Origin: a virus
Strand: one strand, 5' to 3'
Length of the DNA stretch: 45,085 bases
Virus record (IMG/VR): IMGVR_UViG_3300042991_000451
Location: 1 to 45,085 of that record
Made by a program: the position numbers and the translations under genes. The notes under the pieces were generated by a model. It ran no database searches. It had not been told where the DNA came from and saw only the letters and a program-made list of their open reading frames with translations. The first letter of the stretch is position 1; the number at the start of each line of letters is the position of its first letter. Positions 1 through 45,085 of the stretch are shown here, piece by piece.

Positions 1-465
1 TCGGCGGTATCCACGCCCCACGGACCATCTGTTGCTGTCGTCGTGTCTCCAGCGTCGGCCTTGGTCCACGTCCCCTCGCTAACGTGCGAGTAGGCCAGCA
101 GGTTCGTGCGCGAGAGCTCTCCACGGATCCCGCTGAGCGTCGTGCCGTCTGCCAGCCGCCACCGCTCGCAACGCGGCCAGTAGGGGCCCACGCTGTACAT
201 CTCGTCCGCGTCGGTGACGGGGTTGTACTTCTGCAGCGTGGCGACGCTGTTGCGGCTCCAGTTGAGCGGGGCGGCGTCGCGGCCGGTGGTGTTGGTCTGC
301 GGGCGCGAGCCGACGAGAGCGCGGAATTCGACCCCGACGTTGGTTGCCTCGGTCGCCTGCACGAACGTGCCGGTCCACATGGCCAGCAGCGCGAGCTGTC
401 CGTCGAACACGGTAGCGCCGGCCGAGTTCGCGAAGACGGTGAACGCGGTTGCGCTGTCCAGCGTC
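1..465. repeat. Terminal redundancy, left copy (allele 1)
   Basis: Bases 1-465 align without gaps to 44621-45085. Positions 1-119 and 339-465 (127 bases) are identical; the 219 bases between carry 28 substitutions giving nine amino-acid changes, with both frames intact. Exact identity in the final 127 bases looks like an assembler k-mer overlap at a contig end, so this is probably the same genomic locus assembled from two alleles rather than a packaged terminal repeat. Two tandem paralogous fibre genes remain possible. Confidence 0.85.
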
Positions 466-1307
466 GCCGCGCGGGCGGAGATGTCCACGGCCGCTCCGCT
501 GGCGATGGACTCCAGGTAAATCTGGCAGGTCCCCGAGCGCACCGCGACGATATCTGCGATGTACCAGCAACCAGCCACGAGAGCCGCGCTCACCGTCGTG
601 GCTGCGCCCGTCGCATCCTGGATCGTAAGGTAGAGCCGGTCGCTGGCGTCAACTCCGATCTGGTAGCCCACGGCAGCGTTGCGCTTGGCGAACAGCACCG
701 AGGTTGTGCCGGTCGCGCGGAACACGAGCTTGATCTTGAGCCCGGCCGTGCCGACGTTGCCGTAGGTAGTCCCGCTGTCCTGCCAGTAGCCCACACCGTT
801 GCCGATCACGGCCTCGTCGGTGCCGAGCAGCGGGCAGCCCTGCGCGTAGCTTGCGCCGGCCGCGGCCTCTGCTAGTGTCGTGCCCGTCTCCGCGATGAGG
901 CTGGTGGAGCTGTCTTCGGCCTTGTACCACGCGACGAGGGTGCCGCTGGTCGCGCTGCGTGAGAGGTTCGCGATGCTCGGCATCTCGAGGAGGGTGTCGT
1001 AGCCGTTGAAGTCGGGCTGGTCTGCGACCCCGCCGGGGTAGGGGTTGCCCGCGTCGTCCAGGTACGGGTTGCCCGCGCTGTCCTCGAGGCCGGCCACCTG
1101 GATGCGCCCGGCGGCAGCGAGGAGCCCTGCTAGGCCGAGGAGTCCACCCACCAGGCGCGGCGCGGCGCAGGCCGCCGCCAGGACCAGCAGGGCGCCCAGG
1201 GCCCGCGGCCCGCGGCCGGCGAGGGGGAGGTGGCGCCCGACCCGCTGCAGGTCGGGGCGACGTGGCCTGCCGGGGCAGACCGGCACGGGGGCGGTGCGCT
1301 GGCGCAT
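1..1307 (-). CDS. Head-fibre-like LamG/ConA-type protein, N-terminal part (runs off the left end)
   Basis: Open from ATG at 1307 to the window edge (435 codons here). The first ~70 residues are Arg/Pro-rich followed by two hydrophobic stretches (around residues 37-50 and 53-67), unusual for a virion protein. Residues ~70-100 hold the near-repeat AGNPYLDDAGNPYPGG, then a beta-rich, Gly/Thr/Ala-rich domain of laminin-G/concanavalin type (GTLVAWYKAE, LFAKRN, WTGTF). The frame is the same as that of the gene at the right edge, whose sequence overlaps it at 1-465; joined, they make a 734-residue protein. Its place between capsid/decoration genes and head-tail connectors suggests a head fibre or spike that binds surfaces. 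An internal ATG at 983 is an alternative start without the hydrophobic segment. Fold assignment is by sequence character only. Confidence 0.75.
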   Translation of the reverse strand, partial: MRQRTAPVPVCPGRPRRPDLQRVGRHLPLAGRGPRALGALLVLAAACAAPRLVGGLLGLAGLLAAAGRIQVAGLEDSAGNPYLDDAGNPYPGGVADQPDFNGYDTLLEMPSIANLSRSATSGTLVAWYKAEDSSTSLIAETGTTLAEAAAGASYAQGCPLLGTDEAVIGNGVGYWQDSGTTYGNVGTAGLKIKLVFRATGTTSVLFAKRNAAVGYQIGVDASDRLYLTIQDATGAATTVSAALVAGCWYIADIVAVRSGTCQIYLESIASGAAVDISARAATLDSATAFTVFANSAGATVFDGQLALLAMWTGTFVQATEATNVGVEFRALVGSRPQTNTTGRDAAPLNWSRNSVATLQKYNPVTDADEMYSVGPYWPRCERWRLADGTTLSGIRGELSRTNLLAYSHVSEGTWTKADAGDTTTATDGPWGVDTA

Positions 1308-1315
1308 GCGGACTC

Positions 1316-1681
1316 CTACTGCCTGGCGAGGTCGCCGCAGGCGATGACCCAGGCCAGGGCCGTACCTGAGGCGGTGCGGAAGGCGATGAGGTTGTCGGTG
1401 TCGCCCTGCTCCACGATGACGACGCACGACTCGTTTGCGAAGAGCGGCGTGCTCGTGCTTGGCGTGGCTCCCTCAGTCACGAGCACGTCGGTGCCCACCA
1501 GGCCTGCGGCGCCCCGCTTCCAATAGCAGCCCGCGTTCGCCTTCAGGATGTACTTGCCCGCGGTCAAGGCCGTGCAGACTGCGCCCGCGGCGTTGTCCAC
1601 GTAGAGCACCTGCGGCGTGGTCTTGCCGATGGTGCGCTTCGCGAGCAGGAGGTTGAGGTCCTCGATGTTCCTGGTGCTCAT
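1316..1681 (-). CDS. Small virion-region protein of unknown function (121 aa)
   Basis: Starts at ATG 1681 with GGAG eight bases upstream (MSTRNIEDLN...). The open frame extends further 5' but that part is Arg/Pro-rich shadow sequence without a ribosome site. The protein begins with a short helical segment (LNLLLAKRTIGK) and continues as a beta-rich stretch (VLYVDNAAGA, GKYILKANAGCYWKRG, CVVIVEQGDTDNLIAFRT), which resembles small decoration or host-surface-binding domains. It lies between the major capsid gene and the head-fibre gene, eight bases before the latter, so a capsid accessory role is the reasonable inference. I do not recognise the family. Confidence 0.75.
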   Translation of the reverse strand: MSTRNIEDLNLLLAKRTIGKTTPQVLYVDNAAGAVCTALTAGKYILKANAGCYWKRGAAGLVGTDVLVTEGATPSTSTPLFANESCVVIVEQGDTDNLIAFRTASGTALAWVIACGDLARQ

Positions 1682-1707
1682 GGCATCCGCTCCTGGATGC
1701 CACGTCC

Positions 1708-1740
1708 CCCGACGGGGTGGAGGGCGGGCCCCCCGTCGGG
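1708..1740 (-). terminator. GC-rich hairpin after the major capsid gene
   Basis: Perfect 10-bp inverted repeat (CCCGACGGGG at 1708-1717, CCCCGTCGGG at 1731-1740, 13-base loop) in the 149-base spacer between the capsid gene and the next gene. There is no T-run, so it may be an attenuator, an mRNA-stabilising stem protecting the capsid message, or a weak terminator. The rest of the spacer shows no gene. Confidence 0.4.
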
Positions 1741-1830
1741 AGGTGGCGATCGCGGGGCTGTGCGGGCCCGTTGACCTTGGTGCCTTGCCCCGGCGCGGCT
1801 CAGCGCCGCGTCGCCTCCTGGCCAGAGCTG

Positions 1831-2790
1831 CTACGTCGTGCCGTCCGAGCCCCAGATGTACTGCGGGAAGCCCGGGGCGATGGCGCCCCACGCGGAGATG
1901 CCGAAGTACATCTCGCGCCGCATGAACATCGGCTCGTTGTCCGGCTGGTCCATCGCCTCGAAGCTCCCGCCGTCGGGCGTGTACTGCCAGAGGATGGGCC
2001 CCATCGTGTCGGCGTTGGGGCGCTCGGCGAGCAGGCCCCAGTAGGCCGCGAAGGCCGCGCCGAGCGGCAGGGGCAGCGGGATGAGGCGCTTGTAGTGCTT
2101 GTTGGTCTCGCCCCCGCCCACGTAGTCGGCGGTCCCGCCGGTCGCCAGCGAGCTGACCACCAGCTGCTTGTCGAGGATGTTCTCGACGGTCGACTGCAGG
2201 GCGTCGTGGTACCAGAGGTACTTCGGGCGGATCATCAGCCGGTCGTCGGTGTTGAGGACGTCGTGCTGCGCCACCATGGCCGCGATGGCCGCGTCGAGGG
2301 AGGCGTGCGCCAGGGCTGCCGTGCCGAGGTTCGAGCCGGTGGAGTGGCTCGCGGAGATGAGCGGGTAGCCGTCGAAGCAGTTCCCGTAGGTGGTCCCGAG
2401 CCTGGCGTCCTCGACGAGCTTGAGCAGCTCGCGGAACTTCAGGAGCTTCAGCTCGTTCGCCAGGTTGTTGATCGCGGGCTTGTAGCCGCGCAGCTTGTCG
2501 AAGCGGATGTCGTCCTCGAGAACGATCAGCGTGGCCTCGTAGGGCCGGTGGATGACCTCAAAGCCGTCGGCCGCCAGCTCGACGGCCTGCCGGTCGCCGA
2601 TCCACTGCCGCATGATGGGCAGCCCCAGGAACCAGCGGTAGAGCGCTTTCCACTCCGGCTCGGGGAACAGCATCAGCATGGTGGCGATGGCCAGGTCAAC
2701 GTCCGGGTTCCCGCCGGCCGCCTGCATGGACTTCCAGAAGAGCAGCCGGAAAGATTCCGACGCTGCCCTCATCTCTGCTCGGCTCAACAT
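1831..2790 (-). CDS. Major capsid protein, Mu gpT-like
   Basis: 319 residues, close to the ~300 of Mu gpT. The N-terminal half has the family signature WKALYRWFLGLPIMRQWIGDR (about residues 48-68) followed by VIHRPYEATLIVLEDDI, typical of the Mu-like major head subunit, and no delta-domain is visible. It is expected to adopt the HK97 fold and form the capsid shell after cleavage of scaffold by the upstream protease. Start ATG 2790 has AAGGAG ten bases upstream. It sits 53 bases downstream of the decoration gene and is followed by a GC hairpin. The C-terminus (AISAWGAIAPGFPQYIWGSDG) is hydrophobic. Identification rests on the signature and on gene order protease-decoration-capsid. Confidence 0.93.
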   Translation of the reverse strand: MLSRAEMRAASESFRLLFWKSMQAAGGNPDVDLAIATMLMLFPEPEWKALYRWFLGLPIMRQWIGDRQAVELAADGFEVIHRPYEATLIVLEDDIRFDKLRGYKPAINNLANELKLLKFRELLKLVEDARLGTTYGNCFDGYPLISASHSTGSNLGTAALAHASLDAAIAAMVAQHDVLNTDDRLMIRPKYLWYHDALQSTVENILDKQLVVSSLATGGTADYVGGGETNKHYKRLIPLPLPLGAAFAAYWGLLAERPNADTMGPILWQYTPDGGSFEAMDQPDNEPMFMRREMYFGISAWGAIAPGFPQYIWGSDGTT

Positions 2791-2843
2791 GTCGCGTGCT
2801 CCTTGTGGTCATGGCCCGCAGGGGCCGGTTGGCTCCAGCGGGG

Positions 2844-4013
2844 CTACAGCGCCTCGCAGATGATGACGCCCTTGACGTCGGCGGTGGTGGTGGACGTGTC
2901 GGTCAGGGTCACGTCCGTGTCGGTGGCGGCCTTCATCGTGGCGGTGGTCAGCACCTGGGCAGTCTTCAGCTCGCCGTGGGTCGCCGAGCCGGTGATGGTC
3001 GCCACGAAAGTCGTGGTCCCGTCGCTCAGGGTCGCGGTGAGAACGTCGGTGCCGCCCGGCGCCGTCTCGGCGTCGAGGAACATCGACAGGCAGATGTAGC
3101 GGCGCGGCAGCTCGCGGTCCTCGAACCCCTTGGTGTTGTTCAGGGTGGCGCCGTTGACGCTGAAGGGCATTTGGAACTGCCGGTTGGCCCGCTGCCCCAC
3201 GATGGGCAGGCGCACGAACTTGATCTCGCAGCTGATCGCGGAGATGTAGCGGTTGAGGATGCCGCAGAGGATGGTGCCCGGGGTCACGGTGACCGTGTTG
3301 CTGGTCGCCGAGTGCCAGACCTCCTTGCCCGCGTCGGTGACCGCCAGGCCCGCGGCGATGACGGTGGCCAGGCCCTCGCGCTGCACCGCCACGTCGATGG
3401 CGCCATCGGCGCCCGCGTTGACGCCGCCCTCCAGGGCAAGGCCCCAGAAGCTGACGGCGGTGGCGTCGGCGGCGGCGACCAGGTAGCCGTCCGCGTCGAG
3501 GCAGACCAGCGTGTTGACCACGATGGTCTTGGAGGCGGCCACGCCCACCATCTCGATGTTCGCGTCGTCCTCGGCCCCCAGCTCGAGGTGGGTGGCCTCC
3601 CCGATGTCGACCCAGCCCCAGGACGCCGTGTCGATGTCCATCAGGTAGCCTGCGAAGACGTTGGTCGGGGTGGTGGTGATGGTCTTGTCGTCGCTGACGT
3701 AGACCTTCTTGCCGATGTCGGTGATGGCCAGGCCGCTCGCCGCGAAGCGGAAGCAGCCCTTGCGTTTGATGGCTGCGTAGAAGTACGGGGTCGAGGACCC
3801 GCTCACGATGGTGGCGGTCCCGTTGCGCTTGTCGCCCTTGCTCACCCCGGCGAGCTTCAGGCCGGCGGTGTCGGCCGCGGGCACGGCAAGACCGCTCGCG
3901 TTGCGGCAGACCATGGTGCCCGAGTAGATGGTCTTGGATGCCGCGAGGCGGAGCTCGATCTCCTGCCCCTCGGGCATGTACTTGGTGTTGGTGTCGGCTG
4001 CAGCTGCGGTCAT
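2844..4013 (-). CDS. Head decoration-like protein with two tandem DUF2190-like domains
   Basis: 389 residues. The first ~145 and the next ~115 residues repeat the same layout: LAASKTIYSGTMVC... / VAASKTIVVNTLVC..., then (FAA)SGLAITDIGKKVYV... / AAGLAVTDAGKEVWH..., then TPTNVFAGYLMDID / TPGTILCGILNRYI. Each unit resembles a small capsid decoration protein, so this looks like a duplicated and fused decoration protein. A third, Thr-rich beta domain (about 265-389; VLTATLSDGTTTFVATITG) follows. ATG 4013 is preceded by GGAGCAACGCTC. It lies between scaffold and capsid genes, where many Mu-like phages carry a decoration gene. The role in stabilising the expanded shell is inferred. Confidence 0.8.
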   Translation of the reverse strand: MTAAAADTNTKYMPEGQEIELRLAASKTIYSGTMVCRNASGLAVPAADTAGLKLAGVSKGDKRNGTATIVSGSSTPYFYAAIKRKGCFRFAASGLAITDIGKKVYVSDDKTITTTPTNVFAGYLMDIDTASWGWVDIGEATHLELGAEDDANIEMVGVAASKTIVVNTLVCLDADGYLVAAADATAVSFWGLALEGGVNAGADGAIDVAVQREGLATVIAAGLAVTDAGKEVWHSATSNTVTVTPGTILCGILNRYISAISCEIKFVRLPIVGQRANRQFQMPFSVNGATLNNTKGFEDRELPRRYICLSMFLDAETAPGGTDVLTATLSDGTTTFVATITGSATHGELKTAQVLTTATMKAATDTDVTLTDTSTTTADVKGVIICEAL

Positions 4014-4062
4014 GAGCGTTGCTCCTTCGAGGCCCGAGGCCTGGGTGGAAGGCCCCGCGGGC

Positions 4063-4650
4063 CTACAGGTTGAACTTCCCGCCGCTCGCCTTGGCGGCCT
4101 TCACGTCGTCGTCGGTCAGGCCCAGGCTGGCGCGGTACTTCGCGCCCAGCGCGGCGACCTCGGGGTCTCCATCCTCACCTGCCGTCGTCCGGCCGGACGC
4201 TCCCACCAGGGCGAGAGGCCCGACCACGGGGCTCACCGAGCCCGCCGGGACCGTCGCCATGTAGGCCGAGAAGCCCGCGGGGTCACGCTGCGCCCAGGTC
4301 ATGCACGCCTTGTGGTTCTCGGTCGCGTCGGCCTGCACCTTGCCCTGGCGCTGGCACGCGGACACGATCTCTGCCGCGGTGCGCTGGGCCTGCTGGGCCT
4401 GCAGGGTCTGCACCTGCACGCGCAGGGCGGCCATCTCGTCGGGCGGGGCCGCGGTCGCGGCCACCTTCGCGGCGCGGGCGGCCACCACGATGTCCCCGTC
4501 GGGCTCCACGCCCAGGGCCTCGCGCACGCTCGCGATGATGGCGTCGGTCAGGTCGCGGGCCGCCAGAGCTTCCATGACCTGCTCGGCGGTCGCCTTCTCG
4601 GGGTCCAGCTTGAGCGCCACGCAGAGCGCCTTGAACTGCTCGGGGTTCAT
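4063..4650 (-). CDS. Nested scaffold protein (internal start of the protease gene), gpZ-like
   Basis: An internal ATG at 4650 (MNPEQFKALCVAL...) is preceded by the perfect Shine-Dalgarno AGGAGG with an 8-9 base spacing, rare inside coding sequence here. It would yield 195 residues covering only the scaffold half of the protease. Mu encodes its scaffold gpZ in exactly this way, as an in-frame internal start of gene I, and lambda Nu3 is organised likewise. The separate product would be the main scaffold and the full-length form the minor protease. Confidence 0.75.
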   Translation of the reverse strand: MNPEQFKALCVALKLDPEKATAEQVMEALAARDLTDAIIASVREALGVEPDGDIVVAARAAKVAATAAPPDEMAALRVQVQTLQAQQAQRTAAEIVSACQRQGKVQADATENHKACMTWAQRDPAGFSAYMATVPAGSVSPVVGPLALVGASGRTTAGEDGDPEVAALGAKYRASLGLTDDDVKAAKASGGKFNL

Positions 4651-5220
4651 CGGGTCATCCTCCTGGTGGTGGGTCAAGGCGGCCCTGAGCGAGTTGAGTC
4701 GCACCTCGGGCAGCTCGTGCAGAAAGGGTACGTTCGTCAAGGCCACGGACATGAGCCGCGCCCCGGCCATCTTGCCGCTCTTGCGGTCGCGTGAGTTGAA
4801 CACGATGGTCGGAGAGAGGTAGCGGTACTCGCTCGCCCGGATGTAGTCGGCCGCGCGCTGGGTCCAGGCGATGCGTGCCCAGAGGGTCTGCTGCTGATCG
4901 ACGGCGCGGCGTTCAAGCGCCTTGATCCAGCCGGCTGCCGGCGCCTGGCTGTCGCCGAAGACGCTGGCGTGCTCGTAGTCGACCACGGTGTCGATGGGGC
5001 TCGACTCGAAGCCCTGCACCATCTGGTCGAACATGGCGCCGTCGAGCTTGAACGAGCCCATCCAGTGCCCGTCCCACTTCCCCTCGACCGCCACCATCTG
5101 CCAGGCCATGTTGGTCTCGGGCCCTTCGCCCCACTCGGCCGCCGCGATCAGCAGGCCGTCCAGGACGCGATGCTCTCCCCGGGGCCTGCCGTCCATCGCG
5201 AGGATTCGACCTGTGCTCAT
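4063..5220 (-). CDS. Prohead protease with C-terminal scaffold, Mu gpI-like
   Basis: 385 residues, like Mu gpI (~360). The N-terminal ~190 residues are the Mu-type phage I protease: FKLDGAMFDQMVQGF, IDTVVDYEHASVFGD (a conserved Asp-Tyr-Glu-His segment), AAGWIKAL and YRYLSPTIVF. The C-terminal half is scaffold-like: Ala/Gln-rich with a predicted coiled coil (MAALRVQVQTLQAQQAQRT), ending in GLTDDDVKAAKAS. Cleavage of scaffold and of itself during head maturation is the known family role. Start ATG 5220 is 33 bases after the MuF stop. An internal in-frame start at 4650 with a strong ribosome site probably yields the scaffold alone. Confidence 0.92.
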   Translation of the reverse strand: MSTGRILAMDGRPRGEHRVLDGLLIAAAEWGEGPETNMAWQMVAVEGKWDGHWMGSFKLDGAMFDQMVQGFESSPIDTVVDYEHASVFGDSQAPAAGWIKALERRAVDQQQTLWARIAWTQRAADYIRASEYRYLSPTIVFNSRDRKSGKMAGARLMSVALTNVPFLHELPEVRLNSLRAALTHHQEDDPMNPEQFKALCVALKLDPEKATAEQVMEALAARDLTDAIIASVREALGVEPDGDIVVAARAAKVAATAAPPDEMAALRVQVQTLQAQQAQRTAAEIVSACQRQGKVQADATENHKACMTWAQRDPAGFSAYMATVPAGSVSPVVGPLALVGASGRTTAGEDGDPEVAALGAKYRASLGLTDDDVKAAKASGGKFNL

Positions 5221-5253
5221 GTGGTACAGGGTCGGTCAGCGGGCGGGGCGTTG

Positions 5254-6039
5254 TCAAGTCCCCTTGCGCGGCAGGACCTTGGTTGGCAGGTCGAGGGGCC
5301 CGGGGAAGTCGGCCGGGGAAGTCGCGAAGCCGTCATCTGGCTCGACACCCGGCGGGCCGGTCTCGACGTCCCCAGGCTCCACATCAGAGCTGGACAGCGG
5401 CGAAATTGAACAGCGGCAGCGGTTCCCGCTGGGCGGATACCACTTCGCCCAAACTGGATCGTCGTGGGCGTAGATCTTACCGTCCATCTCGCGGTGGGTC
5501 GGCCGCACCCGCCCGTCACCAACGGTGCTGTATTGCCAGAAGGGGCGGGCTCGGCGCATCGAGGAAGACGACATCTGCTTCCACCGGCCGTGCTGGTAGG
5601 CGCCGTTGACGTTGTTGGAGAAGACCGTCTCGAGGTGCGCTTTTGTCGGCGCGTCGTCGCCGAGTTTCTTTCGCAGTTCGCGGACGAACTTCGCCCGGGA
5701 CGTCCCCTCCTCGATGGCCTTGGTCAGCGCGTCGGCGACAACGGAGAGTTGGTGGTCATGCTGCAGATGGGCGACGGAGAATGCGCGCTGCTTCATCCCG
5801 TCGCTGAGATCCTTGAACTCATCCGGCTTCATCAGATTGCGGGCCCGCTTCTTGAAGTGCTCGATGGCATCCTTGGGCGGGAGCTTCGTCCAGTCCCTGA
5901 GGGTGTGGCCCTCGTAGCGGATCGCCACCTCGAGGCGCCCGAACAGATCGGCCAGGAGCATTTCCAGGGCGGTGACGGCAGCAAACGCCTTGCGCTCGGG
6001 CCAGGGCACCTTGGGCAACTCGTCGAGCGCCCGCTGCAT
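5254..6039 (-). CDS. MuF-like head morphogenesis protein (possibly translated as a -1 fusion with the portal)
   Basis: From ATG 6039, 261 residues. The C-terminal half carries the MuF signature: FSNNVNGAYQHGRWKQM, RPFWQYSTVGDGRVRPTHREM, DDPVWAKWYPPSGNRCRCSI, which holds the conserved Pro-Ser-Gly-N-x-C-x-C. MuF proteins are minor internal head proteins tied to the portal. ATG 6039 has no ribosome site, and the frame stays open and protein-like upstream (VDDLERRALTRTL, LAQSLNDRISRH) across the portal stop back to an A9 tract, with no ATG, GTG or TTG there. A -1 shift at that tract would join portal and MuF in frame. The start given is therefore the conservative one. Confidence 0.88.
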   Translation of the reverse strand: MQRALDELPKVPWPERKAFAAVTALEMLLADLFGRLEVAIRYEGHTLRDWTKLPPKDAIEHFKKRARNLMKPDEFKDLSDGMKQRAFSVAHLQHDHQLSVVADALTKAIEEGTSRAKFVRELRKKLGDDAPTKAHLETVFSNNVNGAYQHGRWKQMSSSSMRRARPFWQYSTVGDGRVRPTHREMDGKIYAHDDPVWAKWYPPSGNRCRCSISPLSSSDVEPGDVETGPPGVEPDDGFATSPADFPGPLDLPTKVLPRKGT

Positions 6040-6104
6040 CGTGCGCGCCGAGATGTGGCGGGAGATGCGATCGTTGAGGGACTGGGCCAGCGGGAGGGTG
6101 CGCG

Positions 6105-7631
6105 TCAGGGCTCGTCGTTCAAGATCATCGACACGACCCAGTCCTCCAGACTTTTTTTTTCCGCGGCGGAGCGGAGGGCGAAGCGCACGGCAAGTTCAGC
6201 CGCGTCGCGAGCGTTGGCCGGCTCGCCCTCTTCATCTTCGTCCTCAACCTCCTCGGGCGCAGGGCCGGATGAGGCGAACTGCGGCGGGGGGGCGGGGGCC
6301 GGCTTGGCGGGCAACACGGGCTCGCCCTCCTCGGGCTCTGGCACCCCGTAGGTTTCGACCACGTAGCTGATGGGGATCGCCTTGCCCATGCGGTGCAGGC
6401 GCTCGTCCACCTGGGACCGCAGGTCGAGGTCCTGCTCGTCCTCCCAGAGGAACGCGACGGCGGGCACCGGGAACTGCGGGCCGAGATTGGCGTTGACCAT
6501 CACGTGCAGCAGTTGCTGGCGGATGGTGTTCGCAAGGCGAGCGCCGTCCAGCCGCGCCTGGGCGCCCTCATCGAGCTGGTAGGCCTCGACTGCCGACCGG
6601 GCCCCCTTCTCGCCCTGGGTGACCGCCATCGTGCTGCCAACCAGGGCGATGGAGATCTGCTCGTTGCAGTAGCGGATGAAGTCGGGGTGCGGCGCCGCGC
6701 TGCTGAGCCCCTTCGTCTCGAGCAGCTCGATAGAGCCGCTGTCGGGCAGGATGCAGGCGTGGTCCTTGCCGAGGTTCAGCACGGCCTGCCAGAGGGCGTT
6801 GCGATCTGCCTCACCCATACCCGGCCCATACTTGCCCATGCGGGGCGGCACGCCGAGGCGCTCCAGGAAAATCGACCAGTCGGACATCCCGAACCGCTTG
6901 AAGAGCCAGTACCAGCAGACGGTGCGGAAGAGAGCCGCACGGGCGAGAGGTTGGGTGAAGGCCTTCTGTTGGTGGACGATCCACGTCCCCACGGGGAAGG
7001 TCCGGAGGTCCACGCCGTCGGTGATGTGCTCGTCGGTCACCAGCCGGATCGCATCGCGGTCATCGTCGAAGGCCTGCGTCGGGTCACCGAGCTGAAAATT
7101 CACCTGGGGCCACGAGATGAAGCGCCGGGGCCTGTAGAGCCCGCCCTCGAGGTCCCACACCACCTGCGAGGCAGAGAACGCCTTGCCGATGGCGTCGGTC
7201 AGGTCGAAGATGGCATCGTTCAGCTCGGGCACCCCGCCGATGCCGTCCTTGCCCAGGAGCAGCTCGTTGCACATCTCCGCGGCAGCCTCGGCCTGGGGGG
7301 TGTCGTTGGCCGGGGTTATGATCAGCGGGCGCTCGAGCACCGCATGCCGGCGCTTCGAGTAGAGTCTCGACACCTGCGGGTCGCGCTCGACCTCCTCGAA
7401 AACCTCGTACTGCCGCTGGGTGTCGCCCGCGTCCGCCGCCTTGAGGGCGTCGCCCAGGCGCTCCGGAGTCGCCCGCCGCGCGTAGGTGTCGATGGAGTAG
7501 TCGTCGCGGCGCCCCGACTGGAATTTCTTGGAGACGTACTGGATCCACTTCGCATCGGGCGCATCGGGCGCATCGGGCACCCAGCCGCTGAGGGCGCGCC
7601 AGGCGGCGCCGAGCCGGTCACGCATGGTCAT
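6105..7631 (-). CDS. Portal protein, DUF935 / Mu gp29-like
   Basis: 508 residues, the normal DUF935 size. Recognisable blocks are QYEVFEEVERDPQVSRLYSKRRHAVL, split by the family pattern E...DP.V......R...V, FSASQVVWDLEG, YRPRRFISWPQVNF, LFKRFGMSDWSIFLERLGVPPRMGKY and the ALVGSTMAVTQGEKGARSAVE region typical of Mu-like portals. It forms the dodecameric DNA channel at one capsid vertex. ATG 7631 overlaps the terL stop by one base (TGATG). A PDA tripeptide repeat (7551-7577) sits near the N-terminus and a Pro/Glu-rich linker (PAPAPPP, EEVEDEDEEGE) near the end. Codons EKKS at 6161-6150 contain nine consecutive A residues, striking in GC-rich DNA. Confidence 0.94.
   Translation of the reverse strand: MTMRDRLGAAWRALSGWVPDAPDAPDAKWIQYVSKKFQSGRRDDYSIDTYARRATPERLGDALKAADAGDTQRQYEVFEEVERDPQVSRLYSKRRHAVLERPLIITPANDTPQAEAAAEMCNELLLGKDGIGGVPELNDAIFDLTDAIGKAFSASQVVWDLEGGLYRPRRFISWPQVNFQLGDPTQAFDDDRDAIRLVTDEHITDGVDLRTFPVGTWIVHQQKAFTQPLARAALFRTVCWYWLFKRFGMSDWSIFLERLGVPPRMGKYGPGMGEADRNALWQAVLNLGKDHACILPDSGSIELLETKGLSSAAPHPDFIRYCNEQISIALVGSTMAVTQGEKGARSAVEAYQLDEGAQARLDGARLANTIRQQLLHVMVNANLGPQFPVPAVAFLWEDEQDLDLRSQVDERLHRMGKAIPISYVVETYGVPEPEEGEPVLPAKPAPAPPPQFASSGPAPEEVEDEDEEGEPANARDAAELAVRFALRSAAEKKSLEDWVVSMILNDEP
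6152..6160 (-). other. A9 slippery tract at the portal-MuF junction
   Basis: Nine consecutive A residues on the minus strand (codons GAA AAA AAA AGT of the portal). The zero-frame heptamer A AAA AAA fits the X XXY YYZ rule, and A9 is also long enough for RNA polymerase slippage. A -1 shift here continues through AAG TCT GGA GGA CTG GGT without a stop into the MuF frame. A homopolymer sequencing error is the main alternative. Confidence 0.6.
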
Positions 7632-10012
7632 CAGTGGAGGCCTCTCACGCTGCCCATCGTACCACGATAACCGCCCCGGTAGTCCAGCCCTCCCGACCAG
7701 AGCAGGCTGTGAGAGTAGGTCAGGTATCGGCTCGTGTCCATCAGGTGGTCGCCGTTCGCCCCGACGGGGACCTCGGGGTGCGGGTGGTCTTCGCCGGGGA
7801 AGCAGTAGCCGTCGTTTTCCCTCATCCAGTTCGCAAGCCCGCTGTGGACGTAGACCTGTGGCTCGCCGTCGCGGCGCACCGCCACGAGCGAGCGGAAGTG
7901 CTGCACCCCGTCCACGACGGACTTCTCGGCCGGCTGCCAGTCGAGCCCCGCCAGGGCTAGGTGCTTGCACGCCTCAGGCTCGGCCCCGTCCGCCCACCAG
8001 CGGCGGACGCCCCACTTGCGTGTCAGCTCCGCGGCGGCCTCGGCGATCTGCCCGTGCAGCTGCCCGCGACGATACCACTCGTCGACGAGGTACCAGCGGC
8101 CGTCCCAGTCGACCCCGCCGACGAGCAGGGCGGCCGGCGCGGTGTGCCCCCAGTCGACCGCCCCGAAGAAGCTGTGGCACCGCTCGCGCGCCCAGCTTAA
8201 CGGCCAGTCGCTGTGGATGCGGTGCTGGATGGGCCAGGCGAGGCCCTGCAGCTCGAGCACGAGGGCGTCGAGGTACTGGGCGGCGTACTCGGGGCCGAAC
8301 TTCGCCCTGAGGCCCGCCTCGAAGTCAGCCGGCAGGCTGTCGTTGTCCGCGGTGCGCGCCCGGATGACGCCGCCCTGTCGGCGGAACTCACGGACGAGCC
8401 AGTTGTAGCCGAGGGGCGTTGTGGTGGTGTAGAGCCTGCGCCGCTTCGCGCGCGGATCGCGGATGCGGGCCCGAAGGATGTTCCAGGCGTCCGGCTTCAA
8501 GAGCTGCGTCGCTTCGTCGAGCCAGGCCCACCCAAGATTGAGCCCGCTCAGGCGCCCGGGCGCATCGGCCGAGCGGAGGAAGATGCGGCGCCCCGTCGGG
8601 TTCCAGACGAAGAGGCTGTCCGACTTCTTGTGCGTGTAGAGCGACGACGGTATCCACTCCTCCCAGAGAGGAAGCACGACGTCGTGAAGCATGCGATAGG
8701 TGGGGGCCACGATGGCCCCGTCGCAATCAGGATTGTCCGTCGCGAGGAAGACCGCCTCATGCACGCCCGTCAGTGTGTTGTGCGTCGGGATCATCGCCTC
8801 GCCCGCGAGAAAGAGGTGCGATGGAGATGACACCTGAATGCAGCGCACTGGAACGGATGCGACCGGCTCAACCGCGACGATGTAGCGGCGCTTCGTCCGT
8901 TCTTCCTGCTCTGCGTCCGTGCGACGCTGTGACGCCTTGCGCGCGAGCCTGAAGACGGCCCGACGCGTTGACCATGCAACGCGGTACTTCGGGCCAACGT
9001 CCACGCCATCAAGCGTGGCACGCCCCTCTGCGAATGTCGGCTTCATGCCGAGTGACCTGGCCAGTTCCAGCACCGACTCCGCGAGCGTCCGCAGGGTGGA
9101 TGTGAACTCGACGCGATTCGAGTTCTGCATGGCCCAGCCGTCGGTATCCATGAGCCCCTGCAAGAGGCTCATGCGCTGCATCTCAGACGCGCGAAGATAT
9201 CGGGTGGGGATGCGCTTGCTACCCTTGGCGCCCAGCAGCCCGAGCGAGCGTAGCTTCGAGTGCAGGCTGCCATTCGCGAGCATCCTTCCGGTTGTCGCAT
9301 CTCTTCGATGCGGCATGCCCCCGATGGTGTACTTGGACGTCGCCCCTTGACGTGCCCGGGGCTGTTCTCCCGAGTCGAATCCTTCAGAGCGCAGATGCTG
9401 CAAAATCTCTCTATCGTCGTCGTGCATGGTGACGGCGGCTGCACCGCTATCCCCGTCTCCAAGCCACACCCCGAGCACGTAGGGCGGAACCGGAAGGGAA
9501 GCATCGCGAAGCGCCAGCGGGCCGCATGTCGGGATGCTGTGGTTGTGCGTCTTCCTCTTCCCGGCGGTAAGCGTCTCTGCGATGTGCAGCGTTGTCCTGA
9601 TGGATGGACCCACGCGACGTTGGCACTGTGGACGATCGGGGCGAGACGACGCGTGAGATATCCTGCGACCGGGATCGAGCGCGTGCCTTGCCGTCTTGTC
9701 CCACGTGAACCAGCGGTGCTCTGCGTCGGCCACGATGGACGACCCATCATCAAATACCACCCGGAAGCACTCGCGGTCATGCTGCACGCCGGTCGCGAAC
9801 GTGACCATCGTGGGCATCCCGGCCTCATCGAAGACCACATCTCCGACGCGGAGTCGCCCCATCGTCGTCCACCCGCTCGGGGTGGGGATCGGGGTGTCGA
9901 GCGCGAGCGCCTTGCCAGCACCGACCCCGGCGAGGAACAAGGCCTCGTCGTGGGGCAACGCATGGAAGCGCGCCTGGTGCGGCTTGGGGACGTAGGGCGA
10001 GGTCCAGTCCAC
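7631..10012 (-). CDS. terL: Terminase large subunit containing an intein
   Basis: 793 residues including a 378-residue intein; 415 after splicing, usual for Mu-like large terminases. Motor domain: Walker A FLAGVGAGK/TLTG is split by the intein after the Lys; Walker B is WAWLDEA; a coupling motif TTTPLG follows. The C-terminal RNase H-like nuclease has acidic residues in GAVDWGHTAP, WWADGAEPE and NGDHLMDT. It packages DNA into proheads. The start is GTG 10012, overlapping the terS stop (TAGTG); upstream in-frame sequence is terS shadow. Terminase activity depends on protein splicing because the intein interrupts the ATP-binding loop. Confidence 0.95.
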   Translation of the reverse strand: MDWTSPYVPKPHQARFHALPHDEALFLAGVGAGKALALDTPIPTPSGWTTMGRLRVGDVVFDEAGMPTMVTFATGVQHDRECFRVVFDDGSSIVADAEHRWFTWDKTARHALDPGRRISHASSRPDRPQCQRRVGPSIRTTLHIAETLTAGKRKTHNHSIPTCGPLALRDASLPVPPYVLGVWLGDGDSGAAAVTMHDDDREILQHLRSEGFDSGEQPRARQGATSKYTIGGMPHRRDATTGRMLANGSLHSKLRSLGLLGAKGSKRIPTRYLRASEMQRMSLLQGLMDTDGWAMQNSNRVEFTSTLRTLAESVLELARSLGMKPTFAEGRATLDGVDVGPKYRVAWSTRRAVFRLARKASQRRTDAEQEERTKRRYIVAVEPVASVPVRCIQVSSPSHLFLAGEAMIPTHNTLTGVHEAVFLATDNPDCDGAIVAPTYRMLHDVVLPLWEEWIPSSLYTHKKSDSLFVWNPTGRRIFLRSADAPGRLSGLNLGWAWLDEATQLLKPDAWNILRARIRDPRAKRRRLYTTTTPLGYNWLVREFRRQGGVIRARTADNDSLPADFEAGLRAKFGPEYAAQYLDALVLELQGLAWPIQHRIHSDWPLSWARERCHSFFGAVDWGHTAPAALLVGGVDWDGRWYLVDEWYRRGQLHGQIAEAAAELTRKWGVRRWWADGAEPEACKHLALAGLDWQPAEKSVVDGVQHFRSLVAVRRDGEPQVYVHSGLANWMRENDGYCFPGEDHPHPEVPVGANGDHLMDTSRYLTYSHSLLWSGGLDYRGGYRGTMGSVRGLH
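8777..9910 (-). mobile_element. Class 3 intein with LAGLIDADG homing endonuclease in the terminase Walker A motif
   Basis: 378 residues between GAGK and TLTG. It begins ALALDTPIPTPSGW with Ala, not Cys or Ser, at position 1, and ends IPTHN followed by Thr. Class 3 inteins use a Trp-Cys-Thr triad: Trp follows the block B His by two (DAEHRWFT), Cys is at F:4 (VRCIQV), and Thr is the +1 extein residue; all three are present. The endonuclease carries both dodecapeptides, LGVWLGDG and LQGLMDTDG, with the acidic residues retained, so homing and splicing both look functional. Boundaries follow from restoring the Walker A motif. Confidence 0.93.
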
Positions 10013-10467
10013 TACTTCCCGCCTCCGTTCCCGTTGCCGGGCTTCTCGGCGATGTCCCCGACCACGGCAAGGTCGTCGCCCTTCGCCGTGGGGTCCACTG
10101 CGGGCCGAATGAAGTTGATCGTGATGCCGGTCCCACCCACCGGGTCGTCCGGCTTGAACACGCGCCGGGCCCACCGCTGCGGCCAGCGGCGTTCCATCAT
10201 CGTCATGGCGGCCTGCCAGGAGGTCTGCGCGGCCTGCCGCACGATCAGAGCCAGGCTTGCCTCTCCGACCCCCTCTGCGTTTTTGGTTGCGTCGAGGAAC
10301 TCGCGGTAGAGCCCGCTCTTCGCCTTGCGCCCCTTGGCCCGCCATGCGTGGAACGTCGCCGGGTGAATGCCCGCGTGAGCTGCTGCCGCCTCGAGCGGGA
10401 CGCCCAGCTTGATCAGCTTCACGATGGCGTCGTGGACTTTTGGGGTGAGCTTCGTGGGGCGGCCCAT
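10012..10467 (-). CDS. terS: Terminase small subunit
   Basis: 151 residues. The N-terminus is a helix-turn-helix (MGRPTKLTPKVHDAI..., GVPLEAAAAHAGIHPATFHAWRAKG) of the type found in small terminases, followed by a helical segment (GLYREFLDATKNAEG, ALIVRQAAQTSWQAAMTMMERRWP) and a flexible Gly/Asn tail (GNGNGGGK). It recognises phage DNA and recruits the large subunit, whose GTG start overlaps its stop. The gene lies eight bases after a truncated ParB-like remnant and is the first clear late gene of the minus arm. Confidence 0.88.
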   Translation of the reverse strand: MGRPTKLTPKVHDAIVKLIKLGVPLEAAAAHAGIHPATFHAWRAKGRKAKSGLYREFLDATKNAEGVGEASLALIVRQAAQTSWQAAMTMMERRWPQRWARRVFKPDDPVGGTGITINFIRPAVDPTAKGDDLAVVGDIAEKPGNGNGGGK

Positions 10468-10475
10468 GCTTCAGT

Positions 10476-10640
10476 CTACCACGTTAGACGCGCGCGACGT
10501 CGACCACGTGCGCCATCATCAGGCCGGACTCGAACGAGGAAACAGCTCCGAAGCGCAAACCGAACTCTCTCCCCCGGGTTGGCACGCAGCTCGCCAGCCG
10601 GGACGTGACGCAGTTCCACGATGCGGTCTTGCCAGCTCAT
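10476..10640 (-). pseudogene. Truncated ParB-like N-terminal remnant (54 aa)
   Basis: Begins MSWQDRIVELRHVPAGELRANP, which matches the start of phage ParB/sulfiredoxin-like nuclease proteins (typically ...RIVELRRVPASELRPNPxNWR). After about 22 residues the similarity stops and the rest (RVRFALRSCFLVRVRPDDG...) is unrelated and short; the ParB core motif with its GHxR is missing. The start is coupled to the upstream gene by an ATGA overlap. It is either a decayed gene left by a deletion next to terS or a real short peptide. The family match is from memory. Confidence 0.55.
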
Positions 10641-10858
10641 AGCTCCAGCTCCAGCTGCTGCTCGCGCGCGAACAGCGGGCGCAGCGACTTGCGCCGGTGG
10701 ATGGTGACGAGGCGGAAGCCGCCCTCGAACTCGAGCAGCACGTTGCGGGGCCCCGGGCCGAGCCCCTCGGCGAGCACCCGGCAGGGCTGCTGAGCACGCG
10801 GGTGGCGCGGGCAGCCCGGAGCACGTGGTGCGCGGTAGATGTACCAATTTCCATTCAC
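10637..10858 (-). CDS. Small protein of unknown function (73 aa)
   Basis: Begins MNGNWYIYRAPRAPG; the middle segment GPRNVLLEFEGGFRLVTIHRRKSLR looks like a compact beta domain seen in small basic phage proteins that often sit beside ParB-like genes. It ends in an acidic Glu/Leu tail (QQLELEL). No ribosome site is evident. Its stop overlaps the next start as ATGA, which supports translation. It is the first gene after the repeat-rich spacer on the minus strand. Function unknown. Confidence 0.6.
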   Translation of the reverse strand: MNGNWYIYRAPRAPGCPRHPRAQQPCRVLAEGLGPGPRNVLLEFEGGFRLVTIHRRKSLRPLFAREQQLELEL

Positions 10859-10914
10859 GTTGGAAACCTACACCCAAAAACCGCTCAGCGGGATGGAAAA
10901 ACGGTGCGAAACGT

Positions 10915-10992
10915 CGCGGAATTGCTCATGTGACCATCCTCCGACCATCCTCTGCTTTTTCAACCCCGCGGAATTGCTCATGTGACCATCCT
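10915..10992. repeat. 26-bp perfect direct repeats
   Basis: CGCGGAATTGCTCATGTGAC plus CATCCT occurs at 10915-10940 and again at 10967-10992, each followed by another GACCATCC. Spacing start to start is 52 bases, about five helical turns, as in iteron or operator arrays. Confidence 0.85.
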
Positions 10993-11014
10993 GACCATCC
11001 TTTTTTTTGATTTG

Positions 11015-11071
11015 CTCACATGTGCGCGCGATCCATATGTACGATCCATATACATCGCGCGCATGTGCGAG
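11015..11071. repeat. Imperfect inverted repeat (hairpin)
   Basis: Arms 11015-11032 and 11054-11071 match at 15 of 18 positions (core TGCGCGCGAT / ATCGCGCGCA) around a 21-base AT-rich centre. CGATCCATAT occurs twice (11029-11038, 11042-11051). No T-run follows, so it is more like an origin hairpin or protein-binding palindrome than a terminator. Confidence 0.7.
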
Positions 11072-11083
11072 AAAAACGCAAAA

Positions 11084-11117
11084 CATGATGGTCATGATGG
11101 TCACCTGAGTTATTCCG
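11084..11117. repeat. Inverted, diverged copy of the direct repeat
   Basis: Read on the minus strand this stretch (CGGAATAACTCAGGTGACCA then TCATGACCATCATG) matches the 26-bp repeat plus its GACCATCC extension with a few changes. It overlaps the last codons of the VapE-like gene, and further GGATGGTCGG repeats continue to about 11160 inside that gene's 3' end. Confidence 0.65.
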
Positions 11118-12354
11118 TGTGGTTAAGGTTGGTCGGGAGGATGGTCGGAGGATGGTCGCCAGCCTCGAGGTTGGTCGCAGGTCTCCAGCCGCGCGACCTG
11201 TCTGTGCCGGACCTGCAGGGCCTCCAGCCGAGCGACCTGAGCACGCGACCGGCCCGCATCTCCTCGCGCCTGGTGCGCTGGTGGGGCGGCATCTCGAGCT
11301 TGGTCAGCACGTCGGCCGTGGTAATCGACGGCTCGAAGCCCACGGCGCGCGCCTCGAGCCATGAAGCAAGCACCGACTCCCACGGATCGATTACCCTGCG
11401 CTCGTCTGCGAGAGCAGCGAGGTGCTTCTCCTGCGCCAGGCTCGGCCACCAGTCCATCCCCGTGCTCCAGTAGTAGCGCGCCTCGGCCCAGAGCTGATCT
11501 CGGATCGCCAGGAGCTCCTCGCGTCGGAGGTAGCGCATCCTGATCGGCCACATGCGCCGTGCGCCGGTGGCGTCCTCAAGGTACTGCGATTCGTTCGTGG
11601 TCGCGGCGAAGACGCACTGACGCGGGTGGTAGGTGCTGCGCCTGCCGTAGCTCGGGCGGTACTTGTCGCGGCTCGACGAAAGGAAGGATTTGATGCGCGT
11701 GGCCGCCGCGCCGCGCATCGCGTCCAGCTCGGCGATTTCGACGATCCACGCGCCGGCCAGGTCCTGGTAGGCGTCCTTGGCGTTGCGCAGGTCACTCAGC
11801 GTCTCGGAATACCACTCTCCCCCCAGGATGCTCAGCGCGGTGGACTTGCCGACGCCCTGGCGGCCCTCGAGCACCATCATGTGGTCGGCCTTGCAGCCTG
11901 GCCGCATCGCGCGCGCGACGGCCGAGACGAGCCACCATCGCCCGACGCGCGACGAGATTGGTTCAGCTCCGAGGTAGCGCTCCAGCCACTCGCCGGTGCG
12001 CGGCTCACCATCCCATTTGAGACCGTCGAGGTACTCTCGAACGGGGTGGTATTCGTTCGCGTGGGCGGCGTGGTCGAGGGCTGCGTTGACAGCCGTCAGT
12101 CGGAACCCCACGCCCTCGCCGCGCTGCAGTTCGTCCTGGACGGTCACGGCGTCGTGATCCCGCAGGTCGGCCCACCCGGGGCTGCCCTTCTGGCGCCATT
12201 CGATCTGGCCGGTGAACGAGTTGTAACGGATGCGATCGTGCCACACTTCTGAGCAGCGCAAGAACAAGCTGCAGTTGGCTTCGGTGGGCCTCGGCTCACC
12301 GTGCTGGCCCGTCAGCAGCGCAGACCGCCAGAGATCAAGCGCCTGGTCAGTCAA
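11110..12354 (-). CDS. VapE-like (virulence-associated E) replicative ATPase/helicase
   Basis: 414 residues. Walker A is VLEGRQGVGKSTAL (about 172-185); Walker B is AWIVEIAELDAM; the sensor/arginine region is VFAATTNESQYLEDATGARRMWPI, split here as CVFAATTNES and DATGARRMWPI. This arrangement defines the VapE/VirE P-loop family, which in phages serves as the replicative helicase or initiator, usually with a primase in the neighbourhood. The N-terminal region (WHDRIRYNSFTGQIEW, HPVREYLDGLKWDG) is also family-typical. The C-terminal ~40 residues are repeat-derived (WRPCRSGTDRS, GWRPATNLEAG). ATG 12354 overlaps the preceding stop by four bases. Confidence 0.9.
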   Translation of the reverse strand: MTDQALDLWRSALLTGQHGEPRPTEANCSLFLRCSEVWHDRIRYNSFTGQIEWRQKGSPGWADLRDHDAVTVQDELQRGEGVGFRLTAVNAALDHAAHANEYHPVREYLDGLKWDGEPRTGEWLERYLGAEPISSRVGRWWLVSAVARAMRPGCKADHMMVLEGRQGVGKSTALSILGGEWYSETLSDLRNAKDAYQDLAGAWIVEIAELDAMRGAAATRIKSFLSSSRDKYRPSYGRRSTYHPRQCVFAATTNESQYLEDATGARRMWPIRMRYLRREELLAIRDQLWAEARYYWSTGMDWWPSLAQEKHLAALADERRVIDPWESVLASWLEARAVGFEPSITTADVLTKLEMPPHQRTRREEMRAGRVLRSLGWRPCRSGTDRSRGWRPATNLEAGDHPPTILPTNLNHTE

Positions 12355-12791
12355 GGGCGCACCATCATGCGGATCGCATTCTTGGTGTCGCCCGCCTCCC
12401 AGCGCCGAGCGATCTCACCTTCGCGGTTCCCGTCGAGCAGGTGGTGTCGGTGCCATGGCAGGCACACCTTGAGCGCGGCCTCGAGGCCGTCGAGGTTGCG
12501 GCTGCGGCCGAAGATGTAGCCGGCAACAGACAGCTCTGCGGCGCGTCGCATGCTGTCCAGGAATGGTTGGCCGTGGCACTCTCCATGCCGCTGGCACGGT
12601 CTGCAGAAGCACCCTTCGACGGGCGCGGCCGGTGGCTGCAGCTTGCGCACTTTCAGACCGGCATCGACCTGTCGGGTGACCTCGTCGACGGTGAGCCCGG
12701 TTTGCTCAGCAACGTCTGCGATGACCTGGTCGCGCGGGTAGTCGTGCTCGATGAGCGACGCGGCGCGAAAGGCTGTCAGGAGGGTTGGCAC
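12351..12791 (-). CDS. Small Cys-rich protein upstream of the VapE-like gene (146 aa)
   Basis: I place the start at GTG 12791 (CGGAG seven bases upstream). The open frame begins at ATG 12890, but that extension would be translated through an intrinsic terminator (12804-12853) and its sequence is low quality. The protein has an N-terminal helical part (LLTAFRAASLIEHDYPRDQVIADVAEQTGLT, with helix-turn-helix character), then a zinc-type cluster CFCRPCQRHGECHG, then a helical C-terminus ending DTKNAIRMMVRP. Tight coupling to the VapE-like ATPase suggests a replication accessory or primase-like partner. Family not recognised. Confidence 0.65.
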   Translation of the reverse strand: MPTLLTAFRAASLIEHDYPRDQVIADVAEQTGLTVDEVTRQVDAGLKVRKLQPPAAPVEGCFCRPCQRHGECHGQPFLDSMRRAAELSVAGYIFGRSRNLDGLEAALKVCLPWHRHHLLDGNREGEIARRWEAGDTKNAIRMMVRP

Positions 12792-12803
12792 GATCTGACT
12801 CCG

Positions 12804-12853
12804 AAAAAACCACGCCCGGGCGCTCGAAGGAGGAAGACCTTCACCGGGCGTGG
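12804..12853 (-). terminator. Rho-independent terminator after the helicase/nuclease pair
   Basis: On the minus strand CCACGCCCGG (12853-12844) pairs perfectly with CCGGGCGTGG (12819-12810), an inner GAAGG/CCTTC extends the stem, and TTTTTT (12809-12804) follows directly. This is a textbook intrinsic terminator. It would separate helicase and VRR-NUC from the downstream replication and late genes, or act as an antitermination point. Confidence 0.85.
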
Positions 12854-12889
12854 CGGATAGTTGTTGTTGGACCTTCGAGCATTGCAACA

Positions 12890-13231
12890 TTAGTCCTCCC
12901 TACCCGTCGACGTCAACGTCTTCGCGCGCTCCACGGCCCCCATCGCCTCGTCGACGCTGTGCACGATCGCCCCAACGCCGCCCAGGCGGTCGACCAGCGC
13001 CAGGAACTGCAACTGCTCTGGCGTGGCTCGACCCCCAGGTCGCTTCACCTCGAGCGCGAGGAAGCGGCCGAAGGCGATCCCGATCAGGTCGCTTCCTCCG
13101 ACGCACAGCCCGTAGCGCACCCATCGGCCGTCTGGAAGTTTCGCGGCGCCGGTGCTGTTGCGCCAGAGCACGACATCAGGCAGCTGCCCGACCACAAGGC
13201 GAATGGCGTGCTCGATCTGCGCCTCGGTCAT
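12890..13231 (-). CDS. VRR-NUC family nuclease
   Basis: 113 residues from ATG 13231, which overlaps the helicase stop as ATGA (an in-frame ATG at 13243 is possible). The PD-(D/E)xK core is clear: GGSDLIGI supplies the Asp, then GRFLALEVKRPGGRATPEQLQFL supplies the Glu-x-Lys and the conserved Gln, as in stand-alone phage VRR-NUC enzymes. These are structure-selective DNA nucleases. Pairing with a superfamily 2 helicase in the same operon suggests a joint role in processing replication or recombination intermediates. A strong terminator begins 37 bases after the stop. Confidence 0.9.
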   Translation of the reverse strand: MTEAQIEHAIRLVVGQLPDVVLWRNSTGAAKLPDGRWVRYGLCVGGSDLIGIAFGRFLALEVKRPGGRATPEQLQFLALVDRLGGVGAIVHSVDEAMGAVERAKTLTSTGRED

Positions 13232-14460
13232 CCGCGCGGCCACGTTCCGAACCTCAGCTTGTACTGATATTTGGCCCAGCCGGGCTTGTAATTTTTCGAC
13301 GCGCCGAGCGCCTGGAGCCGATGGTACTCGGTGCGCCGGCTGCCCTCATCCATCGTCGCCATCTTCTCGCGCCAGCGCACGATCCCGCGCTCCTTGTCCG
13401 TCGCCGCCGCGGCGCGCGCCAGCTCGAGCGGCACGTCCCAGACGCGAGCGGGCCTCGGAGGTGCCACGGGGAACACGAACCCGCAGCCCTCGCAGTGATC
13501 CCGCGCGGCTGGCTGCGTCCTCCCACACTCAGGACACACGCGCAGCGGTTCGAGCTTCGCTCTGATCGCTCGCCCGTCGAGGCTGTACTCTCGATCTTCG
13601 CAGGGCAGCCCGTGGATGTGAGACACGCCACCGAGGTCGATCACCACGGCGTGCGTCTTGCCGGGCGCCGGCCTGAGCACGCGACCAACCATCTGCAGGT
13701 AGGCGCCCTGGTGCCGGCAGCCGCGAGCAATCATGCAGACGCTCGCCTCAGGGACGTCCACGCCCTCGGTCAGGCATTGGACGTTGGACAGGCAAGACAA
13801 TCCGCCAGCCCGGAACCTTGCGATCGAGGCATCGCGCTCAGCGTGCGGCGTGGTGCCGGTGATCGTCTTGCAAGTCGAGCCAAGTCGCCCGGAGAACGCT
13901 CGGGCGGTCTCCGCTCGCGCGAAGTAGGCGAACCCGCGCCGACCCTCAGCGTGAGCCAGCCACGCCTTCGCTGGGTCCGTCGCGTAGCCCTGCAGCACCT
14001 CGGCCGGTCGGTAGACCTGGGCATCCACGAGGTGACCATCCGCCAGCAGCTCGGAGTAGCTCGCACCGACGACGAGGTGCTCGAACAGGTCGCCCAGCGG
14101 CGAGCCGTCGCCCCGCTGCGGCGTGGCCGTCAGCCCGAGGATGCGAGGATAGCTAGCCGCGATGGCGTGCCACTCGTGCGCCGCCGGCGCGAGGTGGTGG
14201 CACTCGTCGGCGATGAGCACGTCGGCGGCGGGTCGCTCACCGCTTGCGAGCAGCGCCTGAATCGTCACAGCCCGCCCCGGCGCCTGCTCTGCCAGCTCGC
14301 GCCGGTGAACGAGCCACAAGGCGTCCATACCGACGGTGGCGGCCCAGGCCGCGATGGTCTTGCCGCCGCCGGTCGGCATCACGAGGCAAACGCGCTTCGC
14401 CGTCGCCCAGGCCGAGCGGACCTGATCGACGGCGCGTTGCTGGTAGGGTCTCAGGCGCAT
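13228..14460 (-). CDS. Superfamily 2 DEAD/DEAH-type helicase
   Basis: 410 residues from ATG 14460 (MRLRPYQQRAVDQV). Motif Q/I: VMPTGGGKT; Ia: LWLVHRRELA; II: IADECHHL; III: LGLTATPQRGDG; V-VI: TEGVDVPEA and QMVGRVLRPAPGKT. A C-terminal zinc ribbon CPECGRTQPAARDHCEGCGF follows. This matches phage UvsW/RadD-like helicases that remodel branched DNA. The gene starts the minus arm and shares a divergent promoter region with the ribbon-helix-helix gene; an upstream in-frame ATG at 14513 would lie on top of that promoter and is rejected. Confidence 0.93.
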   Translation of the reverse strand: MRLRPYQQRAVDQVRSAWATAKRVCLVMPTGGGKTIAAWAATVGMDALWLVHRRELAEQAPGRAVTIQALLASGERPAADVLIADECHHLAPAAHEWHAIAASYPRILGLTATPQRGDGSPLGDLFEHLVVGASYSELLADGHLVDAQVYRPAEVLQGYATDPAKAWLAHAEGRRGFAYFARAETARAFSGRLGSTCKTITGTTPHAERDASIARFRAGGLSCLSNVQCLTEGVDVPEASVCMIARGCRHQGAYLQMVGRVLRPAPGKTHAVVIDLGGVSHIHGLPCEDREYSLDGRAIRAKLEPLRVCPECGRTQPAARDHCEGCGFVFPVAPPRPARVWDVPLELARAAAATDKERGIVRWREKMATMDEGSRRTEYHRLQALGASKNYKPGWAKYQYKLRFGTWPRG

Positions 14461-14473
14461 CGGGTAGGAAATA

Positions 14474-14513
14474 GTATTGACATGAGTTGCAAACAGTGTC
14501 AATGCTGTTTGCA
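14474..14513. promoter_or_regulatory. Divergent overlapping promoters and operator
   Basis: TTGACA occurs on both strands (plus 14477-14482; minus 14502-14497), each followed after 17 bases by a weak -10 (plus CAATGC; minus CAATAC). A 9-bp inverted repeat TGCAAACAG/CTGTTTGCA (14488-14496, 14505-14513) and a CATGAG repeat overlie both. It most likely drives both genome arms under control of the adjacent ribbon-helix-helix protein. The plus start codon sits just after the predicted transcription start and has no Shine-Dalgarno, so that mRNA may be leaderless. Confidence 0.65.
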
Positions 14514-14689
14514 TGAGAGTCGCCACAAGAAAAGCCCTCACCCTCCCGTCAGTCCGTTGTACGGCCAAATTCGAGGCAGCCGTCAAGGAGTGGTGGACCA
14601 AGCAGCAGCAGACGATCCCAGACATGACCCTGGCCAGCGCAATTCGGACGCTGATCAAGCTCGGACTAGAAAAAGGAGAAAGACGATGA
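14513..14689 (+). CDS. Ribbon-helix-helix small DNA-binding protein (58 aa)
   Basis: MRVATRKALTLPSVRCTAKF then EAAVKEWWTKQQQTIPDMTL and ASAIRTLIKLGLEKG: a short beta strand followed by two helices, the Arc/CopG (ribbon-helix-helix) layout, at the usual tiny size. Such proteins bind operator palindromes as dimers. It sits directly beside the divergent promoter with its inverted repeats, so autoregulation and control of the opposite arm are the natural inference. There is no ribosome site. Its stop overlaps the next start as ATGA. Confidence 0.75.
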   Translation: MRVATRKALTLPSVRCTAKFEAAVKEWWTKQQQTIPDMTLASAIRTLIKLGLEKGERR

Positions 14690-15012
14690 ACGCACCCAAG
14701 CTGAACGAGAAGATCGAGGACGAGCTGCGCAAGACCCTGGAGCACATCGCGGGCGAGATGCGGCAGCGCATCGTCGACCTCGAGGCGAAGGCCGAGCGGC
14801 CGTGGGGCGGGGCGCTGAGCGGGCGCACCGAGGCGGCCGAGTACGTGGCCCAGGCCTGCCGCGAGGCCAACGCCATCGTCGAGGCCGCCATCGCGAAGCT
14901 GCCCGCCCCGCCGCAGGCCAAGGGCAAGACGCGGCCGGCGGCGAAGTCCGAGCCGCCCCTGCACCCGGCCCACCCCGACCGCCAGGCCGGCAAGCCCGAG
15001 CCGAGGGGCTGA
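14686..15012 (+). CDS. Small helical phage protein, unknown function (108 aa)
   Basis: Starts MNAPKLNEKIEDELRKTLEH with GGAG nine bases upstream. Residues 5-45 form a charged amphipathic helix or coiled coil (LRKTLEHIAGEMRQRIVDLEAKAE); the C-terminal third is Pro/Lys-rich and disordered (KLPAPPQAKGKTRPAAKSEP). It is translationally coupled to the ribbon-helix-helix gene before it and to the next gene after it. No family recognised; its position suggests an early regulatory or replication accessory role. Confidence 0.7.
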   Translation: MNAPKLNEKIEDELRKTLEHIAGEMRQRIVDLEAKAERPWGGALSGRTEAAEYVAQACREANAIVEAAIAKLPAPPQAKGKTRPAAKSEPPLHPAHPDRQAGKPEPRG

Positions 15013-15251
15013 TGGGCGCTGCGTGCTGGAGGCCGGGGGAACCACTGCCCCACGTCCAGGCGAGCCGCGAATTGCGCGACCACCTGACCGAGCAGGGCTG
15101 GGGGCGCGACACGGCCCAGGCCGTCGAGCACCTCGTGCGGCGCGCCGCCAACGACCTGAAGATCGCAGCCGGAGAGGTCCGGCCGCACTTGCAAGCCGTG
15201 ATGGCGAAGCTCATGGCTGATGCCATCGCGTTCGGAGTCAAACAACCATAG
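15012..15251 (+). CDS. Small helical protein, unknown function (79 aa)
   Basis: Begins at ATG 15012 overlapping the previous stop (TGATG). Sequence features: HVQASRELRDHLTEQGWGRD, then TAQAVEHLVRRAANDLKIAA and a helix HLQAVMAKLMADAIAFGV. It is helical throughout and has no motif I recognise. Fourteen bases separate it from the next gene, which has its own strong ribosome site. Confidence 0.65.
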   Translation: MGAACWRPGEPLPHVQASRELRDHLTEQGWGRDTAQAVEHLVRRAANDLKIAAGEVRPHLQAVMAKLMADAIAFGVKQP

Positions 15252-15265
15252 CAACGGAGGACATC

Positions 15266-15769
15266 ATGTTTGCGCGCTACTTCAGAGCCCGCTTCGCGGG
15301 GGGCAAGCAGAGCGTGTTGAAGATCGGCAAGGGCGCCGACGTCAAGCTGTGCGCGCTCAAGCTAGTCTACGACTTCAGCCCCGAGCTGGCCGAGGCCCTC
15401 GGCCCGAGGGCCGTGTCGATGCAGGGCCAACTTCAGGAGAGCAATGAGGCGCAGCTCACCGCCAAGTCCATCACGGTCGACCTTGACTGTAAGACGGTGA
15501 TGGCGAGGATCAAGCACGGCAACTCCATCGTGCTGAAGGTGGGGCGCACCCGGGCGATCCGCGCGATCGCCAAGGCGCCGACGGCACAGAACGCGTCTCC
15601 GAGCCTGGTGGTCCACCTCGTTTCCGACCTGTCCCACGAGCAGCTCGACTTCGTGGCCGACTACCTCAACGAGGGGGTGACGGTGCGGCTGGACCGCAAG
15701 GCCGCCAAGGATGAGGACCAGCTCGACCTGGTGGCCGAGCCTGGCGCCGACGAGGACAGCGAGGGCTGA
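15266..15769 (+). CDS. Conserved-type early phage protein, unknown function (167 aa)
   Basis: Start ATG 15266 has GGAGG six bases upstream. The protein is beta-rich (YFRARFAGGKQSVLKIG, LKLVYDFSPELAEALG, TAKSITVDLDCKTVMARIKHG, SPSLVVHLVSDLSHEQLDFV) with an acidic tail (DEDQLDLVAEPGADEDSEG). It directly precedes the RusA-like resolvase, overlapping its start as ATGG/TGATGG. Context suggests a recombination or replication accessory; an acidic tail is often seen in DNA-binding-protein partners. No family recognised. Confidence 0.75.
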   Translation: MFARYFRARFAGGKQSVLKIGKGADVKLCALKLVYDFSPELAEALGPRAVSMQGQLQESNEAQLTAKSITVDLDCKTVMARIKHGNSIVLKVGRTRAIRAIAKAPTAQNASPSLVVHLVSDLSHEQLDFVADYLNEGVTVRLDRKAAKDEDQLDLVAEPGADEDSEG

Positions 15770-16260
15770 TGGACCCCATCAGCTTCTGGGTCGCGGGCCA
15801 GCCCAGGCCCAAGGGGTCGATGGCGATCATCCCGCGCCGGCATGTGCGGCCCGTGATGGTGCGCGGCGAACCGCACTATCGCATCCGGGACCTCTACGTC
15901 GGGCCGCAGCGAAGCGTCCGGAACGGACAACACGTGGACCTCCTGGCGCCCTGGGTGACTGCAATCAAGGCTGAGGCGCTCTACCACAAGCCCCGCGGGC
16001 AAGGGCTCCCCGGGCCCTTCTCGACGGAGATGGTGTTCCACGTGAAACGGCCTGCGAAGACCATCCACCCGGAGGCCCCAATCGGGCCACCCGACGTGGA
16101 CAAGCTGGTGCGCGGCGTCGACGACGCGCTCACCGGGATGTTCTGGGAGGATGACGCCCAGGTGGTGCGGCTCGTCGGCGAGAAGCGGTGGTCCGGCGAG
16201 CGCGGGCCGGGCGTCCTGGTAACGGTCAATCACCTGGAGGACCAGACGGATTCATTTTAG
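15769..16260 (+). CDS. rusA: RusA-like Holliday junction resolvase
   Basis: 163 residues, slightly longer than E. coli RusA (~120). The N-terminus SFWVAGQPRPKGSM is the family start (GxPxxKxR-like), and the catalytic block is PPDVDKLVRGVDDALTG then FWEDDAQVVRLV, giving the three conserved Asp residues (DxDN/DKL, DD, DDxQV) and the Lys. Resolves four-way junctions from recombination-dependent replication, clearing DNA for packaging. Starts one base into the preceding stop region and ends before a 157-base leader. Its neighbours (RecF/SbcC-like ATPase, ERF) complete a recombination operon. Confidence 0.93.
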   Translation: MDPISFWVAGQPRPKGSMAIIPRRHVRPVMVRGEPHYRIRDLYVGPQRSVRNGQHVDLLAPWVTAIKAEALYHKPRGQGLPGPFSTEMVFHVKRPAKTIHPEAPIGPPDVDKLVRGVDDALTGMFWEDDAQVVRLVGEKRWSGERGPGVLVTVNHLEDQTDSF

Positions 16261-16417
16261 TTGCACCCGGGGGGCTATTGCTATAGGCTATCGTTTGTAG
16301 GTTGGCGTTCAAAACAATATGGTTTCCCCGGCGGGCAACGGCCCCGCCAACCGGCCGCGCGAGTCCCTCCGTTCTCGTGGGCCCGCCGGGGAGGCCGCTT
16401 GCACGGAGGCAGGCAAC
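16261..16417 (+). promoter_or_regulatory. 157-base leader before the ATPase gene, possible internal promoter
   Basis: No gene is supported here. The first 60 bases are AT-richer than the surroundings (TATTGCTATAGGCTATCG, CAAAACAATATGG), compatible with an internal promoter (TTGTAG about 14 bases before CAATAT), though no good consensus pair exists. GC-rich palindromic stretches (CCCCGGCGGGC, GGGCCCGCCGGGG) follow, then a strong ribosome site GGAGG before ATG 16418. Confidence 0.35.
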
Positions 16418-17659
16418 ATGCGGATCAAGCACCTTTCGATCACCAACTTCAAGGGCGTGCGCCGCGTCGAGGTCCACGGAACCGACATCGTCGAGATCGC
16501 CGGGGAGAACGGCAGCGGAAAGACCAGTGTTCTCGACGCCGCCGTCGCGGCGCTGGCGGGGAAGCGGAACATCGACGTGCAGCCGCTCTCGCTGGGAGCA
16601 ACCCGCGGCGAGGTCCTGGTGGACCTGGGCGACCTGCTGGTCAAGCGCACCTTCACCGAGCGCGGCGGCGGGACGCTGACGGTCACCCAGGCCGACGGGG
16701 CGAAGCTCGGGCAGCGCCACCTGGACACACTCCTGGGCGAGTTCACGTTCGACCCGTTGGCGTTCTCGGCGCTCCCCGGGCCGCAGCAGGCGGCTGTGTT
16801 ACGCGGCCTCGCCGGCCCCGACTGGAACACCGCCCTGGCCGAGCTGGATCGGGATATCGACCTGCTCGAGGAGCAGCGGCGCGGGCTGGGGCGGGACATC
16901 AAGCGGTTCGGCGCGCTCCCGAACATCGAGTCCGTCGAGCCCGTGGATGTGGCAGAGCTGCTGGCAATGCAGGAGGGCATCCAGGCGCACAACCGCGATC
17001 AGGCGGCCCGCCGGGCCGACAGGTCGAGGACGTGCGAGCTGCTGGTCACAGCCGACGCCGAGCTGGTGCGGCTACGCCAGGCCCTGGCCGAAGCAGAGGC
17101 CAGGAAGCTGCGGCTCGATGATGCGCTGGCCGCCCTGCCGCAGCTCGAGCGGGCCCTGCCGACGGAGCACATCCGGGAGGCCTTGGCCACGGCCGCCGAG
17201 AACAACGCGCGGGCCCTGGCTTACGAGGCGAACGAGGCGCGGCGCGCGGAGCTGCGGCAGGCAGAGAAGGAGCACGCCGCCGCCGAGCGCAAGCTGCAGA
17301 CCCTGCGTGAGCAGCGGGCCCAGCACCTGCGCACCGCCCCGCTGCCCCTGCCCGGGCTCGATTGGGGGCCCGAGGGCGTCACGGTCGACGGGGTACCGAT
17401 GGCCCAGGTCAATTTCACCAAACGCCTGCTCCTCGGCACCGCCATCGGCCACGCGGTCAGCGGCGCCCTCAAGATCTGCATGATCCGCGAGCACGGCGGG
17501 TCCATCGTGGGGGCGAGCTGGGATGCCCTGCTCGAGTGGTGCAGGGCGCACAAGGTGCAGCTCTGGGTGGAGACGGCAGGCAAGGGCCACACAGCCGAAG
17601 CGCTGGTCATCACCGAGGGCCGACTGGAGAGCTACGACCCCGCCGACGAGGAGATCTGA
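16418..17659 (+). CDS. RecF/SbcC-like AAA ATPase
   Basis: 413 residues from ATG 16418 (MRIKHLSITNFKGVRRVEV). The opening is the SMC/RecF-type N-terminus; Walker A is IAGENGSGKTSVLDA (about residues 28-42); the middle is a charged coiled coil (LDRDIDLLEEQRRGLGRDI; LRQALAEAEARKLRLDDAL); the C-terminus (VNFTKRLLLGTAIGHAVSG, VGASWDALLEWCRAHKVQL) corresponds to the second ATPase lobe in abbreviated form. The length is short for SbcC, typical of phage homologues that accompany RusA and ERF proteins. Probable role: DNA end processing or loading of the annealing protein. Confidence 0.88.
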   Translation: MRIKHLSITNFKGVRRVEVHGTDIVEIAGENGSGKTSVLDAAVAALAGKRNIDVQPLSLGATRGEVLVDLGDLLVKRTFTERGGGTLTVTQADGAKLGQRHLDTLLGEFTFDPLAFSALPGPQQAAVLRGLAGPDWNTALAELDRDIDLLEEQRRGLGRDIKRFGALPNIESVEPVDVAELLAMQEGIQAHNRDQAARRADRSRTCELLVTADAELVRLRQALAEAEARKLRLDDALAALPQLERALPTEHIREALATAAENNARALAYEANEARRAELRQAEKEHAAAERKLQTLREQRAQHLRTAPLPLPGLDWGPEGVTVDGVPMAQVNFTKRLLLGTAIGHAVSGALKICMIREHGGSIVGASWDALLEWCRAHKVQLWVETAGKGHTAEALVITEGRLESYDPADEEI

Positions 17660-17759
17660 GATGGACTTCGGAGCGCGGCTCGTGTGGGAGACGGAGGGCC
17701 GCCGCGGGGCGGCGGAGCGCGGATGGCTGGGCGAAAGAGAGCGAGAACAGGAGGCGAAC

Positions 17760-18662
17760 ATGAAAAACGATGCAATCGAGGTACACGCGGAGGACGGCAA
17801 GGCGCGGATGCCGGTGACGGCGCTGGAGGCGCGGCGCCTCGCCGAGATCGCGCATGCGCCGGCGCAGACGACCCCGGCCATCATCGAGCTGGCCCTGCGC
17901 CAGAAGGTGGACACCGAGCAGCTCCGCGCCCTGATGGAGCTCCAGGAGAAGTGGGAGGCCCGCGAGGCGCAGAAGGCGTTCACCCGGGCCATGGCCGCGT
18001 TCAAGGCCGCCTGCCCCGCGGTGCTCGCGAAGGACGGCACGGTGGACTTCACCGGCGCCAAGGGGCGCACCGCCTACCGCCACGCGACCCTCGGCGGCAT
18101 CTGCGACGTGGTGACCCCGCACCTGTCGGCGCACGGGCTGTCGGTGGGCTGGGCAGCGACCCAGCTCGACAAGGGGCTGGTGACGGTGAAGACCACCATC
18201 ACGCACGAGCATGGCCACAGCGAGAGCGTGACCCTCTGCGCGCCACGCGACGAGTCGGGGAACAAGAACACCATCCAGTCCATCGGGTCAGTCTGCACCT
18301 ACCTGCAGCGGTACGGGCTCCTGATGGCGCTCGGACTCGCCACGAGCGAGATGGACGACGACGGGCGGGAGGGCCCCCCAGCGCCACGGGCCACGAAGCC
18401 GCCGGCCGAGGCGAAGAAGAACAGCGCCACGGCAGAGCGCATCCGCAAGGCCAAGGCCCTGTTCGCCCGCTACGGGGTGACCCTGGACCAGCTGATCGCC
18501 AGCTTCGTAGGCGTGGTGCCCGAGAGCTGGACCGAGGAGCAGTGGGAGCAGGTGCGCTCCTGGAACCGCGGGCTGAAGGTGACCCCGCCCGAGGACCGGC
18601 CGGCGCTCCTGGCCACCTACGGCCTGGCACCGAGCGGGCGTGAGCCGGGGCAGGAGGGGTAG
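17760..18662 (+). CDS. erf: ERF-family single-strand annealing recombinase
   Basis: 300 residues. Core features: AQKAFTRAMAAFKAACPAVL, YRHATLGGICDVVTPHLSAH, GLSVGWAATQ and the family hallmark IQSIGSVCTYLQRYGLLMALGL ahead of MDDDGRE, split here as NTIQSIGSVCTYLQRYGLL. ERF proteins anneal complementary strands during recombination. A Pro/Lys linker and a helical C-terminal domain (IRKAKALFARYGVTLDQL) follow. I chose ATG 17760 (AGGAGG upstream); the frame is open back to ATG 17661, itself with GAGGAG upstream and right after the ATPase stop, which would add 33 unconserved residues. Confidence 0.92.
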   Translation: MKNDAIEVHAEDGKARMPVTALEARRLAEIAHAPAQTTPAIIELALRQKVDTEQLRALMELQEKWEAREAQKAFTRAMAAFKAACPAVLAKDGTVDFTGAKGRTAYRHATLGGICDVVTPHLSAHGLSVGWAATQLDKGLVTVKTTITHEHGHSESVTLCAPRDESGNKNTIQSIGSVCTYLQRYGLLMALGLATSEMDDDGREGPPAPRATKPPAEAKKNSATAERIRKAKALFARYGVTLDQLIASFVGVVPESWTEEQWEQVRSWNRGLKVTPPEDRPALLATYGLAPSGREPGQEG

Positions 18663-18664
18663 CG

Positions 18665-19513
18665 ATGAAGTACTGGACCCACAGCCACAACGCGGTCTAC
18701 GGCTGCACGAAGTGCTCGCCCGGCTGCTCGCGCTGCTGGGCGCTCGGCATGGCCCAGCGGATGCACGACAACCCGAAGGCCCGCCACCTCGTCGAGAGCG
18801 TGCTGACGCCGGATGGGGGCTGGTCTGGGGTCGTCCGCTGCCACGAGGACCGGCTGAGCATGCGCGAGCTGGAGGGCGCCCGCCACCGGCCCGTGGTCGC
18901 CGTCGACTGGATGGGCGACCTGTTCCACGAGTCGGTCCCCGAGGACTTCGCGGTCCGGCGCATCCTCGAGGCCGATCGCGTGGCGCGCGTTCGCCGCGCG
19001 GCCGGGCGCGACCCCATCCACTTCCTCTTTCTCACGAAACGGTACGACAGGCTCGTGCGCCTCGTGCTGAAGGCCGCCGAGAGCACGGCCAGCGGCATGC
19101 TGGAGAGCTGTGCCTTCGGCGCGTCGGTGTGCGTTGCCCGGGAGCTGGCGGCCGCGACCGACGCATACATCGGCCTGCGCGGCGTCGGCACGCGCTGGCT
19201 GTCGATGGAGCCGCTGCTCACGCACCCGATGATGGGCATCATCGCGGGGCGCTCCCCGTGGGACTGGGTAGTCCTCGGGGGGCAGAGCAACGGGGTGAAG
19301 CTCGACGAGGGCCACGCGCTCTCGGTGCGGGACTGGTGCATCGATCACGAAGTGCCCCTGCTGTTCAAGCAGTGGGGCGGCGGCGCGGGGGTCCGGGCCG
19401 AGCACAGCGACGAGCCCGGCAAGCCCCCGACGCTGCGTGGCGAGACCTTCCTCGACCTGCCGCACGGGGCGATGCTGGCCTACGTGCCCGGGAAAGGATG
19501 GCGGTGGCGATGA
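18665..19513 (+). CDS. DUF5131 / phage Gp37-Gp68 family protein (radical-SAM-like Cys motif)
   Basis: 282 residues. The N-terminus HNAVYGCTKCSPGCSRCWA carries the family's Cys cluster (WNPxxGCxxxSxGCxxCYA); MAQRMHD, DWMGDLFHESVPEDF, FLFLTKRYDRL, WLSMEPLL and WVVLGGQSN are further family blocks. The fold is thought to be related to radical SAM or spore photoproduct lyase-like barrels, with the Cys residues binding an iron-sulfur cluster, but the reaction in phages is unknown. It lies between ERF and the modification genes, three bases after the ERF stop; it could be DNA repair or a base modification step. Confidence 0.88.
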   Translation: MKYWTHSHNAVYGCTKCSPGCSRCWALGMAQRMHDNPKARHLVESVLTPDGGWSGVVRCHEDRLSMRELEGARHRPVVAVDWMGDLFHESVPEDFAVRRILEADRVARVRRAAGRDPIHFLFLTKRYDRLVRLVLKAAESTASGMLESCAFGASVCVARELAAATDAYIGLRGVGTRWLSMEPLLTHPMMGIIAGRSPWDWVVLGGQSNGVKLDEGHALSVRDWCIDHEVPLLFKQWGGGAGVRAEHSDEPGKPPTLRGETFLDLPHGAMLAYVPGKGWRWR

Positions 19514-19803
19514 GCGTGAAGAAGAGGCGGGGCGCCTGTGAGGACCGGGTGCGAGCAATCGTTCGTGCCTTCGGGCCCATTTCATCCACCGAGGTCGCGG
19601 AGCGGCTGTGGCCGGACTCCCCCGGGTGGCGTCGCTGCAACGGGCGTGGCGCGCAGGGGCTAGCGCGCGCAGCGGCACGGATCCTTCATCGCATCGAACG
19701 CCTTGGGTGGGTAGAAACAGTGACGGTCGATCTCGGCGGCGTCCGACGGATCAGGTGGTCGGCTCGCCGGCTCGATGGCTACTCCGAGGAGGTGCAACCA
19801 TGA
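19510..19803 (+). CDS. Winged-helix-like small protein (97 aa)
   Basis: Starts at ATG 19510 overlapping the previous stop (ATGA). The segment CEDRVRAIVRAFGPISSTEV then AERLWPDSPGW and ARAAARILHRIERLGWVETV followed by a beta hairpin (VTVDLGGVRRIRW) reads as a winged helix-turn-helix: three helices and a wing. Such proteins regulate transcription or remodel restriction of entry genes. Downstream genes are all coupled by four-base overlaps, so it may control nothing but be co-expressed. Function unproven. Confidence 0.65.
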   Translation: MSVKKRRGACEDRVRAIVRAFGPISSTEVAERLWPDSPGWRRCNGRGAQGLARAAARILHRIERLGWVETVTVDLGGVRRIRWSARRLDGYSEEVQP

Positions 19804-20030
19804 CCCGCCGACGAGCCCACCTGCGCATCATCGACAGCCGCGACGTGATCGAGGCCATCAACCGCGCCGGCAATGACCTACTCGACCCGCGCCGTCATGG
19901 CTACCTCGAAGCCTCGGAGTCGCCATGGGCGCCGCGGAGGTGCCTGCGTTGCGGCTGCGCGCCAGAGGATCACCACGGGCTACTCTGGCGGCTGGTGGCA
20001 CGGCTGCTGCGACGATGGAGGAGGAGATGA
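19800..20030 (+). CDS. Small putative zinc-binding protein (76 aa)
   Basis: Starts ATG 19800 (GAGGAGG upstream, ATGA overlap). It has a helical N-terminus (IIDSRDVIEAINRAGNDLLD) and a Cys/His knot [17 protein letters not shown] near the C-terminus, ending in a very basic tail ([13 protein letters not shown]). Its last ~24 codons lie inside the 74-bp repeat that recurs, without this gene's start, after the cytosine methyltransferase (20993-21066), so the downstream copy appears to be a leftover of a duplication. Confidence 0.6.
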   Translation: MTRRRAHLRIIDSRDVIEAINRAGNDLLDPRRHGYLEASESPWAPRRCLRCGCAPEDHHGLLWRLVARLLRRWRRR

Positions 20031-20032
20031 TC
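19959..20032. repeat. 74-bp perfect direct repeat, copy 1
   Basis: Identical to 20993-21066. It spans the 3' end of the small zinc-type gene, the ribosome site (GGAGGAGG) and the first codons of the pentapeptide gene. The two copies bracket the cytosine methyltransferase gene, 1,034 bases apart start to start. Confidence 0.97.
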
Positions 20033-20164
20033 GAGATCAAGAACCGCAGGACGGGAGAGGTGCTGCTGAAGGCGGATCGGGCCGAACTCCACGAGGCCGA
20101 CCTCCACGGGGCCGACCTCCGCGGGGCCAACCTCGGCGGGGCCACGGCGAGGAGTGATGCGTGA
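20027..20164 (+). CDS. Short pentapeptide-repeat protein (45 aa)
   Basis: ATG 20027 follows GGAGGAG. After MIEIKNRRTGEVLLKADRAE come pentapeptides [19 protein letters not shown] (A[DN]Lxx pattern), then ATARSDA. It is a shortened paralogue of the larger pentapeptide protein after the methyltransferase: both share the ribosome site, start and first residues (MIEI+N). Four repeats are too few for a full right-handed beta helix, so it is either a truncated duplicate or a small functional peptide. It overlaps the methyltransferase start by eight bases. Confidence 0.7.
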   Translation: MIEIKNRRTGEVLLKADRAELHEADLHGADLRGANLGGATARSDA

Positions 20165-20969
20165 GCTGGCACTTTTTGCTGGGGCAGGAGGTGGCATCCT
20201 GGGAGGACTGCTCCTTGGATGGCGCACCGTCTGCGCTGTCGAGTTCGATCCCTACTGCCGACAAGTCCTGCTCGCCCGCCAGCGCGACGGCGTCCTCCCT
20301 CGGTTCCCGATCTGGGACGACGTGCGCACCTTCGACTGCGAACCGTGGCGCGGGCATGTCGATATCATCAGCGGCGGATTCCCCTGCCAGGACATTTCCT
20401 GCGCCGGCAAAGGGGCAGGCATCACAGGCGAGCGCAGCGGACTCTGGTCCGAGTTTTCTCGCATCATTCGCGAGGTGGGACCGCGATACGTGCTCGTGGA
20501 GAACTCCCCAGCGCTCGCTTCTCGCGGGCTTGGAGTGGTGCTCGGGGATTTGGCCTCGATGGGGTTCGATGCGAGGTGGGGCGTGCTGGGAGCGGATAAC
20601 GTTGGCGCCCCGCACCGACGCAAGAGGATCTGGATCGTTGCTCGCCACCCCGACCGCGACATCGAATCAGCTTTGCCCGTCGATGAGGAAGTGGCCGAGC
20701 TGCGCAGCGTGGCTGCCGACGCCAACCGCGAGCAGCTACGGATCGAGCCAGGGCGGCGCAGCGGGGCGGGTCGGCCCAGTGCGGGAGTCGCTGGCGACGA
20801 TGGCGCGCAAGGGGACATGGCCGCTGAGCGAGCAGGTTGGTGGGACGCTGAACCCGACGTGGGTCGAGTGGTTGATGGGGTGGCCCATCGGGTGGACCGA
20901 CTGCGCGCCCTCGGGAATGGACAGGTTCCGGCAGTGGCTGCGCTCGCATGGAGGATGTTGAGGCCGTGA
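20157..20969 (+). CDS. DNA (cytosine-5) methyltransferase
   Basis: 270 residues from ATG 20157 (GTG 20154 is equally open). Motif [11 protein letters not shown], motif IV with catalytic Cys GGFPCQDIS, motif VI as VLVENSPAL (ENS in place of ENV), motif [16 protein letters not shown], and motifs IX-X as [22 protein letters not shown] are all present in order. The target-recognition region (about 165-235) is short and acidic, typical of compact phage enzymes. It probably protects phage DNA from host restriction. The gene is bracketed by 74-bp direct repeats and followed by an adenine/cytosine-N4-type methyltransferase two genes on. Confidence 0.93.
20161..20961 (+). CDS. Long overlapping open frame inside the cytosine methyltransferase gene
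   Basis: A second frame, +1 to the methyltransferase, is open for 266 codons over nearly its whole length. It starts [26 protein letters not shown] and ends with [18 protein letters not shown] then [13 protein letters not shown] recall similar translations (opening SWH..., closing [18 protein letters not shown]) annotated next to phage cytosine methyltransferases; the closing motif also resembles a segment of the target-recognition region of Dcm-like enzymes. It may be a genuine overlapping gene or a high-GC shadow. Ser/Ala-rich composition in the first half fits a shadow. Confidence 0.35.
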
Positions 20970-20992
20970 CCGCCGCTCAGCACCAGGCCCTC

Positions 20993-21066
20993 CGCGCCAG
21001 AGGATCACCACGGGCTACTCTGGCGGCTGGTGGCACGGCTGCTGCGACGATGGAGGAGGAGATGAT
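20993..21066. repeat. 74-bp perfect direct repeat, copy 2
   Basis: Identical to 19959-20032. Here the zinc-type reading frame is cut off upstream by a stop, while the ribosome site and start of the second pentapeptide gene are retained. Recombination between the copies would delete the methyltransferase exactly. A shorter echo (GCGACGATGGAGGA) occurs at about 22426-22439. Confidence 0.97.
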
Positions 21067-21613
21067 TGAGATCAGAAACAGGGCAGGCGACCTGCTGCTA
21101 GTGGTGTGCCGCACGGACCTTCGCGGCGCCGATCTTCGCGGCGCCAACCTGTACCACGCCAACCTGTACCACGCCGACCTTAGCGGCGCCAACCTGTGCG
21201 GCACCGACCTTCGCTACGCAGACCTTCGCTACGCAGACCTTCGCTACGCAGACCTTCGCTACGCAGACCTTCGCGGCACATGCCTCGAACCCGAGACGCC
21301 GCTCCGGCCCATCTCCGGCGTCGATCTGCTGGCGGCCGGCCTTGAGCCGCGCGGAGGCTACGTCCACGGCTGGCGGACACGGGTGAGCCAGCAAGCTGGC
21401 GTCATGGCCTACGAGCGGGGGCGCATCTACGTCGCCCCATGGTTCTCGACGGACGCGGCGACGGACTGCCATCCCGGGATCTACCTCGCTGGGCTCGCGT
21501 GGTTGGAGCGCGAGTACCCGGGAGTAGATCTGGTCCACGTCCGTTGCCAGCGCGCTGACCTCCTGCATGCTGGCGACAAGTGGCGAGCGCGGGCGATCGA
21601 GGTGATAGGGTGA
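21062..21613 (+). CDS. Pentapeptide-repeat protein with C-terminal DUF5758-like domain
   Basis: 183 residues from ATG 21062 (GGAGGAGG upstream; a GTG at 20966 with GTGA overlap is an alternative). Residues ~18-78 are pentapeptides in A(D/N)Lxx register, including four identical LRYAD units. The C-terminal part, [45 protein letters not shown] and [18 protein letters not shown], is a conserved domain I associate with phage pentapeptide proteins (DUF5758-like). Pentapeptide helices can mimic DNA and inhibit gyrase or nucleases, so anti-restriction is a plausible inference given the neighbouring methyltransferases and Lar-like protein. Confidence 0.82.
21206..21265 (+). repeat. Four perfect 15-bp tandem repeats (pentapeptide units)
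   Basis: GACCTTCGCTACGCA is repeated four times without a change (21206-21220, 21221-21235, 21236-21250, 21251-21265). A second pair, AACCTGTACCACGCC, occupies 21146-21160 and 21161-21175. Nucleotide identity between units indicates recent expansion, and copy number may vary between isolates. Confidence 0.97.
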
Positions 21614-22359
21614 TCCCCATCCTCGACACCCCCGACCACCGCATCCTCTGCGGCTCGTCGCTGGCCGAGCACGACATGGACTGGATCCTCGCGGACGCGC
21701 TGATCACAGATCCGCCGTACAGCGAGCGGACGGCCAGTGGCTATCGGAGCCACGGCATGATCGCCAATGGGCGGACGGCCGGAATCTCGTACGGGAGCAT
21801 CACGGAGCAGGACGCCATCTTGCTCGCGCGCCTCTGGGCCCCCCGGGTGCGCAGGTGGGCGGTGATCTGGGCTGATCATGTCGCCTGGCGGTGGCACGAG
21901 GAGGCGTGGAGATCGGAGGGGTGGCACACCTTCGCCCCGGTGATCTGGGTCAGGACCGGGGCCCCTCCACGATTCCGCGGCGACGGGCCGGCGTCGCAAG
22001 TCGACCACATGATGATCGCTCGGCCGCGTGGCCTGGCACCGGACGGCTCAAGGCCGGGGTGGTACATGGCCGAGACCGTCCGTGCCGGCCATGGCTACCT
22101 CGGAGTGACGGGGCAAAAAGATCTGAACGCTATGCGCGCAGTGATCCGAGACTACAGCCGCGAGGGCGATCTGGTCGTGGACCCGTTCGCCGGCTCCGGC
22201 TCGACGCTGGTGGCCGCGCGGATGGAGGGCCGCCGCAGCCTCGGGATAGAGATCGATCGCGAGACGGCCGAGCTGGCGGCGCGGCGCGTGGCGGCGGCGC
22301 GGCAAGAGGTGATCCGCTTCCCGGCGCGACCAGCCGGCAAGCAGGGGGAACTGTTATGA
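21610..22359 (+). CDS. DNA methyltransferase (N4-cytosine/N6-adenine type, beta-like motif order)
   Basis: 249 residues from GTG 21610, overlapping the previous stop as GTGA. Motif IV ITDPPYS is near the N-terminus (about residues 34-40) and motif [14 protein letters not shown] plus [10 protein letters not shown] lies near the C-terminus, the circularly permuted order of beta-class enzymes. [13 protein letters not shown] and [10 protein letters not shown] occupy the middle. DPPY fits adenine or N4-cytosine methylation. It is coupled to the pentapeptide gene and likely works with the cytosine-5 enzyme to shield phage DNA. The recognition site is not predictable. Confidence 0.92.
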
Positions 22360-22442
22360 GCGGTGCAAGCAGGATAACCGTCGTCCGCCGGCGCGAGGAC
22401 GGCACGGAGACGCGGGTGATGCGACGATGGAGGATAACGTGA
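22356..22442 (+). CDS. Very small ORF (28 aa), unknown
   Basis: ATG 22356 overlaps the methyltransferase stop as ATGA, and the stop lies four bases before the Lar-like start. The peptide [20 protein letters not shown] ends MRRWRIT, a basic beta-like strand. The coupling pattern is the same as for its neighbours, which is the only support. Its last bases repeat the GCGACGATGGAGGA element of the 74-bp repeat, so it may be a remnant of another duplication. Confidence 0.35.
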   Translation: MSGASRITVVRRREDGTETRVMRRWRIT

Positions 22443-22446
22443 GACG

Positions 22447-22677
22447 ATGAGGCACGCGAAGCGCAAGCCCTGCCCGTTCTGCGGGTGCGAAGAGTCGATG
22501 GTGATGCAGCTTCACGGAAGTCCGCGCTGGCGGGTCAACTGCCTCGGCTGCGATGCGCTCGGGCCGCAGGCGCAGTCGGAGCGCGGCGCGGCGCGCAGGT
22601 GGAATGCCTGGGCGCCTGACAAGACGTTCGAGGAGCGCCGGGCCGAGCCCGAGCCGCTCCGCTTCACGGAGGGATGA
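22447..22677 (+). CDS. Lar-family restriction alleviation-like zinc protein
   Basis: 76 residues. KPCPFCGCEESMVMQLHG then WRVNCLGCDALGP and GAARRWNAWA match the Lar family layout: CPFCG, a second Cys pair, and a terminal A..WN.W motif. Lar of Rac prophage modulates type I restriction-modification in favour of unmodified DNA; many phage members share only the zinc fold. Next to two methyltransferases and a pentapeptide protein it completes an apparent anti-restriction cluster. Confidence 0.8.
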   Translation: MRHAKRKPCPFCGCEESMVMQLHGSPRWRVNCLGCDALGPQAQSERGAARRWNAWAPDKTFEERRAEPEPLRFTEG

Positions 22678-22694
22678 CGATGAGGAGGAGCGAG

Positions 22695-22910
22695 ATGAGC
22701 CTGATATACAAGATGACCTGTGGTGTCTGCGGCAGCAATGTGGACTTCGAGTGCCGCCTGGACAGCGACGGCGACCTGTTCATCGAGAACGCGCGCTGTG
22801 ACAAGTGCAACGACGAGAGGCGGGATCTGGACGAGAAGGCTGATCGACTGGAGAAGGAGCGCGACGAGCTGCAGCGCGAGGTGGACGCCTATGAAAGCGA
22901 GAACCGCTGA
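22695..22910 (+). CDS. Zinc-ribbon plus coiled-coil small protein (71 aa)
   Basis: Start at ATG 22695 has AGGAGG seven bases upstream; ATG 22674 with ATGA overlap is the alternative. The N-terminus holds two Cys pairs (CGVCG and CDKC about 30 residues apart, around DFECRLDSDGDLFIENA), then a strongly charged coiled coil (DERRDLDEKADRLEKERDEL). It overlaps the exonuclease start by one base. Likely a small structural or regulatory partner; no family assigned. Confidence 0.7.
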   Translation: MSLIYKMTCGVCGSNVDFECRLDSDGDLFIENARCDKCNDERRDLDEKADRLEKERDELQREVDAYESENR

Positions 22911-23791
22911 TGTTCGGGACCGTCGTCGTAGATGGAAATTGGATTAGTCACCGGGCCTACGCGGTGGGCGGGCGCGACGGCTGCAAGGCGGCCGTGTTGC
23001 AGACGGTGATCGGGCTGCAGCGCACCTGGCATCCGGCTGAGATCGTGATCGTGTGGGACCGCTACGGGGCGGCGGGCTGGCGGCGGGCCCGGCTGCCCGA
23101 CTACAAGACCGGGCGCCCCGCCCCGCTGCCGGAGTTCCTGCAGCTACTGGTGGAGCTGCGCGCGACCCCGGCTCTGCTCGGGCTGGGGGTCACGCACGCG
23201 ATGCCGGCCGAGGAGCGGGACGGGACCTTCGGCGAGGCGGACGACGCGGCCTTCACGCTGGTCGAGGAGTCGCTCGACCCGGTGATGCTCGTGAGCGCCG
23301 ACAAGGACTGGCTCCAGATGCTGGTCCCTGGTGCGGCGGTCAGCGTGCTCCGCGAGACGTCGCAGGGCGCGGAGCTGCACGAGCCCAGCAACGTGCAGGC
23401 GCTGACCGGGCTGAGCGCCGCGGGCTGGCACAGCTACCTCTGCCTCGCGGGAGACACGGCAGACCGGGTGCCTGGGCTGGCCCGGGTGGGCAACCAGCGG
23501 GCCCGGGACATCATCTCCGCGACGTCCCAGAACGTCGTGTGCCGCATCCTGGCCGGCCACCTGCCCGACGTGCTCCGGCGGCTCGACGCCGCCGCGCCGG
23601 GGCTCACGCGCTACCTGGTGGGGTGCGAGGAGCTCCTGGCGCTGATGGACGACTTGGTGCGCCTGCGGGAATGCGCGCTCGTCCGGTCCTTCGGGGCCTT
23701 CGACTTGGGCGTTGCCCTGCCAGCCATCGAGGCGCTCGCCGGGCGCCACCTGGCCGAGCAGGCCGCCCGGGCCTGGGACGAGGAGCTGTAG
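22910..23791 (+). CDS. 5'-3' exonuclease (FEN/T5 D15-like)
   Basis: 293 residues, the usual size. Metal-binding acidic residues sit in VVDGNW, VIVWDRYGAAGWRR, GEADDAA, LVSADKDWLQML and LAGDTADRVPGL, which together define the flap endonuclease/5'-3' exonuclease family; the helix-hairpin-helix follows (LARVGNQRARDIIS). PDYKTGR is the conserved basic element after the first active-site strand. Removes RNA primers and 5' flaps, or resects ends to feed the ERF pathway. Starts one base into the preceding stop (TGATG). Confidence 0.93.
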   Translation: MFGTVVVDGNWISHRAYAVGGRDGCKAAVLQTVIGLQRTWHPAEIVIVWDRYGAAGWRRARLPDYKTGRPAPLPEFLQLLVELRATPALLGLGVTHAMPAEERDGTFGEADDAAFTLVEESLDPVMLVSADKDWLQMLVPGAAVSVLRETSQGAELHEPSNVQALTGLSAAGWHSYLCLAGDTADRVPGLARVGNQRARDIISATSQNVVCRILAGHLPDVLRRLDAAAPGLTRYLVGCEELLALMDDLVRLRECALVRSFGAFDLGVALPAIEALAGRHLAEQAARAWDEEL

Positions 23792-23843
23792 GTGGTCCGA
23801 GTCCGCGCCCCTCATGTATTTTCGGGGGCTCGATGAAAATACC

Positions 23844-23876
23844 TTGCAATTCCTGCCGACAGGCATCATATATAAG
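23844..23876 (+). promoter_or_regulatory. Possible internal promoter in the 137-base spacer after the exonuclease
   Basis: TTGCAA (23844-23849) is followed after 19-21 bases by TATATA/TATAAG (23869-23876) in an AT-rich pocket, with a small palindrome CCTGCCGACAGG between. The spacer (23792-23928) holds no gene; a GC-rich stem-like stretch GGGGCTGGCGGCCCC and ribosome site GGAGG precede the next gene. Spacing is longer than ideal, so this is tentative. Confidence 0.4.
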
Positions 23877-23928
23877 GAGAGACAGGAAGCAGGACCCAGG
23901 GGCTGGCGGCCCCGCGAACGGAGGAATC

Positions 23929-24582
23929 ATGAAAACTTACACCCTGGTCGCGGTCCATGACGTGCGCCCCCTGGACTGGCTGACCGGGCGCCGCGAGCCC
24001 CTGCCGGCAGAGGACATCCCCGAGTGCTCCCGCTGCGGCCGGCGTCACGCGGTGGTGTGGACCCTGAGCGGGTCGGACAAGTCGATCCTCACGGTGGGCT
24101 GCAGGTGCGGCGCGCGGATGCTCGAGAAGGGGCTGTTGCCGGGTGTGGACCTCCCCGCGGTGGCCCGAGCTCGTGCGGTTGACCGGCGCGAGCTGGCCGA
24201 TGCCCGGCTGCAGCTGGCCAAGCGCGAGGCCCTGCGGCTGGTCGGGCTGGTGCCCGCGGAGATGCTGACCTGCGAGGCGCCAGAGCCCACATGGGGGCCT
24301 GACCGCTACGGGCGCGAGGGCGCCTGGGTGGCCTGCCACGTCGGCGCGGCATTCCGCTGCGTCGAGGCCCGGTCGCTGGAGCTGGCCGCAGGCGAGTGGG
24401 GGCGGGAGACGCGGGAGCACGTGGTGCGACAGGTGACGGCAGCCTGGCGCAGCCTGCAGATCGCCGAGGCGCTGACCGAGGCTGGTGCTCCTGCCCGGGC
24501 GCTGCTGCCTCTGGTGGCCCTCGTCCACCTGCGCGACGATGGCGAGGCGCTCGGGCGGGCAGCCCGGGCGATGATGGACTGA
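23929..24582 (+). CDS. Zinc-ribbon phage protein of unknown function (217 aa)
   Basis: Starts MKTYTLVAVHDVRPLDWLTG with GGAGG upstream. A zinc ribbon is formed by CSRCGRRHAVVWTL and VGCRCGARM (residues ~34-60). The remainder is helical and Ala/Leu-rich, with a small conserved-looking segment around EPTWGPDRYGREGAWVACHV and a helix EHVVRQVTAAWRSLQIAEAL. It is preceded by a possible promoter and followed by a GC hairpin, so it may form its own unit. I do not recognise the family. Confidence 0.72.
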   Translation: MKTYTLVAVHDVRPLDWLTGRREPLPAEDIPECSRCGRRHAVVWTLSGSDKSILTVGCRCGARMLEKGLLPGVDLPAVARARAVDRRELADARLQLAKREALRLVGLVPAEMLTCEAPEPTWGPDRYGREGAWVACHVGAAFRCVEARSLELAAGEWGRETREHVVRQVTAAWRSLQIAEALTEAGAPARALLPLVALVHLRDDGEALGRAARAMMD

Positions 24583-24584
24583 CG

Positions 24585-24616
24585 GGCCGGCGGCGGGGTG
24601 ATGCCTGCCGCCGGCC
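24585..24616 (+). terminator. GC hairpin after the zinc-ribbon gene
   Basis: Perfect 10-bp inverted repeat GGCCGGCGGC (24585-24594) and GCCGCCGGCC (24607-24616) with a 12-base loop, immediately after the stop at 24582. No T-run follows, so it may be an attenuator or mRNA-stabilising stem rather than a full terminator. Confidence 0.45.
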
Positions 24617-24653
24617 GCCAAGGGGGCAACGAAGGGCAGCGAAAGGACGAGAC

Positions 24654-25016
24654 ATGAGCAAGATGTGGATGGATGCAAGCTGCGCATTCTGCGCGTGCGG
24701 GGACGTGGCGTTCGTGCTGGAGGTCAGCCCCCAGGGTAAGGCGGACTACTACGTGGCGAGGCAGTCCCCGGGCAGGACAAACCGGAGCAACGAGGCCCGT
24801 CTGACCGGCTGGCTGGGCGAGACGAACAACGTCAACACCGACGCCCTGGGCGTGTGGGAGGTGGTGCGGCAGGCAGCCGCCAACGGTGACCGCATCGAGG
24901 TGCGGAAGCTCGACGGCGCCGAGCTGCTCCAGGCGCTCGAGGAGCTGGGCTACCCCGAGCTGGCTCCCGAGCCGCAGCCGCGCCCTGGCGTCGACGTCGA
25001 GGAGGTGACCCGATGA
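24654..25016 (+). CDS. Small phage protein of unknown function (120 aa)
   Basis: MSKMWMDASCAFCACGDVAF opens with three closely spaced Cys residues; the middle (VSPQGKADYYVARQSPGRTN, LTGWLGETNNVNTDALG) is polar and the C-terminus has a helix (AELLQALEELGYPEL) and a Pro/acidic tail. AAGGACGAGAC upstream serves as a weak ribosome site. It is coupled to the next gene by ATGA. No family recognised. Confidence 0.65.
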   Translation: MSKMWMDASCAFCACGDVAFVLEVSPQGKADYYVARQSPGRTNRSNEARLTGWLGETNNVNTDALGVWEVVRQAAANGDRIEVRKLDGAELLQALEELGYPELAPEPQPRPGVDVEEVTR

Positions 25017-25228
25017 AGACCACATCAGAGGACTGCATCAGGGCGATCCGCGCCGGCGCGGACCCGGCCGACTGCTTCAAGATGCTCCTGGAGGACTGCC
25101 CCGGCTCCATGGGGATCACCCTGTGGGGGGTCGTCCAGCGGGAGCTGGGGTGCGAGGCCTGCCGCCCGTTCGGGCGGCAGGCCGACGGGGCGACGAACCG
25201 CGAGCGGTGCGGCAAGGTGGCGCAATGA
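25013..25228 (+). CDS. Small phage protein of unknown function (71 aa)
   Basis: ATG 25013 overlaps the preceding stop as ATGA. The protein, MKTTSEDCIRAIRAGADPAD then CFKMLLEDCPGSMGITLWGV, is helical with four Cys residues (two in the pattern CEACR). Its stop region overlaps another ATG (25225). Nothing further can be said about function. Confidence 0.6.
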   Translation: MKTTSEDCIRAIRAGADPADCFKMLLEDCPGSMGITLWGVVQRELGCEACRPFGRQADGATNRERCGKVAQ

Positions 25229-25242
25229 TTCCAAGAGGGACA

Positions 25243-26220
25243 ATGAGTAAGAACACGTGGGTTCTCGGGGCGTCCGACCCCGAGATGGAGAGGATCGAGC
25301 AACTCCTCCGCGATGCGGGGGAGAGGGTGGAGTACGCCGTCGCGCCGGGCCGCGATGGCGCGATGGCCCGGGTGCATCCCGGGAACGCCTACGCGGCGAC
25401 GGGCCCAGCGGTCGACGGGCCCGTGATCCTGGTCGAGTGCGACTTGTCGGGGGGCATCCACCAGGTCGTGGGACTGGTGGACCACCATCGCCCCGGCGAT
25501 CCCGGCTATGGGGCGCCCCCCGAAGAGGCCGTTCGGCGGTCCAGCATCGGGCAGGTGATCCGTCGCCTGGCCGACCAGGGCGCCGTGTCCCTCCTGGCGT
25601 GGGAGTGCGCCCCCTGGCCGGCGGCCTACGAGGTCGCCGAGGGGTATATGTGGATCGATGCGCCAGCGGACCGCTGGTGCGTGTCCGTCCGCGGGGCGGG
25701 GCGCCTTGCCCACCCGCGGCTGATCCCCCAGGACCTGGTCCTCACCGCGGCGGCAGACCATTGCCTCGCCGCCGCCTACGCGGGCAACGTTCCGGGGGTC
25801 GACCCCCCCGCGCTGATGGTGTGGAGGGCGGAGTCGCGCGCGGCATTCCAGCGGCGCCCCGTCGAGGCAGTGCTGGCCGACGTGCGCGCCGCGCTGGCGC
25901 TGGTCCGCGCCGCGCCGCGCCTGGATCTCGGCGGATGCCAGGTTGCCGACATGCGGCCTGGCATGGGAGCCCCCGACGCGGGTGGCTGGGGCGACGTGCC
26001 CGAGCTGCCCGAGGCGGCGACGAGGAGTGGAATCGCCTACATCGCGACCCCCAAGCCCGGCCCTGATGGCCGGGTGAAGGTGGTCCTCGGCGCGGCGCCT
26101 GCGCCGGCCGTGGAAGCGTGGCTCCGCGGTGAGGGGGCAGCCGCCGGGCTGGTCGGCCTGTACGGCGACCCGGCCCGGGGATTCGCTGGGGGGTATGTGC
26201 GAGGGGAAGGTGCGCAATGA
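25243..26220 (+). CDS. Phage protein with a DHH-like motif (325 aa)
   Basis: I chose ATG 25243 (AAGAGGGACA upstream); ATG 25225 with ATGA overlap adds six residues. The most striking block is HQVVGLVDHHRPGDPGYG followed by RRSSIGQVIRRLADQG (residues ~70-110), a DHH signature like that of DHH-type phosphoesterases, though other motifs of that family are not evident. The rest is Ala-rich with segments VILVECDLSGG, LTAAADHCLAAAYAGNVPGV and RSGIAYIATPKPGPDGRVKV. Metal-dependent hydrolysis is a possibility. It is the largest unassigned gene of the plus arm. Confidence 0.75.
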   Translation: MSKNTWVLGASDPEMERIEQLLRDAGERVEYAVAPGRDGAMARVHPGNAYAATGPAVDGPVILVECDLSGGIHQVVGLVDHHRPGDPGYGAPPEEAVRRSSIGQVIRRLADQGAVSLLAWECAPWPAAYEVAEGYMWIDAPADRWCVSVRGAGRLAHPRLIPQDLVLTAAADHCLAAAYAGNVPGVDPPALMVWRAESRAAFQRRPVEAVLADVRAALALVRAAPRLDLGGCQVADMRPGMGAPDAGGWGDVPELPEAATRSGIAYIATPKPGPDGRVKVVLGAAPAPAVEAWLRGEGAAAGLVGLYGDPARGFAGGYVRGEGAQ

Positions 26221-26363
26221 TCCCATCCCCCAACTACCGCAACGAAGCGGGCTCCTGTTCATGGGACGTGGGGCCCGGCCAGGAGGGCTCGCCCGAAGGA
26301 GGAGCGGAAGAATGCAGTACTATAACGTTGCAGCAGGGGACAGAACTCTTCGGATCGCCGTGA
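26217..26363 (+). CDS. Small ORF (48 aa), unknown; shares start with a downstream gene
   Basis: ATG 26217 overlaps the preceding stop as ATGA. The first 18 bases (coding MIPSPN) are identical to those at 26515-26532, where the winged-helix-like gene begins. After that the peptide is YRNEAGSCSWDVGPGQEG and runs in a different frame over the next gene's start. Either a real small gene or a vestige of a duplication that left a start region behind. Confidence 0.35.
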   Translation: MIPSPNYRNEAGSCSWDVGPGQEGSPEGGAEECSTITLQQGTELFGSP

Positions 26364-26515
26364 GGCGATCGGAGCAGCACATCAGCTACGAGAGGGTGCT
26401 GCACGTGTCTTCCGCGACGATGCGGAAGATCCTCGCAGCCGGGGACGGGCCGTGGTACTGCGCGCCCCCAACGCCTTTTGCACCTCGGGCCATCTTCCGA
26501 GAGGTGCCGCGATGA
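26312..26515 (+). CDS. Small protein of unknown function (67 aa)
   Basis: ATG 26312 has GGAGGAGCGGAAGA upstream. MQYYNVAAGDRTLRIAVRRS then EQHISYERVLHVSSATMRKI suggests a compact beta-alpha fold; the C-terminus is PFAPRAIFREVPR. It overlaps the next start as ATGA. The longer open frame upstream is a shadow of the preceding gene. No family recognised. Confidence 0.6.
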   Translation: MQYYNVAAGDRTLRIAVRRSEQHISYERVLHVSSATMRKILAAGDGPWYCAPPTPFAPRAIFREVPR

Positions 26516-26838
26516 TGATCCCATCCCCCAACGAGAAAGTCCGCCTGTCCCCGAAGCAGCGCATGGTACTTCGGGCATTCGCGGCCAGCCCGCGCCGCTG
26601 GCGCACGGTCGTGCAGGCATGCGAGGCCGAGGACTGGAGCCTCGCGCGGCAGCGGGCCCTGGACCGCGCGGCCATCTGCCTGGCCGATCGCGGCCTGCTC
26701 GCCTGCATGGAGGAGCCCGGCGGGCAGCGGGTGTTCCTGCTGACATCGGCCGGTCGGGTCGCCGTGGACGCCGCGATGTCGCGCCGCAAAGCTGCCGCCC
26801 CGCCGACCCCGGCGGTCAAGGGAAGGACGCGCCGATGA
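26512..26838 (+). CDS. Winged-helix-like small protein (108 aa)
   Basis: ATG 26512 overlaps the previous stop as ATGA (ATG 26515 gives MIPSPN). VRLSPKQRMVLRAFAASPRR then WRTVVQACEAEDWSLARQRA, LDRAAICLADRGLLACMEEP and a wing RVFLLTSAGRVAVDAA reads as a winged helix-turn-helix with a MarR-like 'terminal Ser-Ala-Gly-R' feature. The C-terminus is basic. Possibly a regulator of late functions, since it lies near the end of the plus arm. Confidence 0.65.
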   Translation: MMIPSPNEKVRLSPKQRMVLRAFAASPRRWRTVVQACEAEDWSLARQRALDRAAICLADRGLLACMEEPGGQRVFLLTSAGRVAVDAAMSRRKAAAPPTPAVKGRTRR

Positions 26839-27152
26839 GGGCCGCAGTGCTGGTGCTCCTGCTCGGGGCGTGCGGCGGGGAGCCCGCCCCTCCGCTGGCG
26901 TTCGAGCCCGACGGGGCGGGCCCGGACACCTTCGAGCCCTGCCCCGGGACCGACCCCGGATGGTGCCCCGCCCTGCTTGATTGCCTGCCCGACGGTCGGC
27001 CGGGATGCTGGGTCTGCACCTGCCCAACCGGGAGCCCGGCCGGATACAGCGGGTGCATGGCGTCGGAGGACGTCGATGTGCAGTGCGGGGTCTGGACCTG
27101 GGTGCGTCGCGACGGCTCGAGCTGTCAGCGGCTCTTCCCCGCCTGCCCCTAG
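26835..27152 (+). CDS. Cys-rich lipoprotein (105 aa)
   Basis: ATG 26835 overlaps the previous stop as ATGA. The signal MRAAVLVLLLGACGG has a clear lipobox (LGAC), so the mature N-terminus is a lipidated Cys. The remainder is Pro-rich then densely Cys-containing (PCPGTDPGWCPALLDCLPDG, GCWVCTCPTG, YSGCMAS, VQCGVW, SCQRLFPACP), implying disulfides outside the cytoplasm. Phage lipoproteins act in superinfection exclusion or as outer spanins; position as last gene of the plus arm, convergent with the lysis genes, permits either. Its stop overlaps the amidase stop on the other strand. Confidence 0.8.
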   Translation: MRAAVLVLLLGACGGEPAPPLAFEPDGAGPDTFEPCPGTDPGWCPALLDCLPDGRPGCWVCTCPTGSPAGYSGCMASEDVDVQCGVWTWVRRDGSSCQRLFPACP

Positions 27153-27703
27153 CGCACGATCGACGGGCGCCAGAGCAGCCCGGTCTCCCGCATCCAGATG
27201 TTCTTGAACCCCGGCCCTGGGTCCCGTTTGCTCGCGATGTCGCTGTGACGGCACCACCAGAGCAGTGGCGCCGGCACCACCGACCCGTCGGCGCGGCGGA
27301 CGTGGTTGAGCTGACTGATCGCGACCAGCGCGTGGACGAGCTCGAGGAACTGGTCGCGCTGGTAGTCCGGGCGCGGGTCCTGGTCCCATGGCCCGGGCCA
27401 GGCGATCCCCCACCAGTGGTTGCCCTGCCTGCCGGCGTGCCCCGCCCGGCGGCGCAGAGAGACGGTCTGCACGAAGCGCTGCCGTGCCTCGTGCCAGGCG
27501 AAGTGGTAGGCGATGTCTCGCGCGTCGGGCTCGCTCGTGGCGTACTCGGCCACGGCCGCACCCCTCTCGCCGCTGTGGATCACGAGCCCGCGCGGCGGGA
27601 AGGTCAGCTCGAGCCAGGGGTCGTCATCATCCACCCGTGGCCAGCCATCGAGCCACTCGGGGCAGCTTCGCGGCCAGAGCAGGGCATCGGTCGGGTCAGG
27701 CAT
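27149..27703 (-). CDS. N-acetylmuramoyl-L-alanine amidase-type endolysin
   Basis: 184 residues. RGLVIHSGERGAAVAEYATS gives the first zinc His in the Amidase_2/PGRP context; AYHFAWHEARQRFVQTVSL and NHWWGIAWPGPW follow; RHSDIASKRDPGPGF contains the second His and the DPGP element with the last ligand. This is the type 2 amidase core without a cell-wall-binding domain or signal sequence, so access to the wall depends on a holin. It ends the minus arm, converging with the lipoprotein gene, and overlaps the transglycosylase gene by eight bases. Confidence 0.88.
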   Translation of the reverse strand: MPDPTDALLWPRSCPEWLDGWPRVDDDDPWLELTFPPRGLVIHSGERGAAVAEYATSEPDARDIAYHFAWHEARQRFVQTVSLRRRAGHAGRQGNHWWGIAWPGPWDQDPRPDYQRDQFLELVHALVAISQLNHVRRADGSVVPAPLLWWCRHSDIASKRDPGPGFKNIWMRETGLLWRPSIVR

Positions 27704-28184
27704 CGGGTGGTCTCCGGCGACTACAGCGGTCAGGGGAGGGGCCAGGTCCCGCAGGCCCCGCTGCAGGCCCGCGGCACCCCCAGTGGTCCATCACGGCCGC
27801 GCACCAGCCCGGCGAGCGAGGGTTGTAGCGGCCCCAGGTGCACGCCCGGCAGCCGATGCGGCCCGGGGCCGCGCTGCAGGCCAGCCGGCTCCAGACCAGG
27901 ACCTGGGCGGCGGCCCGAAGGTTCGCCCGGGGGTCGAGCAGCCAGGCCACCGCCAGCGGGGAGCAGCCGGGCACGTGGACCTGTGCGGGCCCGACGTCGC
28001 AGCCGTGGCGGTGCAGCCGGACCAGGTTGAGCCCCCGGCTCTCGACCCACACCACGCTGGCCAGGAGCCCCGCTGGAAGGCCCGCGCGGGCCTCGGCCTG
28101 GGCTACCAGCCGGGCAGGCACTCGGGCTCCCGCGGGGGCAGCCAGGAGGGCCAGGAGGGCAACGGCGCTGGCGGTCGTCGGCAT
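27696..28184 (-). CDS. Exported lytic transglycosylase-like protein (SLT type)
   Basis: 162 residues. A signal peptide (ASAVALLALLAAPAGARV) precedes an SLT-like core: RLVAQAEARAGLPAGLLASV, VWVESRG with the catalytic Glu, CDVGPAQVHVPGC (the GLxQ-like Gln), LLDPRANLRAAAQVL. Several Cys residues suggest periplasmic disulfides. Export by Sec would put it in the periplasm independently of a holin. It lies directly upstream of the amidase, so the phage seems to carry two peptidoglycan hydrolases with different delivery routes. Confidence 0.82.
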   Translation of the reverse strand: MPTTASAVALLALLAAPAGARVPARLVAQAEARAGLPAGLLASVVWVESRGLNLVRLHRHGCDVGPAQVHVPGCSPLAVAWLLDPRANLRAAAQVLVWSRLACSAAPGRIGCRACTWGRYNPRSPGWCAAVMDHWGCRGPAAGPAGPGPSPDRCSRRRPPDA

Positions 28185-28200
28185 GGCGCCCAGGGGCAGG

Positions 28201-28407
28201 TCAGAGGGTCGGGCCCTTGGCGAGCCCCATGGCGGCCAGGGCCTCGGCCTCGTAGGCAGCCTGCTGGGTGGCGATGCGGGTGGCCTCTGCGCGAGTGGCC
28301 GCGAGCAGGTCCTTGGTCTCGGTGCCCAGCTCCGCGAGCTTCTCGATCAGCACGTCGATGGCCTTGAGCAGGCCGGCCGCGAGCGCCAGCCCCTCGGCGG
28401 GCGTCAC
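28201..28407 (-). CDS. Small helical lysis-cassette protein (68 aa)
   Basis: GTG 28407 overlaps the preceding stop as GTGA. VTPAEGLALAAGLLKAIDVL is a moderately hydrophobic helix, followed by a charged coiled coil (EKLAELGTETKDLLAATRAE, ATRIATQQAAYEAEALAAMG). There is no clear transmembrane segment. It sits between the membrane protein and the transglycosylase, so a lysis regulator or i-spanin-like role is possible but unsupported by a motif. Confidence 0.6.
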   Translation of the reverse strand: MTPAEGLALAAGLLKAIDVLIEKLAELGTETKDLLAATRAEATRIATQQAAYEAEALAAMGLAKGPTL

Positions 28408-28988
28408 TGGGCACCCCCGGTCTTGTCCCCCAGCAGCCCCGCGCCCACCGCCGCCCGGCGGGCCGCCTCGGCTCGGGCGAGGCCGCCCTGGACCAGGGCC
28501 ATCGCCTGGGCGAGCTGGCGCTGCACGGCGCGACAGGTGATGTAGGGCGTGCACTGCTCGACCCGGATCACCTTCCCCTTGCAGGTCCGGGCCCGCTCGA
28601 GGCACTCGGCCTGGAGCGCCGGCTCGTAGGAGCTGACCAGCTTGCCGCCCTTGTGGGCGTAGTCCAGCGCGGCGCGCATGGTCGAGGGGGTGCAGCCGGA
28701 GCCGAACCCGAGCAGCAGGGCCAGGGGGATCAGCACCTTCAGTGGGCCCTGTTTCGCCAGCCCCCGGGCCGCGCTGTAGCCGAGTCCCAGGATGCCCAGG
28801 CCCAGGGTCAGCAGCTCCCCGGCGCGGCCCCAGTCGAGCTTGCCCAGGGCGTAGCCGAGCACGGCAGCCAAGACGATGACGCCGGCGAAGGCCACGGTGA
28901 CCCAGTACTCGGAGGTTGCGCGACCCGGCCGGGCCTGCGTGGATGGCGGCGCTGGAGTGACGGTGGCAGGGATGTTGGTGTCGGGCAT
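28404..28988 (-). CDS. Membrane protein with lipoprotein-like C-terminal half (holin/spanin candidate)
   Basis: 194 residues from ATG 28988 (GTG 29003 possible). After a Pro/Thr-rich N-terminus come two membrane segments (VTVAFAGVIVLAAVLGYALG and LLTLGLGILGLGYSAARGL). A third hydrophobic stretch, VLIPLALLLGFGSGC, resembles a lipoprotein signal with Cys, and an in-frame GTG at 28736 could start it separately. The soluble part has paired Cys (AECLERARTCKG, EQCTPYITCRAV) and a helical end. The simplest reading is a holin-like protein that also supplies an outer-spanin-like lipoprotein, by fusion or internal start. Confidence 0.6.
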   Translation of the reverse strand: MPDTNIPATVTPAPPSTQARPGRATSEYWVTVAFAGVIVLAAVLGYALGKLDWGRAGELLTLGLGILGLGYSAARGLAKQGPLKVLIPLALLLGFGSGCTPSTMRAALDYAHKGGKLVSSYEPALQAECLERARTCKGKVIRVEQCTPYITCRAVQRQLAQAMALVQGGLARAEAARRAAVGAGLLGDKTGGAQ

Positions 28989-29019
28989 GACCAAGGATCG
29001 CACGGGGCGACCCGGGTGG

Positions 29020-29697
29020 TCAACCCATCAGGGCCCGCAGCAGGGCCAGAAGCCCTGCCCCGCCGGCCCCGACCCCGGTTATCGCCAGCAGTACCTTGCC
29101 CACGATCTTGGCGATGGCAGTCGCCTTGGCGACCTGCTTTTCGCGCCGCGCGCGCGCGAGCGCAAGGGCGCGCTCCTTGCCCCGCTCCTCGGCCTGGTGC
29201 TGGATCGAGCGGATGTGACGCACGTCGGTTGACTCGCGCACCTGCCCCAGCTTGTCTCGCAACTCGACCACAGATTGCCCCATCTCGGTGCGCAGTCGCT
29301 CGGTTTCGGCGCTGTGCTTCGTGATGCGGGCGTGCACGGGCTTGAGGCTGTCACGCCACGCCCTGTCCGCGGCGCCCCAGGCGCTCTTGATGTCCTCGGA
29401 GGCGTCCTGGAACCTGCGGTCACACCAGGCGCCCCGCTGCGCGCATGTGCCCTTGAGCGACTCGAGGGTCTCCCCGTGCCTCGCCAGTCGCTCGCCCTGT
29501 GATAGCTGCGCCGCCTCGACGCGGGCGAGCCCCTCCCTGAGCCCCTGCAGCTGGCCGCGAACCTCCATCGCCGCGCCGGCAGCCAGGGCAGCCGAGCGGG
29601 TCGCCTCGTTGACCACGGAGGTCATCATCCCGAGGCGCCCGTCGAGGGCGGCCTGCAGCGCCTTCATCGTCTCGTCGTCGGTGGCCATGGCGCTCAC
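29020..29697 (-). CDS. Coiled-coil protein with C-terminal membrane anchor (225 aa)
   Basis: Most of the protein is a long charged coiled coil (QGLREGLARVEAAQLSQGER, ETERLRTEMGQSVVELRDKL), with an isolated pair of Cys (TCAQRGAWCDRR). The C-terminus is a single Gly/Leu-rich membrane segment, AKIVGKVLLAITGVGAGGAGL. Tail-anchored coiled-coil proteins appear in phage lysis cassettes as holin or spanin partners; this gene sits between tail and lysis genes. Its start overlaps the preceding stop as ATGA. No firm family. Confidence 0.68.
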   Translation of the reverse strand: MSAMATDDETMKALQAALDGRLGMMTSVVNEATRSAALAAGAAMEVRGQLQGLREGLARVEAAQLSQGERLARHGETLESLKGTCAQRGAWCDRRFQDASEDIKSAWGAADRAWRDSLKPVHARITKHSAETERLRTEMGQSVVELRDKLGQVRESTDVRHIRSIQHQAEERGKERALALARARREKQVAKATAIAKIVGKVLLAITGVGAGGAGLLALLRALMG

Positions 29698-30242
29698 GGG
29701 GTCGGCGTGATGGGTTCGTAGGTGGCGTAGACCGCAGCCACCTGATCGCCTACGCTGGCCGCCGTCAGCTCCACGACCACCTGGCGGTAATCCACCATTT
29801 CCTGGTCGGCCAAGTCGAGCAGGAGGGTGTCCCAGGTGCCCGCACCCGCAGACACGTCATTGGCGAGGCTCCCCCCGATGGTGGGGGCGGTCGTCGCCGC
29901 CCCGATCTTGTGGTCGATCTCGTACAGGTTTGCGACCAGCGTGGCCGCCCCATCGTTGCGGACCTTGACCCGTACCGCCATGAGCTTTGCGCCGTCCGGG
30001 ATCGGGATGGGGAACTGAAGAGCACCGCCGGCCGTGATGCATGTCCAGCCGTACTCGGGCTGGACGCTGTCGAAGCTCCACTCCAGCACGCCAGCCGGGG
30101 CCTTGGGCAGGCCGGTGGAGATCGGAACGATGCGCACTCGGTGCAGGTCCACGATGCGGTTTTGGATTGCGTTCAGGTCGCTGCTGAAGATCTGCGAGAG
30201 CGCCCCGTAGGTTCGGATGATGGCATCAATCGGCCAGGCCAT
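29694..30242 (-). CDS. Putative distal tail/baseplate-associated beta-sandwich protein (182 aa)
   Basis: The N-terminal ~35 residues (MAWPIDAIIRTYGALSQIFS) are helical and resemble the baseplate-attachment end of short tail fibres; the rest is beta-rich (VLEWSFDSVQPEYGWTCITA, GALQFPIPIPDGAKLMAVRV, RNDGAATLVANLYEID) like a carbohydrate-binding sandwich. It lies directly after the gp48-like/LamG fusion, where Mu carries its tail-fibre genes, so it is probably a short fibre or fibre tip. No chaperone gene is apparent. Confidence 0.65.
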   Translation of the reverse strand: MAWPIDAIIRTYGALSQIFSSDLNAIQNRIVDLHRVRIVPISTGLPKAPAGVLEWSFDSVQPEYGWTCITAGGALQFPIPIPDGAKLMAVRVKVRNDGAATLVANLYEIDHKIGAATTAPTIGGSLANDVSAGAGTWDTLLLDLADQEMVDYRQVVVELTAASVGDQVAAVYATYEPITPTP

Positions 30243-30251
30243 GGTAGCTCC

Positions 30252-32105
30252 TCACGCCCCCAGGATATCACGTTCGGTCAGCGAGAAGGGGTCGTCGCAG
30301 CGGAAGCAGTCGCTCTCGCCGACGATGATGAGCGAGTGACCCCACTTCACCCGGTCGCAGATGCGCTGTGCCCCGGCCAGGTCGTAGGCCCCTCCGTCGT
30401 TCGGGTCGCGATGAACGAACGCCCAGAAGATGCGCGCGGGGTCGTCGGCGGGAATCTGGTCGGCGCGGTACTCGTGCAGCTCCACGTTGTTCCGGAGCAG
30501 CGAATAGGCGATGCGGATATCCTGCCAGAGCCCGCTCACCGTGTTGCCGCCCGACCGCGACCCGACACCCCACACCCGCGGGCGCCAGGGCAGCTCCACG
30601 TTGACCGCCACGTCAGCCAGGGCCCCGAGGCTCGCGCCGGCGCGGAGGTGGTAGAGGCTGCCCGCCCGCACGATGCGGTACCAGCATGGCGGGCCCACCG
30701 TCGCGATGCTGCCCAGCGAGGACCAGTTGCCAGAGTCGGCGTCGTAGAGCAGGGCGCGGATCGCGGCGCTGCCCCCGAAGTGCTCCTGCCCCAGGAAGAG
30801 CCCGTGTCCGCTGCCGCCCGGGCCGGGGGACAGGAACAGCCCCGTGGCCGTCGCTGCGTTGATGGTGGCCAACTGCAGCTCTGCCTCGAGGGTGAAGCCG
30901 TCGTCCCGGTCCACCAGTCGGTTGCTCACGTGAGCATCATCGCCGGGCCACACGAGCGCCGCAGGTGAGCCGCCCTCGGCGACCAACCCGGAGGTACCCT
31001 CGGTGACCAGGCCGAGCCCGTGCTGCACGTCGTAGTGGGCTAGCACGTCGAAGGTGCCGGGGTCCCAGAACCCGTAGACCGACTGGAGCAGCTCGGCCAG
31101 CATCGCTCGGAGGTTCTTCGGGGTCACCAGGAGCGGCGACCGCGCGGCGCCGGCGGCCAGGCCCTGCCGGTCGGCCACTGCCGTCAGCGCGGTGTCGATC
31201 TGGAGCGCCGCCTCCCACTCATCCAGCGTTTCCTCAGCCGTCTGCGGGAAGATCTCCAGCTCGAGCTGCTCGACTGCCGTTTGCCCTGAGAGCAAGACAT
31301 CCGCATCGCACGAGCAAACGTCGGAATGAAACGTTGCGTCGCCATTGCGATCTGTCTCGCCCGGATAGGCACCAGGTGGGTAGAGGTCGATCAGCATCTT
31401 GCGCTGTCGCGTGCTCGGCTGGCGTTCGAGAGTCCTGGTGATTTCGACGTGCAAAAAGTGGATGTCGAGCGAAACGCCCGGCTGGGTCGTGCGACAGAAG
31501 AGCTGTACGTAGTCCGGAGATGTCGCCAGGGCCTCCGCGGCCGCGATGGCAGTCCACGTCGCACCGCTGTCCCGGCTGACGTAGCACCGGATTTGTCCAG
31601 GAGCCAGCGAATCGCCGTTAACGGTGACGAACGAAACCGATGCGTGGCGGTTGTGGTAGGCCCTGAAGTAGATCGGCGCGAATGCCCCTGGGGCGGTTAG
31701 CGCGCCCTCAGTGAACGCGTCAGCAACGGCATTCCACGCGCGGCTCCTGCCGCCATGTGGGCCGCCGGCGGCGACGATGGCACAGCCTGAGAAGTTGCCG
31801 TCGTCCTGGTAGAACGCGACCCCATGGTCATCCCAGACACTGCCGCCGCCCACATCGATGGACACCTCGGCGCAGATGAGCCCGTTGAGCCCGCCCTCCT
31901 CCGGCCACAGGTCCAGAAGACGCACCCGAGCCGCGACCGGATAGTGGTTCGGCGCGGCCTGCCAGTAGCCATTCGCGGGCGAGACGAGGACGTGACGTTG
32001 ATAGCCGCCGGCCTCCGACAATGTTCCGTTGTGCGGGTCCTGGGTCCACGCGGGACCAATCGCCCCGCCTCCGAAGAGGTCAGACCAGCTGGAACTCCAC
32101 GTCAT
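30252..32105 (-). CDS. Mu gp48/YmfQ-like baseplate protein with LamG-like inserts (617 aa)
   Basis: Three parts. Residues ~1-225: a ConA/LamG-like sandwich (SWSDLFGGGAIGPAWTQDPH, DHGVAFYQDDGNFSGCAIVA, DSGATWTAIAA). Residues ~270-345: the gp48/DUF2313-type segment (CSCDADVLLSGQTAVEQLEL, PQTAEETLDEWEAALQID, VTPKNLRAMLAELLQSVYGF). Residues ~380-540: a second LamG-like domain (GFTLEAELQLATINAATATG, WYRIVRAGSLYHLRAG). The C-terminus (YDLAGAQRICDRVKWGHSLI, CDDPFSLTERD) is again gp48-like. Mu gp48 is only ~180 residues, so this is an expanded baseplate protein that may bind host surface itself. It overlaps the baseplate J gene by four bases. Confidence 0.75.
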   Translation of the reverse strand: MTWSSSWSDLFGGGAIGPAWTQDPHNGTLSEAGGYQRHVLVSPANGYWQAAPNHYPVAARVRLLDLWPEEGGLNGLICAEVSIDVGGGSVWDDHGVAFYQDDGNFSGCAIVAAGGPHGGRSRAWNAVADAFTEGALTAPGAFAPIYFRAYHNRHASVSFVTVNGDSLAPGQIRCYVSRDSGATWTAIAAAEALATSPDYVQLFCRTTQPGVSLDIHFLHVEITRTLERQPSTRQRKMLIDLYPPGAYPGETDRNGDATFHSDVCSCDADVLLSGQTAVEQLELEIFPQTAEETLDEWEAALQIDTALTAVADRQGLAAGAARSPLLVTPKNLRAMLAELLQSVYGFWDPGTFDVLAHYDVQHGLGLVTEGTSGLVAEGGSPAALVWPGDDAHVSNRLVDRDDGFTLEAELQLATINAATATGLFLSPGPGGSGHGLFLGQEHFGGSAAIRALLYDADSGNWSSLGSIATVGPPCWYRIVRAGSLYHLRAGASLGALADVAVNVELPWRPRVWGVGSRSGGNTVSGLWQDIRIAYSLLRNNVELHEYRADQIPADDPARIFWAFVHRDPNDGGAYDLAGAQRICDRVKWGHSLIIVGESDCFRCDDPFSLTERDILGA

Positions 32106-33529
32106 GGCGCCGGCCTCACGGTGATCATCCCGTAGTAGAGCATGTAGGGACCGCCATCTGGATCAAGATCGTCTGCTGGCGTGACATCCGTTGCGGGAAT
32201 CACGATGACAATCGCGCGCACTCCGAGCACGCCAACGAGCGCCCCGCTGCCGGTGCGCCGCTCGAGCAGCGCGGAGTGGATCTGGCCCAGCCGGCAGGTG
32301 TCGTCCCACGCCTGGCCAGGGTCGGCGTAGGCGGGCCGCGCCGGCCCGAGGCTGTCCATGTAGTCCTTCAGGGCCTGGATGGCCAGGGCCGAGACCGGGC
32401 CGCCCGGATAGATTGGCATGGGGCTCGCCGGGGCGGTGACCGGGGTTTCGGCGATCGTGGTGGTGTAGGGGCCTGCGTTGTCATAGGCGGTGACGGTGAA
32501 GACCTGCCCGGCGCAGACGATGCGCGCCGGCGCGCCGGCATCCACCGCGGCCACGAGGTCGGCGGGTAGCGGGCCCGCCGTCCAGGTGATGACCTGCGCG
32601 GCGTAGCTGCTGACGACCCCCGCGCCCGAGACGTCCCAATCGAATTCAAAGCCCGGCCGCACCTCTACCTGGACATCGAGGTCTTGCGAGTAAGCCTGCG
32701 GGCTGGTGACCAACCCGGGCTTGGCGTGGACTGGCCGCTGCTCGTCGAAGGCATCCTGCACGAGCTGCACGAGCTCGGCCGAGGGGAAGCGGGCGGCGCC
32801 AGTGCCCTGGGCCACCACTGCCACGTCGATGATCCCGACCCCGCGGCGCCCCGTCAAGGCGTAGCTGCTGGGCCCGTAGCAGTAGGCGCCCCCGACCCCG
32901 GGGACATCCCGGGCCCACTGCCGATAGTCGGAGAAGCGCCCGCCGGCCGGTGGGTTGCGGAAGGCGTCCTGCACCCGCTCGAGCAGCTCAGCGTCCGTCT
33001 CCTGGTCGTAGCCGCCGCTCAGCGTGACCACCAGCGAGGCGGCCGCGTTGATGTTGGCAGGTGGGGTCTCGAATGTCAGCGCATCGCCGCTGACCTTGTT
33101 CCCGATGATGCCGGCCGTGATGGCCTCGATGGACACGTCGGCGGTGCCCGCCCCCACCGTGACCGTCTCGGTGACCTGGAACCGCGTTCCGTCGCTGTGG
33201 GCCAGGGTGTCCCCGGCCGTGACCGCGGCGCCAGCCAGGGTGCCGGTCACGCGCAGGGCATCGGTCCCGGTGGCCTTGCTCGCCACGATCCGCTGACCGA
33301 CGCGCAGCTCGGCGTGCCGTTCCAGGTCCTCGGTTGGCGTGTCCTCGGTAGGCCAGATCGACCGCTGCGCCGTGCGGACCTGCCAGTGGAGCCCGTAGAC
33401 CAGCTCGACCAGGGCGTTGGCCCGGGCCCACTCCGGGCTGCCCTTTGACGTGTCGGTCTGCGGGCGGGCGACCTTGAGGGCGGCCAGGTACTCGGCCAAA
33501 ACGTCGTCGCGTGTCGGAACCGTGATCAT
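32102..33529 (-). CDS. Baseplate J-like protein (Mu gp47)
   Basis: 475 residues. GSPEWARANALVELVYGLHW, DLERHAELRVGQRI, VTGTLAGAAVTAGDTLAHSD and GTRFQVTETVTVGAGTADVS followed by GYDQETDAELLERVQDAFRN, PPAGGRFSDYRQWARDVPGV are the diagnostic Baseplate_J blocks. It forms the wedge that joins the baseplate periphery to the hub in contractile tails. A C-terminal extension (YTTTIAETPVTAPASPMPIY, PARPAYADPGQAWDDTCRLG) is somewhat longer than in Mu. Coupled by four-base overlaps on both sides. Confidence 0.94.
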   Translation of the reverse strand: MITVPTRDDVLAEYLAALKVARPQTDTSKGSPEWARANALVELVYGLHWQVRTAQRSIWPTEDTPTEDLERHAELRVGQRIVASKATGTDALRVTGTLAGAAVTAGDTLAHSDGTRFQVTETVTVGAGTADVSIEAITAGIIGNKVSGDALTFETPPANINAAASLVVTLSGGYDQETDAELLERVQDAFRNPPAGGRFSDYRQWARDVPGVGGAYCYGPSSYALTGRRGVGIIDVAVVAQGTGAARFPSAELVQLVQDAFDEQRPVHAKPGLVTSPQAYSQDLDVQVEVRPGFEFDWDVSGAGVVSSYAAQVITWTAGPLPADLVAAVDAGAPARIVCAGQVFTVTAYDNAGPYTTTIAETPVTAPASPMPIYPGGPVSALAIQALKDYMDSLGPARPAYADPGQAWDDTCRLGQIHSALLERRTGSGALVGVLGVRAIVIVIPATDVTPADDLDPDGGPYMLYYGMITVRPAP

Positions 33530-33918
33530 GAAAGCTCCCTCTGAACCAGGATGTCCACCAGCTCGTCCTCGGTCACCTGGATCGCCACCCAGATGTGGAT
33601 TGCGCCGGTGGTCGGGTCCTGTTCGATGCGCGTCACCTGCGCGCCCAGAATCTCACTGCGGTCGATGAGGAACTGCAGCGCCTCCTGGCAGTCGTCTTGG
33701 GCGCTGCGCCGGACGTCGCGGAGCGTCTTGCGCGTGTGGAGCCGCGATCCGTAGTCTGGATCGAACCAGTAGGCGCCCCGCTTCGCCTTGAGCGCCAACA
33801 AGCACTTGGTGCGCGGCGTGGTGTCCAGGCGGATGCCGGTGGTGGTCGTCTCGTAGTCGCCCTGGCCGTTGATGTAGAGCGACTCGGTGTCCCGCTCGTT
33901 CTGGGCCGTAGTCTCCAT
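33526..33918 (-). CDS. Mu gp46-like baseplate protein
   Basis: 130 residues, the usual family size (GP46). RGAYWFDPDYGSRLHTRKTL, RDVRRSAQDDCQEALQFLID and VTRIEQDPTTGAIHIWVAIQ show the wedge-protein pattern related to T4 gp25/P2 W. It sits between gp45-like and gp47-like genes exactly as in Mu, and overlaps the baseplate J start by four bases. Confidence 0.9.
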   Translation of the reverse strand: METTAQNERDTESLYINGQGDYETTTTGIRLDTTPRTKCLLALKAKRGAYWFDPDYGSRLHTRKTLRDVRRSAQDDCQEALQFLIDRSEILGAQVTRIEQDPTTGAIHIWVAIQVTEDELVDILVQRELS

Positions 33919-33919
33919 C

Positions 33920-34633
33920 TCAGGTCACCTTCAGCTTCGTGGCCAGGTAGCTGCCCGCCAGGTAGGCGCCGACCAGGCCCGCGGCGCTCGTGAAGGCCGC
34001 CGCTGCAGTGGTAGCAGGGGCAGCGGCAGCGTTGCAAGCGCCCTGGCCGGCCGGGGAGATAGCCGCCTCGCTCCCGAGCGCGGTCCAGGCTGTTGCCGCA
34101 GCCGTGAAGTAGGCGGACGCCATCACCAGGGCTCCCCAGAGCCCGGTGGCCACCGTGCCCAGCACAACGCGCCAGGCGACATCCCAGGTCGTCCCCTTCA
34201 ACGCGAAGTCGACGGATGTCCCCGCGGCGCCCGCGTCGATGACGCTCGCCCCGCCTGGCACGAGCCAGACGCTCCCATCGGGGCGCAGCCGGAGCAGCGC
34301 CTGGGCGCCGCCCGCGCTCGCCCCGTAGACCACCACCTCGCTCGCGGCGCAGCTCGGCACGTGGGCCCGGTCGTGCTCGGCGCAGATGATGGCGCCCTCC
34401 CCGCGCCCGTAGGGGCAGACCAGCAGGACCTCTCCGCTGGTGGGCGGACGGGAACGGAAGCCGAAGTGCTGCCAGCTCTCGACCCCGGCGAAGTCGTCCC
34501 CGCCCGGGCCGCTCACCTGGCCCTCGCTGTCGCTGCTCAGCCCGGCCCCGAGCACGCCCCTCCGCACGACAGCCCCGGCCCGGAGCACCGCCCGGTTGAC
34601 CTCCTTGCGCACAATGTCCAACAGGCCGCTCAT
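33920..34633 (-). CDS. Mu gp45-like baseplate spike/assembly protein V
   Basis: 237 residues from ATG 34633, overlapping the previous stop as ATGA. The N-terminal part (MSGLLDIVRKEVNRAVLRAG, VSGPGGDDFAGVESWQHFGF, PPTSGEVLLVCPYGRGEGAI) matches gp45/gpV-type spike proteins, with a beta repeat (LLRLRPDGSVWLVPGGASVI). The C-terminal ~80 residues are very Ala-rich (WTALGSEAAISPAGQGACNA, AAAPATTAAAAFTSAAGLVG), unusual for a spike tip and perhaps structural or flexible. It forms the membrane-piercing needle on the hub. Confidence 0.85.
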   Translation of the reverse strand: MSGLLDIVRKEVNRAVLRAGAVVRRGVLGAGLSSDSEGQVSGPGGDDFAGVESWQHFGFRSRPPTSGEVLLVCPYGRGEGAIICAEHDRAHVPSCAASEVVVYGASAGGAQALLRLRPDGSVWLVPGGASVIDAGAAGTSVDFALKGTTWDVAWRVVLGTVATGLWGALVMASAYFTAAATAWTALGSEAAISPAGQGACNAAAAPATTAAAAFTSAAGLVGAYLAGSYLATKLKVT

Positions 34634-35661
34634 GGCATCCAGACTCCGTCGGGGTGCAGCTCGAGCCGCGTCGTGTAGCCGTCCTCGAGCGAGCACCGGA
34701 ACTGTCGGGCGGTGCAGTAGTAGACCCCGTCGAGGCCAGCGTACTCGTCGAGCAGGCTCACCCGCTGGTCGATCTGAAACAGCGCTGGCGTGGCCCCCTT
34801 CACAGCCGGCTCCCCGCAGAACCCCGGGGCGGTGTAGCGGGCCGTGGTCCCCTCGAAGAACCGCCGCTCGACATCATCCTCGGCCTTGTCCTGGGCCTGC
34901 TTCAGCGTCTTGGTGTCGCCGTCGGGCACGATGAGGCGGCGGCTGTTGGGCACCTCGTCGTCGTCCACGGTGCGGCTCTGCAGCGCCGAGCTGCCCCATG
35001 TCCCCCTGGTGTTGCCGCTCGAGCCGATGACCGTGAGTGACGAGAAGCGGTCCCGCCCGCTCAGGGTGACCTCGGGCTCCCAAACGTTGCTGCGCTGGCC
35101 GCCGGCGAGGGTGCAGTGCCGGATCGCGTGGACCACCGCCCCGGTGTAGGTCGGGCGCCCGATGTGCCCGACGCCCTGGGCGTCGAGCCAGAGCAGGGTC
35201 TTGTCTTTGCGCGCCAGCCTGGCGAGCACATCCCAGACGCTCTCCCCGCCGTCGACCTTGATGTAGCTGTGCAGGGTCAGGGTCACGAGCGGGTCGACCT
35301 GCCAGACGGGCACCCACGCCCCGGCGATCTTCTCGGCCAGGGTGTCGAGCTTCATCTTGCCGTAGCTGCGCGGCTCGGCGCTGCAGTCCACCAGTTGCCC
35401 CATCTGGTCGCGCCCCGTGATGACGATGCGCCCGTCGTGGTAGGCAACCTCGTCCACGAAGCCGTCCATCTGCACCTCGCCGTCCACCACCACCTTCGCG
35501 CTGTCGCCCGGGTTCACGATCCCCGCCAGCTCCCCGGCGATGTTCGCCGCGGTGAAGCTGAAGGCGTCGGCGGGGGTCAGAAGGTTGCTCTCGATCTCGA
35601 AGCTCTCCCAGCCCTCCAGCTCGGAGCCCCCCACCACCAGCCTGACGGCAGGAGCGGTCAC
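34630..35661 (-). CDS. Mu gpP (gp44)-like baseplate hub protein
   Basis: 343 residues. VRLVVGGSELEGWESFEIES, RIVITGRDQMGQLVDCSAEP, LDTLAEKIAGAW and the GGESVWDVLARLARKDKTLL block are typical of the gpP/gpD hub family (T4 gp27-like). RTVDDDEVPNSRRLIV and RRFFEGTTARYTAPGF follow. It forms the central ring that holds the spike. Overlaps the gpN-like gene by four bases. Assignment combines motifs and Mu gene order. Confidence 0.88.
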   Translation of the reverse strand: MTAPAVRLVVGGSELEGWESFEIESNLLTPADAFSFTAANIAGELAGIVNPGDSAKVVVDGEVQMDGFVDEVAYHDGRIVITGRDQMGQLVDCSAEPRSYGKMKLDTLAEKIAGAWVPVWQVDPLVTLTLHSYIKVDGGESVWDVLARLARKDKTLLWLDAQGVGHIGRPTYTGAVVHAIRHCTLAGGQRSNVWEPEVTLSGRDRFSSLTVIGSSGNTRGTWGSSALQSRTVDDDEVPNSRRLIVPDGDTKTLKQAQDKAEDDVERRFFEGTTARYTAPGFCGEPAVKGATPALFQIDQRVSLLDEYAGLDGVYYCTARQFRCSLEDGYTTRLELHPDGVWMP

Positions 35662-36545
35662 GTGCCGAACACCTTGATGGTGGTGCCGGCGGGCACCTGC
35701 GACGGGTTGCGGATGCCTGGATTCAGCTCAGCCATCTCGTCCGCGCGCGACTTGTCCCCGTAGAGCTGATGGGCCAGCAGGGCCAGGGGCACCGCCGCAG
35801 GGATCGAGCGGGAGCGCATCGGCCACTTGGTGCTGAGGGCGCGCCGGCCGAGCTGCTGCGCCGAGCGGCTGCAGCCGTTGAGCGCCTTGACCAGCGGGTA
35901 GCTGTCCACGTCCCCGAGCTGGCGCACCTTCTTCACCGCCTTGTCGAGCTTGCGGATGCAGGTGTTCATCCGCTGCACCACGCTGGCGGCCCGGGCCTGG
36001 ATGTTGTTCACCAGATCCTGCGCCGCCTCGACGGCATCGTTGACCGCATCGATGCCGCCCTCCACCGCATCCATGAGGTCCTCGGCATCGTCGAGGGCGT
36101 CCTCCACGTTGTCGACCCACGTCTCGACGTCGACCCTGTAGGCGTGAATCGTGAGGATGGGGTCGACGTCCCCGCCGGCCTTCGCCTCCTTCACGCTCAG
36201 CTCGACCATGCAGCCGTTGCGGAACCCGTCGTTGTGGTCGATGGTCCCGATGGTGATGCGCGCGGTGTACGTGCCGAGGAAGGGGTGCTGGAAGCTCCCC
36301 GCCTTGCCGTCGGCCACCAGCCCGATGAGGTTCGACAGGTCGGTCAGGTAGTCAGGCCCGATGAAGACGGCCGTGATCTGGGTGTCGCGCGCCTTGCGCC
36401 CCGTGTCCTCGACGTCGGCGCCGTCCACCCCGGGGTACTCGTGCTCGACCCAGCGGCGCTCGAGGTGGTCGCCCAGGCGCTGCACCTGGAGCTCCAGGTT
36501 GCGCCACTTGCAGGCGCTCATGTTGAGGGCCCAGACGTCTCGCAT
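35658..36545 (-). CDS. Mu gpN (gp43)-like DNA circulation protein with C-terminal LysM-like domain
   Basis: 295 residues. The N-terminus carries the DNA-circulation/baseplate signature: GRKARDTQITAVFIGPDYL, FQHPFLGTYTARI, FRNGCMVELSVKEA. A long amphipathic helix (NVEDALDDAEDLMDAVEGGI, AVNDAVEAAQDLVNNIQ) follows, and the C-terminal ~50 residues (PLALLAHQLYGDKSRADEMA, ELNPGIRNPSQVPAGTTIKV) form a LysM-type fold commonly found at the tail-hub junction. In Mu the counterpart is longer (~490 residues), so this version is shortened. It probably connects tape measure and hub. Confidence 0.82.
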   Translation of the reverse strand: MRDVWALNMSACKWRNLELQVQRLGDHLERRWVEHEYPGVDGADVEDTGRKARDTQITAVFIGPDYLTDLSNLIGLVADGKAGSFQHPFLGTYTARITIGTIDHNDGFRNGCMVELSVKEAKAGGDVDPILTIHAYRVDVETWVDNVEDALDDAEDLMDAVEGGIDAVNDAVEAAQDLVNNIQARAASVVQRMNTCIRKLDKAVKKVRQLGDVDSYPLVKALNGCSRSAQQLGRRALSTKWPMRSRSIPAAVPLALLAHQLYGDKSRADEMAELNPGIRNPSQVPAGTTIKVFGT

Positions 36546-36547
36546 GG

Positions 36548-38446
36548 TCAGCTCCCGGCGCCCGGGCCGCGCCCGGCCGCAACGGTCGGGTCGCTCAACC
36601 CGAGGAAGTTGGTGAACTTGAGTATCTGGTTTTTCTCGACGCCCTTGGCGATGCGGCGCAATAGGGATGTCATCTCGGCGCTGCTGAAGCTCACGCCCGT
36701 CTCGGCCTGGATGCGCTGGGCGATCACACCCTCGGACAGGGCGGTGCGCTGCCCGCCGGGCCCCTGCAGCGACACCCCGGCCTCCCGCATCTTGAAGTAC
36801 TTCTCGGCGACGGCTTGCGCGTCTGCCAGCCGCTGCGTCCGCTCACCGCCGGCAAGTTGCGCTCGGGCGATGGCGGCGGCCCCGGACTCGGGCGCCCCGC
36901 CGATGTTGAGCGCGATGTGCTCGTTCAGCTCCTTGCCCGTCGCTTCCTTGACGATCTCGTCGATGAAATTCCCCGCGGCAAGCCCGGCGCCGAACGAGGC
37001 GCCGACCACGGATGCCTTCTCCATCCCTGTCATGCCCGTGCCAAAGGCTGGCTTGGCGACGGGCGCAGATGCAGGAGCACCGTGCCCGCCAAACCCGAAC
37101 CCGGCCGCCTGACCGATGTTCGCGCCAGGCATGTTGACGACGTAGACCGCCTGCACGCCCCCGTGCCCGACGGCGCCCGCGAGCCCACCCATGCCTCCGA
37201 CTCCGCCGCCCATGCCCGGCACGCCCTTGCGCCCCCTGAAGGCCGTTACCCCGGCGCCGATGAGGTGAGGAAGAAGCTTCCACGTGACAGCCGCCCCGCC
37301 CGCGATGGCGACGGCCTTGCCCGGGCTCTCGGCCACCTTGCTGACCAGGGCCCCGCCATATTTTTCCAGCGCCGCGTCGAGCGAGGTCATGCTCCGCTCA
37401 ACCCTTACGGCCTCGGCCGCGATCCCGCTCATGCGGAGCTTGTACTGCTCCTCGACCTTGCCCGCCCCGGCGCCGGCCAGCGCTCCGAGCACGTCGCCCC
37501 TGGTCCCGCTGCCCCGCTGAGCGAATGCCTCGAAGTAGGCGCCCACGCCCGCCTGCGACTCGCGACCGAAGATACCCGCCAGCTTCGTGGCGTCGCCGCC
37601 AGTCTTCTTGTAGAGCGCCTCCATGATGTCGGTGATGTCGCCCAGGCCCCTTCCACCCGAGCCCTTGACATCGATGCCCATCTTGCGGAGCTTCTTTTGC
37701 TTCGTCACCATGTCGGACATCAGAGCGATCAGCGTCGTGCGGCTCTGCTCGGGGTCGCCAGCGAAGCCGCCGCCCACCACCTGCATCGCCGCGCCGATGC
37801 GCTTGACGCCGGCTGCCCCCTTGTAGAGCGGGCCCATGGTCGCCCCAACCTTGCTCACGTTGGCGATCACCTTGGACAGCCCCTCCATGCTGACCGTGGC
37901 GGCATCGGCCTGGCTGCTCAGGGTCGCCACCACGTCGAGCACGTCCGCGCCCTCCATCCCGCCGGAGAACAGGGCGCTGGCCACGGTGGACAGGTCGGTC
38001 ATGCTCGAGCTGGTCGCCTTGGATGCGCGGGCGAGTCCGGGCAAGATCGCCATCAGTTCCTTGGTCACGCCGCCGAAGTCCTGCGCCACCATCACGCCCG
38101 CGAGCAGCTCGTCTTTGCTGATGCCGGTGGCCTTGCTCAGCTCGATGAGCTGCGCCCCGAGGGCCTTGATCTGCGGGGTCGTCATCATGGCCTTGGCCTG
38201 GAGCTTCCCCAGGCCAGTGCTCCAGTCGAGGATGCGCTTGGTTCCCGCCACGAGCCCGCCCCCGACTAGCATCCCCACGAGCCCGGTCAGCTTCGACTGG
38301 ACCGCACCGAATCCGGCCTGCATTTTCCTCGTAGTCTGCCCCGCCGTGGTGCCCAGACCCGCGATGCCGCGGTTGAGCCGCTTGAAGCCTGCCTCGGCCT
38401 GGGCCATCCCGCCGGCCGTGACCCTGATTTGCGCCTCAGTCGGCAT
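36548..38446 (-). CDS. Tail tape measure protein
   Basis: 632 residues, the largest unspliced tail gene. The N-terminus (MAQAEAGFKRLNRGIAGLGT, WSTGLGKLQAKAMMTTPQIK, LIELSKATGISKDELLAGVM, LSTVASALFSGGMEGADV, AAGVKRIGAAMQVVGGGFAG) matches the TP901/Mu gp42 tape-measure domain. A central Gly-rich hydrophobic region (VPGMGGGVGGMGGLAGAVGH) likely spans the host membrane on ejection. By the usual rule of ~1.5 angstrom per residue the tail would be near 95 nm. The start overlaps the chaperone stop by 11 bases. Confidence 0.92.
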   Translation of the reverse strand: MPTEAQIRVTAGGMAQAEAGFKRLNRGIAGLGTTAGQTTRKMQAGFGAVQSKLTGLVGMLVGGGLVAGTKRILDWSTGLGKLQAKAMMTTPQIKALGAQLIELSKATGISKDELLAGVMVAQDFGGVTKELMAILPGLARASKATSSSMTDLSTVASALFSGGMEGADVLDVVATLSSQADAATVSMEGLSKVIANVSKVGATMGPLYKGAAGVKRIGAAMQVVGGGFAGDPEQSRTTLIALMSDMVTKQKKLRKMGIDVKGSGGRGLGDITDIMEALYKKTGGDATKLAGIFGRESQAGVGAYFEAFAQRGSGTRGDVLGALAGAGAGKVEEQYKLRMSGIAAEAVRVERSMTSLDAALEKYGGALVSKVAESPGKAVAIAGGAAVTWKLLPHLIGAGVTAFRGRKGVPGMGGGVGGMGGLAGAVGHGGVQAVYVVNMPGANIGQAAGFGFGGHGAPASAPVAKPAFGTGMTGMEKASVVGASFGAGLAAGNFIDEIVKEATGKELNEHIALNIGGAPESGAAAIARAQLAGGERTQRLADAQAVAEKYFKMREAGVSLQGPGGQRTALSEGVIAQRIQAETGVSFSSAEMTSLLRRIAKGVEKNQILKFTNFLGLSDPTVAAGRGPGAGS

Positions 38447-38870
38447 CGCCCTCGCCCTCGGTTTCCTCGGCGGCCTGCAGCAGCCCGCGCTCGTGCAGCA
38501 CCTTGCCCATCTCCTCCTCGTGGCGCTGCAGCACCCACCCGACCTCGTTGAGCCCGAGGCAGTTGCGCGCCGTGTCGACGTTCTGGAAGAGCCGCTGCTT
38601 GGGGTCCAGCGTGTCCGGCTGGAGCAACATCCGGAAGACCTGCTGCACCTCCACCTCGCGCTGGAATTCCGGGAAGCAGCTCACTGTATCCATTGGCCAG
38701 CCCTTGCCGACGAACCTGGACACGGCCGCGAAGTGCGCCTCCTGGATCTCGCCGCAGCGCAGGAGCAGCAGTCCGAACGGCCCGCCGCTGGGCCACTCCA
38801 GCTGGATGATGTCGCGCCCCTGGGGGCGGACATCCTTGAACGTCACTCGTTGGGGTCGCCCTGCAGCCAT
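38436..38870 (-). CDS. Tail assembly chaperone, downstream member (Mu gp41-like position)
   Basis: 144 residues from ATG 38870 (MAAGRPQRVTFKDV; GAGG upstream), overlapping the previous gene by 28 bases in the -1 frame. The body (DIIQLEWPSGGPFGLLLLRC, EVQQVFRMLLQPDTLDPKQR, EEEMGKVLHERGLLQA) is helical and acidic at the end (EETEGEGDAD). Position between tube and tape measure is that of tail assembly chaperones. The frame is open upstream of the start (RPEKGPDEA), so a ribosomal slip from the previous gene could produce a G-T type fusion. Confidence 0.72.
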   Translation of the reverse strand: MAAGRPQRVTFKDVRPQGRDIIQLEWPSGGPFGLLLLRCGEIQEAHFAAVSRFVGKGWPMDTVSCFPEFQREVEVQQVFRMLLQPDTLDPKQRLFQNVDTARNCLGLNEVGWVLQRHEEEMGKVLHERGLLQAAEETEGEGDAD

Positions 38871-39361
38871 TGCCTCGTCGGGACCTTTCTCGGGCCGGGG
38901 CCGTGCCACTCCACGAACGCCCCGGCCAGCAGCTGCCAGTATGCCACCTGCCCGTCTGTCAGGTCTACCTCGGGCCGCCCGTAGTAGGCCCCCGGCGACC
39001 CGGCCCGGTGGGCCGCTGCCCCGTCCTGGATGGTCGCGGGGTCATCGTAGGCGCGCCGGCGCAACCAGTCGGCCAGCCCCCGGGTGTCGTTGCACCGACG
39101 CTGCCACCAGCTCCACACGCCGAGCATCGCGTCCAGCTCGGCCTGGTACAGGTCCAGCTCGCACCCCGACGCCGCCGCCAGGATGCGTCCCGGAAGGACC
39201 CGCCGCAGCAGGAGCTGGCCGCCCCAGGCCCGCAGCTCCAGGTCGGCATGAAGGGCGAGCAGCTCCAGGCGCCGCCGCGGTAGCGGGGCCAGGTGGATGA
39301 TGGTGCCGTCGGGGAGTCGGAAGGGGAGGGGCGGGGCGTGTTTGACGAGGGCGGTGTCCAC
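38843..39361 (-). CDS. Tail assembly protein, upstream member (172 aa)
   Basis: Lies between the tube gene and the chaperone/tape measure genes. FRLPDGTIIHLAPLPRRRLE, LLALHADLELRAW and GGQLLLRRVLPGR suggest a compact N-terminal domain; the C-terminal part is helical (YQAELDAMLGVWSWWQRRCN, LADWLRRRAYDD) and ends WHGPGPRKVPTRQWLQ. No direct family match, but the arrangement with an overlapping -1 frame gene resembles the G/GT pair of other phages. Codons AGA AAG (38890-38885) in the overlap are a weak slip site. Confidence 0.65.
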   Translation of the reverse strand: MDTALVKHAPPLPFRLPDGTIIHLAPLPRRRLELLALHADLELRAWGGQLLLRRVLPGRILAAASGCELDLYQAELDAMLGVWSWWQRRCNDTRGLADWLRRRAYDDPATIQDGAAAHRAGSPGAYYGRPEVDLTDGQVAYWQLLAGAFVEWHGPGPRKVPTRQWLQGDPNE

Positions 39362-39370
39362 CCGGTCAGC

Positions 39371-39742
39371 TTACGAGATCTGAAGCCCCCTGCACAGCAT
39401 CTCGATGGTCCAGGTCACCTTGTCACCGTGGCTCGCCTTCAAGCCGGGCGCCGCCATGACGGCCTTGTCCCACGCCCAGGTCACCCCCCCCTCGAACTGG
39501 ACCTCGAGCGGGACCTCGTCCTTGTCCACCCAGAGCTGGTGGAAGTCGACGGCATCCTCCGACTTCATCGTGCAGTCGCCGCTGACCGCGTACTCGCGGT
39601 TGCCGGACACCACGCCGATGGGCTCGTTGTCGGGCGTCATTGCGGTCACCATCTTGGTCCCGTCGGACATCTTGATGTCGATGTTGTCCATGTAGACCTG
39701 GTCGCCGTCGATCTCCAGGTAGGCTCGGTCGATGTTGCTCAT
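39371..39742 (-). CDS. Tail tube protein, Mu gpM-like
   Basis: 123 residues, the usual size. RAYLEIDGDQVYMDNIDIKM, PIGVVSGNREYAVSGDCTMK, WVDKDEVPLEVQFEGGVTWA and DKVTWTIEMLCRGLQIS form the beta-barrel tube subunit that stacks in hexameric rings inside the sheath. Start ATG 39742 has GGAG upstream. It follows the sheath gene by 26 bases, the standard sheath-tube order. Confidence 0.9.
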   Translation of the reverse strand: MSNIDRAYLEIDGDQVYMDNIDIKMSDGTKMVTAMTPDNEPIGVVSGNREYAVSGDCTMKSEDAVDFHQLWVDKDEVPLEVQFEGGVTWAWDKAVMAAPGLKASHGDKVTWTIEMLCRGLQIS

Positions 39743-39768
39743 GGTCGTTGCTCCTTCTCAGCCCGGGC

Positions 39769-41232
39769 CTACAGGCTGGATGTGGTGACGTAGGTCTTGC
39801 GCATCATGATCTGGTGCGCCGTCTGGGTGGGGTAGAAGGGGAAGGCGCAGTCGAGCCTCGTAGGCGTGGTCCCGTTCACGGCCGCCTGGACCTCGCCCGC
39901 GGCCACCGCCGCCTCGACGCCCTGGAGCACGTCCTCCTTGTCGAGTGCCTTGAGGATGCGGCCCAGCTTCGCCTTGGCCCGATCGGGCGTGATGGTCGAG
40001 GGCTGCCCCGGCGGCGAGGCGCTCTTCAGCGTCTTACCCTTGTAGACCGACATGCCGTTGATGACGGACAGGTCGGTGTAGTCGCTCTTCTCCGCGATAG
40101 TGTGGTCGCGGTAGCTCAGCGGCGTGGTCTGCCGGGTGTGGACCGACCGAACGACCTGCACCCCTCCCGTCGCCCGCATCGGGCGCAGCGGGGTCAGCCC
40201 CTCCTCGAGCGCGGTCTCGACCTCACCCGCGCTCGGCCACACGCTCTCATCGTATGGCGCCAGCAGCCCGGGCAGGGTCTCGTCGTCCAGCGACGGCTTG
40301 CAGTCGTAGAGCGCCCGGCGTGCCGCGAACACAGCCGCCACCACGTAGACCGGCCGCTCGCTCTTCTCGAGGCAGGCGATTTGCACCCGGTAGCTGTCCA
40401 GGGCGTTGCCCAAGGTCTGCTGCGCGCTTGCGTCCCCGGTGCAGGCAGCGACGGCGTAGCCCCACCGCTTCTCCGCGGGGGTGCAGGCCGTCTCGATGTG
40501 GGTCTTGAGCACGCCGATGGCCGTGGCATCCTGGCACTCGAGCGCGATCAGGTGGTAGCGGTCCGCCACCATGGCGGCCAGCTGGGTCGCCGGGTCACCC
40601 GCCACCGTGCCGCCGGTCAGGAACGCCCCAGTGTCCGCCGATGTCATGCCCGTGCAGGTGATCTGGGTCCGGTAGCTGATGCTGTTCTGCTCGAGCCCGC
40701 CGATGCGGGCCGTCAGGGTGATGACCCCCGCGACGGCGCCGGCTGTCAGTGGCAGGTTCGGGTGGGCGTTGATGGCGGCGATGAGCGCAGCGGCCACGAC
40801 GGTCGGGGTGTCTGCGCTGGCGATGCCCACCGTGAACTTCTCGCCCGCGATCCAGCAGCGCAGCTCGCCGCTCGAGCTGGCGTTGGTCGCCAGGGTGATC
40901 GTCCCTGTCGCGACCACGGGTGTGGTCCCCGCCTTGTAGGGCACCGCGTAGATGGTCGCGCGCGGCGCTGCCTTGAGGGCGTACTCGCACATCACCGCGA
41001 GGTTCGAGCCCTTGCCGAACAGGGCGATGGCCTTGGCCGTGCTGGTGATGCGCTGCGGGATCTTGACGGCTGAGCCCGTCGGCACCCCGATGCTGCCCGT
41101 TGACAGGCACTGCCCCATCAGCAGCAGCACCTTCTTGTCGTTGGGCAGCCCCGCCGAGCCGCTCGTCCAGTCCGTCTCGACCTGGATGTCCGGGGTCAGC
41201 TGGTCGATGATCTGATCGAACTCGATGGACAT
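39769..41232 (-). CDS. Contractile tail sheath protein, Mu gpL-like
   Basis: 487 residues, matching Mu gpL (~495). KKVLLLMGQCLSTGSIGVPT, ITSTAKAIALFGKGSNLAVM, CEYALKAAPRATIYAVPYKA and AATGTITLATNASSSGELRC identify the N-terminal sheath domain; RSVHTRQTTPLSYRDHTIAE and VINGMSVYKGKTLKSASPPG identify the C-terminal, contraction-handle region. Start ATG 41232 has AGGAG upstream. This gene fixes the phage as contractile-tailed. Confidence 0.94.
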   Translation of the reverse strand: MSIEFDQIIDQLTPDIQVETDWTSGSAGLPNDKKVLLLMGQCLSTGSIGVPTGSAVKIPQRITSTAKAIALFGKGSNLAVMCEYALKAAPRATIYAVPYKAGTTPVVATGTITLATNASSSGELRCWIAGEKFTVGIASADTPTVVAAALIAAINAHPNLPLTAGAVAGVITLTARIGGLEQNSISYRTQITCTGMTSADTGAFLTGGTVAGDPATQLAAMVADRYHLIALECQDATAIGVLKTHIETACTPAEKRWGYAVAACTGDASAQQTLGNALDSYRVQIACLEKSERPVYVVAAVFAARRALYDCKPSLDDETLPGLLAPYDESVWPSAGEVETALEEGLTPLRPMRATGGVQVVRSVHTRQTTPLSYRDHTIAEKSDYTDLSVINGMSVYKGKTLKSASPPGQPSTITPDRAKAKLGRILKALDKEDVLQGVEAAVAAGEVQAAVNGTTPTRLDCAFPFYPTQTAHQIMMRKTYVTTSSL

Positions 41233-41257
41233 GGTCAGCTCCTTGCGGCCTGCGCCG

Positions 41258-41557
41258 CTACTTGTCGCTCAGCGGCACGGGCTTGTCGCCCGCCGCAGGG
41301 GTTGCTCGCTGTTGCCGAGGCGCCGTCGCCGGCACCACCAGCAGGGCGCCCGAGCGAATCATCCGCTCGACCCAGGTGGTCAGCTCCACCTCTTCGGGCA
41401 CGTCGGTGAAGTAGTCGGCCGGCGACCGCTGGGCCACTGCGGCCGGCCGGCCCTGGAGGCCCGCCAAGATCTGGTCGTCGGTGTCCACCAGGCGCAGCCG
41501 CTTCGGGCCCGGCTTGCGCAGCAGGTGGCCGGGCTTGCACTGTACGCGAATGCTCAT
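41258..41557 (-). CDS. DUF2635 protein, Mu gp38-like
   Basis: 99 residues. VQCKPGHLLRKPGPKRLRLV and SPADYFTDVPEEVELTTWVE match the small DUF2635 family: a basic strand, then VP-x-x-x-YW-like segment; MIRSGALLVVPATAP completes it. In Mu it lies directly before the sheath gene, as here. Role unclear, presumably sheath or tail-completion chaperone. Confidence 0.8.
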   Translation of the reverse strand: MSIRVQCKPGHLLRKPGPKRLRLVDTDDQILAGLQGRPAAVAQRSPADYFTDVPEEVELTTWVERMIRSGALLVVPATAPRQQRATPAAGDKPVPLSDK

Positions 41558-41566
41558 GAGGGCTCC

Positions 41567-42232
41567 TTACAGGTCGGTGACCCCGCCGTCGACGCCCGGC
41601 GGCTGCCAGTCGCTGACCGGGGTTTCAGGGGGCGCGCCGGTGAACCACAGGTCAGGGTCATCGTATCCTTCTGTCGGGTCGTGGCAGATGCCTAAGCTCA
41701 ACAGGTAGTTTGCCGTCGCGTCGTCGTAGATGTCAACCTCACGCTCGCAGGCGAGGGTGACCGAGGCGATCCAGTGCTCGGGGTCGATGCGGTGGGCCTG
41801 CCCGAAGCGCACGGTTCGGCAGCAGCAACCGCCCGCGGCGGACAGGGCCCGCAGGCCAAAATAGCGGGTCCAGTCCTGCAGCTGCTCCACCCCGGGCAGC
41901 ACCGCGAGGTCGGCGTTGCGCTGGCTCGTGTCCTGGCGATTCACCGGAGCGGCCGACAGCGACCCGGAGACGCAGAACAGCTCGAAGACCAGGTCGTCCG
42001 TCTCGATCTGCCCGTGCGTGGACGCCATCTTCGAGGTGCCGCCAGAGTAGTAGAGCAGAATGGCAGGCACCCCAGGGTGCAGCGCAGCGGCCAGCGCCTC
42101 GGCATCCGTGGAGCGCAGGCGCCCGATGGTCCGCACGCATCCGCTGCCCGCGTCGAGCTGCAGCGCAGACAGCCCCGTCAGGATGGCGCTGGCGAGCTCG
42201 GTGGGGGTCTTCCCGAAGTGCGACGTGTCCAC
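41567..42232 (-). CDS. Mu gp37-like tail completion protein (DUF1834 type)
   Basis: 221 residues. ASAILTGLSALQLDAGSGCV, EALAAALHPGVPAILLYYSG and ETDDLVFELFCVSGSLSAAP fit the DUF1834 pattern (an N-terminal helix, a strand ending in AxLVxY, then an immunoglobulin-like face), and position before the gp38- and sheath-like genes agrees with Mu. The C-terminal ~60 residues (DIYDDATANYLLSLGICHDP, PPETPVSDWQPPGVDGGVTD) are an extension. Four consecutive Gly/Cys-rich residues (GGCCCR) are notable. Probably caps or completes the tail terminus. Confidence 0.72.
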   Translation of the reverse strand: MDTSHFGKTPTELASAILTGLSALQLDAGSGCVRTIGRLRSTDAEALAAALHPGVPAILLYYSGGTSKMASTHGQIETDDLVFELFCVSGSLSAAPVNRQDTSQRNADLAVLPGVEQLQDWTRYFGLRALSAAGGCCCRTVRFGQAHRIDPEHWIASVTLACEREVDIYDDATANYLLSLGICHDPTEGYDDPDLWFTGAPPETPVSDWQPPGVDGGVTDL

Positions 42233-42233
42233 G

Positions 42234-42731
42234 CTACCACTGCTCCGTCAGGCGGCGCTCGATGATGGCGGCGATCTTTAAGTAGTCCTCCTCCTGAATA
42301 AGCAGATAAGGCCGGGCCGGAATTGCTGCCGGCCCAGGCGCCATGTCGGCCGTGCCACCGAACTGATGGATAGCTGCGTAGTCCTTGTTCGAGCCGACGG
42401 TGACGCCGGTCGCATCGGCCTCGTAGGAGATGTTTTCCTGGAGGTCGCCGCTGTCGGTCAGGATTTTGTTCTCATGCAGGGTCCTCTTGGCCTTGGCCCG
42501 CCAGTGGCCCCGCTCCGTGGTGGCTTTGCGGACCCCGCCGACCTTGCGCAGCAGGGTGGAGCGGGCCAGGGGCTGCCACCGCGCGGGGCGCCCCTCCTCG
42601 CGGAAGTTGCGCTTCACGCTGTTGCGGACCTCCCACCCGATGTCCTCCCACATGGGGGTCTGGTCGCGGATGGCCCCGAGGGTGGCCTCGATGGCCTGCA
42701 GCACCTTGCGGATGTCGACGTGGACCTGCAC
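42234..42731 (-). CDS. Virion morphogenesis protein, Mu gpG-like
   Basis: 165 residues, family-typical. RKVLQAIEATLGAIRDQTPM, GWEVRNSVKRNFREEGRPAR, WQPLARSTLLRK and HENKILTDSGDLQENISYEA then VTVGSNKDYAAIHQFGGTA are the clear blocks of the phage_tail_S/gpG family, which completes the tail or head-tail joint. In Mu gene G precedes the protease; here it lies between gp36- and gp37-like genes, a local rearrangement. Confidence 0.92.
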   Translation of the reverse strand: MQVHVDIRKVLQAIEATLGAIRDQTPMWEDIGWEVRNSVKRNFREEGRPARWQPLARSTLLRKVGGVRKATTERGHWRAKAKRTLHENKILTDSGDLQENISYEADATGVTVGSNKDYAAIHQFGGTADMAPGPAAIPARPYLLIQEEDYLKIAAIIERRLTEQW

Positions 42732-42733
42732 CG

Positions 42734-43174
42734 TCAGAAGTCCTCGAGGGTGTCGCTCGTGAAGAGCTGGTCCGGCCCGTCGTAGGTCAGGAGGTCCTTC
42801 GTGCTGGTCGCGGGCTCGGGCTCAACGCCCGGGTCGAGCTTGCCCTCGTTGATGCGCTCGAGCTGCCGCACCGCCAGGTTGTGCTCGTCCTTGACGTCCT
42901 CGGGCACCCCGAACGCCGCCCGGCGCCGGCGGTAGAGGTACCAGATCGCCAGGGACACCGCGAGGCGCCCGACCATCGGGGGCGTGACGACGAAGGGAAC
43001 CACGAAGCGGGTTCGGCAGTAGCCGTCCACGTCCCGCCCTGCCTGGGTGATGCAGTGGTTGAGCCGGTCGGTGTTGACCGCGTCCCAGCTCCCGACCGCC
43101 TCGTCATCGCAGAGCTGCAGCAGGGTCGTTGCCCCGATGGCCAGCTCCAGATCCTCTTTGCTCGCGTAGGCCAT
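42734..43174 (-). CDS. Head-tail connector, Mu gp36-like (DUF1320)
   Basis: 146 residues. MAYASKEDLELAIGATTLLQ, LCDDEAVGSWDAVNTDRLNH then CITQAGRDVDGYCRTRFVVP and IWYLYRRRRAAFGVPEDVKD match DUF1320: an N-terminal helical bundle with the conserved DxYLxxRY-like segment. It forms the adaptor ring beneath the portal. Ends two bases before the gpG-like gene. The 71-base gap upstream shows nothing notable. Confidence 0.9.
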   Translation of the reverse strand: MAYASKEDLELAIGATTLLQLCDDEAVGSWDAVNTDRLNHCITQAGRDVDGYCRTRFVVPFVVTPPMVGRLAVSLAIWYLYRRRRAAFGVPEDVKDEHNLAVRQLERINEGKLDPGVEPEPATSTKDLLTYDGPDQLFTSDTLEDF

Positions 43175-43245
43175 GCTCTAGGGTAGCGCGTTCGGGCAGG
43201 TCACGTCCAGCAGGTGCGGGGCGGGTCGAGCGGAGAGCGGCAGCC

Positions 43246-43722
43246 TCACGCCAGGTCCTCATCTGTGGCAGCCCGCTGCGCCGCCACGCCCTCGGGGCTC
43301 GACTCCGCGCGCCAGATGGTCCACCAGGAATCGCGCGTCGCGTTCCACATCGCGGCAGGAGCCGCCGCCTGGAACGCCGCCGGCGTGTAAGGCCCGAGCA
43401 GGTGCCAGCGCCCCTGCGCGGTCGGCTGGCGAGCTGCAGCCCACGCCGCGAGGCGGTCACGGAAGGCGCGCACGTAGCTCGGCGGCATGTCGTCGTACGG
43501 CTGCACGATCCACAGGTGCCAGAGCTGCCCCGTGCCCGAGGAGGGGCGCGCGGGGACAGCCCACGCCCCCGGGACAGCGCGGTAAGCGAATCGCACAGAC
43601 ACCTCACCCACGGTCACACGCAGGGCCCCGTCGTCGAGGTCGAGCGTGCCGGCGAGCTGGGCGAGGAGGTCGTCTTCGCGGCCTGCGGCGATGGCCAGAA
43701 TGAGTGCGACGGGGTAGTCCAT
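43246..43722 (-). CDS. Protein of unknown function between head fibre and connector (158 aa)
   Basis: ATG 43722 directly abuts the head-fibre stop (TAG ATG). MDYPVALILAIAAGREDDLL then DLDDGALRVTVGEVSVRFAY and GQLWHLWIVQPYDDMPPSYV, GRWHLLGPYTPAAFQAAA, RDSWWTIWRAESSPEG: an alpha/beta protein rich in Trp and Ala. No family recognised; since it lies between fibre and connector genes it may be a fibre assembly factor or a head accessory. Confidence 0.68.
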   Translation of the reverse strand: MDYPVALILAIAAGREDDLLAQLAGTLDLDDGALRVTVGEVSVRFAYRAVPGAWAVPARPSSGTGQLWHLWIVQPYDDMPPSYVRAFRDRLAAWAAARQPTAQGRWHLLGPYTPAAFQAAAPAAMWNATRDSWWTIWRAESSPEGVAAQRAATDEDLA

Positions 43723-45085
43723 CTAGAGCCTCGTGAGCGATGCCATGTCGGGCTGGTATCGCCGGTAGACGCGCACCCGGCGGATGAGGGTTGGGCCTGG
43801 CGGTTGAGTGTCGAAAAATCGCGAGCACCCGAGCGATACACGATCCAATACACTTGGACTCGTGTATGACAAATCGTCGGTGCCCTCTTTCGACCCGTTC
43901 TTGTAGTATTGCAGCAGGTTTGGCCGCCATGTCGTGCCGATCCTTGCAGCGGCGCCGGTACCAAATTCAGAAATGCCGGTAACACTCCCAGTCGATCCGA
44001 TTGTAACGCGCCCGACATCTCCGGCCGCAACATTCTTCACGAGCATTACTCTGTTTGCTGCCGTGCCGGGATTGCCGTCATTGAGATCCAAGAATCTATA
44101 CTCCCCCGACACGACAACTCCCATGACGACGTCCATCACAATCGCGCCCTGGTCCGCTGGCCCCGTGATGGTGTACCCGAGATCGTCCTTGAGTCGCTGC
44201 GCCGTTGCGCCGCTGGTGCGGATCGCGGACGAGTAGCAGTTGCCTGCCTCGACCTGTGCGTGCGCGAAGTGGATGCTGGGCGTAGCGCCGTCGCCGGCAA
44301 ACGTCGCATCTCCGTCGGCCGCCGCGGGGTAGACCGTGAAGTTGCGCGCGGCAGCCGTTGCCGTCCAGACCATCACGCACGTCCACCATCCGTTGCGGTT
44401 GTCGACGGTGTAGCTCACCGTCGGGGCGCCACCGTAGATGCCACCGAGGGCGCCGGTCGCGAGGTTGTAGTAGCGCCCCTTGTTGCTGATGGGATCGTGG
44501 ATGGCAACCCATCCCACCACGCCGGCCTTGACCCGCACAAACGCAGCATGGACAGCGGCCGTCGTCGTGCAGGCGAGCAGCCGTGAGTGGCTACCGTCGG
44601 TCGTGTCGGCGACCCACCCTTCGGCGGTATCCACGCCCCACGGACCATCTGTTGCTGTCGTCGTGTCTCCAGCGTCGGCCTTGGTCCACGTCCCCTCGCT
44701 AACGTGCGAGTAGGCCAGCAGGTTCGTGCGCGAGAGCTCGGAGCGGAACCCGCTGAACGTCGTGCCGTCCGCCAGCCGCCACCGCTCGCAGCGCGGCCAG
44801 TGGGGGCCCACGCTGTACATCTCATCGGCGTCCGTCGTGGGGTTGTACTTCTGGAGCGTGGCGACGCTGTTGCGGCTCCAGTTGAGCGGGGCGGCGTCGC
44901 GGCCCATGGTGTTGGTCTGCGGTCTACCGCCGGTGAGCGCGCGGAACTCGACCCCGATGTTGGTTGCCTCGGTCGCCTGCACGAACGTGCCGGTCCACAT
45001 GGCCAGCAGCGCGAGCTGTCCGTCGAACACGGTAGCGCCGGCCGAGTTCGCGAAGACGGTGAACGCGGTTGCGCTGTCCAGCGTC
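43723..45085 (-). CDS. Head-fibre-like LamG/ConA-type protein, C-terminal part (runs off the right end)
   Basis: Open from the right edge to TAG at 43723 (454 codons here). It opens with the same sequence as 1-465 (allele 2), then EGWVADTTDGSHSRLLACTT, FVRVKAGVVGWVAIHDPISN, GRYYNLATGALGGIYGGA, IHFAHAQVEAGNCYSSAIRT and a second sandwich (AIVMDVVMGVVVSGEYRFLD, WRPNLLQYYKNGSKEGTDDL). The AQVExGxxxSSxIxT pattern is common in phage head-spike/fibre C-terminal domains. Joined through the terminal overlap it completes a 734-residue protein starting at 1307. Confidence 0.8.
   Translation of the reverse strand, partial: TLDSATAFTVFANSAGATVFDGQLALLAMWTGTFVQATEATNIGVEFRALTGGRPQTNTMGRDAAPLNWSRNSVATLQKYNPTTDADEMYSVGPHWPRCERWRLADGTTFSGFRSELSRTNLLAYSHVSEGTWTKADAGDTTTATDGPWGVDTAEGWVADTTDGSHSRLLACTTTAAVHAAFVRVKAGVVGWVAIHDPISNKGRYYNLATGALGGIYGGAPTVSYTVDNRNGWWTCVMVWTATAAARNFTVYPAAADGDATFAGDGATPSIHFAHAQVEAGNCYSSAIRTSGATAQRLKDDLGYTITGPADQGAIVMDVVMGVVVSGEYRFLDLNDGNPGTAANRVMLVKNVAAGDVGRVTIGSTGSVTGISEFGTGAAARIGTTWRPNLLQYYKNGSKEGTDDLSYTSPSVLDRVSLGCSRFFDTQPPGPTLIRRVRVYRRYQPDMASLTRL
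44621..45085. repeat. Terminal redundancy, right copy (allele 2)
   Basis: Aligned base for base with 1-465: identical in the first 119 and last 127 positions, 28 differences between. See the left copy for interpretation; the coding frame is preserved in both. Confidence 0.85.

Follow-up and report, generated by a model that had tools for sequence, protein, structure and literature searches.

The portal and MuF genes around an A9 tract

The window, meaning the whole 45,085-nucleotide stretch of Mu-like phage DNA analyzed here, carries on its minus strand a portal gene (6105..7631) whose ATG overlaps the stop codon of the terminase gene. Its zero-frame product of 508 amino acids matches Portal_Mu (PF06074) on residues 75-430 (E=1.9e-78; 264.6 bits against a cut-off of 23.9), and the match spans model positions 1-336 of 336. 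In order, this product comprises the Portal_Mu core (6342..7409, minus strand), which is equivalent to the resolved part of the JBD30 and Mu connector structures, a linker rich in Pro, Asp and Glu (6162..6311, minus strand), the lysines encoded by an A tract, a short tail, and a TGA at 6107-6105. Near the portal N-terminus, tandem 9-mers (GCGCCCGAT, at 7551-7572 on the minus strand) encode PDAPDAPDA. The ORF at the position of the terminase large subunit (7634-10345, minus strand) has a LAGLIDADG-type, intein-like insertion (PF14528, PF05204) in its Walker A region, between GVGAGK and TLTGVHEAV.

The tract is a run of nine A (6152..6160, minus strand) in the context ...GCG GAA AAA AAA AGT CTG..., and it includes an in-frame A_AAA_AAA. 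An earlier note on this DNA had placed GAA AAA AAA AGT at 6161-6150, and these coordinates are correct on the minus strand. The note's remark that nine A in a row is striking in GC-rich DNA was likewise borne out. No other run of nine or more A or T occurs in the 45 kb, which is 69% GC and for which a first-order Markov model predicts 0.00036 such runs of A and 0.0008 of T, or about 0.001 in total. It also lies within the few dozen bases where a run would be able to link two reading frames. The only other A or T run of at least eight in the record is a T8 at 11001-11008 (plus strand), near the end of a VapE-like gene.

In frame 0, the stop is reached 47 nt past the tract, and the +1 frame closes 11 codons on. 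The -1 frame has no stop between about 6195, a point 35 nt before the tract, and 5254, in agreement with the claim that MuF lies in a -1 frame open from the tract. Codon and Shine-Dalgarno (SD) inspection also upheld the claim that this frame has no start before 6039 and no ribosome site there. Its first ATG, GTG or TTG is the ATG at 6037..6039 (minus strand), which is disfavored as a start because no SD sequence precedes it and which falls inside a portal domain. Just 3' of the tract is an SD-like GGAGG (6147-6143, within a feature at 6132-6147, minus strand) with a GTG eight bases on.

The -1 frame encodes two things in succession. A portal C-terminal helical domain, recognized by alignment, occupies 5920..6132 (minus strand; LERRALTRTLPLAQSLNDRI...ALEMLLADLFGRLEVA), and it continues in frame (LPPKDAIEHF...) into MuF, a Mu gp30-like internal head protein (5254..5919, minus strand). 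The MuF assignment rests on a Phage_Mu_F (PF04233) match over 5404-5739 (E=4.6e-22; 79.3 bits against a cut-off of 29.6) with the CRC motif present. Between tract and zero-frame stop is a dual-coded stretch (6105..6151, minus strand), read in frame 0 as the tail SLEDWVVSMILNDEP-stop and in frame -1 as the beginning of the portal C-terminal domain. The -1 translation across the portal stop had been described as plausible protein. It is indeed protein-like, but it is not the N-terminal part of MuF; it aligns with canonical portal C-termini and with the same stretch of four relatives (L323, L282, L308 and L091). Where Mu-like phages keep the two genes separate, this helical domain forms the end of the portal, and MuF begins a few bases from the portal stop. 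As judged from the alignment, the window gene is a portal-MuF fusion interrupted by one base at the tract, since the C-terminal domain follows the tract directly in the -1 frame and is in frame with MuF.

Structural comparison indicates what the unshifted product would contain. The Mu and JBD30 portals have the same Portal_Mu core as the window, with their C-terminal domain in the portal's own frame and MuF separate. In the solved connectors, residues 5-409 of 526 (JBD30) and 4-398 of 512 (Mu) are resolved, leaving the C-terminal ~115 residues unresolved. A model of a canonical portal (L098; 59-sequence alignment, pLDDT 80) has its core up to about residue 410, then a linker of low confidence that is homologous to the window's, and a three-helix C-terminal domain at 439-519. 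An AlphaFold2 model of a natural portal-MuF fusion (L295) was poor (pLDDT 52) and was set aside. The crown, wing, stem and clip of JBD30 are described within the resolved part (PMC11445458). Because the resolved parts correspond to the core with these elements, the unshifted window product, on sequence equivalence, is predicted to hold everything visible in a mature connector. The idea that the C-terminal domain is the portal crown was rejected, since the crown is in the resolved part, which stops at residue 409 (PMC11445458).

Recurrence of the layout and constraint on the overlap

Comparison with related phages, which the earlier note had proposed as a check, revealed the same layout in 20 other sequences, so that 21 distinct viral or prophage sequences are now known to carry it when each contig or phage is taken once. 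In this layout, a Portal_Mu core is followed by A9-A11, a zero-frame stop 10-95 nt later, and the C-terminal domain plus MuF in the -1 frame. The relatives were drawn from several hundred portal/MuF loci collected by portal and MuF alignment scans, one junction pattern and two phylum searches. In addition to the window, they are L090 (on the same contig as L076), L091, L092, L172, L174 and L286; L282, L323, L293, L308, L338, L276 and L309; L278; L268, L275, L281 and L285; and L365 and L373, which come from assembled bacterial genomes and not from viral contigs. An A9 pattern scan gave the first sight of L172 and L174, and the MuF scan recovered both contigs. Of the seven loci from the pattern scan, four added no slip locus to the set; L169 and L173 duplicate contigs that it contained, and L170 and L171 have no portal and resemble terminator hairpins. 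A seven-sequence portal alignment was too diverse to serve as a scan query.

The sequences that share this layout are diverse, with portal identity between groups falling to 20-30%. Any of the three codon positions can hold the first base of the tract, and the net shift is nevertheless -1 in all 21. Zero-frame tails after the tract are kept within clades ([VI]P[IV]G[SA]RL in one and RFxxLRPSMxR in another). A quick tree of 78 portals, in which the window and L278 sit on long branches, implies about four changes of tract state, at least three of them forced by well-supported branches. No close relative of the window emerged from scans that used its portal, MuF and major head protein one at a time (the best portal is ~35% identical), so the window's own tract has no direct conservation test. 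The layout was not seen among isolate phages of the collection in the best hits of four portal queries, and the Nodularia phage L334 lacks the tract.

Several of the loci collected have individual peculiarities. The MuF frame of L281 breaks 69 codons past the tract. L339 (4846-6151) keeps an A10 tract, and directly behind it an antisense homing-endonuclease-like gene replaces MuF; no MuF follows the tract in the stretch that was read. In L293 (3015-4769), the -1 MuF product has a C-terminal ADP-ribosyltransferase-like domain (PF03496), a MuF-toxin pairing accessible only through the slip. L076 has an in-frame TGA (5570-5572) at the first Cys of the MuF NCRC motif, and a sensible frame continues beyond it; this may reflect recoding, an error or decay.

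The 271 portal loci scanned (2.02 Mb) contain 19 runs of at least nine A on the sense strand. Of these, 16 fall within the final 130 nt of a portal ORF, compared with 0.33 expected (relatedness uncorrected). No such run was found near the end of 10 single-frame fusions or of 29 portals without MuF. Substitution patterns could be evaluated for L282 and L323, whose DNA is 74% identical. The portal has a pN/pS of 0.17 and MuF one of 0.20, while the value for the -1 C-terminal domain is 0.41. Over the 91 nt of overlap, pS is lower in both frames (0.38 in the zero frame, 0.39 in the -1 frame) than before it (0.68) or after it (0.67-0.72). For this pair, the overlap thus appears to be constrained in both frames.

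These observations bear on the concern that the true genome might have A10, making this a plain fused gene misread through an assembly or sequencing error. Homopolymers are the commonest site of indel errors, and a uniform under-call would always look like a -1 shift. Such an error would have had to occur, however, in 21 distinct sequences from many projects, genome assemblies among them. Two sequences from different metagenome data sets (L268 and L271) both have A11, with 2 mismatches in 4594 nt. Furthermore, a fused ORF needs neither the retained zero-frame stop and tail nor an overlap constrained in both frames, which would not be expected of an under-called fusion or of a decaying gene, and such a tract is absent from all 10 single-frame fusions. 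We consider an A10 genome very unlikely. More generally, assembly error or gene decay is an unlikely cause on this comparative evidence because the layout recurs and relatives have arrived at alternative solutions. The tract is very probably a real switch rather than a sequencing error, as far as comparison of genomes can tell.

Replication slippage might instead toggle the fusion on and off between genomes, as in phase variation. Runs of A9-A11 are hypermutable and tract length does vary among relatives, yet none of the 21 sequences is in frame, an outcome with P ~2e-4 if a third were in frame (relatedness ignored). Flanking sequences also compensate for changes in tract phase, as between L282 and L338. 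Phase variation is consequently extremely unlikely.

A different possibility is that MuF has an initiation site of its own within the gene, at ATG 6039 or at a non-standard codon, and that its translation is coupled to termination of the portal. Most relatives indeed have portal and MuF as separate, overlapping genes, two loci (L310 and L326) have a +1 ORF that possesses a GTG or ATG and encodes the C-terminal domain together with MuF, and the window has the GGAGG noted above. Nevertheless, initiation at 6039, which lacks an SD sequence, would split the C-terminal domain, and the GTG and ATG behind the GGAGG are in frame 0 and meet a TGA after 9 codons. The closest -1 start in relatives sits 42-210 nt past the start of the tract, mostly without an SD sequence. 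Independent initiation of MuF can hardly be credited given these facts.

Probable slippage by polymerase or ribosome

If the tract is a recoding site, either RNA polymerase or the ribosome could be the machine that slips. Bacterial transcription slips on runs of nine A, and in many bacteria selection is evident at this length (PMC1088944). The window meets the expectation for transcriptional slippage that a run of at least nine be rare by chance, and the 21 sequences meet the further expectation that a long ORF be reachable only by an indel at the run and that this be conserved in relatives. RNA-polymerase slippage is inferred to be moderately favored over ribosomal frameshifting because 9-11 A are kept, the codon phase varies, and there is no common SD sequence or RNA fold.

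Ribosomal -1 frameshifting alone, acting at A_AAA_AAA without appreciable polymerase slippage, could also make the fusion. This heptamer, of the X_XXY_YYZ type, is in frame in the window and in the cases inspected. By the heuristic of Antonov et al., a single shift direction hints at ribosomal frameshifting (PMC3711429), and only -1 occurs among the 21 sequences, although the same paper lists dnaX as an exception in mechanism. A-rich heptamers can shift without stimulators in E. coli (PMC4066793). Moreover, classical -1 heptamers are present at the same portal/MuF junction in two other loci (T_TTT_TTT at 2779-2785 in L330 and C_CCT_TTT at ~2315 in L318), which indicates that frameshifting can work there. 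However, seven A would be enough for a ribosome, yet all 21 tracts have 9-11. The codon phase of the tract wanders freely, and conserved stimulators, which are customary but not essential for -1 frameshifting, appear to be absent. The window has neither an SD stimulator nor a downstream RNA fold, an SD sequence is present in only 5 of 19 sequences, and RNA folds past the tract are no better than those of shuffled sequences (mean z -0.27). A purely ribosomal mechanism remains possible but doubtful. The portal/MuF frame change of L256 (3054-3231), where C_CCT_TTC lies 135 nt before the zero-frame stop, is of unclear cause and was not counted.

Predicted products and comparison with known systems

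Our interpretation, which we hold to be highly probable, is that programmed recoding takes place at the A9 between portal and MuF and yields a core-only portal and a portal-MuF fusion. Slippage itself, the responsible machine, the rate and the use of the products are inferred, and there are no transcript, ribosome-profiling or peptide data. Most messages or ribosomes would stay in frame 0 and stop 47 nt past the tract, giving the core-only portal. A fraction would gain one base at the tract, most likely through RNA polymerase adding one A (net -1), or possibly through ribosomes slipping -1 on A_AAA_AAA. The shifted reading would then proceed through the portal C-terminal domain into MuF, producing a fusion of ~790 aa. 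Dodecamers that mix the two products might hold MuF within the head in limited numbers, tethered to the portal.

The earlier note's proposal of a slippage-made portal-MuF fusion thus gains support from recurrence and constraint. Its division into two products, portal and portal-MuF, holds for the fusion, but the unshifted product is the core only, without the C-terminal domain, and the fixed ratio that the note envisaged for the two products is still conjecture. Whichever machine slips, the inferred choice is between core alone and core plus C-terminal domain plus MuF.

Tethering a limited number of MuF copies to the portal ring is a likely use of the slip, by analogy with phage SPP1, because the SPP1 portal retains a few copies of gp7, a MuF-type protein, in the procapsid (PMC6316719). 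As in our proposal, the gp6 portal of SPP1 places few MuF-type copies in the head, whereas gp6 and gp7 are products of separate genes and bind non-covalently. If the proposal is true, it would offer a simple answer to the question of how an internal head protein can be carried by a 12-fold ring in small and regulated numbers. There is also a consequence for annotation, as such genes get called a truncated portal and an orphan MuF without a start.

The elements of this arrangement, namely A9 slippage, frameshifts in phage structural genes and portal-MuF fusions (PMC7302621), are already known separately. Thermus thermophilus dnaX (tau and gamma) likewise has a sense-strand A9 late in a GC-rich gene and makes two products sharing an N-terminus by transcriptional slippage. 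There, slippage affects about half and shortens the product (PMC1088944), whereas in the window the slip would lengthen the product and join two structural proteins. In Shigella mxiE and bacterial IS transposases, a one-base insertion at a homopolymer joins two ORFs (PMC1088944), as proposed here; slippage is required for the longer product, but these are regulators and transposases rather than virion proteins. Lambda G/GT, the T3/T7 capsid, Lactobacillus phage A2 and Listeria phage PSA each obtain from one gene a minority product with a C-terminal extension (PMC5009743), although by ribosomal frameshifting and in tail chaperone, capsid or tail-shaft genes, not in a portal gene. Microbacterium phages of clusters EA3, EA5, EA8 and EB have the same portal-MuF pairing in one polypeptide (PMC7302621), but as a plain fusion with one product and no recoding. 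A literature search of partial coverage found no description of a recoded portal or of a slippage-made portal-MuF fusion, and the window would be an example of such a recoded portal gene.

Other loci exhibit different solutions at the same junction. Sister loci include single-frame portal-MuF fusions (L257, L258, L266, L274 and L295). The claim that some phages pair portal and MuF in single genes holds for L295, in which PF06074 and PF04233 fall within one ORF, and for the Microbacterium phages. Core-only Mu-type portals with the protease next are found in L179 (4001-5248), L186 (3539-4786) and L189 (3992-5272), and the MuF profile has no match anywhere in the genomes of L179 and L186. Each predicted product, core-only portal and single-frame fusion, therefore occurs alone elsewhere. 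These natural variants (separate, fused, slip, heptamer, own start and core only) could be used to test what the portal C-terminal domain and MuF contribute to packaging and ejection.

A broader hypothesis, which we regard as evenly poised between right and wrong, is that a slippage switch has arisen repeatedly in Mu-like phages and sets the number of MuF copies tethered to a twelve-fold portal in the manner of Gag-Pol, and that within one lineage ribosomal frameshifting has taken the place of polymerase slippage at this junction, as happened with dnaX among bacteria. The latter part concerns L365, which carries A9 and apparently belongs to the same lineage as the heptamer-bearing L330 and L318.

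In another group of loci (L105, L117, L119, L097, L180 and others), Portal_Mu is fused in frame to a different C-terminal domain. PF04233 was not matched in L105, the one locus of this group that was scanned. The L105-type domain has the motif CxFCxAMNGxII...LPPYHPHCRG.
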